A DNA stretch of 38,987 bases from Flavobacterium sp. (GTDB taxonomy: Bacteria; Bacteroidota; Bacteroidia; Flavobacteriales; Flavobacteriaceae). Each line of letters starts with the position of its first letter. The stretch's first letter is position 1. The position numbers were made by a program, and so were the translations under genes. Below, piece by piece: positions 1 through 38,987 of this stretch. The notes under the pieces are model-generated. The model searched no databases. It saw only the letters and a program-made list of their open reading frames with translations, and had not been told where the DNA came from. The stretch covers positions 1 to 38,987 of the forward strand of contig JASLHL010000262.1 of assembly GCA_030152225.1 (NCBI GenBank), in the 5' to 3' direction.

Positions 1-2
1 TA

Positions 3-743
3 GAAGTTGAAAAAGAGAAACAACGCAAGCTTTTAGCAGAACAAGAAGCAAACGAAAAGAACTTACAACAAGACTTAGCCGCACAACAAGATTTGGTGTC
101 TATTGTTAAGAAAGACCAGAAGAAGTTCAACGAACAAATCAAGAAAAAACAGGACGAAACCAAAGCGATTGATCGCAAAATACAGCAATTAATTCGCGAG
201 GCTATTGAAGAAGCCAATAGAAAAGCGAGAGAAGCAGCGGCGAAAGCAGGTAAAACAACGACAAAATCTACAGCTACTTCTTCTGCTGCAGCGACATTTG
301 AGTTGACACCAGAAGGAAAATTGGTGGCTGACAATTTTAAATCCAACCGCGGAAAACTACCGTGGCCCGTTGAAAAAGGGTATATTTCCCTTGCTTATGG
401 AGACCAGCCACACCCGGTACAAACGCACCTAACCATTCACAACAGTGGTGTGGAAATCACCACTGAAGCCAATGCCAAGGCAAGAGCTATTTTTGAAGGG
501 GAAGTATTACAAGTACAAGTATTATCTGGAGGAAATAAAGCTGTATTAATCCAACATGGAGATTATATCACCGTATATCAGAACCTACGCGATGTTACAG
601 TACAAAAGGGAGACAAAGTAACGTTAAAGCAAACCATTGGAACAATTAACACCAACAGCAGTGGAAAAACTGTTTTAAAATTCTTACTTTCGCAAAACTC
701 CAATATTGACAACCCTCAAAATTGGTTGAGCAGAAGTAACTAA
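3..743 (+). CDS. Murein hydrolase activator, EnvC-like LytM (M23) domain, 5' end missing
   Basis: The reading frame is open from base 3, so the gene begins outside the window; the TTG at 93 is only an internal codon. The visible 246 residues start with a charged coiled coil (about residues 1-90), rich in K, E, Q and A, then a Ser/Thr/Ala linker, then a C-terminal LytM/M23-like domain (about residues 115-245). EnvC-type proteins sit in the periplasm and activate cell-wall amidases during division. The metalloprotease metal ligands look lost: where active LytM has HxGVD there is NSGVE, the YxHL motif is YQNL, and the last HxH motif is absent. That fits a non-catalytic activator rather than an endopeptidase. 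The next gene starts 15 bp later on the same strand but is metabolically unrelated. Confidence 0.85.
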   Translation, partial: EVEKEKQRKLLAEQEANEKNLQQDLAAQQDLVSIVKKDQKKFNEQIKKKQDETKAIDRKIQQLIREAIEEANRKAREAAAKAGKTTTKSTATSSAAATFELTPEGKLVADNFKSNRGKLPWPVEKGYISLAYGDQPHPVQTHLTIHNSGVEITTEANAKARAIFEGEVLQVQVLSGGNKAVLIQHGDYITVYQNLRDVTVQKGDKVTLKQTIGTINTNSSGKTVLKFLLSQNSNIDNPQNWLSRSN

Positions 744-758
744 ACGCATTTTTATCCT

Positions 759-1280
759 ATGAGTAATGCCGTAGCCTTTAATCTTTTGCAGTGGGTCAGT
801 GAAAACAAAGATCTACTGAAACCACCAGTATCAAATAAGAATCTGTTTATCGATTCGAAAGATTATATTATTATGGTTGTCGGTGGCCCTAATAACCGAA
901 AGGATTTTCACTATAACGAAAACGAAGAATTTTTCTTCCAGTTGGAAGGAACTATCTATATTGATATTCAAGAAGAGGGTGAGCGAAAACGCATTACTTT
1001 AAATCCCGGAGATATTTATCTCCTCCCTGCAAAAATGCCACATTCACCTATTCGAACCGAAAATTCTGTCGGTTTGGTGGTGGAAACCAAGCGAAAAGAT
1101 CCCCATGCAAAAGATGGATTGATTTGGTATTGTGAAAATTGCAACGAAAAATTATACGAAGTTTACTTCGAACTAACCGATATAGAAACAGATTTCTTAC
1201 CGCATTTCACTCACTTTTATGGCGATGAGAAACTGCGAACGTGTACACATTGTAACTGCGTCATGGACACTTTACCTTAA
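759..1280 (+). CDS. nbaC: 3-hydroxyanthranilate 3,4-dioxygenase
   Basis: This cupin-fold non-haem iron dioxygenase opens the ring of 3-hydroxyanthranilate to 2-amino-3-carboxymuconate semialdehyde, in the kynurenine route from tryptophan to quinolinate/NAD or to further breakdown. At 173 residues it has the usual bacterial length. The Fe ligands H51, E57 and H95 fall at the family positions, with R47 and R99 placed to bind substrate. The C-terminal rubredoxin-like metal site is present as C125xxC128 and C162xxC165. It lies 15 bp after the EnvC-like gene and 246 bp before an ALDH7-type dehydrogenase. No other kynurenine gene is visible here, so the pathway would have to be completed elsewhere. 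The name haaO is also used. Confidence 0.95.
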   Translation: MSNAVAFNLLQWVSENKDLLKPPVSNKNLFIDSKDYIIMVVGGPNNRKDFHYNENEEFFFQLEGTIYIDIQEEGERKRITLNPGDIYLLPAKMPHSPIRTENSVGLVVETKRKDPHAKDGLIWYCENCNEKLYEVYFELTDIETDFLPHFTHFYGDEKLRTCTHCNCVMDTLP

Positions 1281-1464
1281 GGGCGTTCCATCGGATCAGA
1301 CACAACAAAAAGTACTGTATTTTTTTCTTTCGGAGAATTCATTGATTTAGGCTATCAACCTACTTATATTTTTACAATTAGCGCAAAATAAATGTTGCTT
1401 TTATTCCAAATAATTGACAACACCTTAATAATATAGCAAAATGAAGTGTTTTTATTAACACCTC

Positions 1465-1491
1465 TTGGCTAAAATTATTTTTATATCTTAG
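1465..1491 (+). promoter_or_regulatory. Possible promoter of the aldehyde dehydrogenase gene
   Basis: The 246-bp gap 1281-1526 holds no ORF of note. A TTGG at 1465-1468 and a TATCTTAG at 1484-1491 resemble the Bacteroidota -33/-7 pair (TTTG and TAnnTTTG), but the -7 match is imperfect. The distance to the ATG at 1527 is 35 bp. Confidence 0.3.
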
Positions 1492-1526
1492 CGAAGAACT
1501 ATCTTATAAACTATAAAAGAAGAATA

Positions 1527-3074
1527 ATGGCAACAACAAATGACCAATTTGGAATTTTGGATGCGATGAAGCATTTAGGACTTGAGGAAGTAAACAATGG
1601 TACTTCAACAGGTTTAAACTCATTTTCTAACGGAAGAATTATCGAATCATACTCACCTGTAAATGGTGAATTAATAGGAAAAGTAAAAGCTACAACAGCT
1701 GAAGATTACGAAAAAGTAATGCAAACAGCACAAGAGGCTTACAAATCTTGGAAATTAGTTCCTGCACCGAAAAGAGGAGATATCGTTCGTCAAATCGGAG
1801 AAGAATTACGCGCCAATAAAGAACACCTTGGAAAACTTGTTTCTTATGAAATGGGTAAAAGTTTACAAGAAGGTTTAGGTGAGGTTCAAGAAATGATTGA
1901 CATCTGTGATTTCGCAGTGGGATTATCTCGCCAATTATACGGTTTAACAATGCACTCTGAAAGACCAATGCACAGAATGTATGAGCAATGGCACCCAATT
2001 GGAATTGTAGGTATTATTTCAGCTTTCAACTTCCCTGTGGCTGTATGGAGCTGGAATACTATGATTGCATGGGTTTGTGGTGACGTATGTGTATGGAAAC
2101 CAAGTTCAAAAACACCTTTATGTGCAGTAGCTTGTCAAAACATTATTGCTAAAGTTTTCAAAGCAAACGACATCCAAGAAGGAGTTTGTAATTTAGTAGT
2201 TGGAAATGAATGTGGAGATTTAATGAACAATGACCACAGAATTCCATTAGTATCTTTTACAGGATCAACACGTATCGGACGTCACGTATCTAAAACAGTG
2301 GCTGAGCGTTTTGGAAACACAATCTTAGAATTAGGAGGAAACAATGCAATCATCGTTTCAGAGCACGCAGATATCAACATGGTATTAGTAGGAGCTGTAT
2401 TCGGAGCAGTTGGTACTGCAGGACAACGTTGTACTTCTACACGTCGTTTAATTATCCACGAAAGTGTATATGATAAAACAATCCAAGTATTACAAAGTGC
2501 TTATGCACAATTGAAAATAGGAAATCCTTTAGACGCTGCTAATCACGTAGGTCCACTTATCGATAAAGGAGCAGTTCAAGATTACTTAAACGCAATTGAA
2601 AAAGCGAAAAAAGAAGGTGGAAAAATCATCGTTGAAGGTGGTGTAGTTGAAGGCGCTGGATACGAGAGTGGTTGTTATGTAAAACCGTGTATTATTGAAG
2701 CGAAAAATGAGTTTGAAATCGTTCAAGCAGAAACATTCGCTCCTATTTTATACGTAATGAAATACAGCACAATCGAAGAAGCAATTGACATGCAAAATGG
2801 CGTTCCTCAAGGACTATCTTCTTCTATCTTTACCAACAGTATGCGCGAAATGGAATTATTCCTTTCTCATGCTGGTTCTGATTGTGGAATTGCTAACGTT
2901 AATATCGGTACTTCAGGTGCTGAAATTGGTGGAGCATTTGGTGGTGAAAAAGAAACAGGTGGAGGACGTGAGTCTGGATCTGATGCTTGGAAAGCTTACA
3001 TGAGAAGACAAACCAATACCATTAACTACGGAAGTCAGCTTCCATTAGCTCAAGGTATTAAATTTGATTTTTAA
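1527..3074 (+). CDS. amaB: ALDH7-family aldehyde dehydrogenase (alpha-aminoadipic semialdehyde dehydrogenase type)
   Basis: This NAD(P)-dependent aldehyde dehydrogenase has 515 residues. The sequence closely follows the ALDH7A1/antiquitin family, which oxidises alpha-aminoadipate semialdehyde in lysine breakdown. Motifs include FTGSTRIGR in the cofactor fold, ELGGNNA with the general base E268, GQRCTST with the catalytic C302, and a C-terminal block [20 protein letters not shown] typical of ALDH7. It lies downstream of 3-hydroxyanthranilate dioxygenase with its own possible promoter, so a role on a kynurenine-pathway semialdehyde is conceivable, but the family signature favours lysine catabolism. 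A strong terminator follows at once. Confidence 0.9.
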
Positions 3075-3090
3075 TCCTTTAAATACATAA

Positions 3091-3117
3091 AAAAAGACGT
3101 CTAATTGACGTCTTTTT
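3091..3117. terminator. Bidirectional rho-independent terminator
   Basis: A perfect 11-bp stem, AAAAAGACGTC and GACGTCTTTTT, encloses a 5-nt loop and is followed by a T-run. It separates the convergent aldehyde dehydrogenase (+) and beta-barrel (-) genes and can serve both. Confidence 0.9.
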
Positions 3118-3140
3118 TTTTATATATATTTCTTGTAGTT

Positions 3141-3698
3141 TTAGAAACGATACCCAATCATCACCCCTGCATTGAACTCAATAGCAGAAAAACGATCATT
3201 TACCTCACTGCTAAAATTTCGAGCGACATTAGCAAAAGGCTCAATAGCAAAGGAATCACCCATCGTCCATTTGTATCCCACTCCAATTCCCACAATAAAG
3301 CTGTTCATATCCGTTTTTGCACGTTCTACCCCTTGTATTTCTGATTTATAAATATCTTCTTTAAAGTTACCAAAGCGATACTTGACAAAAGGAGAAACCG
3401 AATAACCACTTCCATTTGCTCCGTTGCTACCACCGAAGTAGTATTTATAGTTCAAAGCGACACTAGTCGTGTTGAATTTTTGATCCTTAGCTTTGCTTTC
3501 ATGATAGTATGAAAAGCGATCCATAAAGTGTACATCCACACCAATGGATTGATTCAGATCAATAAAATGCTCATAGCCCACTTCAACAGAAGGTACAACA
3601 ATCGTATTGAGGATATTGATCTTCACTTCATTCACAGCCTGCGCCTTTACACCGAGTATTCCACCGATGAAAAAGGCAATTGCGATTATTTTTTTCAT
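3141..3698 (-). CDS. Small outer-membrane beta-barrel protein
   Basis: The 185-residue protein has a clear signal peptide (MKKIIAIAFFIGGILGVKAQA, cleavage near residue 19-20) and alternating strands with aromatic girdle residues. It ends in GYRF, the terminal-Phe signature of barrels inserted by BAM. The size suggests an eight-stranded barrel of the kind common in Bacteroidota (OmpW/DUF3575-like in general form). No ligand or enzyme motif is visible. It is a single-gene unit: promoter TATATTTG 20 bp upstream, and a shared terminator downstream. The function is unknown. Confidence 0.75.
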   Translation of the reverse strand: MKKIIAIAFFIGGILGVKAQAVNEVKINILNTIVVPSVEVGYEHFIDLNQSIGVDVHFMDRFSYYHESKAKDQKFNTTSVALNYKYYFGGSNGANGSGYSVSPFVKYRFGNFKEDIYKSEIQGVERAKTDMNSFIVGIGVGYKWTMGDSFAIEPFANVARNFSSEVNDRFSAIEFNAGVMIGYRF

Positions 3699-3718
3699 TT
3701 GTTCTAAACTTTTGCTTA

Positions 3719-3726
3719 CAAATATA
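3719..3726 (-). promoter_or_regulatory. -7 promoter element of the beta-barrel gene
   Basis: TATATTTG matches the Bacteroidota -7 consensus TAnnTTTG and ends 20 bp before the start codon at 3698. I see no clear -33 TTTG. Confidence 0.6.
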
Positions 3727-3738
3727 TAATTTTTTACC

Positions 3739-4473
3739 CTATTTGTGATTTCTCCCCTCTTCTGTTGGATATAAATCTGCTATTGTATCACTTTGCCAAT
3801 ATTCTTTTGTATCAATATCCATGAGGGTAATTTTTCCAAAGAATGCAGCTCCTGTATCAATATTCCACACATTAGCGAAATTGACAGGTGTATCAAAGCC
3901 AAAATGTGTAACAGGTGTATGGCCAATATAGATTTCGTTGTGAAATTTTAATCGCTTCGGATAAAGCGGATCGCTTTGTTTCAACGTGGGATCCATGGCC
4001 ATAACCATTTCCCACAACGTGCGGTCCCAATACAAATATTCTTCAAAAAACTCTGCTTCTATGCCACGTGGATTCGTAAATCCCGCATGCACAAATAAGC
4101 GATTTTCAGCATCAATATAGTAGTTCTTCAAGCGTTGAAAAAAATCCAAATGCCTTGCAATTTCCTCTTCTGACAACTTCTTATATGCAGCTACTGATGC
4201 ATCTCCTCCATTTTTAAACCACTGCGGTTTTTCCTCTCTTGTCAAGATCCATTGGGTGAGTAAACTTTCGTGATTTCCCCTTAAAAAAAGACAAGAATGG
4301 GTCTGTTCTAATTCCAATAAAAAATCAACTACTTTATCCGACTCACTCCATCCATCTACATAATCGCCTAAAAAAATTAACCGGTCTGCTGTTGTTACTT
4401 TTGCTCGTTCAAAAAGCTGTACTAATCCTTTATAACCTCCGTGTATATCTCCAACAACCAATGTTCTACTCAT
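3739..4473 (-). CDS. Metallophosphoesterase, PPP-like serine/threonine phosphatase family
   Basis: This 244-residue calcineurin-like phosphoesterase carries the five metal-binding blocks in order: GDIHG (residues 8-12), GDYVDG, RGNHES, VHAGF and IGHTPV. The compact size and the GDxHG/GDxVDG/GNHE spacing resemble bacterial PPP-type phosphatases such as PrpA/PrpB or the diadenosine tetraphosphatase group. The substrate cannot be told from sequence: phosphoprotein or Ap4A are both possible. Its ATG overlaps the end of the upstream AlbA_2-type gene by 8 bp, so the two are translated from one message and probably work together. Confidence 0.85.
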   Translation of the reverse strand: MSRTLVVGDIHGGYKGLVQLFERAKVTTADRLIFLGDYVDGWSESDKVVDFLLELEQTHSCLFLRGNHESLLTQWILTREEKPQWFKNGGDASVAAYKKLSEEEIARHLDFFQRLKNYYIDAENRLFVHAGFTNPRGIEAEFFEEYLYWDRTLWEMVMAMDPTLKQSDPLYPKRLKFHNEIYIGHTPVTHFGFDTPVNFANVWNIDTGAAFFGKITLMDIDTKEYWQSDTIADLYPTEEGRNHK

Positions 4474-5614
4474 AAGATTCTGTTTCGTATTTAAGCTTAC
4501 GCAAGATACGCATAACTTGCTTAAAGGCTATAAACAACTCAGGGTCATTCGCAAACTTTAGATAATCTTTAACCTCAATAAGCTGATCTTTTGCCTGTTC
4601 GAAACCGTTCAAATAACAAAGCATCATATTGTAACTCAATTTATTTAAAACGCGTTCTTCCTTATTGGTCAAACGCTCGCCTTGCTTTAACTTGTGCATG
4701 ACTTTAACACTATTTCGGTAAATATGACCTAGAATATTTTCATTGTACTTTGGTGGTTCAAAAAGCATTTTACTCTCCATCGCATAGCTGCCGTTGTCGT
4801 AAAAAACCAAACGCACTTCTTCAAAGGGATAGTAACTTGTTCCGTCATTTAATCCCAAATTGAGGTATTCCGTTAAAACAAATGATTCGGTGTCATAAAA
4901 TAGCGTAACTACATCCAAAGAGGAGTAAAACAATTTGATTTGCTCATTGACAAATTCAATATCCATACGCGAATAAAAAGGAATACCGCGAATATTCTTC
5001 TTTTTACCCACCCAACAAATCACGAATTGCTCTTTAAACACTTTGTAATTGGCATGCATCTCTTTAGAGGATTGTATCATATAGCGCACAACACTATCGA
5101 GTACATCCTTTAAATTATTTTGCGAACTTTTTTCAACGCTTTCTACATCGCCTTTATTGCCATTATAAATAAGGGGACCATTGGGTACAGAAGTACTGCC
5201 AACCCGAGAAAAATAAGTTCCTTCTACAATCTCTCCTATGGTTCGGTTGAAGGTTGTTAATGCAGGGTTAGGTGCAATCGTCACCAAGCCAATCACCTTA
5301 TCCTCAGCCAAGTCGGTAAAAGTTACATTATCATATGTAATACTTGGAGGATTGGCAAAATAGGCATTGACTAAGTTTTGAATTTTGCTATCATCGTAAA
5401 AATCAACACCGACCAATTCATTGCCATTGTCTTCAACACCAACAATAATAAAAGAATTATTTTCGGGATTTGAATTCGATAAAGCACAAATATGCTTTAA
5501 AAATTTTGCTTTCCCCGATTTGGTATGTAAATTTAGCTGCCGTTTCTTATCATAGAAACTATTCTCATCATATTGGGCCAATAGATTTTTAATAAGTAAT
5601 CGCTTATTAATCAT
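4466..5614 (-). CDS. AlbA_2 (Schlafen AlbA-like) domain protein, commonly labelled ATP-binding protein
   Basis: The 382-residue protein has an N-terminal AlbA_2/Schlafen-type domain (about residues 15-150). The core motif is FLKHICALSNSN followed by FIIVGVEDNGNELVGVDF, which matches the family's KxICAxAN...IIGVxDxG pattern. The acidic residues expected before the motif (ExxxxEFK) appear replaced by NLHTKSGKAKF, so a nuclease activity should not be assumed. Residues 150-382 form a second domain that I do not recognise. The gene is first in a two-gene unit with the phosphoesterase (8-bp overlap). It is divergent from the moxR/bat operon across a 167-bp gap. Confidence 0.75.
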   Translation of the reverse strand: MINKRLLIKNLLAQYDENSFYDKKRQLNLHTKSGKAKFLKHICALSNSNPENNSFIIVGVEDNGNELVGVDFYDDSKIQNLVNAYFANPPSITYDNVTFTDLAEDKVIGLVTIAPNPALTTFNRTIGEIVEGTYFSRVGSTSVPNGPLIYNGNKGDVESVEKSSQNNLKDVLDSVVRYMIQSSKEMHANYKVFKEQFVICWVGKKKNIRGIPFYSRMDIEFVNEQIKLFYSSLDVVTLFYDTESFVLTEYLNLGLNDGTSYYPFEEVRLVFYDNGSYAMESKMLFEPPKYNENILGHIYRNSVKVMHKLKQGERLTNKEERVLNKLSYNMMLCYLNGFEQAKDQLIEVKDYLKFANDPELFIAFKQVMRILRKLKYETESYE

Positions 5615-5781
5615 AGCAAATTATTTTTTGTTCTTAAAATTATAAAAAGAAACCCATAAATCATGCCCAAATGTGGAACAGCAACTTTAGATTTAACCAT
5701 CTATTAACAACTTTGTAGCGAATATTTTTTGAATTTGCATGAATAATTAAATGAGCGATATTTTCAGACAAAACTTTTATT

Positions 5782-6786
5782 ATGGAAACACCCGGATCAA
5801 ATTACGATATTCGAGAATTAAATGAACTAATAGAAAGAGAAAGTGCTTTTATTGACATCTTGACCATGGAAATGAACAAGGCGATTGTAGGTCAAAAGCA
5901 CATGATTGATCGATTATTAATTGGATTACTAGGACAAGGGCACATTTTACTTGAAGGTGTACCAGGTTTAGCTAAAACACTCGCGATTAACACCTTATCT
6001 AAAGCCGTACACGGATCGTTTAATCGAATTCAGTTTACGCCAGATTTACTCCCTGCCGATGTAATTGGTACGATGATTTACAACGTAAAAGAAAATGACT
6101 TCTCTATTCGAAAAGGGCCTATTTTTGCGAACTTTATCTTAGCGGATGAGATCAACCGTGCTCCAGCAAAAGTACAATCTGCGCTTTTAGAAGCGATGCA
6201 AGAAAAACAAGTAACCATTAGCGATACAACCTATCCGTTGGATAAACCGTTCTTGGTTATGGCTACGCAAAACCCCGTAGAACAAGAGGGAACTTACCCA
6301 TTACCGGAGGCTCAAATGGACCGTTTCATGTTAAAGACAGTGATCGATTACCCTAAATTGGAAGAAGAACGCCTCGTTATTCGTCAAAATTTAGCAGGGG
6401 AAAAACAAACGATTAATCCTGTGGTTACCTTAGATCAAATCAAACGCGCACAAGATGCAGTAAAAAAAGTATATATGGACGAAAAAATCGAAAAGTATAT
6501 ACTCGATATTATTTTTGCTACACGTTATCCAGAACAATTCAAGCTGGAAAAATTAAAACCGATGATCAGCTTTGGCGCTTCTCCACGTGGAAGTATCAAC
6601 TTAGCGACAGCAGCGAAGTGCTATGCTTTTATCAAACGCAGAGGTTATGTGATTCCTGAAGATGTTCGCGCTGTAGTTATTGACGTATTGCGCCACCGTA
6701 TTGGGGTGACCTATGAAGCAGAAGCAGAAAGCATTACTTCTGTTGATATTATCAATCAAATTGTAAACGAAATAGAAGTGCCTTAG
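5782..6786 (+). CDS. moxR: MoxR-family AAA+ ATPase
   Basis: This 334-residue cytosolic AAA+ ATPase has Walker A GVPGLAKT (residues 59-66), Walker B ILADEINRAP, the sensor region MATQNPVEQEGTYPLPEAQMDRF, and an arginine-rich lid. MoxR proteins act as chaperones for VWA-domain partners. Exactly such partners follow: a DUF58 protein and the VWA proteins BatA and BatB. It is the first gene of a long co-directional run to 14797. In Bacteroides the homologous operon is linked to oxygen tolerance; I infer a similar envelope-stress role. Confidence 0.92.
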   Translation: METPGSNYDIRELNELIERESAFIDILTMEMNKAIVGQKHMIDRLLIGLLGQGHILLEGVPGLAKTLAINTLSKAVHGSFNRIQFTPDLLPADVIGTMIYNVKENDFSIRKGPIFANFILADEINRAPAKVQSALLEAMQEKQVTISDTTYPLDKPFLVMATQNPVEQEGTYPLPEAQMDRFMLKTVIDYPKLEEERLVIRQNLAGEKQTINPVVTLDQIKRAQDAVKKVYMDEKIEKYILDIIFATRYPEQFKLEKLKPMISFGASPRGSINLATAAKCYAFIKRRGYVIPEDVRAVVIDVLRHRIGVTYEAEAESITSVDIINQIVNEIEVP

Positions 6787-6869
6787 TCTTTTTACACGAG
6801 TGGGACTTACTATATAATAAAGCGATTACGTCCTTTTGGGCAATCGTTATGTTGAATAATTCTTTTACA

Positions 6870-7733
6870 ATGGAAACCAAAGAGATTTTAAAAAAGGTCA
6901 AAAAGATTGAGATCAAAACCAAGCGTTTAAGTGATCATATTTTTTCTGGGGAGTACCACACTTCCTTTAAAGGACGTGGTATGACTTTTTCTGAAGTGCG
7001 ACAGTACCAATTTGGCGACGATGTTCGCGCCATTGATTGGAATGTTACTGCACGCTATAATGAGCCCTATATCAAAGTTTTTGAAGAAGAAAGAGAACTT
7101 ACACTTATGCTTTTAGTGGATATTAGTGGATCGGGAAACTTTGGTTCAACAGATGCGTTCAAACAAGAAATAATTACAGAAATAGCCGCTACATTGGCTT
7201 TTTCTGCTACCCAAAATAACGATAAAATTGGTCTTATTTTATTTTCGGATCAGATTGAACTATTCGTTCCTCCTAAAAAAGGAAAAACACACGTACTGCG
7301 AATCATTAGAGAACTCATTGATTTCAAACCGAAAAGTCAACAAACCGATTTGGCCTTAGCCTTGTCGTATTTGTCAAAAGTAATCAAGAAAAAAGCAATC
7401 GTATTTATCTTGTCTGATTTTATCACGCCTCCTTATGAGAGCACCTTGAAAATCTCAGCTAAGAAACACGACATCACGGGTATTCGCTTATATGATGAAC
7501 GCGAAAAAGAACTTCCTAATGTTGGATTGATCAATGTATATGATGCAGAAAGCAAACAGGAGCAAATGATTAATACTGGACGTAAAGAAGTGAGACAGCA
7601 ATACACGGCTCATTTCCTCAAACAGGAGGATCAATTCAAGAAAACCTTCCTAAAATGTGGAGCTGGTGTGATCAATATGCGTGTAGATGAGAGTTATGTA
7701 AAAAAATTATTAGGGTATTTCAAAGCTAGATAA
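6870..7733 (+). CDS. DUF58 domain protein of the bat operon
   Basis: The DUF58 signature FGDDVRAIDWNVTAR is present at about residues 50-65, followed by a VWA-like fold with the MIDAS-type motif DISGS near residue 85. No membrane segment is seen, so it is probably cytosolic and a MoxR client. I place the start at the ATG at 6870 (METKEIL...), because the family typically begins with this KEILKKVKKIEIKT block. An in-frame ATG at 6849 would add seven residues. It sits 62 bp after moxR (83 bp with the chosen start) and 1 bp before the next gene. Confidence 0.9.
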   Translation: METKEILKKVKKIEIKTKRLSDHIFSGEYHTSFKGRGMTFSEVRQYQFGDDVRAIDWNVTARYNEPYIKVFEEERELTLMLLVDISGSGNFGSTDAFKQEIITEIAATLAFSATQNNDKIGLILFSDQIELFVPPKKGKTHVLRIIRELIDFKPKSQQTDLALALSYLSKVIKKKAIVFILSDFITPPYESTLKISAKKHDITGIRLYDEREKELPNVGLINVYDAESKQEQMINTGRKEVRQQYTAHFLKQEDQFKKTFLKCGAGVINMRVDESYVKKLLGYFKAR

Positions 7734-7734
7734 A

Positions 7735-9366
7735 ATGACACTGAATAAAACAAAATACAATCTTTTAAGCGTACTTATTCTTTTGTTATCCACGCCGTTG
7801 ATGTTCGCTCAGTTGCCACTTGAAACAAAAGTAGACACGACTAGTATCAAGATTGGAGAGCCTATTCAATATACCATTCGAGCTATAGCACCAAAGAATA
7901 GCAAGGTGTTGTTTCCCGAAACAAAAACGCTAGGTCCTTTAGAGATCCTAGACTCTTACCCCGTTGATACGGTTACCAAAGAAGATTTCTTTGAACTTAC
8001 AAAAAAATACGAAATCACCCAGTTCGATGAAGGTAGTTTTACGATTCCGCAACTACCTGTTATTATTGATGCAAAGTTATTCCAAACGGATTCTATCCGC
8101 ATTCAAGTACAAAATGTAGTGGTTGACACTTTAAAAACACCGCTATATGACATCAAAGCGATTTCAAAAACAGGCGCTGCCCCTTCTACAAGTTGGTATT
8201 ACTTAGCGTTCCTTATTGTATCTATTCTCCTTGGAGTTGTGGCCTATATCTTTATCAAAAGACGACAAGATAAAAACTTAACCGAAGACGATAAATACAG
8301 TACTCCATTTGAGAAAGCCGTTACAAAATTAAAAGAGTTAGAAGATAAACAGCATTGGACGCGCGGCGATGCGAAGCCATACTACTCTGAAATGACCGAT
8401 ATCGCACGCGCCTTTATTGAAGATACTTTTGGTATCTCTGCTCGTGAGTTAACAACATTTGAAACAATTTCAATTTTAAAAAATACCTTACGCGATAAGG
8501 ATATTAAAATTGATCCTAAAATAATTAAAGAATTTAAACGCGTATTGGATACAGCTGATTTAGTCAAATTTGCCAAATCGCAACCTGCTGATAATGAAAT
8601 CACAGCAGACACTTCAAATACGCAAAAAATCATCAACGAGATCAATGCTGCCTATCCGATTTCTGCTGCCACGCAAACGGAGCGCATTCGATTAAGAGAA
8701 GAGCGAAAAAGAAAGAGAAAAAGATTGCGTTTGGGTATTCCGCTGATGCTTTCAGGAGCACTTATACTGCTGATTGGTATTATTTACGTAGTCAATAGTA
8801 CAGCTGAGCGAAATCTCAATGTTTTTACCTTCAATTCAACCAAACGTCTGTTAAACCAAGAGTGGATTACCAGTACGTATGGAAGTGGCCTAGGCTTAAC
8901 CGTAAGCACACCTGAAGTATTGATTCGAAAAAACGATCCAACGGTAGATAATAGTGGAATTGATGGGATTGAAAACATTCAACAATTCAAAGCAGGAGAG
9001 CTTGATGACCCTATTTTTATCGCGTTAAGTACCATTGCAACAGGAAAAGATTTCAAATATACAGAAGAAGAAATCATCGATCATTCGCTCAAGTTAATCA
9101 TCAAAAACCACACGGTTGATGGCATTGAAATTACACATGACAAATTCGAAAATGCGTCGGGATTAACTGGATTGAAAGCAAAAGGGACCTTCTTACTCCA
9201 ATCAGAGAAAGGAAAAGAGCAAAAAATTGCTTTTGAATGTGTATTGACACATGAAAGTAAAACCATTTTAAACCAAATGTGGATTTTCCACAAAGCAAAG
9301 GATCAATATGCCGATGAAATTACCGAGCGTGTTTTTGATTCGATGCAATACAAACAAGACAAGTAA
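7735..9366 (+). CDS. Two-segment membrane protein of the bat operon (BatD/DUF4381-like N-terminal half)
   Basis: The 543-residue protein starts with a signal peptide (about residues 1-25, ending LMFAQ). A periplasmic beta-rich domain of BatD-like type (LGPLEILDSYPVD) follows, then a transmembrane helix at about 153-175. Next comes a basic, helical cytosolic segment with EMTDIARAFIEDTFGISARELTTFE, which resembles the cytosolic tail of DUF4381/BatD proteins. A second membrane helix lies at about 333-353, and a further periplasmic domain of about 190 residues that I do not recognise ends the protein. It is tightly packed between the DUF58 gene (1 bp) and batA (2 bp). It probably belongs to the same envelope complex. 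Confidence 0.8.
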   Translation: MTLNKTKYNLLSVLILLLSTPLMFAQLPLETKVDTTSIKIGEPIQYTIRAIAPKNSKVLFPETKTLGPLEILDSYPVDTVTKEDFFELTKKYEITQFDEGSFTIPQLPVIIDAKLFQTDSIRIQVQNVVVDTLKTPLYDIKAISKTGAAPSTSWYYLAFLIVSILLGVVAYIFIKRRQDKNLTEDDKYSTPFEKAVTKLKELEDKQHWTRGDAKPYYSEMTDIARAFIEDTFGISARELTTFETISILKNTLRDKDIKIDPKIIKEFKRVLDTADLVKFAKSQPADNEITADTSNTQKIINEINAAYPISAATQTERIRLREERKRKRKRLRLGIPLMLSGALILLIGIIYVVNSTAERNLNVFTFNSTKRLLNQEWITSTYGSGLGLTVSTPEVLIRKNDPTVDNSGIDGIENIQQFKAGELDDPIFIALSTIATGKDFKYTEEEIIDHSLKLIIKNHTVDGIEITHDKFENASGLTGLKAKGTFLLQSEKGKEQKIAFECVLTHESKTILNQMWIFHKAKDQYADEITERVFDSMQYKQDK

Positions 9367-9368
9367 CT

Positions 9369-10370
9369 ATGAGAAACGCAACCTTTTTAAATCCTGAATT
9401 CTTCTGGTTGTTTCTGCTATTACCTCTTGTTATCTTCATTTGGTACAGAAATAGAAAGAAACAAAAGCCAACACTAAAATTAAGTTCAACGGCTCCCTTT
9501 ATGGGGCATTCGACTTTATTAGTTCGTTTATTGCCTTTGTCCATTGTATTGAGAGTATTGGCATTAAGTGCTTTAATTGTTGCTTTAGCACGACCACAAG
9601 TTATTAGTGTGGACCATCAAATACATGCAACACACGGGATAGACATTGTTATGGCGATGGATATTTCAGGAAGTATGTTAGCGCGAGATTTAAAACCCAA
9701 CCGCTTAGAGGCCTTAAAAACCGTAGCAGGAGACTTCGTTGGACAACGCGTAGCAGACCGCATAGGAATTGTAATCTATGCCGCCGAAGCATACACCAAA
9801 ACACCAGTGACCAGTGATAAAACCCTGTTGTTAAATTCACTACGTGACATTAAATACTCAGATGATTTACGAGATGGAACAGCTATTGGAGTGGGGTTAA
9901 CTACTGCGATTAACCGCATCAAAACCAGCCCTGCAAAAAGCAAAGTTATTATTCTCCTAACCGATGGTGTCAATAATACAGGAACCGTTGATCCTTTAAT
10001 GGCTACGCAAATTGCGAAAGAATTTAAGATCAAAATTTACACCATTGGTATAGGAACCAATGGACTGGCAGAATCGCCTGTAGGCATTCGACCAAATGGC
10101 GAGATCATCTACGATAAAATTCCGGTAGAACTTGATGAAGCCTTAATGAAGAAGATCGCCAAGGAAACAGGAGGTCAATACTTTAGAGCGACTAATACAG
10201 AAAGTCTTAAAAAAATATACGAGGAAATCAATCAACTAGAAAAGACCAAAATTGACGAGCAGAAGTATGTCAACACAGAAGAAAAATTCCGATTATTCGC
10301 GCTGCTTGCTTTTATTTTATTAGCATTCGATTTTATTCTAGGTAAAACACTTTTTAGAGGATTTATTTAA
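9369..10370 (+). CDS. batA: BatA, VWA-domain aerotolerance protein
   Basis: The 333-residue membrane protein has a BatA N-terminal region with two hydrophobic helices (FFWLFLLLPLVIFIWY at residues 13-28 and a second near 55-75). A VWA domain with MIDAS residues DISGS (about residue 98) follows, with the partner LTDGVNNTG. A C-terminal membrane helix (FALLAFILLAFDFIL) ends it, so the VWA domain faces the periplasm. It is one of the paired Bat VWA proteins and is thought to act with MoxR. It lies 2 bp after the preceding gene and 7 bp before batB. Confidence 0.92.
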   Translation: MRNATFLNPEFFWLFLLLPLVIFIWYRNRKKQKPTLKLSSTAPFMGHSTLLVRLLPLSIVLRVLALSALIVALARPQVISVDHQIHATHGIDIVMAMDISGSMLARDLKPNRLEALKTVAGDFVGQRVADRIGIVIYAAEAYTKTPVTSDKTLLLNSLRDIKYSDDLRDGTAIGVGLTTAINRIKTSPAKSKVIILLTDGVNNTGTVDPLMATQIAKEFKIKIYTIGIGTNGLAESPVGIRPNGEIIYDKIPVELDEALMKKIAKETGGQYFRATNTESLKKIYEEINQLEKTKIDEQKYVNTEEKFRLFALLAFILLAFDFILGKTLFRGFI

Positions 10371-10377
10371 CAGCATT

Positions 10378-11409
10378 ATGTGGGAATTAGATGACAAAAA
10401 ATATTTTCTATTACTAATTGCAATTGCCGTCATTGCATTGCTCATTGTATGGGAAATACTGTGGAAAAAGAAAGTGCAAAAAACATTTGCAACGACTAAG
10501 GCATTGCAAGCATTAGCGCCAAATAGATCTGCTAATAAACCTATACTCAAAGCCTGTTTGTACCTTGGAGCACTTATTTGTCTCGTATTGGGGTTAGTTA
10601 ATCCTAAAATAGGTACACGTGTTGTTACAGTAAAGAGACAAGGTGTGGATATTGTATTTACCCTAGACGTTTCTAAAAGTATGCTAGCACAAGACATGGC
10701 GCCTGATCGCTTGGCAAAGATGAAACAATTAACCTCGCAAATTATAAACAGCTTAGGACCAGATCGAATCGGTATAGTTGGCTATGCAGGAAGTGCTTTT
10801 CCCATGCTACCCATTACCACAGATCACTATGCGGCAAAGATGTATCTTCAATCCATGAATACCGACATGGTTTCTTCTCAAGGAACTGCCTTGGAAGATG
10901 CCATTCACGTGGCTAGTAATTACTTTGATAACCCGCGAACAAGTAAAGTGATGATCCTCATCTCTGATGGAGAAGATCACGGAGAAAATATCGATGCTGC
11001 GATTCAAATTGCCAAAGACAAAAACATCAAAATTATCACCATTGGCGTGGGAACGGAAAAAGGAGGTCCTATTCCAATACGCACAGCCAAAGGAATTGAA
11101 TATAAAAAAGATTGGGACAATGAAATTGTCATCACCAAATTAGACCCATCTACCCTGAAACACATTGCAGATGCAACGGGTGGAAAATATTTTTATGGAT
11201 CAAATACCCAAGAAATCGTAGATCTAATCACCAATGAGCTCAATAAAATTGAGAAAACAGATTTCGAATCTCAACAAATTGCAGAGTTTCAATCGCAATT
11301 TCAATGGTTTTTAGGATTAGCCTTTTTATTAATTCTCATTGATTTATTCATTCTTGAACGCAAAACGAGTTGGATGAAGAAGTTAAATCTCTTCAATGAA
11401 AAAGAATAA
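10378..11409 (+). CDS. batB: BatB, VWA-domain aerotolerance protein
   Basis: The 343-residue paralogue of BatA has the same plan: N-terminal helices (YFLLLIAIAVIALLIVWEIL and LKACLYLGALICLVLGLV), a VWA domain with MIDAS motif DVSKS, the partner ISDGEDHGEN, and a C-terminal helix (WFLGLAFLLILIDLFIL). BatB normally pairs with BatA and the TPR protein BatC. The gene has a standard length and no missing motif. Confidence 0.92.
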   Translation: MWELDDKKYFLLLIAIAVIALLIVWEILWKKKVQKTFATTKALQALAPNRSANKPILKACLYLGALICLVLGLVNPKIGTRVVTVKRQGVDIVFTLDVSKSMLAQDMAPDRLAKMKQLTSQIINSLGPDRIGIVGYAGSAFPMLPITTDHYAAKMYLQSMNTDMVSSQGTALEDAIHVASNYFDNPRTSKVMILISDGEDHGENIDAAIQIAKDKNIKIITIGVGTEKGGPIPIRTAKGIEYKKDWDNEIVITKLDPSTLKHIADATGGKYFYGSNTQEIVDLITNELNKIEKTDFESQQIAEFQSQFQWFLGLAFLLILIDLFILERKTSWMKKLNLFNEKE

Positions 11410-11428
11410 TGTTTATAGCTTGTACAAA

Positions 11429-12262
11429 ATGAAAAATATATCTCTCACATTCCTATTTCTATTTTTTGCTTGTTTGACTTCATTTGGTCAATCTGCAGGC
11501 CGCGCTTTAACCATAGGTAATGAATCCTATGAGCACAAGCAATATAATCAATCAGAGGCGGCCTATCGTATCGCGTCTTCTAAGAGTGAAAAAAAAGAAA
11601 CAGCAACCTATAATTTAGGCAATAGCTTACTGCGTCAAAAACAGCACAAAGAAGCAATCTCTGCCTATACAAGAGCGAGTAAAGAAGCTACAACAAAAGA
11701 AGCTAAGCACAAAGCTTATCACAACTTAGGCAATGCCTATATGGCTGAAAAAAATTATAAAGCAGCAGAAGAAGCGTATAAAAGTGCTTTAAGAAACAAT
11801 CCTAAAGATGATGAAACGCGTTATAATTATGCCGTAGCGAAAAAGTTAAACGAAGAAAATCCACAAAACGACCAAAGTCAGGATAATCAAGATAATCAGG
11901 ACAACAAAGAGAATCAAGAGAATCAAGAGAACCAGGACAATAAGGATCAAAACCAAGATCAGCAGAATAAAGATCAAAACCAGGATCAGAATAAAGACGA
12001 CAAAGGGGATGATAAAAAAGATGACAAAAAGGATCAAGGAAACGACAATAAAGATCAAGGAGACAACAAGGATCAAAATTCCGATCAACAGCAACAACCG
12101 ACACCTCAACAGCAACAGAGCAAAGAGCAGATGGAACGTATTTTAGATGCTGTAAATCGCGATGAACAAGCGGTGCAACAACGATTAATCGACAAGAATA
12201 AAAAAGGAGATAAAAAAGGGGATGCACAAGGCGTTTCTACACAACGTAAAAAAGACTGGTAA
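11429..12262 (+). CDS. batC: BatC, TPR protein with long Asn/Gln/Asp/Lys-rich tail
   Basis: I place the start at the ATG at 11429 because it gives a clean signal peptide (MKNISLTFLFLFFACLTSFGQ). The ATG at 11396 would overlap batB and add 11 residues that spoil it. About three TPR units follow (residues 30-140), with the pattern YNLGNSLLRQKQHKEAISAY. A low-complexity tail of about 90 residues, made of N, Q, D, K and E (DNQDN, QDQNK, KDDKK), precedes a short conserved-looking end, KEQMERILDAVNRDEQAVQQR. BatC is a periplasmic scaffold for the Bat VWA proteins. The tail gives a very A/G-rich coding strand and open antisense frames that should be ignored. Confidence 0.88.
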   Translation: MKNISLTFLFLFFACLTSFGQSAGRALTIGNESYEHKQYNQSEAAYRIASSKSEKKETATYNLGNSLLRQKQHKEAISAYTRASKEATTKEAKHKAYHNLGNAYMAEKNYKAAEEAYKSALRNNPKDDETRYNYAVAKKLNEENPQNDQSQDNQDNQDNKENQENQENQDNKDQNQDQQNKDQNQDQNKDDKGDDKKDDKKDQGNDNKDQGDNKDQNSDQQQQPTPQQQQSKEQMERILDAVNRDEQAVQQRLIDKNKKGDKKGDAQGVSTQRKKDW

Positions 12263-12272
12263 GCTTGATATT

Positions 12273-14036
12273 ATGAGAACATTATACTTTTATATTGTAT
12301 TATTTTGTGTCCTCTTCACACAATCGCTCACAGCTCAGGTAAGCTTTGAGGCGAGTGTGAACAAAGAACAAGTGCCTTTAAATGACGTAGTTCAGATTGA
12401 ATTTACCATGAATAGCGATGGAGATAACTTCTCTCCGCCCTCTTTTGATGCTTTTACCGTTGTAGGCGGCCCTAGTAGTTCTGTGAGTTATTCTTGGATT
12501 AACGGAAAAAAATCATTTAAAAAGTCTTTTTCCTACCTATTACAACCCAAGAGAAAGGGAAAAATCACCATTGGAAAAGCGAGTATTCAAATTGACGGTG
12601 AAACCCTAACAACTAATCCGATTACCCTAACGGTAACCGATGCTGTTGAACGTCAAGATCCCCGTCAACGCATGAATCAAATACAACAAGGATCTTTGGA
12701 TAAAGTTCACCTAGTTGCCGAAGTTTCCAAGTCAAAACCGTTTATCAACGAACCAATTACCATCGTTTACAAGCTTTATTTTAATGCCAACGTTGGCGGT
12801 TATAGAGGAAATGAAATTCCAACCTATGACAAATTTTGGACCTATAGTGTAGATATGCCACAGCGTCCAGAATTAAAACAAGGAAAATACAAAGGAGAGC
12901 TGTATAACTATGTCGTCTTGAAACAGGACATTATCATGGCGCAAGAAGTTGGAAAACAAGTAATTAAGCCCTTGTCTTTGACTGTGCAGGTTGAAGTTCC
13001 TACAGGTCGTCGAGATTTCTTTGGTTTTCCAGAATATGGGTTAGTCGAAAAAGACTACAGCACCCAATCCATCACCATTGATGCGCAAGATTTACCGCAA
13101 AAAGACCGACCTGCTACCTTTTCGGGTGGTGTAGGAGACTTTTCATTTAAAGTTACCCCTTCTACACAGGAACTCAAAGCAGGAGAGCCTTTGAACTTAA
13201 CGGTGGCTGTTTCTGGTAAAGGAAATTTAAACCTCCTTACCTTGCCTACTCCACTGGCGCATTCCGCTTTAGAGGTATACGATCCACAATATTCGGAAAA
13301 GCTAACACCAACTGCTTTCGGATTACAGGGAAATCGAACCAATAAATACACTATCATTCCACAGTATAAAGGCGAATACAACATCGACCCCATGGAGTTT
13401 TCTTATTTTGATCTAGCCTCAAAACAATACAAAACGATCAAAACGGATACGATAAAAATCCATGTTTTGGAAGGTCCAACTTTGCCAACCAACAAAGAAG
13501 TAGCAGGAACAGCTAGCCCAGATGATCAGGAATTTTTCCAAAAGAACAAAGCAACATTAACTTTTGTTGACCAACAACAAACAACGTATTGGAATACGTC
13601 CTTATTCTATTTCTTCTTATTTGCACCACTTGCAGCTATTCCGTTGTTTGTAGTGGGTAGTCGCATTCGTTCTGCAAGAGCCAATGACGTGGAAGGAAAT
13701 CGATTGAGAAGAAATAATCGCTTAGCGAAAAAATACTTAGGAGAAGCGAAAAAACACATGAAGGACAAAGCGTTATTTTATGAGGCATTAGAGCGCTGTT
13801 TACACAACTTCCTAAAGGCAAAATTACAGATGGAAACCAGCGAAATGAGCAATGATAATATCACGGAAATTTTGCAGAAAAAAGCCATTACTACAGAGGC
13901 GATTCAGTCGTTTATGAGCCTTAAAAATGCTTGTGAATGGGCGCGTTATACCCCAACTGAACAAGTGAACATAGTAAAAGATTACGAAACGGCAATTGAT
14001 GTAATCGATCAATTGGAAAAACAATTTAAATCCTAA
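12273..14036 (+). CDS. batD: BatD, large periplasmic protein of the Bat system
   Basis: The start is taken at the ATG at 12273, which yields a proper signal peptide (MRTLYFYIVLFCVLFTQSLTAQ) 10 bp after batC. An ATG at 12222 lies inside batC and lacks one. The 587-residue protein has the BatD pattern: repeated beta-sandwich modules (VSFEASVNKEQVPLNDVVQIEF; later FSFKVTPSTQELKAGEPLNLTV), a C-terminal membrane helix (SLFYFFLFAPLAAIPLFVVG, about residue 450), and a cytosolic helical tail. It is probably the periplasmic core of the Bat complex. It overlaps batE by one base (TAATG). Confidence 0.9.
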   Translation: MRTLYFYIVLFCVLFTQSLTAQVSFEASVNKEQVPLNDVVQIEFTMNSDGDNFSPPSFDAFTVVGGPSSSVSYSWINGKKSFKKSFSYLLQPKRKGKITIGKASIQIDGETLTTNPITLTVTDAVERQDPRQRMNQIQQGSLDKVHLVAEVSKSKPFINEPITIVYKLYFNANVGGYRGNEIPTYDKFWTYSVDMPQRPELKQGKYKGELYNYVVLKQDIIMAQEVGKQVIKPLSLTVQVEVPTGRRDFFGFPEYGLVEKDYSTQSITIDAQDLPQKDRPATFSGGVGDFSFKVTPSTQELKAGEPLNLTVAVSGKGNLNLLTLPTPLAHSALEVYDPQYSEKLTPTAFGLQGNRTNKYTIIPQYKGEYNIDPMEFSYFDLASKQYKTIKTDTIKIHVLEGPTLPTNKEVAGTASPDDQEFFQKNKATLTFVDQQQTTYWNTSLFYFFLFAPLAAIPLFVVGSRIRSARANDVEGNRLRRNNRLAKKYLGEAKKHMKDKALFYEALERCLHNFLKAKLQMETSEMSNDNITEILQKKAITTEAIQSFMSLKNACEWARYTPTEQVNIVKDYETAIDVIDQLEKQFKS

Positions 14037-14797
14037 TGAAAAAGTTAACTTTTTATCTCGTATTTGCTTTGTTTGGTATAGGAACCTATGCCCAAACGGC
14101 TGATTGGCAAAAAACTTTTGACAAAGTAAATGAAACGTTTCAAAAGGAGCACTTTAAAGAAGCGATTGAAGGGTACTTAGCTTTAGCGAATTTCTATGAA
14201 AATTCGCCTGAACTGTATTTTAATCTTGCCAATGCATATTACAAAACTGGTGCTTATGTAGATGCCGTTTATTACTATGAAAAGGCCTTACAGTTAGATC
14301 CTACCATGCAGGAAGCAAAGACCAATCTCAATTTTACCAAGGAACACCTAGAAGACGATATAACCATTATTCAGGAATACAATAAAAAAGATATTGCCCA
14401 CCAAACCCTAGGTAAGCTATCTGCCGACGGTTGGGCTATTTTAGCGACTTTCTGCAGTGTAGCACTACTCTTATTCTTTGTCGTATACTATAAGACGCCT
14501 AATAGCACAGGGAAGCGTCTTTTATTCGTTGCTATGGTACTCAGTGTGCTTGTGGGTATCTCCAGTATTTACGCCGCAGTTTTTGAAACAAATTACTCCA
14601 AAAACACCGCAATAGGTCTTGTATTTTCGGACAAAACCGAGCTAAAAGAAGAGGCAAAAAGCACCTCAACAACGCTAAGAGAATTGCACAAAGGAACTAA
14701 AGTTTTTATTCTGGATCGCAAGGGATTGTGGATCAACGTTCGCTTAGAAAATCAAGAACTAGGTTGGATAGACAAAGAGGCTATTCGCGAAATATAA
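14036..14797 (+). CDS. batE: BatE, TPR and SH3-like protein
   Basis: The 253-residue protein has a signal peptide (ending GIGTYAQT) and two to three TPR units (residues 25-110; PELYFNLANAYYKTGAYVDAVYYYEKAL). Two membrane helices follow (AILATFCSVALLLFFVVYY and LLFVAMVLSVLVGISSIYAAV), then a C-terminal bacterial SH3-like domain (KGTKVFILDRKGLWINVRLENQELGWID). This layout is typical of BatE at the end of bat operons. It is translationally coupled to batD. The operon ends here, 9 bp from the convergent cvpA gene. I see no clear hairpin terminator in the gap. Confidence 0.88.
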   Translation: MKKLTFYLVFALFGIGTYAQTADWQKTFDKVNETFQKEHFKEAIEGYLALANFYENSPELYFNLANAYYKTGAYVDAVYYYEKALQLDPTMQEAKTNLNFTKEHLEDDITIIQEYNKKDIAHQTLGKLSADGWAILATFCSVALLLFFVVYYKTPNSTGKRLLFVAMVLSVLVGISSIYAAVFETNYSKNTAIGLVFSDKTELKEEAKSTSTTLRELHKGTKVFILDRKGLWINVRLENQELGWIDKEAIREI

Positions 14798-14806
14798 GGC
14801 GAAAAT

Positions 14807-15355
14807 TTAAATAGATTCAGGCGTAGGTGTTTGCAAAACATCGACGCTTTTTTCAAATAAATACCCCACCATTTTGAATAAACTAGGGAAAATATGTTCA
14901 GCAACAAACAAATAAACTTGATAGCTCTTTGCTTGAGCTAACGTTTCAGGCTGCACCAGTACAAAATGACGATTGATCTGATCAAATAGCGCATAGAGTA
15001 AACTCATCAGTAAGATAACGACTAAAACCTGGAAGAGGGCACCCAGCAAGCGATTGAACAAGCCCAAAAAAGCAACTTCAAATACTTTAGTAGCGACTTG
15101 TGCTGCCAATCGAACCACTAAAATAGCGAGAACAAAGGCTATCGCAAAGGACAAAACAGGCAAAAAACTAGATTCCCACCCCCATTTATGTTGTAAAAAA
15201 TCCTTGACCACATTGGAAAACTTCAGTGCTCCCATGGTTCCGATCAAAAGCGACAAGAAAGCAACAACGGATACAAAAAAACCCTTTTTTATTCCTGTAA
15301 ACACACCAAAAGCCAAAGCTAAAACCACTAAAATATCTAATACCATTCCAACCAC
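14807..15355 (-). CDS. cvpA: CvpA family membrane protein
   Basis: The 182-residue inner-membrane protein has four hydrophobic segments (about residues 4-20, 27-45, 64-85 and 100-122) and the CvpA start pattern VLDILVVLALAFGVFTGIKKGFF. CvpA family members are linked to colicin V export and envelope homeostasis; the exact molecular role is unsettled. It is transcribed alone, opposite to batE, and starts 63 bp upstream of the divergent small unknown gene's transcript. Confidence 0.85.
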   Translation of the reverse strand: MVGMVLDILVVLALAFGVFTGIKKGFFVSVVAFLSLLIGTMGALKFSNVVKDFLQHKWGWESSFLPVLSFAIAFVLAILVVRLAAQVATKVFEVAFLGLFNRLLGALFQVLVVILLMSLLYALFDQINRHFVLVQPETLAQAKSYQVYLFVAEHIFPSLFKMVGYLFEKSVDVLQTPTPESI

Positions 15356-15413
15356 ATTTAATAGTTCACTAAATTATTATTTTTTTCTATAAATCTGCAT
15401 CATAAGGAAATTG

Positions 15414-15421
15414 TATCTTTG
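15414..15421 (+). promoter_or_regulatory. -7 promoter element of the small unknown gene
   Basis: TATCTTTG is a full match to TAnnTTTG and ends 21 bp before the ATG at 15443. A TTG start proposed at 15419 would lie inside this element, which argues for the later ATG. Confidence 0.65.
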
Positions 15422-15442
15422 TTTCATCAAACAAACAACAAT

Positions 15443-15799
15443 ATGGCAAGAGATGAACAATTAAAAAAGCGATGGGATGATGTGGTACACAAAATATCAA
15501 CCCGCTTTGGCGACGGCGAAGTCCTCGATTTAGAATCAATCATCTATCTTATTGGCGTTCAAGAACTAGGTAAAATTAAAAAACGATATAAAAAAGACGA
15601 TAAAGTTAATTTAATGCATATCGCAATATGCCGCCTACTTGAGCCCTATGGATATTATGAATTCGATCACTATGACGATGATGGTTGGCCCCATTACAAC
15701 GTAAAAGAGCAATTACCTGCACTTCGAGCAGGTGAACAAAGTGTTCTAATGAAAGAAGCAATCGTCCATTACTTCTTAGAACTAAAATATATTGATTAA
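15443..15799 (+). CDS. Small conserved-looking acidic protein of unknown function
   Basis: The 118-residue soluble protein (MARDEQLKKRWDDVVHKIS...) has no signal peptide or membrane segment. The start at 15443 is chosen because a -7 promoter element lies just upstream. It is rich in Asp, Glu, Lys and Tyr, with a tightly spaced DHYDDDGWPHYN motif (about residue 75) and a helical end VLMKEAIVHYFLELKYID. I do not recognise a family with certainty. It precedes pheS, which has its own promoter, so adjacency need not mean a shared job. Confidence 0.7.
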   Translation: MARDEQLKKRWDDVVHKISTRFGDGEVLDLESIIYLIGVQELGKIKKRYKKDDKVNLMHIAICRLLEPYGYYEFDHYDDDGWPHYNVKEQLPALRAGEQSVLMKEAIVHYFLELKYID

Positions 15800-15856
15800 A
15801 ACGCGCATAAATAAAAAATTAGCCTGCTTTAAATTTTATGTCTAAATGAAAAGCAG

Positions 15857-15864
15857 TAAATTTG
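15857..15864 (+). promoter_or_regulatory. -7 promoter element of pheS
   Basis: TAAATTTG is a full TAnnTTTG match and ends 18 bp before the chosen pheS ATG at 15883. The open frame extends back to a TTG at 15862, which is inside the element and so is rejected as a start. Confidence 0.6.
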
Positions 15865-15882
15865 CCTTTTACTTTACTTAAA

Positions 15883-16899
15883 ATGATAGATAAAATAAAA
15901 GAATACATCGGCGAGGCAGAACATTTCCAAACTGATAACAAAGAACAACTAGAAGCTTTTAGAATTAAGTTCCTTTCGAAAAAAGGGATCTTAAATGAAT
16001 TATTTGCCTACTTTAAAACCGTTCCTAACGATCAGAAAAAGGAATTCGGCCAGGCGATTAATACATTAAAAAGCGCCATTGAAACTAAAGTAAAAACCAT
16101 CCAAGAGGAATTAGAATCTAAGAACGTACAAGGATTATATGGCGATCTAACTCGTCCAGGCTATCCGACACTTATTGGATCAAGACACCCGATTTCCCTT
16201 GTAAAAAATCAAATTGTTGATATTTTTAACAGCATTGGTTTTACTATTTCTGAAGGTCCAGAAATTGAAGACGACTGGCATAACTTCTCAGCATTGAACT
16301 TCCCTGACTATCACCCAGCACGTGATATGCAAGATTCGTTCTTTGTTCAGTCGAATCCACAACATTTATTGCGTACACACACTTCATCGGTGCAAGCACG
16401 CTATATGGAGGATCACAAACCGCCTTTGCGTACAATTTCTCCAGGTCGCGTATTTAGAAATGAAGATATTTCGTCTCGTTCACACTGTATTTTCCACCAA
16501 GTAGAAGGATTATACATTGATAAAGACGTGTCTTTTGCTGATCTAAAACAAACCTTATTGTACTTTACAAAAGAGATGTTTGGAAAATCAAAAATCCGCT
16601 TACGTCCTTCTTATTTTCCTTTTACGGAGCCAAGTGCTGAAGTAGATATCTATTGGGGATTAAAAACAGAAGTTGACTATAGAATCACCAAGGGAACAGG
16701 CTGGTTAGAAATCATGGGATGTGGAATGGTTGATCCAAACGTATTAACCAATTGTAACATCGATGCAAATGAATACAGTGGATTTGCTTTTGGTATGGGA
16801 ATCGAGCGTATTGCTATGTTATTATACCAAATCAGCGATATTCGCATGTTCTACGAAAATGATGTTCGCTTCTTGGAGCAATTCAAATCAAACTTTTAA
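15883..16899 (+). CDS. pheS: Phenylalanine--tRNA ligase alpha subunit
   Basis: PheS is the catalytic subunit of the alpha2beta2 enzyme that charges tRNA-Phe. The 338 residues comprise an N-terminal helical arm (about 1-85) and a class II synthetase core. Motif 2 is present as [31 protein letters not shown], here split as RVFRNED and FHQVEG. Motif 3 is [13 protein letters not shown] near the end. The phenylalanine-binding region [14 protein letters not shown] is intact. A strong terminator follows directly, so pheT is not co-transcribed here, as is common in this phylum. Confidence 0.97.
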
Positions 16900-16918
16900 T
16901 CGCATTTTCTTACAATAT

Positions 16919-16947
16919 AAAAGCCCGATACAGTGTATCGGGCTTTT
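16919..16947. terminator. Bidirectional rho-independent terminator
   Basis: A 13-bp stem (AAAAGCCCGATAC with GTATCGGGCTTTT) has a 3-nt loop and a T-run on either side. It ends pheS (+) and the DUF5686 gene (-). Confidence 0.9.
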
Positions 16948-17004
16948 TTTGGATCGTATCTAATAAACTAAATTCAGTTACATATCCAATGATCAAACGT
17001 ATTT

Positions 17005-19491
17005 TTAAAAGTCTTTTTTAAAGCCAAACATAAAACCATCTTTGAAGAATGCACTTCCTTGATAGGCGCGTACATAATCTACGCGGAACCCTTTCATGCT
17101 ACCAATACCGATATTAGATAGTCCTACGGTAAACTCTTGATATACCTTTGCTTCTGATGTAGCTGCATTGTGATAGCCCGCCACTACATTCCACCCTGTC
17201 CATTTCAGCAAAGGCAAGCGATTCATAATAAATCCTTTGAAATTATACTCTAGGTGAGTTTCTAGATAGGATTTGTTGGTACTCAAACTATAATAAGGCA
17301 ATAAGTTAAAAGAACTCATGCGGTCATTTTCAATATTCAAATGGGTTTCATTTCCTGAAAAATGCTTGTGATCGACATAAGCAATATCTTTTCCATTAAA
17401 AAAGTGTCCCCCTTTAACCGCATAGGAAAACTCGCCTTTGTTACCCAGTGTAATATCTTGTTTAATACCCACTGTAACTAAATCGTAGTTATAGCGATTT
17501 TCGCTACCTCCAAATGCTTTTTCGTATCCAACATTGATTTTTGGATATTTTGCATTGCGTATATACCAACGCTCCTCTGGATAAGAAATATAAGTCATAC
17601 CCAAATTGATATTCGCTCCTACTTTGAATTTGTATAAGTGATGTAATTCAATTGGCGCGCTTAAATCGTTTAAAGGCGCTGTAGGATCATTTGACGTATA
17701 GGCTCTACTTCCGGTATAAAAAGAACCATTGGCGTTGTTAAACAGCGGTTTTCGCTGCTCGTATCCTACTTCAGCTCCTAAGCTGATCGCCTCATCGACA
17801 AATTTGCCCTTATACCCTACATAAGCCTCTTCGTTGTTATAGTATTTGGCAAAGTTCTTTCTAAAGAGCAAAGAAAACAAACTATTGAAAACTTCACTGA
17901 TGTTATCCTTGTGAAACTGTTCTATTTTTGTTCCTCCTCTTACGTATACCGAAGATTTATTTAAGTCATTGAATTGATGACTTAAAGTACCGTAGGCACG
18001 AAAACGCTCAGAGGCAAATCCATAGTTAACATCCGCAGCAGCACGTGTATATGATTTTTTATCTTTTTCATACCAAGTCGCTGATAACCCCGTTCCCATA
18101 TAAAAACCTTGAACGGTATTAAATCCAATTTTGTCTAATTCGATTAAACCATCATAATTCAACGTAAAGTGCTCCTTTTTACTTCTGTATCGGTATCCTG
18201 TAATCGGAGCAAGAACATCAAAGCGATTGCGTACCATTCGAATACTATCTCGGTAAGCTGGCGACTCAATTCGCTCGCGGATACTATCTTTAAATTGGTA
18301 GTCTTTGCTTTCTTCAACAGTTAGGGGATACAAACGTTGGTTTGTCCAGAAGTCGTCGTCTTTTTTATTGGCGTCTTTGGCAAAGGATAAAACTTCTTTT
18401 CCAAAATCGGCTCTTGTAAAATTGGGTGTAAAATTGTAGTTGTTGAATACGCTCAAAAAGACACCTTGTCCTTTGAATCCAAATAAGTTAATCAACATAT
18501 CCAACGTTTGCGAACGCTTAACCCACGTTTGATTGGCTTCGTTGTAAAAGAAATTTTGACTGATAGCAATAGACTCGAGGAAAGGCTGTTGTAAGCTCAC
18601 GCCAGTCACAGTAAGATCCACGCCATATAATGCTGCTGTATCATCGTCAATATAAATATCGCCAAAGAAAACGGGCTGATTTTTTACTTTTGGTGTTACT
18701 TTGATTTTATTGATTACTACGCCATTGTCTTTGAAAGTAGCCTCTAAGTTAAATCGATAAAAAGAAAATGCCTGATTGGCCAAAGGAGAAATCATTTGGA
18801 TATCAAAATCGGCCATTCGAAATTGATTGTCGTAAAAATCATACATGGATTCATCGGCAGTATTAAAACTATAGCCGCTGTTGTTTCCACTAATCTTAGA
18901 GGCAACAATATGTTCTTTTAGTTGATTGGGTTTTTGATATTTTAATTCGGATACTGTTTCTGACAAGTACAGTATTCCCTGTCCTAAAGAGTCTAATCCG
19001 CTGGCTTTATCTTCACCAACATAGACTTTATCTTGTGCAAATTTGGGTATTTTCAAACTCTTGATCATTCCTTTGGAATAAAAATCGGCGGAGAAAGAGG
19101 CGACTCCTTGGGTATTTTTTGTCTTGTTGGCAATGGCTCTGCGAATAATTTCATCCGCAGGGTTCTTCCCCACCTTAATGACAATATCGTCCAATTGGAA
19201 CTCTTCTTCTTGAAGCACCACATCTAGAGTTAAGGGTTTTCCTTCGTATTGGACGTTTTTTCGTTCTGTTTTATAACCTAAAAACTGAAAAGCAAAAGTA
19301 TAATTGCCCGTGGACTTTGGTTTAATCTCATATTCTCCTTTGTCGTTACTGATAACCCCTTGCTGGGTTTGCTCCAAGATAATGGTCGCATAGCTAATGG
19401 GTTTTCCCGCTTGATCAACAAGCGTTCCGCTGACCTGTGCAAAAGAAAACAAAGACAGCGAACACACAAATAAGGTGATTAATTTTTTCAT
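17005..19491 (-). CDS. DUF5686 outer-membrane protein with carboxypeptidase-like regulatory domain
   Basis: The 828-residue protein has a signal peptide (MKKLITLFVCSLSLFSFAQ). A CarboxypepD_reg-like beta-sandwich follows (about 20-105: VSGTLVDQAGKPISYATIILE... GEYEIKP... FAFQFLGYKT), as found at the front of TonB-dependent and related outer-membrane proteins. The long remainder matches the DUF5686 plan, with Tyr/Phe-rich strands, and ends FMFGFKKDF with terminal Phe. I see no TonB-dependent plug motif. Family members are abundant in Flavobacteriia and their function is unknown; a surface barrel role is inferred. It is a single gene with a shared terminator downstream. Confidence 0.88.
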   Translation of the reverse strand: MKKLITLFVCSLSLFSFAQVSGTLVDQAGKPISYATIILEQTQQGVISNDKGEYEIKPKSTGNYTFAFQFLGYKTERKNVQYEGKPLTLDVVLQEEEFQLDDIVIKVGKNPADEIIRRAIANKTKNTQGVASFSADFYSKGMIKSLKIPKFAQDKVYVGEDKASGLDSLGQGILYLSETVSELKYQKPNQLKEHIVASKISGNNSGYSFNTADESMYDFYDNQFRMADFDIQMISPLANQAFSFYRFNLEATFKDNGVVINKIKVTPKVKNQPVFFGDIYIDDDTAALYGVDLTVTGVSLQQPFLESIAISQNFFYNEANQTWVKRSQTLDMLINLFGFKGQGVFLSVFNNYNFTPNFTRADFGKEVLSFAKDANKKDDDFWTNQRLYPLTVEESKDYQFKDSIRERIESPAYRDSIRMVRNRFDVLAPITGYRYRSKKEHFTLNYDGLIELDKIGFNTVQGFYMGTGLSATWYEKDKKSYTRAAADVNYGFASERFRAYGTLSHQFNDLNKSSVYVRGGTKIEQFHKDNISEVFNSLFSLLFRKNFAKYYNNEEAYVGYKGKFVDEAISLGAEVGYEQRKPLFNNANGSFYTGSRAYTSNDPTAPLNDLSAPIELHHLYKFKVGANINLGMTYISYPEERWYIRNAKYPKINVGYEKAFGGSENRYNYDLVTVGIKQDITLGNKGEFSYAVKGGHFFNGKDIAYVDHKHFSGNETHLNIENDRMSSFNLLPYYSLSTNKSYLETHLEYNFKGFIMNRLPLLKWTGWNVVAGYHNAATSEAKVYQEFTVGLSNIGIGSMKGFRVDYVRAYQGSAFFKDGFMFGFKKDF

Positions 19492-19616
19492 GTGATGTAT
19501 GTTGGTTGATAAACGATAAGACGCTGCACTTTCATTTATGTTACATCACCTGCACTTTCTTTTGTGTTTATTCCCTAATTTACCTCTTTAAAAAAAGGGA
19601 GCATTTGCTATTTAGA

Positions 19617-20324
19617 TTAGGAAATAACTCGGTATTTTTCAACTAATTGCACCAGTTCTGTCTGCAATTTTGGTTTGAGAATAAAGATAGCAATATAGCT
19701 CCACAAGCTCATTAAAAGTACCAGAAGGGCGATAAGCCCAATCACCCAGGCATTGACCTCAAAAGTATGTGTCATATTGGGCAGTTGAATAAAAATGGTA
19801 CTAACCGATAAAAAAGCTCCTCCAGAATAGCTTTGAATTGCAACGGTCTCCAATAGGAATTTTCGCTGAGTCAAACGCTGTTGTTGCTTTAGTTTTCGCT
19901 GCCATAGGGTACCTATAATCATATAAATAGTTGTCAACCCAAAAAGCAAGCAAAAGAGAAACCAAACTCCATTTTCTTGATAAGTAACCCCTATAGTAAA
20001 TAGGATCAAGTACAGCGCTATTGAAAAAATGATCTTTGGCAACGTAAAGAATGACATCAATTGTTTCAGCATCATTTTGATATAAACTTTAGTCAATCGA
20101 TTGACCTTGACCTCTACCACATCGCTAAACCCAAAGATGCCAAACTTTTTAAATGCAATTTGCAGAGCCTGTTCAAAGGATACTTGTTCATCCTGCACCC
20201 ATTGCGCTTCAATATCGTGAGCTAAGTGATCGACCAATTCCAACTCCACATCGTAAAACTCAACATAGTGTTGCCGTACAAAACGGTGTAATTGTTCAAT
20301 TGCGGTTGGACTAAGTATCTTCAT
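19617..20324 (-). CDS. PadR-linked membrane protein, paralogue 6 (HAAS-like N-terminal domain)
   Basis: The 235-residue protein is last of six tandem paralogues in the padR operon. The N-terminal helical domain (about residues 1-75) holds VELELVDHLAHDIEAQW and a downstream FEQALQIAFKKFGIFGF block. About four membrane helices follow (for example IIFSIALYLILFTIGV, WFLFCLLFGLTTIYMII, AWVIGLIALLVLLMSLWSYIAIFIL). The first domain is almost identical to that of the preceding gene (58 of 62 residues from EQLH to DVVE), while the membrane part is not. It starts 3 bp after the preceding gene. No enzyme motif is visible; I infer a membrane-bound partner of PadR. The HAAS assignment is by pattern only. 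Confidence 0.7.
   Translation of the reverse strand: MKILSPTAIEQLHRFVRQHYVEFYDVELELVDHLAHDIEAQWVQDEQVSFEQALQIAFKKFGIFGFSDVVEVKVNRLTKVYIKMMLKQLMSFFTLPKIIFSIALYLILFTIGVTYQENGVWFLFCLLFGLTTIYMIIGTLWQRKLKQQQRLTQRKFLLETVAIQSYSGGAFLSVSTIFIQLPNMTHTFEVNAWVIGLIALLVLLMSLWSYIAIFILKPKLQTELVQLVEKYRVIS
20112..20301 (-). repeat. Direct repeat, copy 2: N-terminal coding block of paralogue 6
   Basis: This 190-bp segment matches 20820-21009 with about 14 differences by my hand alignment (about 93% identity), with no gaps. Identity falls off sharply on the 3' (membrane-domain) side. It is a recent intragenic duplication or gene conversion. Confidence 0.85.
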
Positions 20325-20327
20325 CGT

Positions 20328-21035
20328 TTATAAGGTTACTATTTTTGTTTTCTGTTCGTTCAAATCACGTTCAACCTTTGGAACTACCACAGCTTTTAAT
20401 ACATAAACGTACAATACAGTTACCGTAAGTATAAAAACAGAGAGCAGTGAAAGCGCTGTATTTTCAGTATTAAATCCCCGTGGTAGAATCCATCTAAACT
20501 CATAAAGCGTAATGAAATAATAGGGCCATACTTCTAAGTTGTACAGTACGGATTGCAACAGCCATTTTTTTTCTTTTGCCTTTTCTCTGACTTTTTTCTC
20601 CCGATGTAATTTTACCATTTGCACGACGATAAATAAAAATCCAAGGCCTAAAAATAGGTCTTCAACGAATCGTATTCCATATTGAGTAAGATACGTTTTT
20701 GCGAGGTAGAGTACTAAAAACAACGCCACTGACACAACAATTTTAGGTAAAGTAAAAAATTCCTTTAATAATCGAAAGCTCTCTTTATAGTAAGCGCTAT
20801 TTAATTTGTTAATCTTTTGTTCCACCACATCGCTGAACCCAAAAACACCAAACTTTTTAAATGCAATTTGCAAAGCCTGTTCAAAAGATACTTGTACATC
20901 CTTCGCCCATTGCGCTTCTATATCGTGAGCTAAATGATCGACCAATTCCAACTCCACATCGTAAAACTCAACATAGTGTTGACGTACAAAACGGTGTAAT
21001 TGTTCAATTTCTTGAAGTGTAACTTTTCTCTCCAT
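20328..21035 (-). CDS. PadR-linked membrane protein, paralogue 5 (HAAS-like N-terminal domain)
   Basis: The 235-residue protein is a close sister of the next gene in its first third: residues 10-71 differ at only 4 of 62 sites. Both keep FFTLPKI where the membrane part begins. After that the sequences diverge: here the helices are VVSVALFLVLYLAKTYL, FLGLGFLFIVVQMV and LSLLSVFILTVTVLYVYVL, with a highly charged loop HREKKVREKAKEKKW facing one side. It lies 12 bp after paralogue 4. The pair lacks the Trp and GIPxF motifs of paralogues 1-4, so it forms its own subgroup. Confidence 0.7.
   Translation of the reverse strand: MERKVTLQEIEQLHRFVRQHYVEFYDVELELVDHLAHDIEAQWAKDVQVSFEQALQIAFKKFGVFGFSDVVEQKINKLNSAYYKESFRLLKEFFTLPKIVVSVALFLVLYLAKTYLTQYGIRFVEDLFLGLGFLFIVVQMVKLHREKKVREKAKEKKWLLQSVLYNLEVWPYYFITLYEFRWILPRGFNTENTALSLLSVFILTVTVLYVYVLKAVVVPKVERDLNEQKTKIVTL
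20820..21009 (-). repeat. Direct repeat, copy 1: N-terminal coding block of paralogue 5
   Basis: Partner of the repeat at 20112-20301. The stretch from about 20938 to 21009 has a single mismatch after the first base change, so even third codon positions are conserved. Confidence 0.85.
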
Positions 21036-21047
21036 ATCTTCTACATT

Positions 21048-21722
21048 TTATAGCATTTGCCATTTAATTTGGTATACTTTCTCTTTGTGATAATCCATTC
21101 TCCACTGAATCAAATAGAACAACGTACTAATGCCTATCAATAAATACATATAAAAATACCAATCTCCAGAAGGCATGAGCCTAAATCGACTCACTCCTCC
21201 TATGATAATAATAAAACTCTGTATCATACCGAGTCTCTTGAATTCAACGCGCAGAAAAGTCCCTGTTGCCGTTTGTAATGGCATATTTTCTACTAAGCTG
21301 AAATTTCTTAGAAACATTATTACACAACTAATAAACAATAGCACTAAAATTCCCAATCCCCATACATAGTCCTCGCCTAGGGCTACTATGCCATGGAACA
21401 AACCCGCAAACAACAAGGTGGTCAGTACACCAAACAGACACGCTCGTCCACCTCGTTTAAAGCGTTCTTTTTTCCATTGTTGTGCAACAAAATACGGAAT
21501 CCCTCTAAAAAATCCCTTGGCAGGTTTCAATAACACATCCCATTTTGCAATCACAAGAACAAAGGCTTCTTCGTAATTTTTTCCTGTATGAAGTTCTGTT
21601 TCAATATCCGAAGCAATATGATCGACTACTTCTGCTCGAAGATCGATATAATACAAGCGATAGTGTTCCAGTAGAAACTGGTCTATATGTTGGAGTTGGT
21701 GTGGTGTAAGATTAATCATCAT
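21048..21722 (-). CDS. PadR-linked membrane protein, paralogue 4 (HAAS-like N-terminal domain)
   Basis: The 224-residue protein has the shared N-terminal domain (residues 1-80): LRAEVVDHIASDIETELHTGKNYEEAF, then a KWDVLLKP block and FRGIPYFVAQQW, the GIPxF motif shared with paralogues 1-3. Four hydrophobic segments follow (LFGVLTTLLFAGLFHGIVAL, VWGLGILVLLFISCVIMFL, MIQSFIIIIGGVSRF, YFYMYLLIGISTLFYLI). It begins 1 bp after paralogue 3 ends and so is translationally coupled. The function is unknown; the context points to signalling with PadR. Confidence 0.7.
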   Translation of the reverse strand: MMINLTPHQLQHIDQFLLEHYRLYYIDLRAEVVDHIASDIETELHTGKNYEEAFVLVIAKWDVLLKPAKGFFRGIPYFVAQQWKKERFKRGGRACLFGVLTTLLFAGLFHGIVALGEDYVWGLGILVLLFISCVIMFLRNFSLVENMPLQTATGTFLRVEFKRLGMIQSFIIIIGGVSRFRLMPSGDWYFYMYLLIGISTLFYLIQWRMDYHKEKVYQIKWQML

Positions 21723-21723
21723 T

Positions 21724-22359
21724 TCACTTTTTTACTGTCCTAAATTGATAAAGACGATAAGATAAATAGGTATTCACGGCAAATAAAAAACAAGAAGTGT
21801 ATAGAATCGTTGGAGCCCGTTCTTCAAGAATAGTGGGTACATCCCACATCCAACCTAATAGGATCAGTAAAACAAGTAGTGCCATAACATTCAAATAGTT
21901 TAAATAATGTAGTTGTTTTTTATAATAATTGAGTGAAAAACTCTGTTGATGTTTCACTTGATGTAAACACTGTTGATTTATAAGCCACGAAAACAGCAAA
22001 AGACCCCAACTACTCGATGTTAAAATATAGTTTACTTCTCCTAGTAAGCTCAAGAAAAGTGAAAGACTAAGGATAATCCCCACATGAACCAACAGGTCAT
22101 TTTTTATCAGCCGACGTGCAATAAAACGCGGAATGTTTTGATAGCCATTAAACCGCGAGGGGTGTAAATGAGGGTGCCATTGATTGAAGACATTCATAAA
22201 AGCGATCTTATACGATTGTCCTTGATTGATTTGTTCTTCAATCGCACAAGCAATATGATCTAATACCTCACCTCGTACCTCTTCATCTACTTGCATAGCG
22301 TATTGATCAACTAAAAAATCTTCCACTTGTTGCAATTGGTCTGTCGTGAGTGTTTGCAT
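21724..22359 (-). CDS. PadR-linked membrane protein, paralogue 3 (HAAS-like N-terminal domain)
   Basis: This protein has 211 residues. The N-terminal domain contains VRGEVLDHIACAIEEQINQGQSYKIAF, FNQWHPHLHP and NIPRFIARRL, the last a variant of the GIPxF motif. Membrane segments follow: LLVHVGIILSLSLFLSLLG, WGLLLFSWLI, YLNVMALLVLLILLGWMW and ILYTSCFLFAVNTYLSY. It shares the HIACxIE core, including the Cys, with paralogues 1 and 2. It sits 15 bp after paralogue 2. Confidence 0.7.
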   Translation of the reverse strand: MQTLTTDQLQQVEDFLVDQYAMQVDEEVRGEVLDHIACAIEEQINQGQSYKIAFMNVFNQWHPHLHPSRFNGYQNIPRFIARRLIKNDLLVHVGIILSLSLFLSLLGEVNYILTSSSWGLLLFSWLINQQCLHQVKHQQSFSLNYYKKQLHYLNYLNVMALLVLLILLGWMWDVPTILEERAPTILYTSCFLFAVNTYLSYRLYQFRTVKK

Positions 22360-22374
22360 GCTTCCAGATTTAAA

Positions 22375-23016
22375 TTATATCGATTGCGTTTTCACCTTGC
22401 GATACTGTTGCATCACCTGACTAGCAAAAAACACATTCAAGATCAACAAGTGAACAGCTACTACAAATAGATGATAGGGAGTCAAAAGAACATCTTGTGC
22501 AATGTCCTTTCTTAGGTGGAACATTGCCACGGTTAATGAGATGATATTCACTAGCATCACACTGCCCAAGACATGCATATAGAACTTCATTTCATAACTC
22601 TTTTGCTTAAAGAAGCGCTTTTGTACCACCACAGAAATAAGGAACCCAAGTAGGATACAGCCAAAACTAACCCAAGGAGTAGGCGTGAACTCCATAACCT
22701 GCAAACTCTCAAGGAGCCAGCTCATCAAAAATAAAAGGAAAAAAACGAGGTAAAACACGGCATCTTTACGATACAGTTGCTTTACGATACACGTAGGAAT
22801 ACCCTGTTTTCCCAGCACAGGTTTCAATTCAAAATGCCATTTTCCCAGCACATGTTGTTTTGCTTGTGTATACTCAACCCCTTGCTCAAGATACTCCTCA
22901 ATTTCACAAGCGATATGGTCCACAACCTCATCGCGGAATGCTTGAAAATTCAGATCGTATTGTTGAATCAATCGGGTTTCTATTTCTAGTATTTGTTTGG
23001 TTGTCAGTTTCTTCAT
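22375..23016 (-). CDS. PadR-linked membrane protein, paralogue 2 (HAAS-like N-terminal domain)
   Basis: This protein has 213 residues. The N-terminal domain carries FRDEVVDHIACEIEEYLEQGVEYTQA, GKWHFELKP and QGIPTCIVKQL, then four membrane helices (VFYLVFFLLFLMSWLLE, WVSFGCILLGFLISVVV, VLGSVMLVNIISLTVAMF, YHLFVVAVHLLILNVFF). It is separated from paralogue 1 by 69 bp, the largest gap in the cluster. That gap holds a near-match to the -7 element (TATGTTTA at 23043-23036, ending 19 bp before the ATG), so a second, internal promoter is possible. Confidence 0.7.
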   Translation of the reverse strand: MKKLTTKQILEIETRLIQQYDLNFQAFRDEVVDHIACEIEEYLEQGVEYTQAKQHVLGKWHFELKPVLGKQGIPTCIVKQLYRKDAVFYLVFFLLFLMSWLLESLQVMEFTPTPWVSFGCILLGFLISVVVQKRFFKQKSYEMKFYMHVLGSVMLVNIISLTVAMFHLRKDIAQDVLLTPYHLFVVAVHLLILNVFFASQVMQQYRKVKTQSI

Positions 23017-23085
23017 TTTTTATAAACTACGAGATTAAACATAGTACAAAACATTGTTTTTTCCGTCTTTTCTTCTTGCTATGCG

Positions 23086-23739
23086 TTATTTCGCTAACTT
23101 AAATTTTTGATGTTTACAATATTTTCTAAATCGCAGGAGCAAAAAGGAGTTGAAAATAAAATAGTAAACCAATAAAAAACTAAAATTAGACATCTGCTCA
23201 TAGGTTCTCCAGATCATGTAAAAAACAACCACAAGAACAAAAGGGATTGCACTCTTAATCCAGGTACTCCTTGCTTTTCCTCTAAAAAAATCATAGCGAT
23301 AATCCTGTATATGCTTTGATTCTTTATGTATAATAAAAACACCACAGGTATGTAAAACAAACAAAGAACTCATCAAGATGATCTGATTCCATTGTAAATA
23401 CCAAGACGCCAGCAACAAGGGAATGGATAAAATCGCAGCGATCAGTAGCGATTGTAGCTCAACTTTTGTATACTCCTTATTGAATTGATTCAAAATAAAA
23501 TGCGGAATTCCTTTGAATACTCCTTTCTCATCAGCAATCAATCGAACATTCCACGTTCTAAAAACTAGGGTTGTTGCTTCTTCATAGGTTTCTCCCTGAT
23601 TCATTACTTCTTCAATCGCACAAGCGATGTGATCGAGAATCTCATATCGAATTTCATCCTGTTGCAACTCGTATTTTTGCAGTAATCGATCCTCAATGGA
23701 CTGTACTTGTTCTAGGGTTAATTTTTTCATTTGCTCCAT
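23086..23739 (-). CDS. PadR-linked membrane protein, paralogue 1 (HAAS-like N-terminal domain)
   Basis: The 217-residue protein is first after padR, 21 bp from its stop. The N-terminal domain has IRYEILDHIACAIEEVMNQ, then GETYEEATTLVFRTWNVRL and FKGIPHFILNQF. Membrane helices follow (LLIAAILSIPLLLASWYL, IILMSSLFVLHTCGVFII, IPFVLVVVFYMIW, SFLLVYYFIFNSFLLL). An in-frame ATG at 23730 (MKKLTLEQ) is an equally good start and matches the start of paralogue 2. The layout of a helical pair with an acidic/His core, a Gly turn and then a membrane anchor recalls DUF1700-like HAAS proteins that partner PadR regulators. That link is inferred, not demonstrated. Confidence 0.72.
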   Translation of the reverse strand: MEQMKKLTLEQVQSIEDRLLQKYELQQDEIRYEILDHIACAIEEVMNQGETYEEATTLVFRTWNVRLIADEKGVFKGIPHFILNQFNKEYTKVELQSLLIAAILSIPLLLASWYLQWNQIILMSSLFVLHTCGVFIIHKESKHIQDYRYDFFRGKARSTWIKSAIPFVLVVVFYMIWRTYEQMSNFSFLLVYYFIFNSFLLLRFRKYCKHQKFKLAK

Positions 23740-23760
23740 AATCTATTCGTTTATACAGTC

Positions 23761-24096
23761 TTAAGTCAATTTCAGGTTAACGATATTTTGCATGTTTCGA
23801 ATGAAATTTTCCAATTCCTCCATCTTATTATCTGTTTCCTTTACACCACTTTCGGTCAATTTATAGTACTTTCTTACTCGTCCATCTACGCGTTCCATGT
23901 CCACATCTAAAAAACCATCTGCCTCCAACTTGTGCAGAGCTGGGTAAAGTGCTCCTTCGGTCAGACTCATCTCCCCTGTGGTAATTTCCTTTACTTTTTG
24001 GGTAATTTCATAGCCGTACATGCGACCGTTTTCAGCCAATAACTTCATGATAATTGTATTCAAGCTACCTTTGTATAGTTGTTGTTGCTTTGCCAT
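23761..24096 (-). CDS. PadR family transcriptional regulator
   Basis: This 111-residue winged-helix regulator of the short PadR subfamily 2 has the signature YGYEITQKVKE (about residues 27-37), then LTEGALYPALHKLEADGFL, the recognition helix and wing, and GRVRKYYKLTESG. The short C-terminal helix is for dimerisation. It is the first gene of an operon with six membrane-protein paralogues. Its promoter region holds a perfect palindrome over the -33 position (24135-24157) and a matching half-site near the transcription start. This strongly suggests autorepression of the whole operon. The inducing signal is not known. Confidence 0.92.
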   Translation of the reverse strand: MAKQQQLYKGSLNTIIMKLLAENGRMYGYEITQKVKEITTGEMSLTEGALYPALHKLEADGFLDVDMERVDGRVRKYYKLTESGVKETDNKMEELENFIRNMQNIVNLKLT

Positions 24097-24107
24097 ATAT
24101 AAGATTC

Positions 24108-24116
24108 TTAGGTATA
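24108..24116 (+). promoter_or_regulatory. Isolated PadR half-site (candidate)
   Basis: TTAGGTATA repeats most of one arm (TTATAGGTATA) of the main palindrome and lies at the expected padR transcription start. It may be a secondary operator contact. Confidence 0.4.
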
Positions 24117-24124
24117 CAAATATA
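24117..24124 (-). promoter_or_regulatory. -7 promoter element of the padR operon
   Basis: TATATTTG is a full TAnnTTTG match ending 20 bp before the padR ATG at 24096. The -33 position falls inside the palindrome at 24135-24157. Confidence 0.7.
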
Positions 24125-24134
24125 GTATTTTTTT

Positions 24135-24157
24135 TATACCTATAACTTATAGGTATA
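24135..24157. promoter_or_regulatory. Perfect palindrome, candidate PadR operator
   Basis: Arms TATACCTATAA and TTATAGGTATA are exact reverse complements around a single C. The centre at 24146 is 26 bp upstream of the middle of the padR -7 element, so bound protein would cover the -33 box. The divergent ferredoxin reductase promoter (-7 at 24210) is about 60 bp away and might or might not be affected. Confidence 0.7.
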
Positions 24158-24209
24158 ATAATTTTCGTTAATCTGAGTTCTAAAACTTCCTTTTACACCA
24201 TGGGTTTTG

Positions 24210-24217
24210 TATTTTTG
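24210..24217 (+). promoter_or_regulatory. -7 promoter element of the ferredoxin reductase gene
   Basis: TATTTTTG is a full TAnnTTTG match ending 22 bp before the ATG at 24240. No clear -33 TTTG is seen. Confidence 0.6.
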
Positions 24218-24239
24218 CCCAAAATAAACAGAACTAACC

Positions 24240-25292
24240 ATGTCAAGATTCAACAATTTAACGGTAAAAGAGATTCGCAGCGAAACTCCTCATGCGGTTT
24301 CAATCGCATTGGAAATTCCGGCTTCCTTACAACAAGAGTATACCTTTGTTGCTGGGCAATATCTCAACATTAGCTATGAACATAACGGCAAAGAGATAAG
24401 ACGAGCTTATTCGATCTGCTCGACCCCGCAAAGTGGAGAGATCCGCATTGTTGTAAAGAAAGTAGAACAAGGTATTTTTTCTACCTATGCTAATGATGTG
24501 TTGAAAGTTGGTGATCAATTGGCTGTAGAGGCTCCTGATGGACGATTTACTTTTAGTCCCAATCCAGAAGCATCAGCTAATTATGCAGCCTTTGCTGCAG
24601 GTAGTGGAATTACACCAGTTATGTCCATTTTACAAAGTGTTTTAACACAAGAACCCAACAGTAAATTTGTTCTGGTTTATGGGAATAAATCAAAAGAGGA
24701 GACCATCTTCCATGAGCAATTACACCAACTTCAGGAGCAATATCCTGAACAGCTTTATGTTCACTTTGTATATTCGAGAATGAGAGAAGGCGATTCTCTT
24801 TTTGGACGTATTGACAAAGCGGCCATCAATTTTGTAGTAAACAATAAACATCAAGATAAAACTTTTTCAACCTATTTCTTGTGTGGACCAGAAGAAATGA
24901 TTGACTTAGTAAGTGATACCCTTCAGTCAAAAGGGGTAGAAAAAGAGCAGATTCTCTTTGAGATCTTCACCCCTAATACAGATGGGAACACCCCAGTAGA
25001 AGCACAAGGAGGAAGTACGAAAGTAACAGTTGTTGTAGACGATGAAGAATCGACCTTTGAGATGCCAAAGAGTCAAGCGCTTTTAACTGGCGTCTTAGAT
25101 GCTGGTATTGATGCGCCTTATTCGTGTCAGGGAGGAATTTGTAGCTCTTGCATGTGCCGTATTACTAAGGGATCTGCAACTATGAAACGCAATAGTATAC
25201 TGACTGATGATGAAGTTGCTGAAGGATTAATTCTATCGTGTCAAGCGATTGTCACTTCAGATGAAATCCACATCAACTACGATGATATATAG
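24240..25292 (+). CDS. PaaE-type ferredoxin--NADP reductase with C-terminal 2Fe-2S domain
   Basis: The 350-residue flavoprotein has an FAD-binding FNR domain (about 1-105; RRAYSICSTP binds FAD), an NAD(P)-binding domain (about 108-235; AAGSGITPVMSI, FLCGPEEMI), and a plant-type 2Fe-2S ferredoxin domain (about 260-350). The cluster ligands are CQGGICSSCMC plus a distal SCQA cysteine. The layout is that of PaaE, the reductase of phenylacetyl-CoA epoxidase, and of related oxygenase reductases. No paaABCD genes lie in the window, so a general ferredoxin/oxygenase reductase role is safer than paaE. It is divergent from padR and ends at its own terminator. Confidence 0.88.
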   Translation: MSRFNNLTVKEIRSETPHAVSIALEIPASLQQEYTFVAGQYLNISYEHNGKEIRRAYSICSTPQSGEIRIVVKKVEQGIFSTYANDVLKVGDQLAVEAPDGRFTFSPNPEASANYAAFAAGSGITPVMSILQSVLTQEPNSKFVLVYGNKSKEETIFHEQLHQLQEQYPEQLYVHFVYSRMREGDSLFGRIDKAAINFVVNNKHQDKTFSTYFLCGPEEMIDLVSDTLQSKGVEKEQILFEIFTPNTDGNTPVEAQGGSTKVTVVVDDEESTFEMPKSQALLTGVLDAGIDAPYSCQGGICSSCMCRITKGSATMKRNSILTDDEVAEGLILSCQAIVTSDEIHINYDDI

Positions 25293-25293
25293 T

Positions 25294-25321
25294 AAAAAAG
25301 GCTACAGTTGCAGCCTTTTTT
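25294..25321. terminator. Bidirectional rho-independent terminator
   Basis: A 10-bp stem AAAAAAGGCT / AGCCTTTTTT encloses an 8-nt loop. It lies between the ferredoxin reductase (+) and lipoprotein (-) stops. Confidence 0.85.
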
Positions 25322-25326
25322 ATGTC

Positions 25327-25860
25327 TTATTTTTTCTTAAAATAAAGGTATACCTTTTCGTTGTGTTTAGTACGCGTAAAATTGGACATTCTGTCTTCAA
25401 TACGCAGGTATTCTCCTTGAAATCCAACTTCCAGACGGATATGATTCTTCGTATCATGAGGCACCGCACTAGGATTAGACTGATCAGATGAACCAATCAA
25501 TGTAGCCAAAACACCCTCGTTTTCTAAAAACATTTCAGAAAGCATAACCGCTACCGTACCTGAACAAGATCTGTTTTTTTTGTAGTAAATCATATGGTTT
25601 AGCTCTGTTCCTTCATAAAAGATGGTCATAAAATCCTTACGTGCACATGTTGTACTAGTCGGTGTGATCATCCCTACTTTTTGATCTGCTATTTTTATCC
25701 CTACATATGCGTAATCGCCCTCATCAAGATCATTCATACTACTCAAAGGCGTATAAGGTAAGGAGAAAATAGGATCTATTTCTTTTGTATCATCAGAACT
25801 TGAGCATGACAAAAATAGACTACTTACCAAAACAAGTACCGATCCAATCCAATATTTCAT
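25327..25860 (-). CDS. Hypothetical lipoprotein, tandem paralogue B
   Basis: The 177-residue protein has a lipoprotein signal (LFLSC, Cys at about residue 19, followed by SSSDD, a Bacteroidota pattern). The mature part shares with the neighbouring upstream gene the blocks LPYTPL, YVGIKI, GFQGEYLRIEDRMS and KVYLYFKKK, plus two Cys in matching places (TTCARKD and SCSGT) that may form a disulfide. I do not recognise the family. It has its own promoter (TATTTTTG) and a shared terminator. Confidence 0.75.
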   Translation of the reverse strand: MKYWIGSVLVLVSSLFLSCSSSDDTKEIDPIFSLPYTPLSSMNDLDEGDYAYVGIKIADQKVGMITPTSTTCARKDFMTIFYEGTELNHMIYYKKNRSCSGTVAVMLSEMFLENEGVLATLIGSSDQSNPSAVPHDTKNHIRLEVGFQGEYLRIEDRMSNFTRTKHNEKVYLYFKKK

Positions 25861-25876
25861 ATTATATATTTTTTTG

Positions 25877-25884
25877 CAAAAATA
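25877..25884 (-). promoter_or_regulatory. -7 promoter element of lipoprotein B
   Basis: TATTTTTG is a full TAnnTTTG match ending 16 bp before the ATG at 25860. Confidence 0.55.
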
Positions 25885-25921
25885 ACAAAATTTTAAATAT
25901 AGCTTATGAATTCAATTTAAA

Positions 25922-26497
25922 CTATTCGTTTTTTTTTTCAAAATATAAATATACTTTATCCACTTTAGCTGGACGCGAGTAGTGAGACATGCGATCTTCG
26001 ATACGCAAATATCTTCCTTGGAATCCAATTTCAATATCGCCCTCAAAACGTTCATTACTATCTGAGGGAACCAAAACCATATCTCCATTATCTGCCTTTT
26101 CATAGGTACCCGCCACATATAAATTTGTATTCAAAATGCCTGGCTGCACTATTCTATTTTGAGTTAGCCTTATATTATCATAGCCTTTACAGTTAATACC
26201 ACTTCTTTTATAGTCTAATCGGACAAGCATTTCATCATCGTTGTAAAGAGCAACAATTTTATCCTCTTTCAAACAGGTTTCCTTCGTGGAAGGAATTAGT
26301 TGTGTTTTATATCCCTCTATTTTAATTCCTACGTAAAAATAGGTTTCTTTACCCAATTCTGACAAGTCGGTTAATGGTGTATAAGGTAGATTATACACAT
26401 CATAGGCGGCTTCCTTATTATCATCACTTGAGCAAGAAATCATCGTAAATCCTACTATAAAGGCAAGCGCTATCATTTGTAATTTTAGTTTTTTCAT
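25922..26497 (-). CDS. Hypothetical lipoprotein, tandem paralogue A
   Basis: The 191-residue protein has a lipobox MISC followed by SSDD. It is a paralogue of the gene 61 bp downstream, with the same blocks LPYTPL, YVGIKI, GFQGRYLRIEDRMS and KVYLYFEKK and paired Cys (ETCLKED, NCKGY). The strongest conservation is at the C-terminus, while the middle has diverged and carries an extra 14 or so residues. The family is unknown to me. It probably sits on the inner leaflet of the outer membrane or on the surface. A weak -7 match (TAAATTTA at 26521-26514) precedes it. Confidence 0.75.
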   Translation of the reverse strand: MKKLKLQMIALAFIVGFTMISCSSDDNKEAAYDVYNLPYTPLTDLSELGKETYFYVGIKIEGYKTQLIPSTKETCLKEDKIVALYNDDEMLVRLDYKRSGINCKGYDNIRLTQNRIVQPGILNTNLYVAGTYEKADNGDMVLVPSDSNERFEGDIEIGFQGRYLRIEDRMSHYSRPAKVDKVYLYFEKKNE

Positions 26498-26526
26498 AAT
26501 CCTAAGTTTAACATAAATTTAAACTA

Positions 26527-26560
26527 AAAAAAGCATAGAAACAAATCTCTATGCTTTTTT
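26527..26560 (-). terminator. Terminator of the arginine operon
   Basis: A 13-bp stem AAAAAAGCATAGA / TCTATGCTTTTTT has an 8-nt loop, just beyond the argH stop in the direction of transcription. Confidence 0.9.
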
Positions 26561-26568
26561 ACAATTAA

Positions 26569-27900
26569 TCACAACACTAAACGTACTAGTTTTTTTTGGA
26601 TTTGTTCAAAATCAAAGGCTTGAAATACAGTATAAAATTCTTTTTTAATTTCGTCATTCATCAAATTACCTATACTTCCTTGATGAGTGTGTACCACATT
26701 TCTTTCGGGTTGATAGGATCCTTCTTCAATAGCTAAACCGATTTGTTTATACGCTTCTCTAAAAGGAATTCCCTTTAAAACCAAGGCATTTACCACCTCA
26801 ACACTGAACAAATAATCATATTTTGTATCCGCTACGATTTCGGGATTAACTTGTATGTGATTCAACATCAGCTGCGTCATTGCTAAACACTCTTTTAACG
26901 AGGTGAAAGCAGGAAACAAATTTTCTTTAAGCAATTGTAAGTCACGGTGATATCCTGCGGGTAAATTTGTGATCATCAATGCAATCTCATTGGGCAAGGC
27001 TTGTATTTTATTACAACGTGAACGAATCAATTCCAATACATCGGGATTTTTTTTATGTGGCATAATACTTGATCCCGTAGTTAAATGAGCTGGAAAAGCA
27101 ATAAAATTATAATTTTGACTCATATACAAACAACAATCCATAGCCCATTTGCTTAATGTTGCAGCAATAGCACTCATGGCCTGTGCCACAATACGCTCAC
27201 TCTTTCCTCTTCCCATTTGCGCGTAAACCACATTGTAATTCATGCTTTGAAAACCCAAAAGATCCGTAGTCAGTTGGCGATCTAATGGGAAAGAAGACCC
27301 ATAGCCCGCAGCAGAACCTAACGGGTTTTTATTGACTACTTTCCAAGCGGCTAACATCAATTCTAAATCATCAACCAAACTCTCTGCATACGCGCCAAAC
27401 CATAGCCCAAAAGACGAAGGCATAGCCACTTGTAAATGCGTATAGCCAGGCATGATCACGGCTTTGTGTTGGTTGCTCAGCTGTTGAAATGTGTCGAAAA
27501 CCACTTTGACTTGTTGCACCAAACTTTCGAGTTCATGACGGAAATACAGCTTTAAATCAACCAAAACTTGATCATTTCTAGAACGACCGGCGTGGATTTT
27601 TTTTCCTGCCTCACCGATTCTTCTAGTCAAAAGCAACTCCACTTGAGAGTGAATATCCTCCACATCGTCTTCAATCTGAAACTTCCCCTCGACAATCTCT
27701 TGATAAATTGCCTTTAATTCTTTTTGAATAGAAGCCAATTCTGTGGAGGTTAAAAGCCCTATTTGCTGTAACATTTGCGTATGGGCCAATGATCCCAGCA
27801 CATCAAAAGGCGCTAAGTTCATGTCCAATGCTCTATCTTGACCAACAGTAAATGCGTCAACTGCTTGATCCACTGTTGTATTTTTTTGCCATAATTTCAT
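26569..27900 (-). CDS. argH: Argininosuccinate lyase
   Basis: ArgH splits argininosuccinate into arginine and fumarate, the last step of the pathway. The 443-residue protein carries the fumarase/aspartase superfamily signature GSSIMPHKKNPD near residue 280, with the catalytic Ser. Other conserved blocks are HAGRSRNDQV and GYTHLQVAMPS. It is the last gene of the arginine operon, 1 bp after the deacylase gene, and is followed by a strong hairpin terminator. Confidence 0.96.
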   Translation of the reverse strand: MKLWQKNTTVDQAVDAFTVGQDRALDMNLAPFDVLGSLAHTQMLQQIGLLTSTELASIQKELKAIYQEIVEGKFQIEDDVEDIHSQVELLLTRRIGEAGKKIHAGRSRNDQVLVDLKLYFRHELESLVQQVKVVFDTFQQLSNQHKAVIMPGYTHLQVAMPSSFGLWFGAYAESLVDDLELMLAAWKVVNKNPLGSAAGYGSSFPLDRQLTTDLLGFQSMNYNVVYAQMGRGKSERIVAQAMSAIAATLSKWAMDCCLYMSQNYNFIAFPAHLTTGSSIMPHKKNPDVLELIRSRCNKIQALPNEIALMITNLPAGYHRDLQLLKENLFPAFTSLKECLAMTQLMLNHIQVNPEIVADTKYDYLFSVEVVNALVLKGIPFREAYKQIGLAIEEGSYQPERNVVHTHQGSIGNLMNDEIKKEFYTVFQAFDFEQIQKKLVRLVL

Positions 27901-27901
27901 C

Positions 27902-28963
27902 TTACTTCACGATTTGATTCAACATTTCAATATAGAGGTTGATTCCCTCTTCAATTTCATCGATATAAACATATTCATCTGCCGTATGCGAACGAGCAGA
28001 ATCACCAGGACCACATTTTAAAGAAGGAATATCCAACAGCGCTTGATCACTCGTTGTCGGTGATCCATAAGTGGTGCGTCCCAATTGAATACCCGCTTGT
28101 ACAAGGGGGTGATCTTTCGCTATAGACGAGGGTTTTAAACGCGTTGAACGTGCGTAAACCTCACAGTCTACATGTTGTTTGACAATTTCCAATACTTCTT
28201 CATTGGTATAGGCATCCGTTACGCGAATATCCACAACAAACTCGCAAGTAGCTGGAACAACATTGTGTTGCGTCCCAGCCTGAATCATCGTCACACTCAT
28301 CTTAATAGGACCAAACGCAGTCGAAACTTTCGGAAACTGATAGCTGTTAAACCAAGTAATATCTTGAATCGCTTTGAAAATAGCATTTTCCCCCTCATTA
28401 CGCGCTGCATGCCCTGAACGTCCTTTTGCTACACAATCTAACACCATCAAGCCTCGTTCTGCAACAGCTAGCTGCATTTGTGTGGGCTCCCCCACAATAG
28501 CGAAATCCAACGTTCCTAATTTTGGAAGAACGTACTCCAATCCAGCTGTACCAGAAATTTCTTCTTCTGCTGTAGCGGCCATACAGAAATTATATTTCAA
28601 ATTTTCTTGTTTGTGGAAATATAAAAAAGTAGCCAACAACGAAACTAAACACCCTCCTGCATCATTACTTCCCAATCCATATAGTTTACCCTCACTACGT
28701 GTAGGTGTAAAGGGATCTCGGGTGTAGTCTTTATTTGGACGTACCGTATCGTGATGCGAATTCAACAGAATGGTTGGTTTATTCGCATCAAAGTGTTGAT
28801 TAAATGCCCAAACATTATGGAGTTCGCGATGTACTTCTACTCCGTGATTCGCTAAAAATTGGGCTAGTATTGTTGCCGTTTGATCTTCTTCTTTACTAAA
28901 CGAAGGGGTAGCAATTAAGTGCTCTAGCAGCTGTATGGCTTGGGTAGTTAATTCTTTTTTCAT
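27902..28963 (-). CDS. argE: M20-family ArgE-like deacylase (probable N-acyl-citrulline deacylase)
   Basis: The 353-residue M20 zinc peptidase fold has the metal-site motifs NSHHDTV (about residue 70), GSNDAGGCL, TAEEEISGTAG (general-base Glu), GEPTQMQLAVAERG and a C-terminal DSARSHTADEY with the last His. In classical ArgE the substrate is N-acetylornithine. Here the operon encodes an ArgF' that carbamoylates acylated ornithine, so the acyl group should still be present on citrulline. I therefore infer N-acetyl- or N-succinylcitrulline as substrate. It lies between argB and argH with tight spacing. Confidence 0.88.
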   Translation of the reverse strand: MKKELTTQAIQLLEHLIATPSFSKEEDQTATILAQFLANHGVEVHRELHNVWAFNQHFDANKPTILLNSHHDTVRPNKDYTRDPFTPTRSEGKLYGLGSNDAGGCLVSLLATFLYFHKQENLKYNFCMAATAEEEISGTAGLEYVLPKLGTLDFAIVGEPTQMQLAVAERGLMVLDCVAKGRSGHAARNEGENAIFKAIQDITWFNSYQFPKVSTAFGPIKMSVTMIQAGTQHNVVPATCEFVVDIRVTDAYTNEEVLEIVKQHVDCEVYARSTRLKPSSIAKDHPLVQAGIQLGRTTYGSPTTSDQALLDIPSLKCGPGDSARSHTADEYVYIDEIEEGINLYIEMLNQIVK

Positions 28964-28974
28964 TTTTTATTTGG

Positions 28975-29757
28975 TTAATATGGGCTAATCGTTGTACCTG
29001 CTTTTGGGTTTAAAAGGTCTTCTGCTTGTTTGATGCAAACGCGATGTACATTTTGTTCAACAGCAGCTAGGGCATTGACTATTTTTGGCAGCATCCCATC
29101 TGCAATAACTCCTTCTTCTTTTAATTGATTAAAGTTGAACGAGTTAATCGTATCGATTACAGAGGCATCATCGTGTATATTGCGCAAGACTCCCTTGCGT
29201 TCAAAACAGTAGACCAGATCAACTTGATAATGCGTAGCCAAGGCTATAGCTAAATTTGAAGCTATGGTATCCGCATTTGTATTTAATAATTGTCCTTCTT
29301 CATCAGCTGTAATAGCCGAAAATACAGGACAAAGCCCTAATTCAAGCAATTGTTTTAAACGCGTACTATTAACCTCTCGCGGTGTAAAATCACCAACTAA
29401 TCCGTAATCTACCTGGGTTATTGGGCGTTTCTTACTGATTATGAGTTGTCCATCGGCTCCTGAAACCCCAAAAGCATCACATGTTCTCTTTTGCAATTGA
29501 GCGACAATTTGTTTGTTTATCAATCCAGCATACACCATAACCGTCACAGGCAACAAGGCTGCTGTGGTAATGCGTCTTCCCTCCACCATTTCGGTCGAAA
29601 GCCCTAATTGTCCTGCCAATTTTGTTGCCAATTTCCCTCCTCCATGTACTAAAATCTTTAGGGTATCAAGTTGTGTAAAAGCATCTAAAAATTGGTTCAA
29701 TGCCTGTTCATCATCCACAATATTTCCCCCTATCTTAATTACGGTTAGTTTTTGCAT
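28975..29757 (-). CDS. argB: N-acylglutamate kinase (acetylglutamate kinase family)
   Basis: ArgB phosphorylates N-acylglutamate, the second pathway step. The 260 residues have the amino-acid kinase fold: the nucleotide-binding IKIGGNIVDD start, the HGGGKLATKL loop (about residues 39-48), the R61-containing VEGRRIT, and NTNADTIASNLA near residue 158. The length is that of the shorter, arginine-insensitive type: the N-terminal helix used for hexamer feedback control is missing. It is translationally close to argF' (2 bp). Confidence 0.94.
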   Translation of the reverse strand: MQKLTVIKIGGNIVDDEQALNQFLDAFTQLDTLKILVHGGGKLATKLAGQLGLSTEMVEGRRITTAALLPVTVMVYAGLINKQIVAQLQKRTCDAFGVSGADGQLIISKKRPITQVDYGLVGDFTPREVNSTRLKQLLELGLCPVFSAITADEEGQLLNTNADTIASNLAIALATHYQVDLVYCFERKGVLRNIHDDASVIDTINSFNFNQLKEEGVIADGMLPKIVNALAAVEQNVHRVCIKQAEDLLNPKAGTTISPY

Positions 29758-29759
29758 TT

Positions 29760-30758
29760 TTACTTATTTTTCAACATTTCTTGTAAGACTGCTTGCGCTG
29801 CCCATACTCTATTTCCAGCTTCTTCAATGACAATCGAATGTGCGCTATCCAAGACTTCAGAAGCAATAACGAGATCGCGTCTTACTGGTAAACAGTGCAT
29901 AACTTTGGCTTGATTGGTTACTTTCAGATGCTCTAGGGTTAACATCCAGGAAGCATCTGTACACGTAATCTGACCATAGTTTTCATAGCTAGACCAGTTT
30001 TTTACATAGACAAAATCCGCCTCTTGTAATGCCTCTTTTTGATTGGTTAAAATCGTTGCTCCTTGAGTAAATTCCTCCTTTAGCCCATAGCCTTCAGGGT
30101 GTGTAATAACGAAATCAATTAAACCTTCTTTTTCTGCTTGTACCATCCATTCAGCAAAAGAATTTGGTACTGCTTGTGGCAAGGACTTAACATGTGGCGC
30201 CCAAGTTAAAACAACCTTCGGTTTCTTTTTTTGTGGACTATATTGTTTTGTATCAGTGTCATATTCAAAATCACCTTGCTCAATAAGTGTAATTAAATCC
30301 GTAAAACTCTGCAAAGGGTGTCTGGTTGCCGTTTCTAAGCTCACCACAGGTTTGCCACAATATTGAGCGAATTTGTGAAATAATTCTTCCCTGTAATCTA
30401 CCTCAACATCCTGTAACCCTGGAAAAGAACGCAACCCCAATATATCACAATATTGTCCCATGACAGCTGCCGCTTCTCTGATGTGTTCTGCTGTATCTCC
30501 GTTCATGATCACTCCATCCTTCGTTTCCAAAGCCCAACCATCCGAGGTCATATTCATCACCATCACCTCCATGCCTAAATTCATCGCTGCCTTTTGCGTA
30601 CTCATACGAGTACGCAAACTCGGATTTAAAAACACCAAACCAAGAACCTTGTGCTTGCCTAAGTGTTCATTTTGAAATGGATTCGCCTTACACGTCAATG
30701 CAGTGTGTACTGCCTCTGATAAAGAAGGAATATCGTATATTGAAAAAAACTGTTTCAT
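29760..30758 (-). CDS. argF': N-acylornithine carbamoyltransferase (ArgF', SOTCase/AOTCase type)
   Basis: The 332-residue transcarbamoylase transfers a carbamoyl group to N-acetyl- or N-succinylornithine rather than to ornithine. The carbamoyl-phosphate loop is SLRTRMST (residues 47-54), not the STRTR of ordinary enzymes. Further marks are ATRHPLQSFTDL, TWAPHVKSLPQAVPNSFAEWM, VKNWSSYENYG and HCLPVRR. Overall it follows the Bacteroides fragilis succinylornithine enzyme more than the Xanthomonas acetylornithine one. The residue that sets specificity, Pro90 in the former and Glu92 in the latter, is Ala90 here. The preferred substrate is therefore open. Confidence 0.92.
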   Translation of the reverse strand: MKQFFSIYDIPSLSEAVHTALTCKANPFQNEHLGKHKVLGLVFLNPSLRTRMSTQKAAMNLGMEVMVMNMTSDGWALETKDGVIMNGDTAEHIREAAAVMGQYCDILGLRSFPGLQDVEVDYREELFHKFAQYCGKPVVSLETATRHPLQSFTDLITLIEQGDFEYDTDTKQYSPQKKKPKVVLTWAPHVKSLPQAVPNSFAEWMVQAEKEGLIDFVITHPEGYGLKEEFTQGATILTNQKEALQEADFVYVKNWSSYENYGQITCTDASWMLTLEHLKVTNQAKVMHCLPVRRDLVIASEVLDSAHSIVIEEAGNRVWAAQAVLQEMLKNK

Positions 30759-30769
30759 CGGTTCTTGTA

Positions 30770-31909
30770 TTAGTATTGTTGTAATCTTTTACTGAATTTA
30801 GTTAAGAATAAGTCTGCATCGTCTTTGGTAAGATTTAAAGCTGGCAATAAACGAATAACATTAGGGCTTGCATTACCTGTAAAAATGTGATCTTTAAATA
30901 GAAGATCTTGGCGTAAATCCTTTAATTCGACAGGCAAATCAATTCCGATCATCAATCCTTTTCCACGTACTTCTAGTATTTTATCCAACTTGCTTAGTTC
31001 ATCTAACAGATAGGCTCCCGTTATTTTAGCTTGTTGTACAAGTTGTTCTTGTTGCATCACTTCTAAAACCGCAACTGCTGCTGCACAAGCGAGGTGATTC
31101 CCGCCAAAAGTAGTACCCAATTGACCATGCCAAGGTTTGAATTGTGGTGCGATGGCTAAGGCTCCGATAGGAAAACCATTGCCCATTCCCTTCGCCATGG
31201 TGTAAATATCGGCTTGTACCCCAGCATCAGTAACGGCATAAAAAGAGCCCGTTCTACCATATCCACATTGAATCTCATCTGCAATGAAAACCGCACCATA
31301 CTGTGTCGTTAACGTTCTAATTTTTTGCAAAAAAGTCGGCGTAGCTACTTGAATTCCCCCCACCCCTTGAATTCCTTCAATTATTACAACTGTAACCTCC
31401 TCTCCATAAGAGGCAAATGCTTGTTCCAACGCTTGTTCATCATTAAATGGCAGAAAAACCACCTGATCTGTTTCATTAACAGGAGCGAGTATCTTGGGAT
31501 TAGCAGTAGCTGCCACAGCCAGAGATGTTCTTCCATGAAATGCATGTTCAAAGGCAATTACCTTTTTTCTTCCGTTGTGAAAAGAAGCTAGCTTTAACGC
31601 ATTTTCATTGGCCTCTGCTCCAGAATTACACAAAAACAGTTGATAATCCGCAAGACCAGCAACTTTTCCCAATAAAGTGGCTACTTGTTGTTGCAGTGGG
31701 ATTTCAATCGAATTGGAGTAAAACCCCAGTTGATCCAATTGCTTTTTTAACGCGTTAACATAGTGGGGATGAGTATGCCCAATAGAGATAACGGCGTGCC
31801 CCCCATAGAGATCCAAGTACCCTTGTCCGTTTGTATCAAAAACATAACTTCCTTGTCCTTTAGCAATTTCAATTGGATTTAAAGGATATACATCATATAG
31901 TTTCATCAT
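30770..31909 (-). CDS. argD: N-acylornithine aminotransferase
   Basis: This class III PLP-dependent aminotransferase has 379 residues and makes N-acylornithine from the semialdehyde with glutamate as donor. The family blocks are GGHAVISIGHTHPHYV, NSGAEANENALKLA, FHGRT, IADEIQCGYGRTGS, and the PLP lysine in MAKGMGNGFPIGA. It lies 12 bp after argC and 11 bp before argF'. Nothing is truncated. Confidence 0.95.
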   Translation of the reverse strand: MMKLYDVYPLNPIEIAKGQGSYVFDTNGQGYLDLYGGHAVISIGHTHPHYVNALKKQLDQLGFYSNSIEIPLQQQVATLLGKVAGLADYQLFLCNSGAEANENALKLASFHNGRKKVIAFEHAFHGRTSLAVAATANPKILAPVNETDQVVFLPFNDEQALEQAFASYGEEVTVVIIEGIQGVGGIQVATPTFLQKIRTLTTQYGAVFIADEIQCGYGRTGSFYAVTDAGVQADIYTMAKGMGNGFPIGALAIAPQFKPWHGQLGTTFGGNHLACAAAVAVLEVMQQEQLVQQAKITGAYLLDELSKLDKILEVRGKGLMIGIDLPVELKDLRQDLLFKDHIFTGNASPNVIRLLPALNLTKDDADLFLTKFSKRLQQY

Positions 31910-31921
31910 AATATGTCGATT

Positions 31922-32899
31922 TTAAAAAGCGGATGCTTTTAGCGTTAAACCTGTTTTTTCGTCTAATCCGAATAAAAGATTCATATTTTGAACGGCTTGT
32001 CCGGAAGCACCTTTCAATAAATTGTCAATAGCACTTGTGATCAACACATCGTTTTGGTGTTTTTCAATCGAAATCAAGCATTTGTTGGTGTTTATTACTT
32101 GTTTTAAGTGAATTCCTTCCGTACTAAAATGAGTAAATGGATGTGTAGCATAATAGCTGGTGTACAACATTTGTAGATCATCTACTGCTAAAGAAGACTC
32201 GAGCACAACACTTGCAAAAATTCCCCTTGTAAAATCACCTCGTTCCGGAATAAATTTAATTGCTGGAGCAGTATGAGGTTGCAACTGTGTCAAACTTTCA
32301 CCTATTTCCTCCAAATGTTGATGCGTAAAGGCTTTATAAACTGAGGTATTGTTCGCTCTCCAACTAAAGTGAGACGTAGTTGCTAAACCTTGTCCTGCAC
32401 CAGTAGAGCCTGTAACAGCCTGTACGTAAATAGATTTAGGCAACAATTGTTGTTCAGCCAAGGGCAACAATGCCAACTGGATAGCCGTTGCAAAACAGCC
32501 TGGATTAGCTATACATTGCGCGTTTTTAATTTGTGCTCTATTCAATTCAGGTAGTCCATATACGAAGGAATTCTCCTGTTTTTTCAATCTAAAGTCTTGA
32601 CTTAAATCGATGATTTTAACGTGTGATTCGAATGTGTTTTCTTGTAAAAACACCTTGGAATCCCCATGGCCCAAACAAAGAAAAACAACGTCAATAGCCT
32701 CTGTTACTTGATCAGTAAAGAGCAAATCCGTATCGCCAAATAAATCCGTATGTACACGGTAAATCGGTTGGTTAGCATGGCTATTTGAATGCGCAAATAC
32801 CAACGTTACTTGTGGATGCAAGAGCAACAAGCGCAAGAGTTCTCCACCTGTATAGCCTGCTCCTCCAACAACGCCAACCTTAATTTTATTTGTACTCAT
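31922..32899 (-). CDS. argC: N-acyl-gamma-glutamyl-phosphate reductase
   Basis: ArgC reduces the acylglutamyl phosphate to the semialdehyde with NADPH. The GGAGYTGGELLRLL Rossmann loop lies at the start and the catalytic Cys in NPGCFATA (about residue 137). The C-terminal PERGDFTRGIFAS matches the family. I use the ATG at 32899 (MSTNKIKVGVVGG); an in-frame ATG at 32911 adds four residues. Either start overlaps the argG end (14 or 26 bp), so the two are translationally coupled. Confidence 0.95.
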   Translation of the reverse strand: MSTNKIKVGVVGGAGYTGGELLRLLLLHPQVTLVFAHSNSHANQPIYRVHTDLFGDTDLLFTDQVTEAIDVVFLCLGHGDSKVFLQENTFESHVKIIDLSQDFRLKKQENSFVYGLPELNRAQIKNAQCIANPGCFATAIQLALLPLAEQQLLPKSIYVQAVTGSTGAGQGLATTSHFSWRANNTSVYKAFTHQHLEEIGESLTQLQPHTAPAIKFIPERGDFTRGIFASVVLESSLAVDDLQMLYTSYYATHPFTHFSTEGIHLKQVINTNKCLISIEKHQNDVLITSAIDNLLKGASGQAVQNMNLLFGLDEKTGLTLKASAF

Positions 32900-34097
32900 C
32901 TGCTGTTGCATTTACTTTGTGCCAAATCATCACCTGATTGCCAAATATTTTAGAAAATCCCTTTACATCCTCACCCGTCCACATCGTGTTCATCTCTCCA
33001 TAGCTTCCGAAATCATTGGACATCAAATCGAATTTTGATTCAATTCCCTGAACGGTAAAACGATGTGGATGAAGCGTAATCCACACTTTTCCACTTACCG
33101 TTTTTTGGGTGTTAGACAAGAATGTTTCAATATCACGCATAATGGGATCGTGAAATTGTCCTTCGTGTAAATAGTTGCCATAGAATGCGCTTAATTGTTC
33201 TTTCCAACTCAACTGCCACTTGGTAAGAGTGTGTTTTTCTAAGGTGTGATGTGCCTTGACCAAGATAAGAGGAGCAGCCGCTTCAAAGCCCACTCTTCCT
33301 TTGATTCCAATGATCGTATCTCCCACGTGAATATCTCGTCCTATCCCAAAGGGTTGTGCTAAAGCTTGTAGTTGTTGGATGACTTCGGTAGGCTTCATGT
33401 TAATTCCATTTAGCGCCACTGGTTCTCCGTGATCGAACAGGAGTTCTACAACTTCATCCGCTGTTTTAGTCACTGGAGTTGGCCAGGCTTCTTCTGGTAA
33501 ATATAGATTAGAAGTTAAGGTTTCCTTTCCACCTACTGAAGTTCCCCACAACCCTTTGTTAATAGAATATTGTGCTTTCTCTGCATTTATTTCCACTCCG
33601 TGCTTCGCTAAATAAGCAATCTCTTCCTCTCTGCTGAGTTTTAAATCGCGAATGGGTGTAATAATGGTAACATTTGGCAGTAAAATATTGAAAATCATAT
33701 CAAAGCGAACCTGATCATTCCCCGCACCTGTACTACCGTGGGCTACTGCTGTTGCCTGTATTTTCTTGGCATAGTTTGCAATCGCTGTCGCTTGACATAC
33801 GCGTTCTGCACTCACAGATAAAGGATACGTAGCATTTTTCAATACATTACCAAAAATCAAGTACTTGACACAATCGTTGTAATATGCTTGTGTTTCGTCA
33901 ATTGCCGTATGAGAAGTGACACCTAATGCATAGGCTTTGACTTCGATTTCTTTTAATTCATCTGCAGAAAAACCACCTGTATTGACTACCACAGAGTGCA
34001 CGTCATACCCCAATTCTTCTTTCAAATAAATAGCACAGAAACTCGTATCGAGGCCACCGCTAAAAGCTAAAACTATTTTTTTATTCATCTTGTTCAT
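32886..34097 (-). CDS. argG: Argininosuccinate synthase
   Basis: ArgG joins citrulline and aspartate with ATP. The 403-residue protein has the N-type PP-loop SGGLDTSFC (about residues 14-22), HGSTGAGNDQVRFD, and the synthase domain YSINKGLWGTSVGG. A second ATG at 34088 fits the usual MNKKIVLAFSGG start equally well. It lies 8 bp after the GNAT gene and overlaps argC. Confidence 0.96.
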   Translation of the reverse strand: MNKMNKKIVLAFSGGLDTSFCAIYLKEELGYDVHSVVVNTGGFSADELKEIEVKAYALGVTSHTAIDETQAYYNDCVKYLIFGNVLKNATYPLSVSAERVCQATAIANYAKKIQATAVAHGSTGAGNDQVRFDMIFNILLPNVTIITPIRDLKLSREEEIAYLAKHGVEINAEKAQYSINKGLWGTSVGGKETLTSNLYLPEEAWPTPVTKTADEVVELLFDHGEPVALNGINMKPTEVIQQLQALAQPFGIGRDIHVGDTIIGIKGRVGFEAAAPLILVKAHHTLEKHTLTKWQLSWKEQLSAFYGNYLHEGQFHDPIMRDIETFLSNTQKTVSGKVWITLHPHRFTVQGIESKFDLMSNDFGSYGEMNTMWTGEDVKGFSKIFGNQVMIWHKVNATADEYK

Positions 34098-34105
34098 TGT
34101 TACAT

Positions 34106-34786
34106 TTAAAATAAGTGCGTTTTCTTCACCGTTTGTTTAATCTTCATTTGCAATCTTTTCAGCAATGAATATTTTTTTTGCATTTCCTTTAATCGTTCTT
34201 TTGCCTTTGTTTTCTGATCGATTTTGGATCGCAATTCCCTTTCTTTTTCGATTGGATCCCATAACATGGAGGTACACAGGCAATTCTTGCGTTCTTTGCT
34301 TTGTAAAATTGAAAAGTTGATGCAACTTTCACATCCCTTCCAAAAAGATTCATCCTGTGTAAGTTCGGAGTAAGGAACAGGTTCATAGCCTAGATCAGAA
34401 TTAATTTTCATTACAGCGAGTCCTGTGGTTAATCCAAAAATTTTTGCTTGTGGATATTTTGATCGAGATAGTTCGAAAATGCGCTTTTTAATCACTTTAG
34501 CTAAGCCTTCTTTTCGAAATACAGGATTGACAATCAAGCCCGAATTGGCAACATATTCTCCATGACTCCATGTTTCGATATAGCAAAATCCCGCCCAAGT
34601 TCCATCTTGATGTAAAGCAATCAAAGCTTTGCCTTCGAGCATTTTATTCGCTACATATTCGGGTTGTCTCCTTGCAATTCCCGTACCGCGAGCTTGAGCT
34701 GAAAGGGCCATTTCCTCGCAAATTTGTGCAGCATAACCAACGTGTATTTCATTCGCTGGTATAACGATAAACTGATTTGAATTCAT
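34106..34786 (-). CDS. GNAT acyltransferase heading the arginine operon (candidate acylglutamate synthase)
   Basis: The 226-residue protein has a GNAT fold over residues 1-150 (the acyl-CoA-binding region VNPVFRKEGLAKVIKKRIFE resembles the family's Q/RxxGxG/A loop). Then come a Cys-rich stretch (CESC, NCLC) and a lysine-rich tail of about 45 residues. No argA or argJ is visible, and this gene is the first structural gene of an otherwise complete arginine operon. The best inference is that it makes N-acetyl- or N-succinylglutamate, the first step. The family is unlike E. coli ArgA. The function is supported by context, not by a diagnostic motif. Confidence 0.78.
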   Translation of the reverse strand: MNSNQFIVIPANEIHVGYAAQICEEMALSAQARGTGIARRQPEYVANKMLEGKALIALHQDGTWAGFCYIETWSHGEYVANSGLIVNPVFRKEGLAKVIKKRIFELSRSKYPQAKIFGLTTGLAVMKINSDLGYEPVPYSELTQDESFWKGCESCINFSILQSKERKNCLCTSMLWDPIEKERELRSKIDQKTKAKERLKEMQKKYSLLKRLQMKIKQTVKKTHLF

Positions 34787-34899
34787 CTCAAAAACAGGTA
34801 GTTAGAATTCAACAAAGCCAATAGAAAAGACCGCTAAACGCGCGAATTCTCCCTTTCAATCTCGTTGAAATACATTAAAAATTGGATAGATTTATTGAG

Positions 34900-34922
34900 T
34901 TGGGAAACCGTGAGATTCCCAA
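34900..34922 (-). promoter_or_regulatory. Stem-loop in the arginine operon leader
   Basis: TTGGGAA and TTCCCAA form a 7-bp stem around a 9-nt loop in the untranslated leader between the leader peptide and the GNAT gene. No T-run follows directly, so it is not an obvious intrinsic terminator. It could be one of two competing structures. Confidence 0.45.
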
Positions 34923-34943
34923 AGATACAGGGTGCTTAAAAAA

Positions 34944-35051
34944 TTAAGCCCGTGACCGCGATGACCGCGAAGTAGATAACAAGAAAACCGCAGCAGTAGC
35001 TGGCGCTATGCTGTGTGCTAAAAACGTAATATGTTGTACTGTTTTTTTCAT
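34944..35051 (-). CDS. Candidate arginine leader peptide (35 codons)
   Basis: The short ORF begins ATG AAA AAA ACA and runs 35 codons (start MKKTVQHITF). It ends in STSRSSRSRA and a TAA. Its three Arg codons lie within the last seven codons and are all CGG. It stands 157 bp upstream of the first gene of a complete arginine operon on the same strand, which is the classic position for a ribosome-attenuation leader. The stop codon and last Arg codon lie in a stem (GGGCTTAA with TTAAGC-A-CC). No T-rich terminator is evident, so the mechanism could be transcription- or translation-level. A possible promoter (TTG at 35111-35109, AAACTTTG at 35087-35080) precedes it by 28 bp. Confidence 0.72.
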   Translation of the reverse strand: MKKTVQHITFLAHSIAPATAAVFLLSTSRSSRSRA

Positions 35052-35079
35052 TTCTTGTGTGTACCCTGATGGGTTGGTA

Positions 35080-35111
35080 CAAAGTTTTCTAATAATAATT
35101 TTAATATGCAA
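35080..35111 (-). promoter_or_regulatory. Possible arginine operon promoter
   Basis: A TTG (35111-35109) and AAACTTTG (35087-35080) are 21 nt apart, the usual Bacteroidota -33/-7 spacing, but the TA of TAnnTTTG is missing. It ends 28 bp before the leader-peptide ATG. The rest of the gap 35112-35289 holds only the next gene's terminator and A/T-rich sequence. Confidence 0.4.
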
Positions 35112-35238
35112 GCGTTTTTAAAAAAAATAATATTTAATTTTCAAAACGCTAATTTTCAATGCATTAATACTTTTATATTCCGAATAAAACACAAAGAAAA
35201 GTTTTTATATACATCGATACACAAAAACCAAGCCAAAA

Positions 35239-35265
35239 AAAAGGCTACTTTGAGAGTAGCCTTTT
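35239..35265 (-). terminator. Terminator of the YD-repeat-like lipoprotein gene
   Basis: An 11-bp stem (AAAAGGCTACT / AGTAGCCTTTT) has a 5-nt loop. On the minus strand it is followed by eight T in a row. Confidence 0.85.
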
Positions 35266-35289
35266 CTTCCATGCTGCAAGAGCATTTAT

Positions 35290-36189
35290 TTACTTTTGTA
35301 TTGTGATTGTCTTGTACGTATACACTTTGATATTTCCTAAAAGCGCTTTATTATTCTTATAATAACTTATTGCTTTAGTCGGATAACCCATGGAATTAAA
35401 TTCGTATTCTGTAACCCATTCAACACCTTCATAATCCTTATAGGTAACAACATTGTTTTTCGCCATTTTTGACAGCGTTAACGGATAGGTAGACTCATAA
35501 TCGTTATATAGCAAACTAATATTCATCTGGGTATATGGATTCAGTTTATCGTCATAGGTGAAAAATTCTTGTTCTCCATTGTCAGCCGGATCAAAGGCAC
35601 GGATTATATTTCCATTGCTGTCGTATTCGTAGTTTATCGTATGACTATCGTTATCCATACTAGTAGTAATCGTGCTAATTTGCTTTTGTGCATTATACGC
35701 ATACGTTTTCAGTTCACCTTCGGTTGCTTCAAAAGATTTCGTAAGCAATCCTTGACTGTTGTATTCAAAATTTTCATCGTACCAAGACTCATTCTTACTC
35801 AAATCTACTACATGTAATCTAGTGATCAGATTGGCATCGTTGTATGTAATCGTAGATTTTGTTTTGTTCAGATACCCTCCACCAACAGGTATTTCATCTA
35901 ATTGATTGCTCTCCATCCCAACTACTTGGTTCTTTTGATCATAAGAAAACACATGCGTTGTCTGGCTATAAAGTTCCGTTTTTATCAACTCTCCATTCAT
36001 GTAATGAGAAGAATACTCCGTTTCTTCCATGCGATCCAAAACAACTAGCGTAATTTCTTCTTCTGGTTTCTCTTCTCCTGGTTTCTCTTCTCCTGGTTTT
36101 TGGGCGTCTGTTGAATTATCATCAGATGTACAATTGAAGGCAAGACAAGCAATAAAGCAAATCCCTACCGTTTTTAAAATCTTTTTCAT
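35290..36189 (-). CDS. Lipoprotein with YD/RHS-like repeats
   Basis: The 299-residue protein has a lipoprotein signal (LAFNC, then TSDDNS) and a short PGEEKPGEEKPEEE linker that holds the mature domain away from the membrane. A series of imperfect repeats follows, of the type YNDANLITRL, YNSQGLLTKS, YNAQKQISTI, YDSNGNIIRA, YDDKLNPYTQ and FNSMGYPTKA. This is the YD/RHS-like beta pattern common in Bacteroidota surface lipoproteins. There is no toxin or protease domain. The function is unknown. It has its own promoter and terminator. Confidence 0.78.
   Translation of the reverse strand: MKKILKTVGICFIACLAFNCTSDDNSTDAQKPGEEKPGEEKPEEEITLVVLDRMEETEYSSHYMNGELIKTELYSQTTHVFSYDQKNQVVGMESNQLDEIPVGGGYLNKTKSTITYNDANLITRLHVVDLSKNESWYDENFEYNSQGLLTKSFEATEGELKTYAYNAQKQISTITTSMDNDSHTINYEYDSNGNIIRAFDPADNGEQEFFTYDDKLNPYTQMNISLLYNDYESTYPLTLSKMAKNNVVTYKDYEGVEWVTEYEFNSMGYPTKAISYYKNNKALLGNIKVYTYKTITIQK
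36062..36099 (-). repeat. 15-bp tandem repeat encoding a PGEEK linker
   Basis: About 2.5 copies of a 15-bp unit (on the + strand cctggtttctcttct) encode PGEEK units. Copy number is likely to vary between strains and would change linker length in frame. Confidence 0.75.
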
Positions 36190-36211
36190 TTTATTTTAAT
36201 TAAATTTTGCA

Positions 36212-36219
36212 CAAAAATA
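36212..36219 (-). promoter_or_regulatory. -7 promoter element of the YD-repeat-like lipoprotein gene
   Basis: TATTTTTG is a full TAnnTTTG match ending 22 bp before the ATG at 36189. The rest of the 292-bp gap 36190-36481 holds only the apt terminator and A/T-rich sequence. Confidence 0.55.
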
Positions 36220-36420
36220 ACTTCTTTTCACGATCAAAATTGCCCTCTTATAACTTTTATCGCAAATAACAAAAACACACCTTTTACCTCAAAAAAGTCA
36301 ATTAGGATCTCATTTCGATTGCACTAAAAGCATAAAAAAACTCCTTTCAATATAAAATTCCTATCTTCTTTTTTACTCTAAACCAACTTTTTTCACCCTT
36401 TAATTCATTGATAAAAGAAA

Positions 36421-36450
36421 AAAAGAGGATGTCTTTCGACATCCTCTTTT
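36421..36450 (-). terminator. Terminator of apt
   Basis: A 13-bp stem AAAAGAGGATGTC / GACATCCTCTTTT has a TTTC tetraloop and a T-run on the minus strand. Confidence 0.9.
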
Positions 36451-36481
36451 CTTATTTTATTTAGACTTAATTCCTATTTAA

Positions 36482-36994
36482 TTAATAACTCAATAGGCTT
36501 TTCACTTCATAGGGTTTCAATTTCTCTCGTCCATGTAAAAACGAAAGTTCCATTAAGAAATTTACTTGTACAATTTCTCCTCCTAAACGTTCTACCAGTC
36601 GACATACGGCTTCAGCGGTTCCTCCTGTTGCCAGTACATCATCGTGAATCAACACTTTTTCACCTGGTTTAATGGCATCAGCATGAATTTCCAATACATC
36701 TGTTCCATACTCCAGTTGATATTCTTGTGCAAGGGTATCAAAAGGCAACTTACCCGGTTTACGAACAGGTACAAATCCGGCATGAAGTTCTTTAGCCAAT
36801 AACGTGGCGAAGAAAAACCCTCGGCTTTCCATCCCCACAACGCGATCTACTTTTTTATCTCCTACCAACGCTAACAATTGTTGGGTAGCAGCTTCCATCG
36901 CAGCTGCATCATTTAAAAGCGGGGTAATGTCTTTAAAACCGATTCCCTCTTTTGGAAAATCTTGAATATCCCTAATGTAATGCTCTATCTTCAT
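36482..36994 (-). CDS. apt: Adenine phosphoribosyltransferase
   Basis: This purine-salvage enzyme converts adenine and PRPP to AMP. The 170-residue protein has the PRPP-binding motif VLIHDDVLATGGTA (about residues 115-128) and the family blocks FKDITPLL, GMESRGF and VRKPGKLP. It lies 36 bp after the GT9 gene and ends at a strong hairpin terminator, so it may be read from its own or the GT9 promoter. Confidence 0.96.
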   Translation of the reverse strand: MKIEHYIRDIQDFPKEGIGFKDITPLLNDAAAMEAATQQLLALVGDKKVDRVVGMESRGFFFATLLAKELHAGFVPVRKPGKLPFDTLAQEYQLEYGTDVLEIHADAIKPGEKVLIHDDVLATGGTAEAVCRLVERLGGEIVQVNFLMELSFLHGREKLKPYEVKSLLSY

Positions 36995-37030
36995 AATTTC
37001 CTATATTCACTCGTTGTATGACTCTATTTC

Positions 37031-38074
37031 TTACTTACCTGCTGCTACAGCCATCACTTTGTTACAAACCAGACTTGGGTCGATGGTACGCATAGCGTCT
37101 TCATACCCTTCTACCTTTTTATTGCCGTAAACTGACGTAGGCAATAAGGGGTATTTTTCACGATCTGCAGTAAGGCAATACTCCAAGGGTTGATTGAATG
37201 GAGCAAAACCAGCATAGGGATGTGTAGCGCCCCACAAAGTTACGACTTTTACCCCTAACATCGCTGCAATGTGTGCATTTCCAGAGTCCATAGACAACAT
37301 CACATCTAAGTGTTGAATCAAATTCATCTCCACCTCTAATTTTACCTTACCTGCCATAACAATGACATTGTAATTATCTCGTTTCAATTGATTGAGCAAT
37401 GCGATTTCTTTTTCTCCTCCTCCAAAAAGAAAGATCAAATTATTTTCTTGTTCGGCTAATTCGTCCACCACTTTTTGCATTAAATCCAGGGGATAAACTT
37501 TGCTGTCATATTGTGCAAAAGGGGCAATACCTATCCACATTTTACCTGCTTCTTTGCTATACTCTTCTAGTTCTGGAGCTAAATTGGGAACAGCGGGAAA
37601 AGTAGGGTGTTGTACCGCTACGGAAAAGCCGAGTTTACTTAAAGTTTGCAGGTGATTTTCAACCATTGTTTGCACGGGTTGAAATACTTTATTCTCTGCG
37701 CGAGTCAACGCTTTTTTAGCTGCTCTTCCTTTGTCTAGTGCTGCTGTTGGCACTCCCGAAAGCTTGCATAACGTACGAACAATTTGCGCACGCAATACAT
37801 TGTGGAAATCAGCAAAGTAATCGGGTTTTATTTTTTTGATATCTCGATATAAACGAATCAAACCTAAAAATCCTTTGTGTTTTTTCTTTACATCTACGGG
37901 ATAGAAATCTACGCGCTGCATGCCCTTAAAAAAAGGTTTGAAAAAAGGACGCGAAACAACAGTAACGCGAATGTTAGGATGCTGTTCGACTAGCGCTCGA
38001 ATCACTGGAACAGTCATGGCTACATCACCCATGGCTGATAATCTAAAAATAACAATATGTTGTAACCCTTTCAC
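37031..38074 (-). CDS. Glycosyltransferase family 9 (heptosyltransferase-like)
   Basis: This GT-B fold protein transfers a sugar, typically a heptose, in lipopolysaccharide core synthesis. Family blocks are IVIFRLSAMGDVAMTVPVIRAL at the start (written here only in part), PDYFADFHNVLRA, GIAPFAQYDSKVYP, FGGGEKE, and the donor site LSMDSGNAHIAAMLGVKVVTLWGATHP. I choose the GTG at 38074 (347 residues), which begins just before the conserved block. The ATG at 38131 adds 19 residues not expected in the family and places a hairpin (38102-38123) in the coding region. It follows DUF4254, a common partner. Confidence 0.88.
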   Translation of the reverse strand: MKGLQHIVIFRLSAMGDVAMTVPVIRALVEQHPNIRVTVVSRPFFKPFFKGMQRVDFYPVDVKKKHKGFLGLIRLYRDIKKIKPDYFADFHNVLRAQIVRTLCKLSGVPTAALDKGRAAKKALTRAENKVFQPVQTMVENHLQTLSKLGFSVAVQHPTFPAVPNLAPELEEYSKEAGKMWIGIAPFAQYDSKVYPLDLMQKVVDELAEQENNLIFLFGGGEKEIALLNQLKRDNYNVIVMAGKVKLEVEMNLIQHLDVMLSMDSGNAHIAAMLGVKVVTLWGATHPYAGFAPFNQPLEYCLTADREKYPLLPTSVYGNKKVEGYEDAMRTIDPSLVCNKVMAVAAGK

Positions 38075-38101
38075 TAAACTATGTTTTATGTGGAACAAGA
38101 A

Positions 38102-38123
38102 AAGCGTGATTATCCACGCTTTA
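38102..38123 (-). terminator. Hairpin upstream of the GT9 gene
   Basis: An 8-bp stem AAAGCGTG / CACGCTTT has a 6-nt loop. On the minus strand it is followed by TTTTCTTG, weakly terminator-like. It lies between the DUF4254 terminator and the GT9 start and may be a leader structure. Confidence 0.4.
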
Positions 38124-38227
38124 ACAAACAAAAGTAATTTTTTTTACTGATACAAAAAAAGATATTTTCTCCCGTTATTCATTCTTGCACCTCTCAAATT
38201 GAAGGGGCAACAAAATGGCATAAAAAA

Positions 38228-38247
38228 GACATGTAAAATTACATGTC
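38228..38247 (-). terminator. Terminator of the DUF4254 gene
   Basis: A 9-bp stem GACATGTAA / TTACATGTC has a 2-nt spacer (effectively a 4-nt loop) and six T on the minus strand. It lies just past the DUF4254 stop. Confidence 0.85.
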
Positions 38248-38254
38248 CTTTTTC

Positions 38255-38860
38255 TTATTTTTTATTTTGATACAAGACTGGATTTAACTCCTCATCATTG
38301 TACATTTTCATTTGTTTATACACTTTCATGTATTTATCTCCGTTGGCGATATCATGTAACAAATCGTCAATTGCCGTAGATAAATCTTGTTTTTGCTCTA
38401 ACAAAACATCTAATTTCTCTTGGCACTTTGCACGATGCTCTGGTGTAGCTTCAGGTCTTGTTGCCTCTTCGCGCATATGATAAATCTTCAATGCCAAAAT
38501 AGAGTAACGATCGATAGCCCAAGCAGGACTTTCCGAGTTAATTTTTGCTTCTGCTTTTACCTGTACATCTTTGTATTTGTTCAAGAAATAGCTGTCAATG
38601 TATTCAACCATATCAGTTCTTTCTTGGTTTGATGCATCAATTCTTCGCTTTAACGCTAAAGCAGCGACAGGATCAATCTGTGGATCGCGAATAATATCTT
38701 CAAAATGCCATTGAACCGTATCAATCCAATTTTTTAGATATAATAAATGTTTGATATCATCTTTCGGATATGGATTGCTAATTGGCTGATCTACATTATC
38801 GTATTTATGATAGTCACGAATACTCTCTTCGAATATTGGAAATGCTAATGTTGAAAACAT
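38255..38860 (-). CDS. DUF4254 domain protein
   Basis: The 201-residue protein is soluble and largely helical, and matches the DUF4254 pattern (WHFEDIIRDPQIDPVAALALKRRIDASNQERTD, shown here in shorter blocks: WHFEDIIRDP, LKRRIDASNQERTDMVE, SILALKIYHMREE). There is no signal peptide. In Bacteroidota the family often sits beside glycosyltransferase family 9 genes, as it does here, which hints at a link to envelope glycan synthesis. The biochemical role is unknown. The promoter element TATATTTG lies 17 bp upstream. Confidence 0.88.
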   Translation of the reverse strand: MFSTLAFPIFEESIRDYHKYDNVDQPISNPYPKDDIKHLLYLKNWIDTVQWHFEDIIRDPQIDPVAALALKRRIDASNQERTDMVEYIDSYFLNKYKDVQVKAEAKINSESPAWAIDRYSILALKIYHMREEATRPEATPEHRAKCQEKLDVLLEQKQDLSTAIDDLLHDIANGDKYMKVYKQMKMYNDEELNPVLYQNKK

Positions 38861-38877
38861 AGGAATAATTTTATTTA

Positions 38878-38885
38878 CAAATATA
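38878..38885 (-). promoter_or_regulatory. -7 promoter element of the DUF4254 gene
   Basis: TATATTTG is a full TAnnTTTG match ending 17 bp before the ATG at 38860. The gap to the divergent upp-like gene is only 59 bp, so both promoters are compressed here. Confidence 0.6.
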
Positions 38886-38919
38886 GTTTTAATACTTTTA
38901 TGGTACTAATTATACCGTT

Positions 38920-38987
38920 ATGAAAATTCACTATATTTCCGAGGAAAATAGCATTTTAAATCATTTCTTAGCCCAGCTTCGCGATGT
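38920..38987 (+). CDS. upp: Probable uracil phosphoribosyltransferase, 3' end missing
   Basis: Only the first 22 codons are in the window (MKIHYISEENSILNHFLAQL and on). The start ...NSILNHFLAQLRDV resembles the N-terminus of flavobacterial Upp (pattern NSxxNxFxxxxRDV). No catalytic motif is within view, so the call rests on this short match. It is divergent from DUF4254, 59 bp away. If right, it is a pyrimidine-salvage partner in role to the nearby apt. Confidence 0.5.
   Translation, partial: MKIHYISEENSILNHFLAQLRD

What the first reader, a model, noticed from the sequence alone, without database searches (positions are those of the whole stretch)
19617..24157. PadR regulator with six tandem, diversified membrane-protein paralogues
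Seen in sequence: one operon of padR plus six proteins of 211-235 residues. All have an N-terminal helical domain with the core [RE]xE[ILV][LV]DH[IL]Axx[IL]E, followed by about four membrane helices. The N-terminal domain is conserved and the membrane parts are very different. Known: PadR regulators are often encoded beside membrane proteins with DUF1700/HAAS-type helical signalling domains, usually one per regulator. Inference: the shared domain contacts a common partner (PadR or each other), while the varied membrane domains sense different envelope signals or form hetero-oligomers. A six-fold expansion under one regulator is unusual.
Basis: partly seen in the sequence, partly recalled or inferred. 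Interest (0 to 1): 0.85.

Follow-up and report, generated by a model that had tools for sequence, protein, structure and literature searches.

The report
PadR operon of six membrane paralogues
A bacterium of the Myroides kind carries what looks like a self-regulating operon in which one PadR-type repressor is followed by six related membrane proteins; in the last two, the shared N-terminal domain has been copied from gene to gene while the membrane parts stayed different and old, as one would expect of several membrane sensors or effectors that plug into one common partner.

Summary
In detail: padR (23761-24096, minus) is followed by six co-oriented genes (211-235 aa) with a shared N-terminal helical domain and divergent membrane parts, gaps at most 69 nt. 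It resembles the published HAAS-PadR dyad. The N-domains match NCBIfam perm_prefix_1 weakly (below cut-off), not Pfam HAAS. Six copies are many but not unique: 93 padR loci, window included, carry 0-11. Found here: (1) A palindromic motif precedes padR in 75 of 93 loci (0.02 in shuffles; motif derived from these sequences); elsewhere in six related genomes such sites are at control level, so the regulon may be the operon itself. (2) Genes 5 and 6 share a 186-nt block (174 identical) while their membrane parts are 26% identical. The N-domain codon tree joins them (100/97); the membrane-part tree rejects that (AU p 9.5e-98): gene conversion. Four other loci show it at codon level, one with an N/C chimera. 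(3) padR plus three tandem perm_prefix_1 permeases in two other genomes show a similar contrast. Best reading: an autorepressed array of membrane sensor-effectors sharing a docking domain. PadR binding, signal and membrane function are inferred.

The parts
23761..24096 (-). padR, winged-helix transcriptional regulator (111 aa)
   Evidence: Pfam PF03551 E 2.9e-21; NCBIfam TIGR03433 padR_acidobact 70.5 bits, below its cut-off of 101.8
23086..23739 (-). gene 1: perm_prefix/HAAS-like N-domain plus four-helix membrane part, 217 aa
   Evidence: perm_prefix_1 E 2.5e-4, below cut-off; AF2 model pLDDT 79.8; 4 hydrophobic segments
22375..23016 (-). gene 2: same architecture, 213 aa
21724..22359 (-). gene 3: same N-domain, 211 aa; no close membrane-part relative among the 226 proteins compared (best 27% identity, score 58)
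21048..21722 (-). gene 4: same architecture, 224 aa
20328..21035 (-). gene 5: second N-domain type (FGxFGF), 235 aa
   Evidence: (AF2 pLDDT 83.0)
19617..20324 (-). gene 6: second N-domain type, 235 aa, last gene of the array
20824..21009 (-). converted tract in gene 5 (186 nt, 93.5% identical to gene 6)
   Evidence: 174 of 186 nt; 39% before it, 48% in the 60 nt after it; trees
20116..20301 (-). converted tract in gene 6 (partner of 20824-21009)
24135..24157 (.). putative PadR operator O1, perfect palindrome TATACCTATAACTTATAGGTATA
   Evidence: motif upstream of padR in 75 of 93 loci
24095..24115 (.). putative second operator O2 (one mismatch to the motif), reaching into the padR start codon
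   Evidence: sequence printed; copies at padR in relatives: exact in G085, one mismatch in G002 and G067
24117..24124 (-). putative Bacteroidota -7 promoter element TATATTTG (TAnnTTTG) between O1 and O2
   Evidence: TAnnTTTG within 70 nt upstream of padR in 74 of 93 loci, no shuffle control made; the consensus itself is recalled
24240..25292 (+). divergent FAD/NAD/2Fe-2S reductase; conserved neighbour, not shown to be part of the system
   Evidence: Pfam; homologue in 76 of 92 related loci, within 600 nt of padR and divergent in 74

Best explanation
The locus is an autorepressed PadR/HAAS-like module. PadR binds two palindromic operators around the promoter of its own operon and keeps it low (sites seen by comparison; binding inferred). 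Each of the six products sits in the inner membrane with a cytoplasmic helical N-domain and about four membrane helices with short loops (predicted). A disturbance in or at the membrane changes the membrane part, and the N-domain then takes up or releases PadR, so the operon is induced (inferred from the published HAAS-PadR model). No excess of operators was seen elsewhere in six related genomes, so the induced membrane proteins are probably themselves the effectors: a closed loop that makes several different membrane proteins sharing one docking domain, to PadR, to each other or both. The array grows by tandem duplication (inferred); membrane parts diverge, and N-domains of some same-type copies, mostly neighbours, are made alike again by gene conversion (shown for genes 5/6 and a few other loci).
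For: Operator: ATRCMTA-N7-TAKGYAT upstream of padR in 75 of 93 loci, mean 0.02 in 200 first-order Markov shuffles. Exact sites in 12 genomes: G001, G002, G067, G007 and G010 one each and G009 two, all at padR; G085 two at padR and one elsewhere (not examined); G005 one at padR and one in a coding gene; G032 one, in a coding gene; G003, G004, G006 none (padR places). With one mismatch, 10-17 sites against 8-24 for the reversed pattern in six genomes. All 41 family members found at E<=1e-4 in 8 genomes lie in the padR array. Domain link: perm_prefix_1 in 32 of 46 relatives, profile matches for all six, padR plus three tandem perm_prefix_1 permeases in two other genomes. Conversion: N-domain codon tree joins genes 5/6 at 100/97 and rejects gene 6 + L034 gene 4 (AU p 0.039); membrane-part tree rejects joining 5/6 (AU p 9.5e-98). 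Nearest neighbours of 204 proteins: N-domain in the same locus but membrane part elsewhere in 20 (13 loci), the reverse in 3. Codon identity of N-domains is higher between paralogues than to the membrane-part orthologue (uncorrected p<0.05) in 6 triplets of 5 loci: window, L003, L005, L022, L040. L040 gene 3 has the membrane part of gene 2 (99% aa) and the N-domain of gene 4 (94%).
Against: No experiment shows PadR binding to DNA or to the N-domain. The operator motif was derived from the same sequences it was counted in, and the loci are related, so 0.02 overstates the contrast; 18 of 93 lack it, and exact-site counts per genome (0-3) are near the reversed-pattern control (0-2), so only their place at padR is telling. 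Pfam HAAS and HAAS_TM are not matched; perm_prefix_1 matches of gene 1 (E 2.5e-4) and genes 2-4 (E 0.09-0.12) are below cut-off and the gene 5/6 type hits it in 2 of 51. The two N-domain types are only 24-34% identical within the window, so one docking face for all six is not assured. Conversion may be a by-product, as it can act only where copies are still alike. Support is uneven: 17 of 332 triplets show the discordance, 11 of them without a significant codon-level difference; on equal thresholds the mirrored count is not lower (67 of 425), though 66 of those 67 rest on membrane-part identities of 18-33%. A pooled codon test gave p 0.06 and 0.07.
Confidence: 0.55

Rival explanations
1. The six proteins form one hetero-oligomeric membrane assembly; the N-domains bind each other, and PadR senses a small molecule by itself (as LmrR-type PadR proteins do, recalled). 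The N-domain is then an assembly interface, not a link to PadR.
For: Close spacing of different paralogues with one shared domain; FGxFGF-type protein last in 58 of 63 arrays with two or more genes and in 17 of 145 other positions; conversion would also keep an assembly interface matched.
Against: A related domain sits on quite different membrane bodies beside padR (PMC11237479 passages; large permeases), which points to PadR rather than to co-assembly. Copy number 0-11 does not suggest a fixed complex.
Confidence: 0.22
2. The array is an accessory of an ABC exporter: in many relatives padR and the array precede a DUF5687 permease and an ATPase, and the window lineage has lost or moved that pair.
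For: Permease plus ATPase downstream on the same strand in 52 of 92 loci, permease alone in one more.
Against: The pair may have its own promoter: TGTAAC-N(17-19)-CTWA in 30 of 53 upstream stretches against 0.13 in shuffles (motif derived from these stretches); TAnnTTTG in none of 42 gaps. Arrays persist without it and are not smaller (median 3 copies in 35 loci against 2 in 53, p 0.02, lineage not controlled). Of 14 genomes chosen mostly for lacking the pair, 12 hold a DUF5687 homologue away from padR, one (G093) right beside padR on the other strand, one none.
Confidence: 0.1
3. Neutral accretion: tandem duplicates of a tolerated membrane-protein gene, with conversion as a mere consequence of leftover similarity in the N-domain.
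For: Copy number varies widely; fragments exist (L056, L085); conversion is seen mostly between adjacent same-type copies.
Against: All six window genes are open and full-length; membrane-part orthologues persist in other species for five of the six genes (best 54-84% identity); two old membrane-part clades are kept side by side.
Confidence: 0.13

Closest known systems
HAAS-PadR dyad (PMC11237479; passages seen; also one passage of PMC12419801)
   Same: Stand-alone PadR beside a multi-helix domain fused to a multi-helix membrane part; proposed release of PadR on a membrane signal; 4TM bodies are mentioned there.
   Different: No match to Pfam HAAS/HAAS_TM; up to 11 tandem copies under one PadR; N-domain converted between copies. 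The passages found for 'tandem' and 'paralog' in that paper concern PspA/Snf7, not HAAS; its supplement was not seen.
perm_prefix_1 (NF038403) permeases, ADOP-type by recall, with padR_acidobact-like (TIGR03433) regulators
   Same: Related N-domain; padR directly upstream; three tandem copies with the first 70 residues more alike (58-84% aa) than the rest (34-38%) in two loci.
   Different: Large permeases (866-890 aa) instead of about 220-aa four-helix proteins; window matches to both models are below their cut-offs.
Listeria LltR (lmo0599) operon with DUF1700 protein Lmo0600 (PMC6624303, passages)
   Same: Autorepressing PadR; the membrane protein with a helical signalling domain in its own operon causes the phenotype of the repressor mutant (cold-growth defect).
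   Different: One DUF1700 protein plus a DUF4097 protein, not six paralogues; another phylum.

Membership tests
PadR family | PadR winged-helix profile above the curated cut-off | tested here: met
   PF03551 75.7 bits, cut-off 27
HAAS-PadR dyad | Profile match to Pfam HAAS (PF22564) or HAAS_TM (PF08006) | tested here: not met
   Not among hits of the six nor of 46 and 51 relatives at E<=0.05. In 5 genomes PF22564 is over cut-off in two, away from the array; the G003 one is a PspC protein, the G004 one was not read. PF08006: none over cut-off
HAAS-PadR dyad | Three-helix core, third helix kinked at a GxP motif | tested here: inconclusive
   Three to four N-terminal helices predicted. A proline is invariant in all 46 rows of the gene 1-4 type (P79) but lies just before the fourth helix in the model; the motif is absent in genes 5/6
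HAAS-PadR dyad | Gene neighbourhood with a stand-alone PadR | tested here: met
   41 of 41 family members found in 8 genomes lie in the padR array
perm_prefix_1 (NF038403) | Score over the curated cut-off (30 bits) | tested here: not met
   Gene 1 20.8 bits, E 2.5e-4; genes 2-4 12.2-12.6 bits; genes 5-6 not listed
perm_prefix_1 (NF038403) | Homology by profile-profile comparison | tested here: inconclusive
   Six comparisons against 22 permeases, P 2.2e-4 to 3.4e-4, conserved motif in register over 53 (genes 1-4) or 32 columns (genes 5-6), but hhalign probability 38-45% and the queries share alignments
PadR autoregulation | Binding of PadR to operators at its own promoter | not testable with these tools
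   Conserved palindromes only

The most novel reading that the evidence does not exclude
PadR arrays are concerted-evolution repertoires: one repressor, many membrane sensor-effectors. Duplication adds receptors, membrane parts diverge, and gene conversion keeps the PadR-docking domains of copies matched to each other and to the PadR of that strain, perhaps even between close strains. This would be a bacterial one-regulator/many-receptor system, found in parallel in tandem perm_prefix_1 permease arrays.
Probability: 0.3. Interest if true: 0.75.

Novelty: new variant of a known kind. Interest (0 to 1): 0.55.

Why it matters
The HAAS-PadR dyad is proposed as an alternative to two-component signalling, but in the passages seen its wiring is predicted, not measured. 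This locus offers natural experiments: different membrane parts behind near-identical docking domains (genes 5/6), one regulator, few operator sites, and a natural chimera in a relative (L040). That makes two questions directly testable: does the domain contact PadR, and are the membrane proteins sensors, effectors or both? The discordant trees also show that likeness of a shared domain in a bacterial array can come from conversion and not from constraint alone.

Tried and rejected

Sampling limits: of the matches I fetched 30 of 42 and 30 of 43 (left out: those already held, weak ones, some on short contigs or simply not taken). The 33 loci were chosen by array similarity, so copy numbers lean upward. 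L030 has no padR and was dropped from counts. No exact duplicates among the 93; four pairs of last genes are over 90% alike. Counts can miss members: L022, L027 and L031 have gaps of 706-1370 nt inside the array, and one of six zero-count loci (L056) holds a fragment.
Full report
Observation. The window holds padR and six further minus-strand genes in one close series, 24096 down to 19617. PadR is certain. The six have no Pfam or NCBIfam match over a curated cut-off. They share an N-terminal domain and differ in the membrane part. The host is Myroides-like: many of the closest proteins that carry a name are from Myroides, for example gene 5 against a protein of Myroides sp. C15-4 (95% in the N-domain, 98% in the membrane part). 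No whole genome was held for the window.

Family. The N-domains match perm_prefix_1 (gene 1 E 2.5e-4, below cut-off; 32 of 46 proteins of the gene 1-4 type at E<=0.05, best 3.2e-6; 2 of 51 of the gene 5/6 type, best 0.011). Profile comparison with 22 perm_prefix_1 permeases of the same phylum aligns all six with the conserved motif in register, P 2.2e-4 to 3.4e-4 but probability only 38-45%, over 53 columns (genes 1-4) or 32 (genes 5-6). Pfam HAAS and HAAS_TM are not matched, and comparison with HAAS-bearing PspC proteins was weak. The published HAAS-PadR account names FtsX-like MacB permeases among HAAS fusions (passage); I take these to be the perm_prefix_1 type, which is inference. Two AlphaFold models show three to four N-terminal helices followed by about four long ones; fold searches were uninformative.

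How common. Of 93 loci with padR, the window included, copy numbers are 0 in 6, 1 in 24, 2 in 24, 3 in 15, 4 in 14, 5 in 6, 6 in 3 and 11 in 1. The 11-copy array is in Myroides odoratimimus (L005). This padR has a single match in 9 of 10 genomes at E<=1e-10; at E<=1e-25, 5 of 37 and 4 of 39 genomes with a match have two, and 64 of 101 and 110 of 149 have none. All 41 family members found at E<=1e-4 in 8 genomes lie in the array. In arrays of two or more genes the last gene has the FGxFGF type in 58 of 63; 17 of 145 other positions have it.

Regulation. A perfect 23-nt palindrome (24135-24157) lies upstream of padR, with a second, imperfect copy (24095-24115) and a TAnnTTTG element between them. 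The motif ATRCMTA-N7-TAKGYAT, drawn from these upstream stretches, precedes padR in 75 of 93 loci; shuffles give 0.02 on average. In 12 genomes exact sites number 0-3 per genome, near the reversed-pattern control (0-2), but 8 of the 12 have one at padR. One-mismatch counts in six genomes are at control level. So the likely regulon is the operon, perhaps with the divergent reductase gene that shares the intergenic region: a homologue is present in 76 of 92 loci, within 600 nt and divergent in 74.

Concerted evolution. Genes 5 and 6 share 174 of 186 nt over codons 9-70, falling to 39% before and 48% just after. Codons for identical residues are the same in 42 of 47 cases in the N-domain but 13 of 37 in the membrane part. 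Against membrane-part orthologues the N-domain value is 27 of 41 and 26 of 41 (Fisher p 0.008 and 0.003, uncorrected). In trees of 22 chosen proteins of this type, the N-domain codon tree joins genes 5 and 6 (100/97) and also within-locus pairs of L003, L005, L008, L034 and L040 (bootstrap 85-99, SH-aLRT 65-96); the membrane-part tree puts genes 5 and 6 in different clades and rejects joining them (p 9.5e-98). Over 204 proteins in multi-gene loci, 20 in 13 loci have their nearest N-domain in the same locus but their nearest membrane part elsewhere; 3 show the reverse (not independent). Triplets: 17 of 332, in 12 of 44 loci, have an N-domain closer to a paralogue than to the membrane-part orthologue; 6 of the 17, in 5 loci, also at codon level with p<0.05. 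The mirrored triplet count on equal thresholds is higher (67 of 425); 66 of these 67 have paralogue membrane-part identities of 18-33%, which I read as noise among unrelated membrane parts, and one has 44%. So the triplet count alone proves no asymmetry; trees, codons and the chimera carry the claim. L040 gene 3 is that chimera: membrane part 99% identical to gene 2, N-domain 94% to gene 4. At strain level the C15-4 proteins matching genes 5 and 6 are 98% and 97% identical to the window's in the membrane part but 95% and 90% in the N-domain, and 97% to each other there; a third relative of gene 6 (P0003) goes the other way (98% N, 91% membrane). This is a hint of continuing conversion, no more.

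A parallel. In two other genomes of the phylum padR is followed by three tandem perm_prefix_1 permeases whose first 70 residues are 58-84% identical and the rest 34-38%, with more identical codons in the first part (0.52-0.75 against 0.34-0.44). A third padR locus (L147) has two such permeases and was not compared.

Mechanism. Shown: gene order, motif conservation, site scarcity elsewhere, tree discordance. Inferred: PadR binding, N-domain docking, membrane sensing, effector role. The short loops suggest a signal within or near the membrane rather than a large soluble ligand. In Listeria the comparable membrane protein causes the phenotype of its derepressed operon (passages of PMC6624303), which fits the closed loop here.

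Verdict. A real locus and a new variant of a known kind. The six-fold expansion is not the news; conversion of a shared domain beneath old, different membrane parts, and a probable closed regulatory loop, are.

Noticed in passing
window 24240-25292 (+) and related loci: A FAD/NAD/2Fe-2S reductase gene is divergent from padR within 600 nt in 74 of 92 related loci, a deep linkage for which I know no reason.
   Followed up: partly
downstream of the array in 52 of 92 loci, e.g. L086: A DUF5687 ABC permease and an ATPase follow the array; in 42 loci the gap to the permease is short (median 57 nt), and 30 of 53 permease upstream stretches hold an ECF-like motif TGTAAC-N(17-19)-CTWA.
   Followed up: partly
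window 19492-19616, minus strand: The same TGTAAC-N19-CTTA motif lies upstream of the DUF5686 gene 17005-19491 that follows the array in the window (sequence, spacing counted by eye).
   Followed up: no
L094, L096 (relatives G003, G001): A PspC-domain protein at another locus carries the Pfam-type HAAS domain, over cut-off in G003 and below it in G001.
   Followed up: partly
L040 genes 2-4 (genome G093): Natural chimera of array genes: gene 3 combines the membrane part of gene 2 with the N-domain of gene 4. In the same genome a DUF5687 gene lies right beside padR on the other strand.
   Followed up: partly
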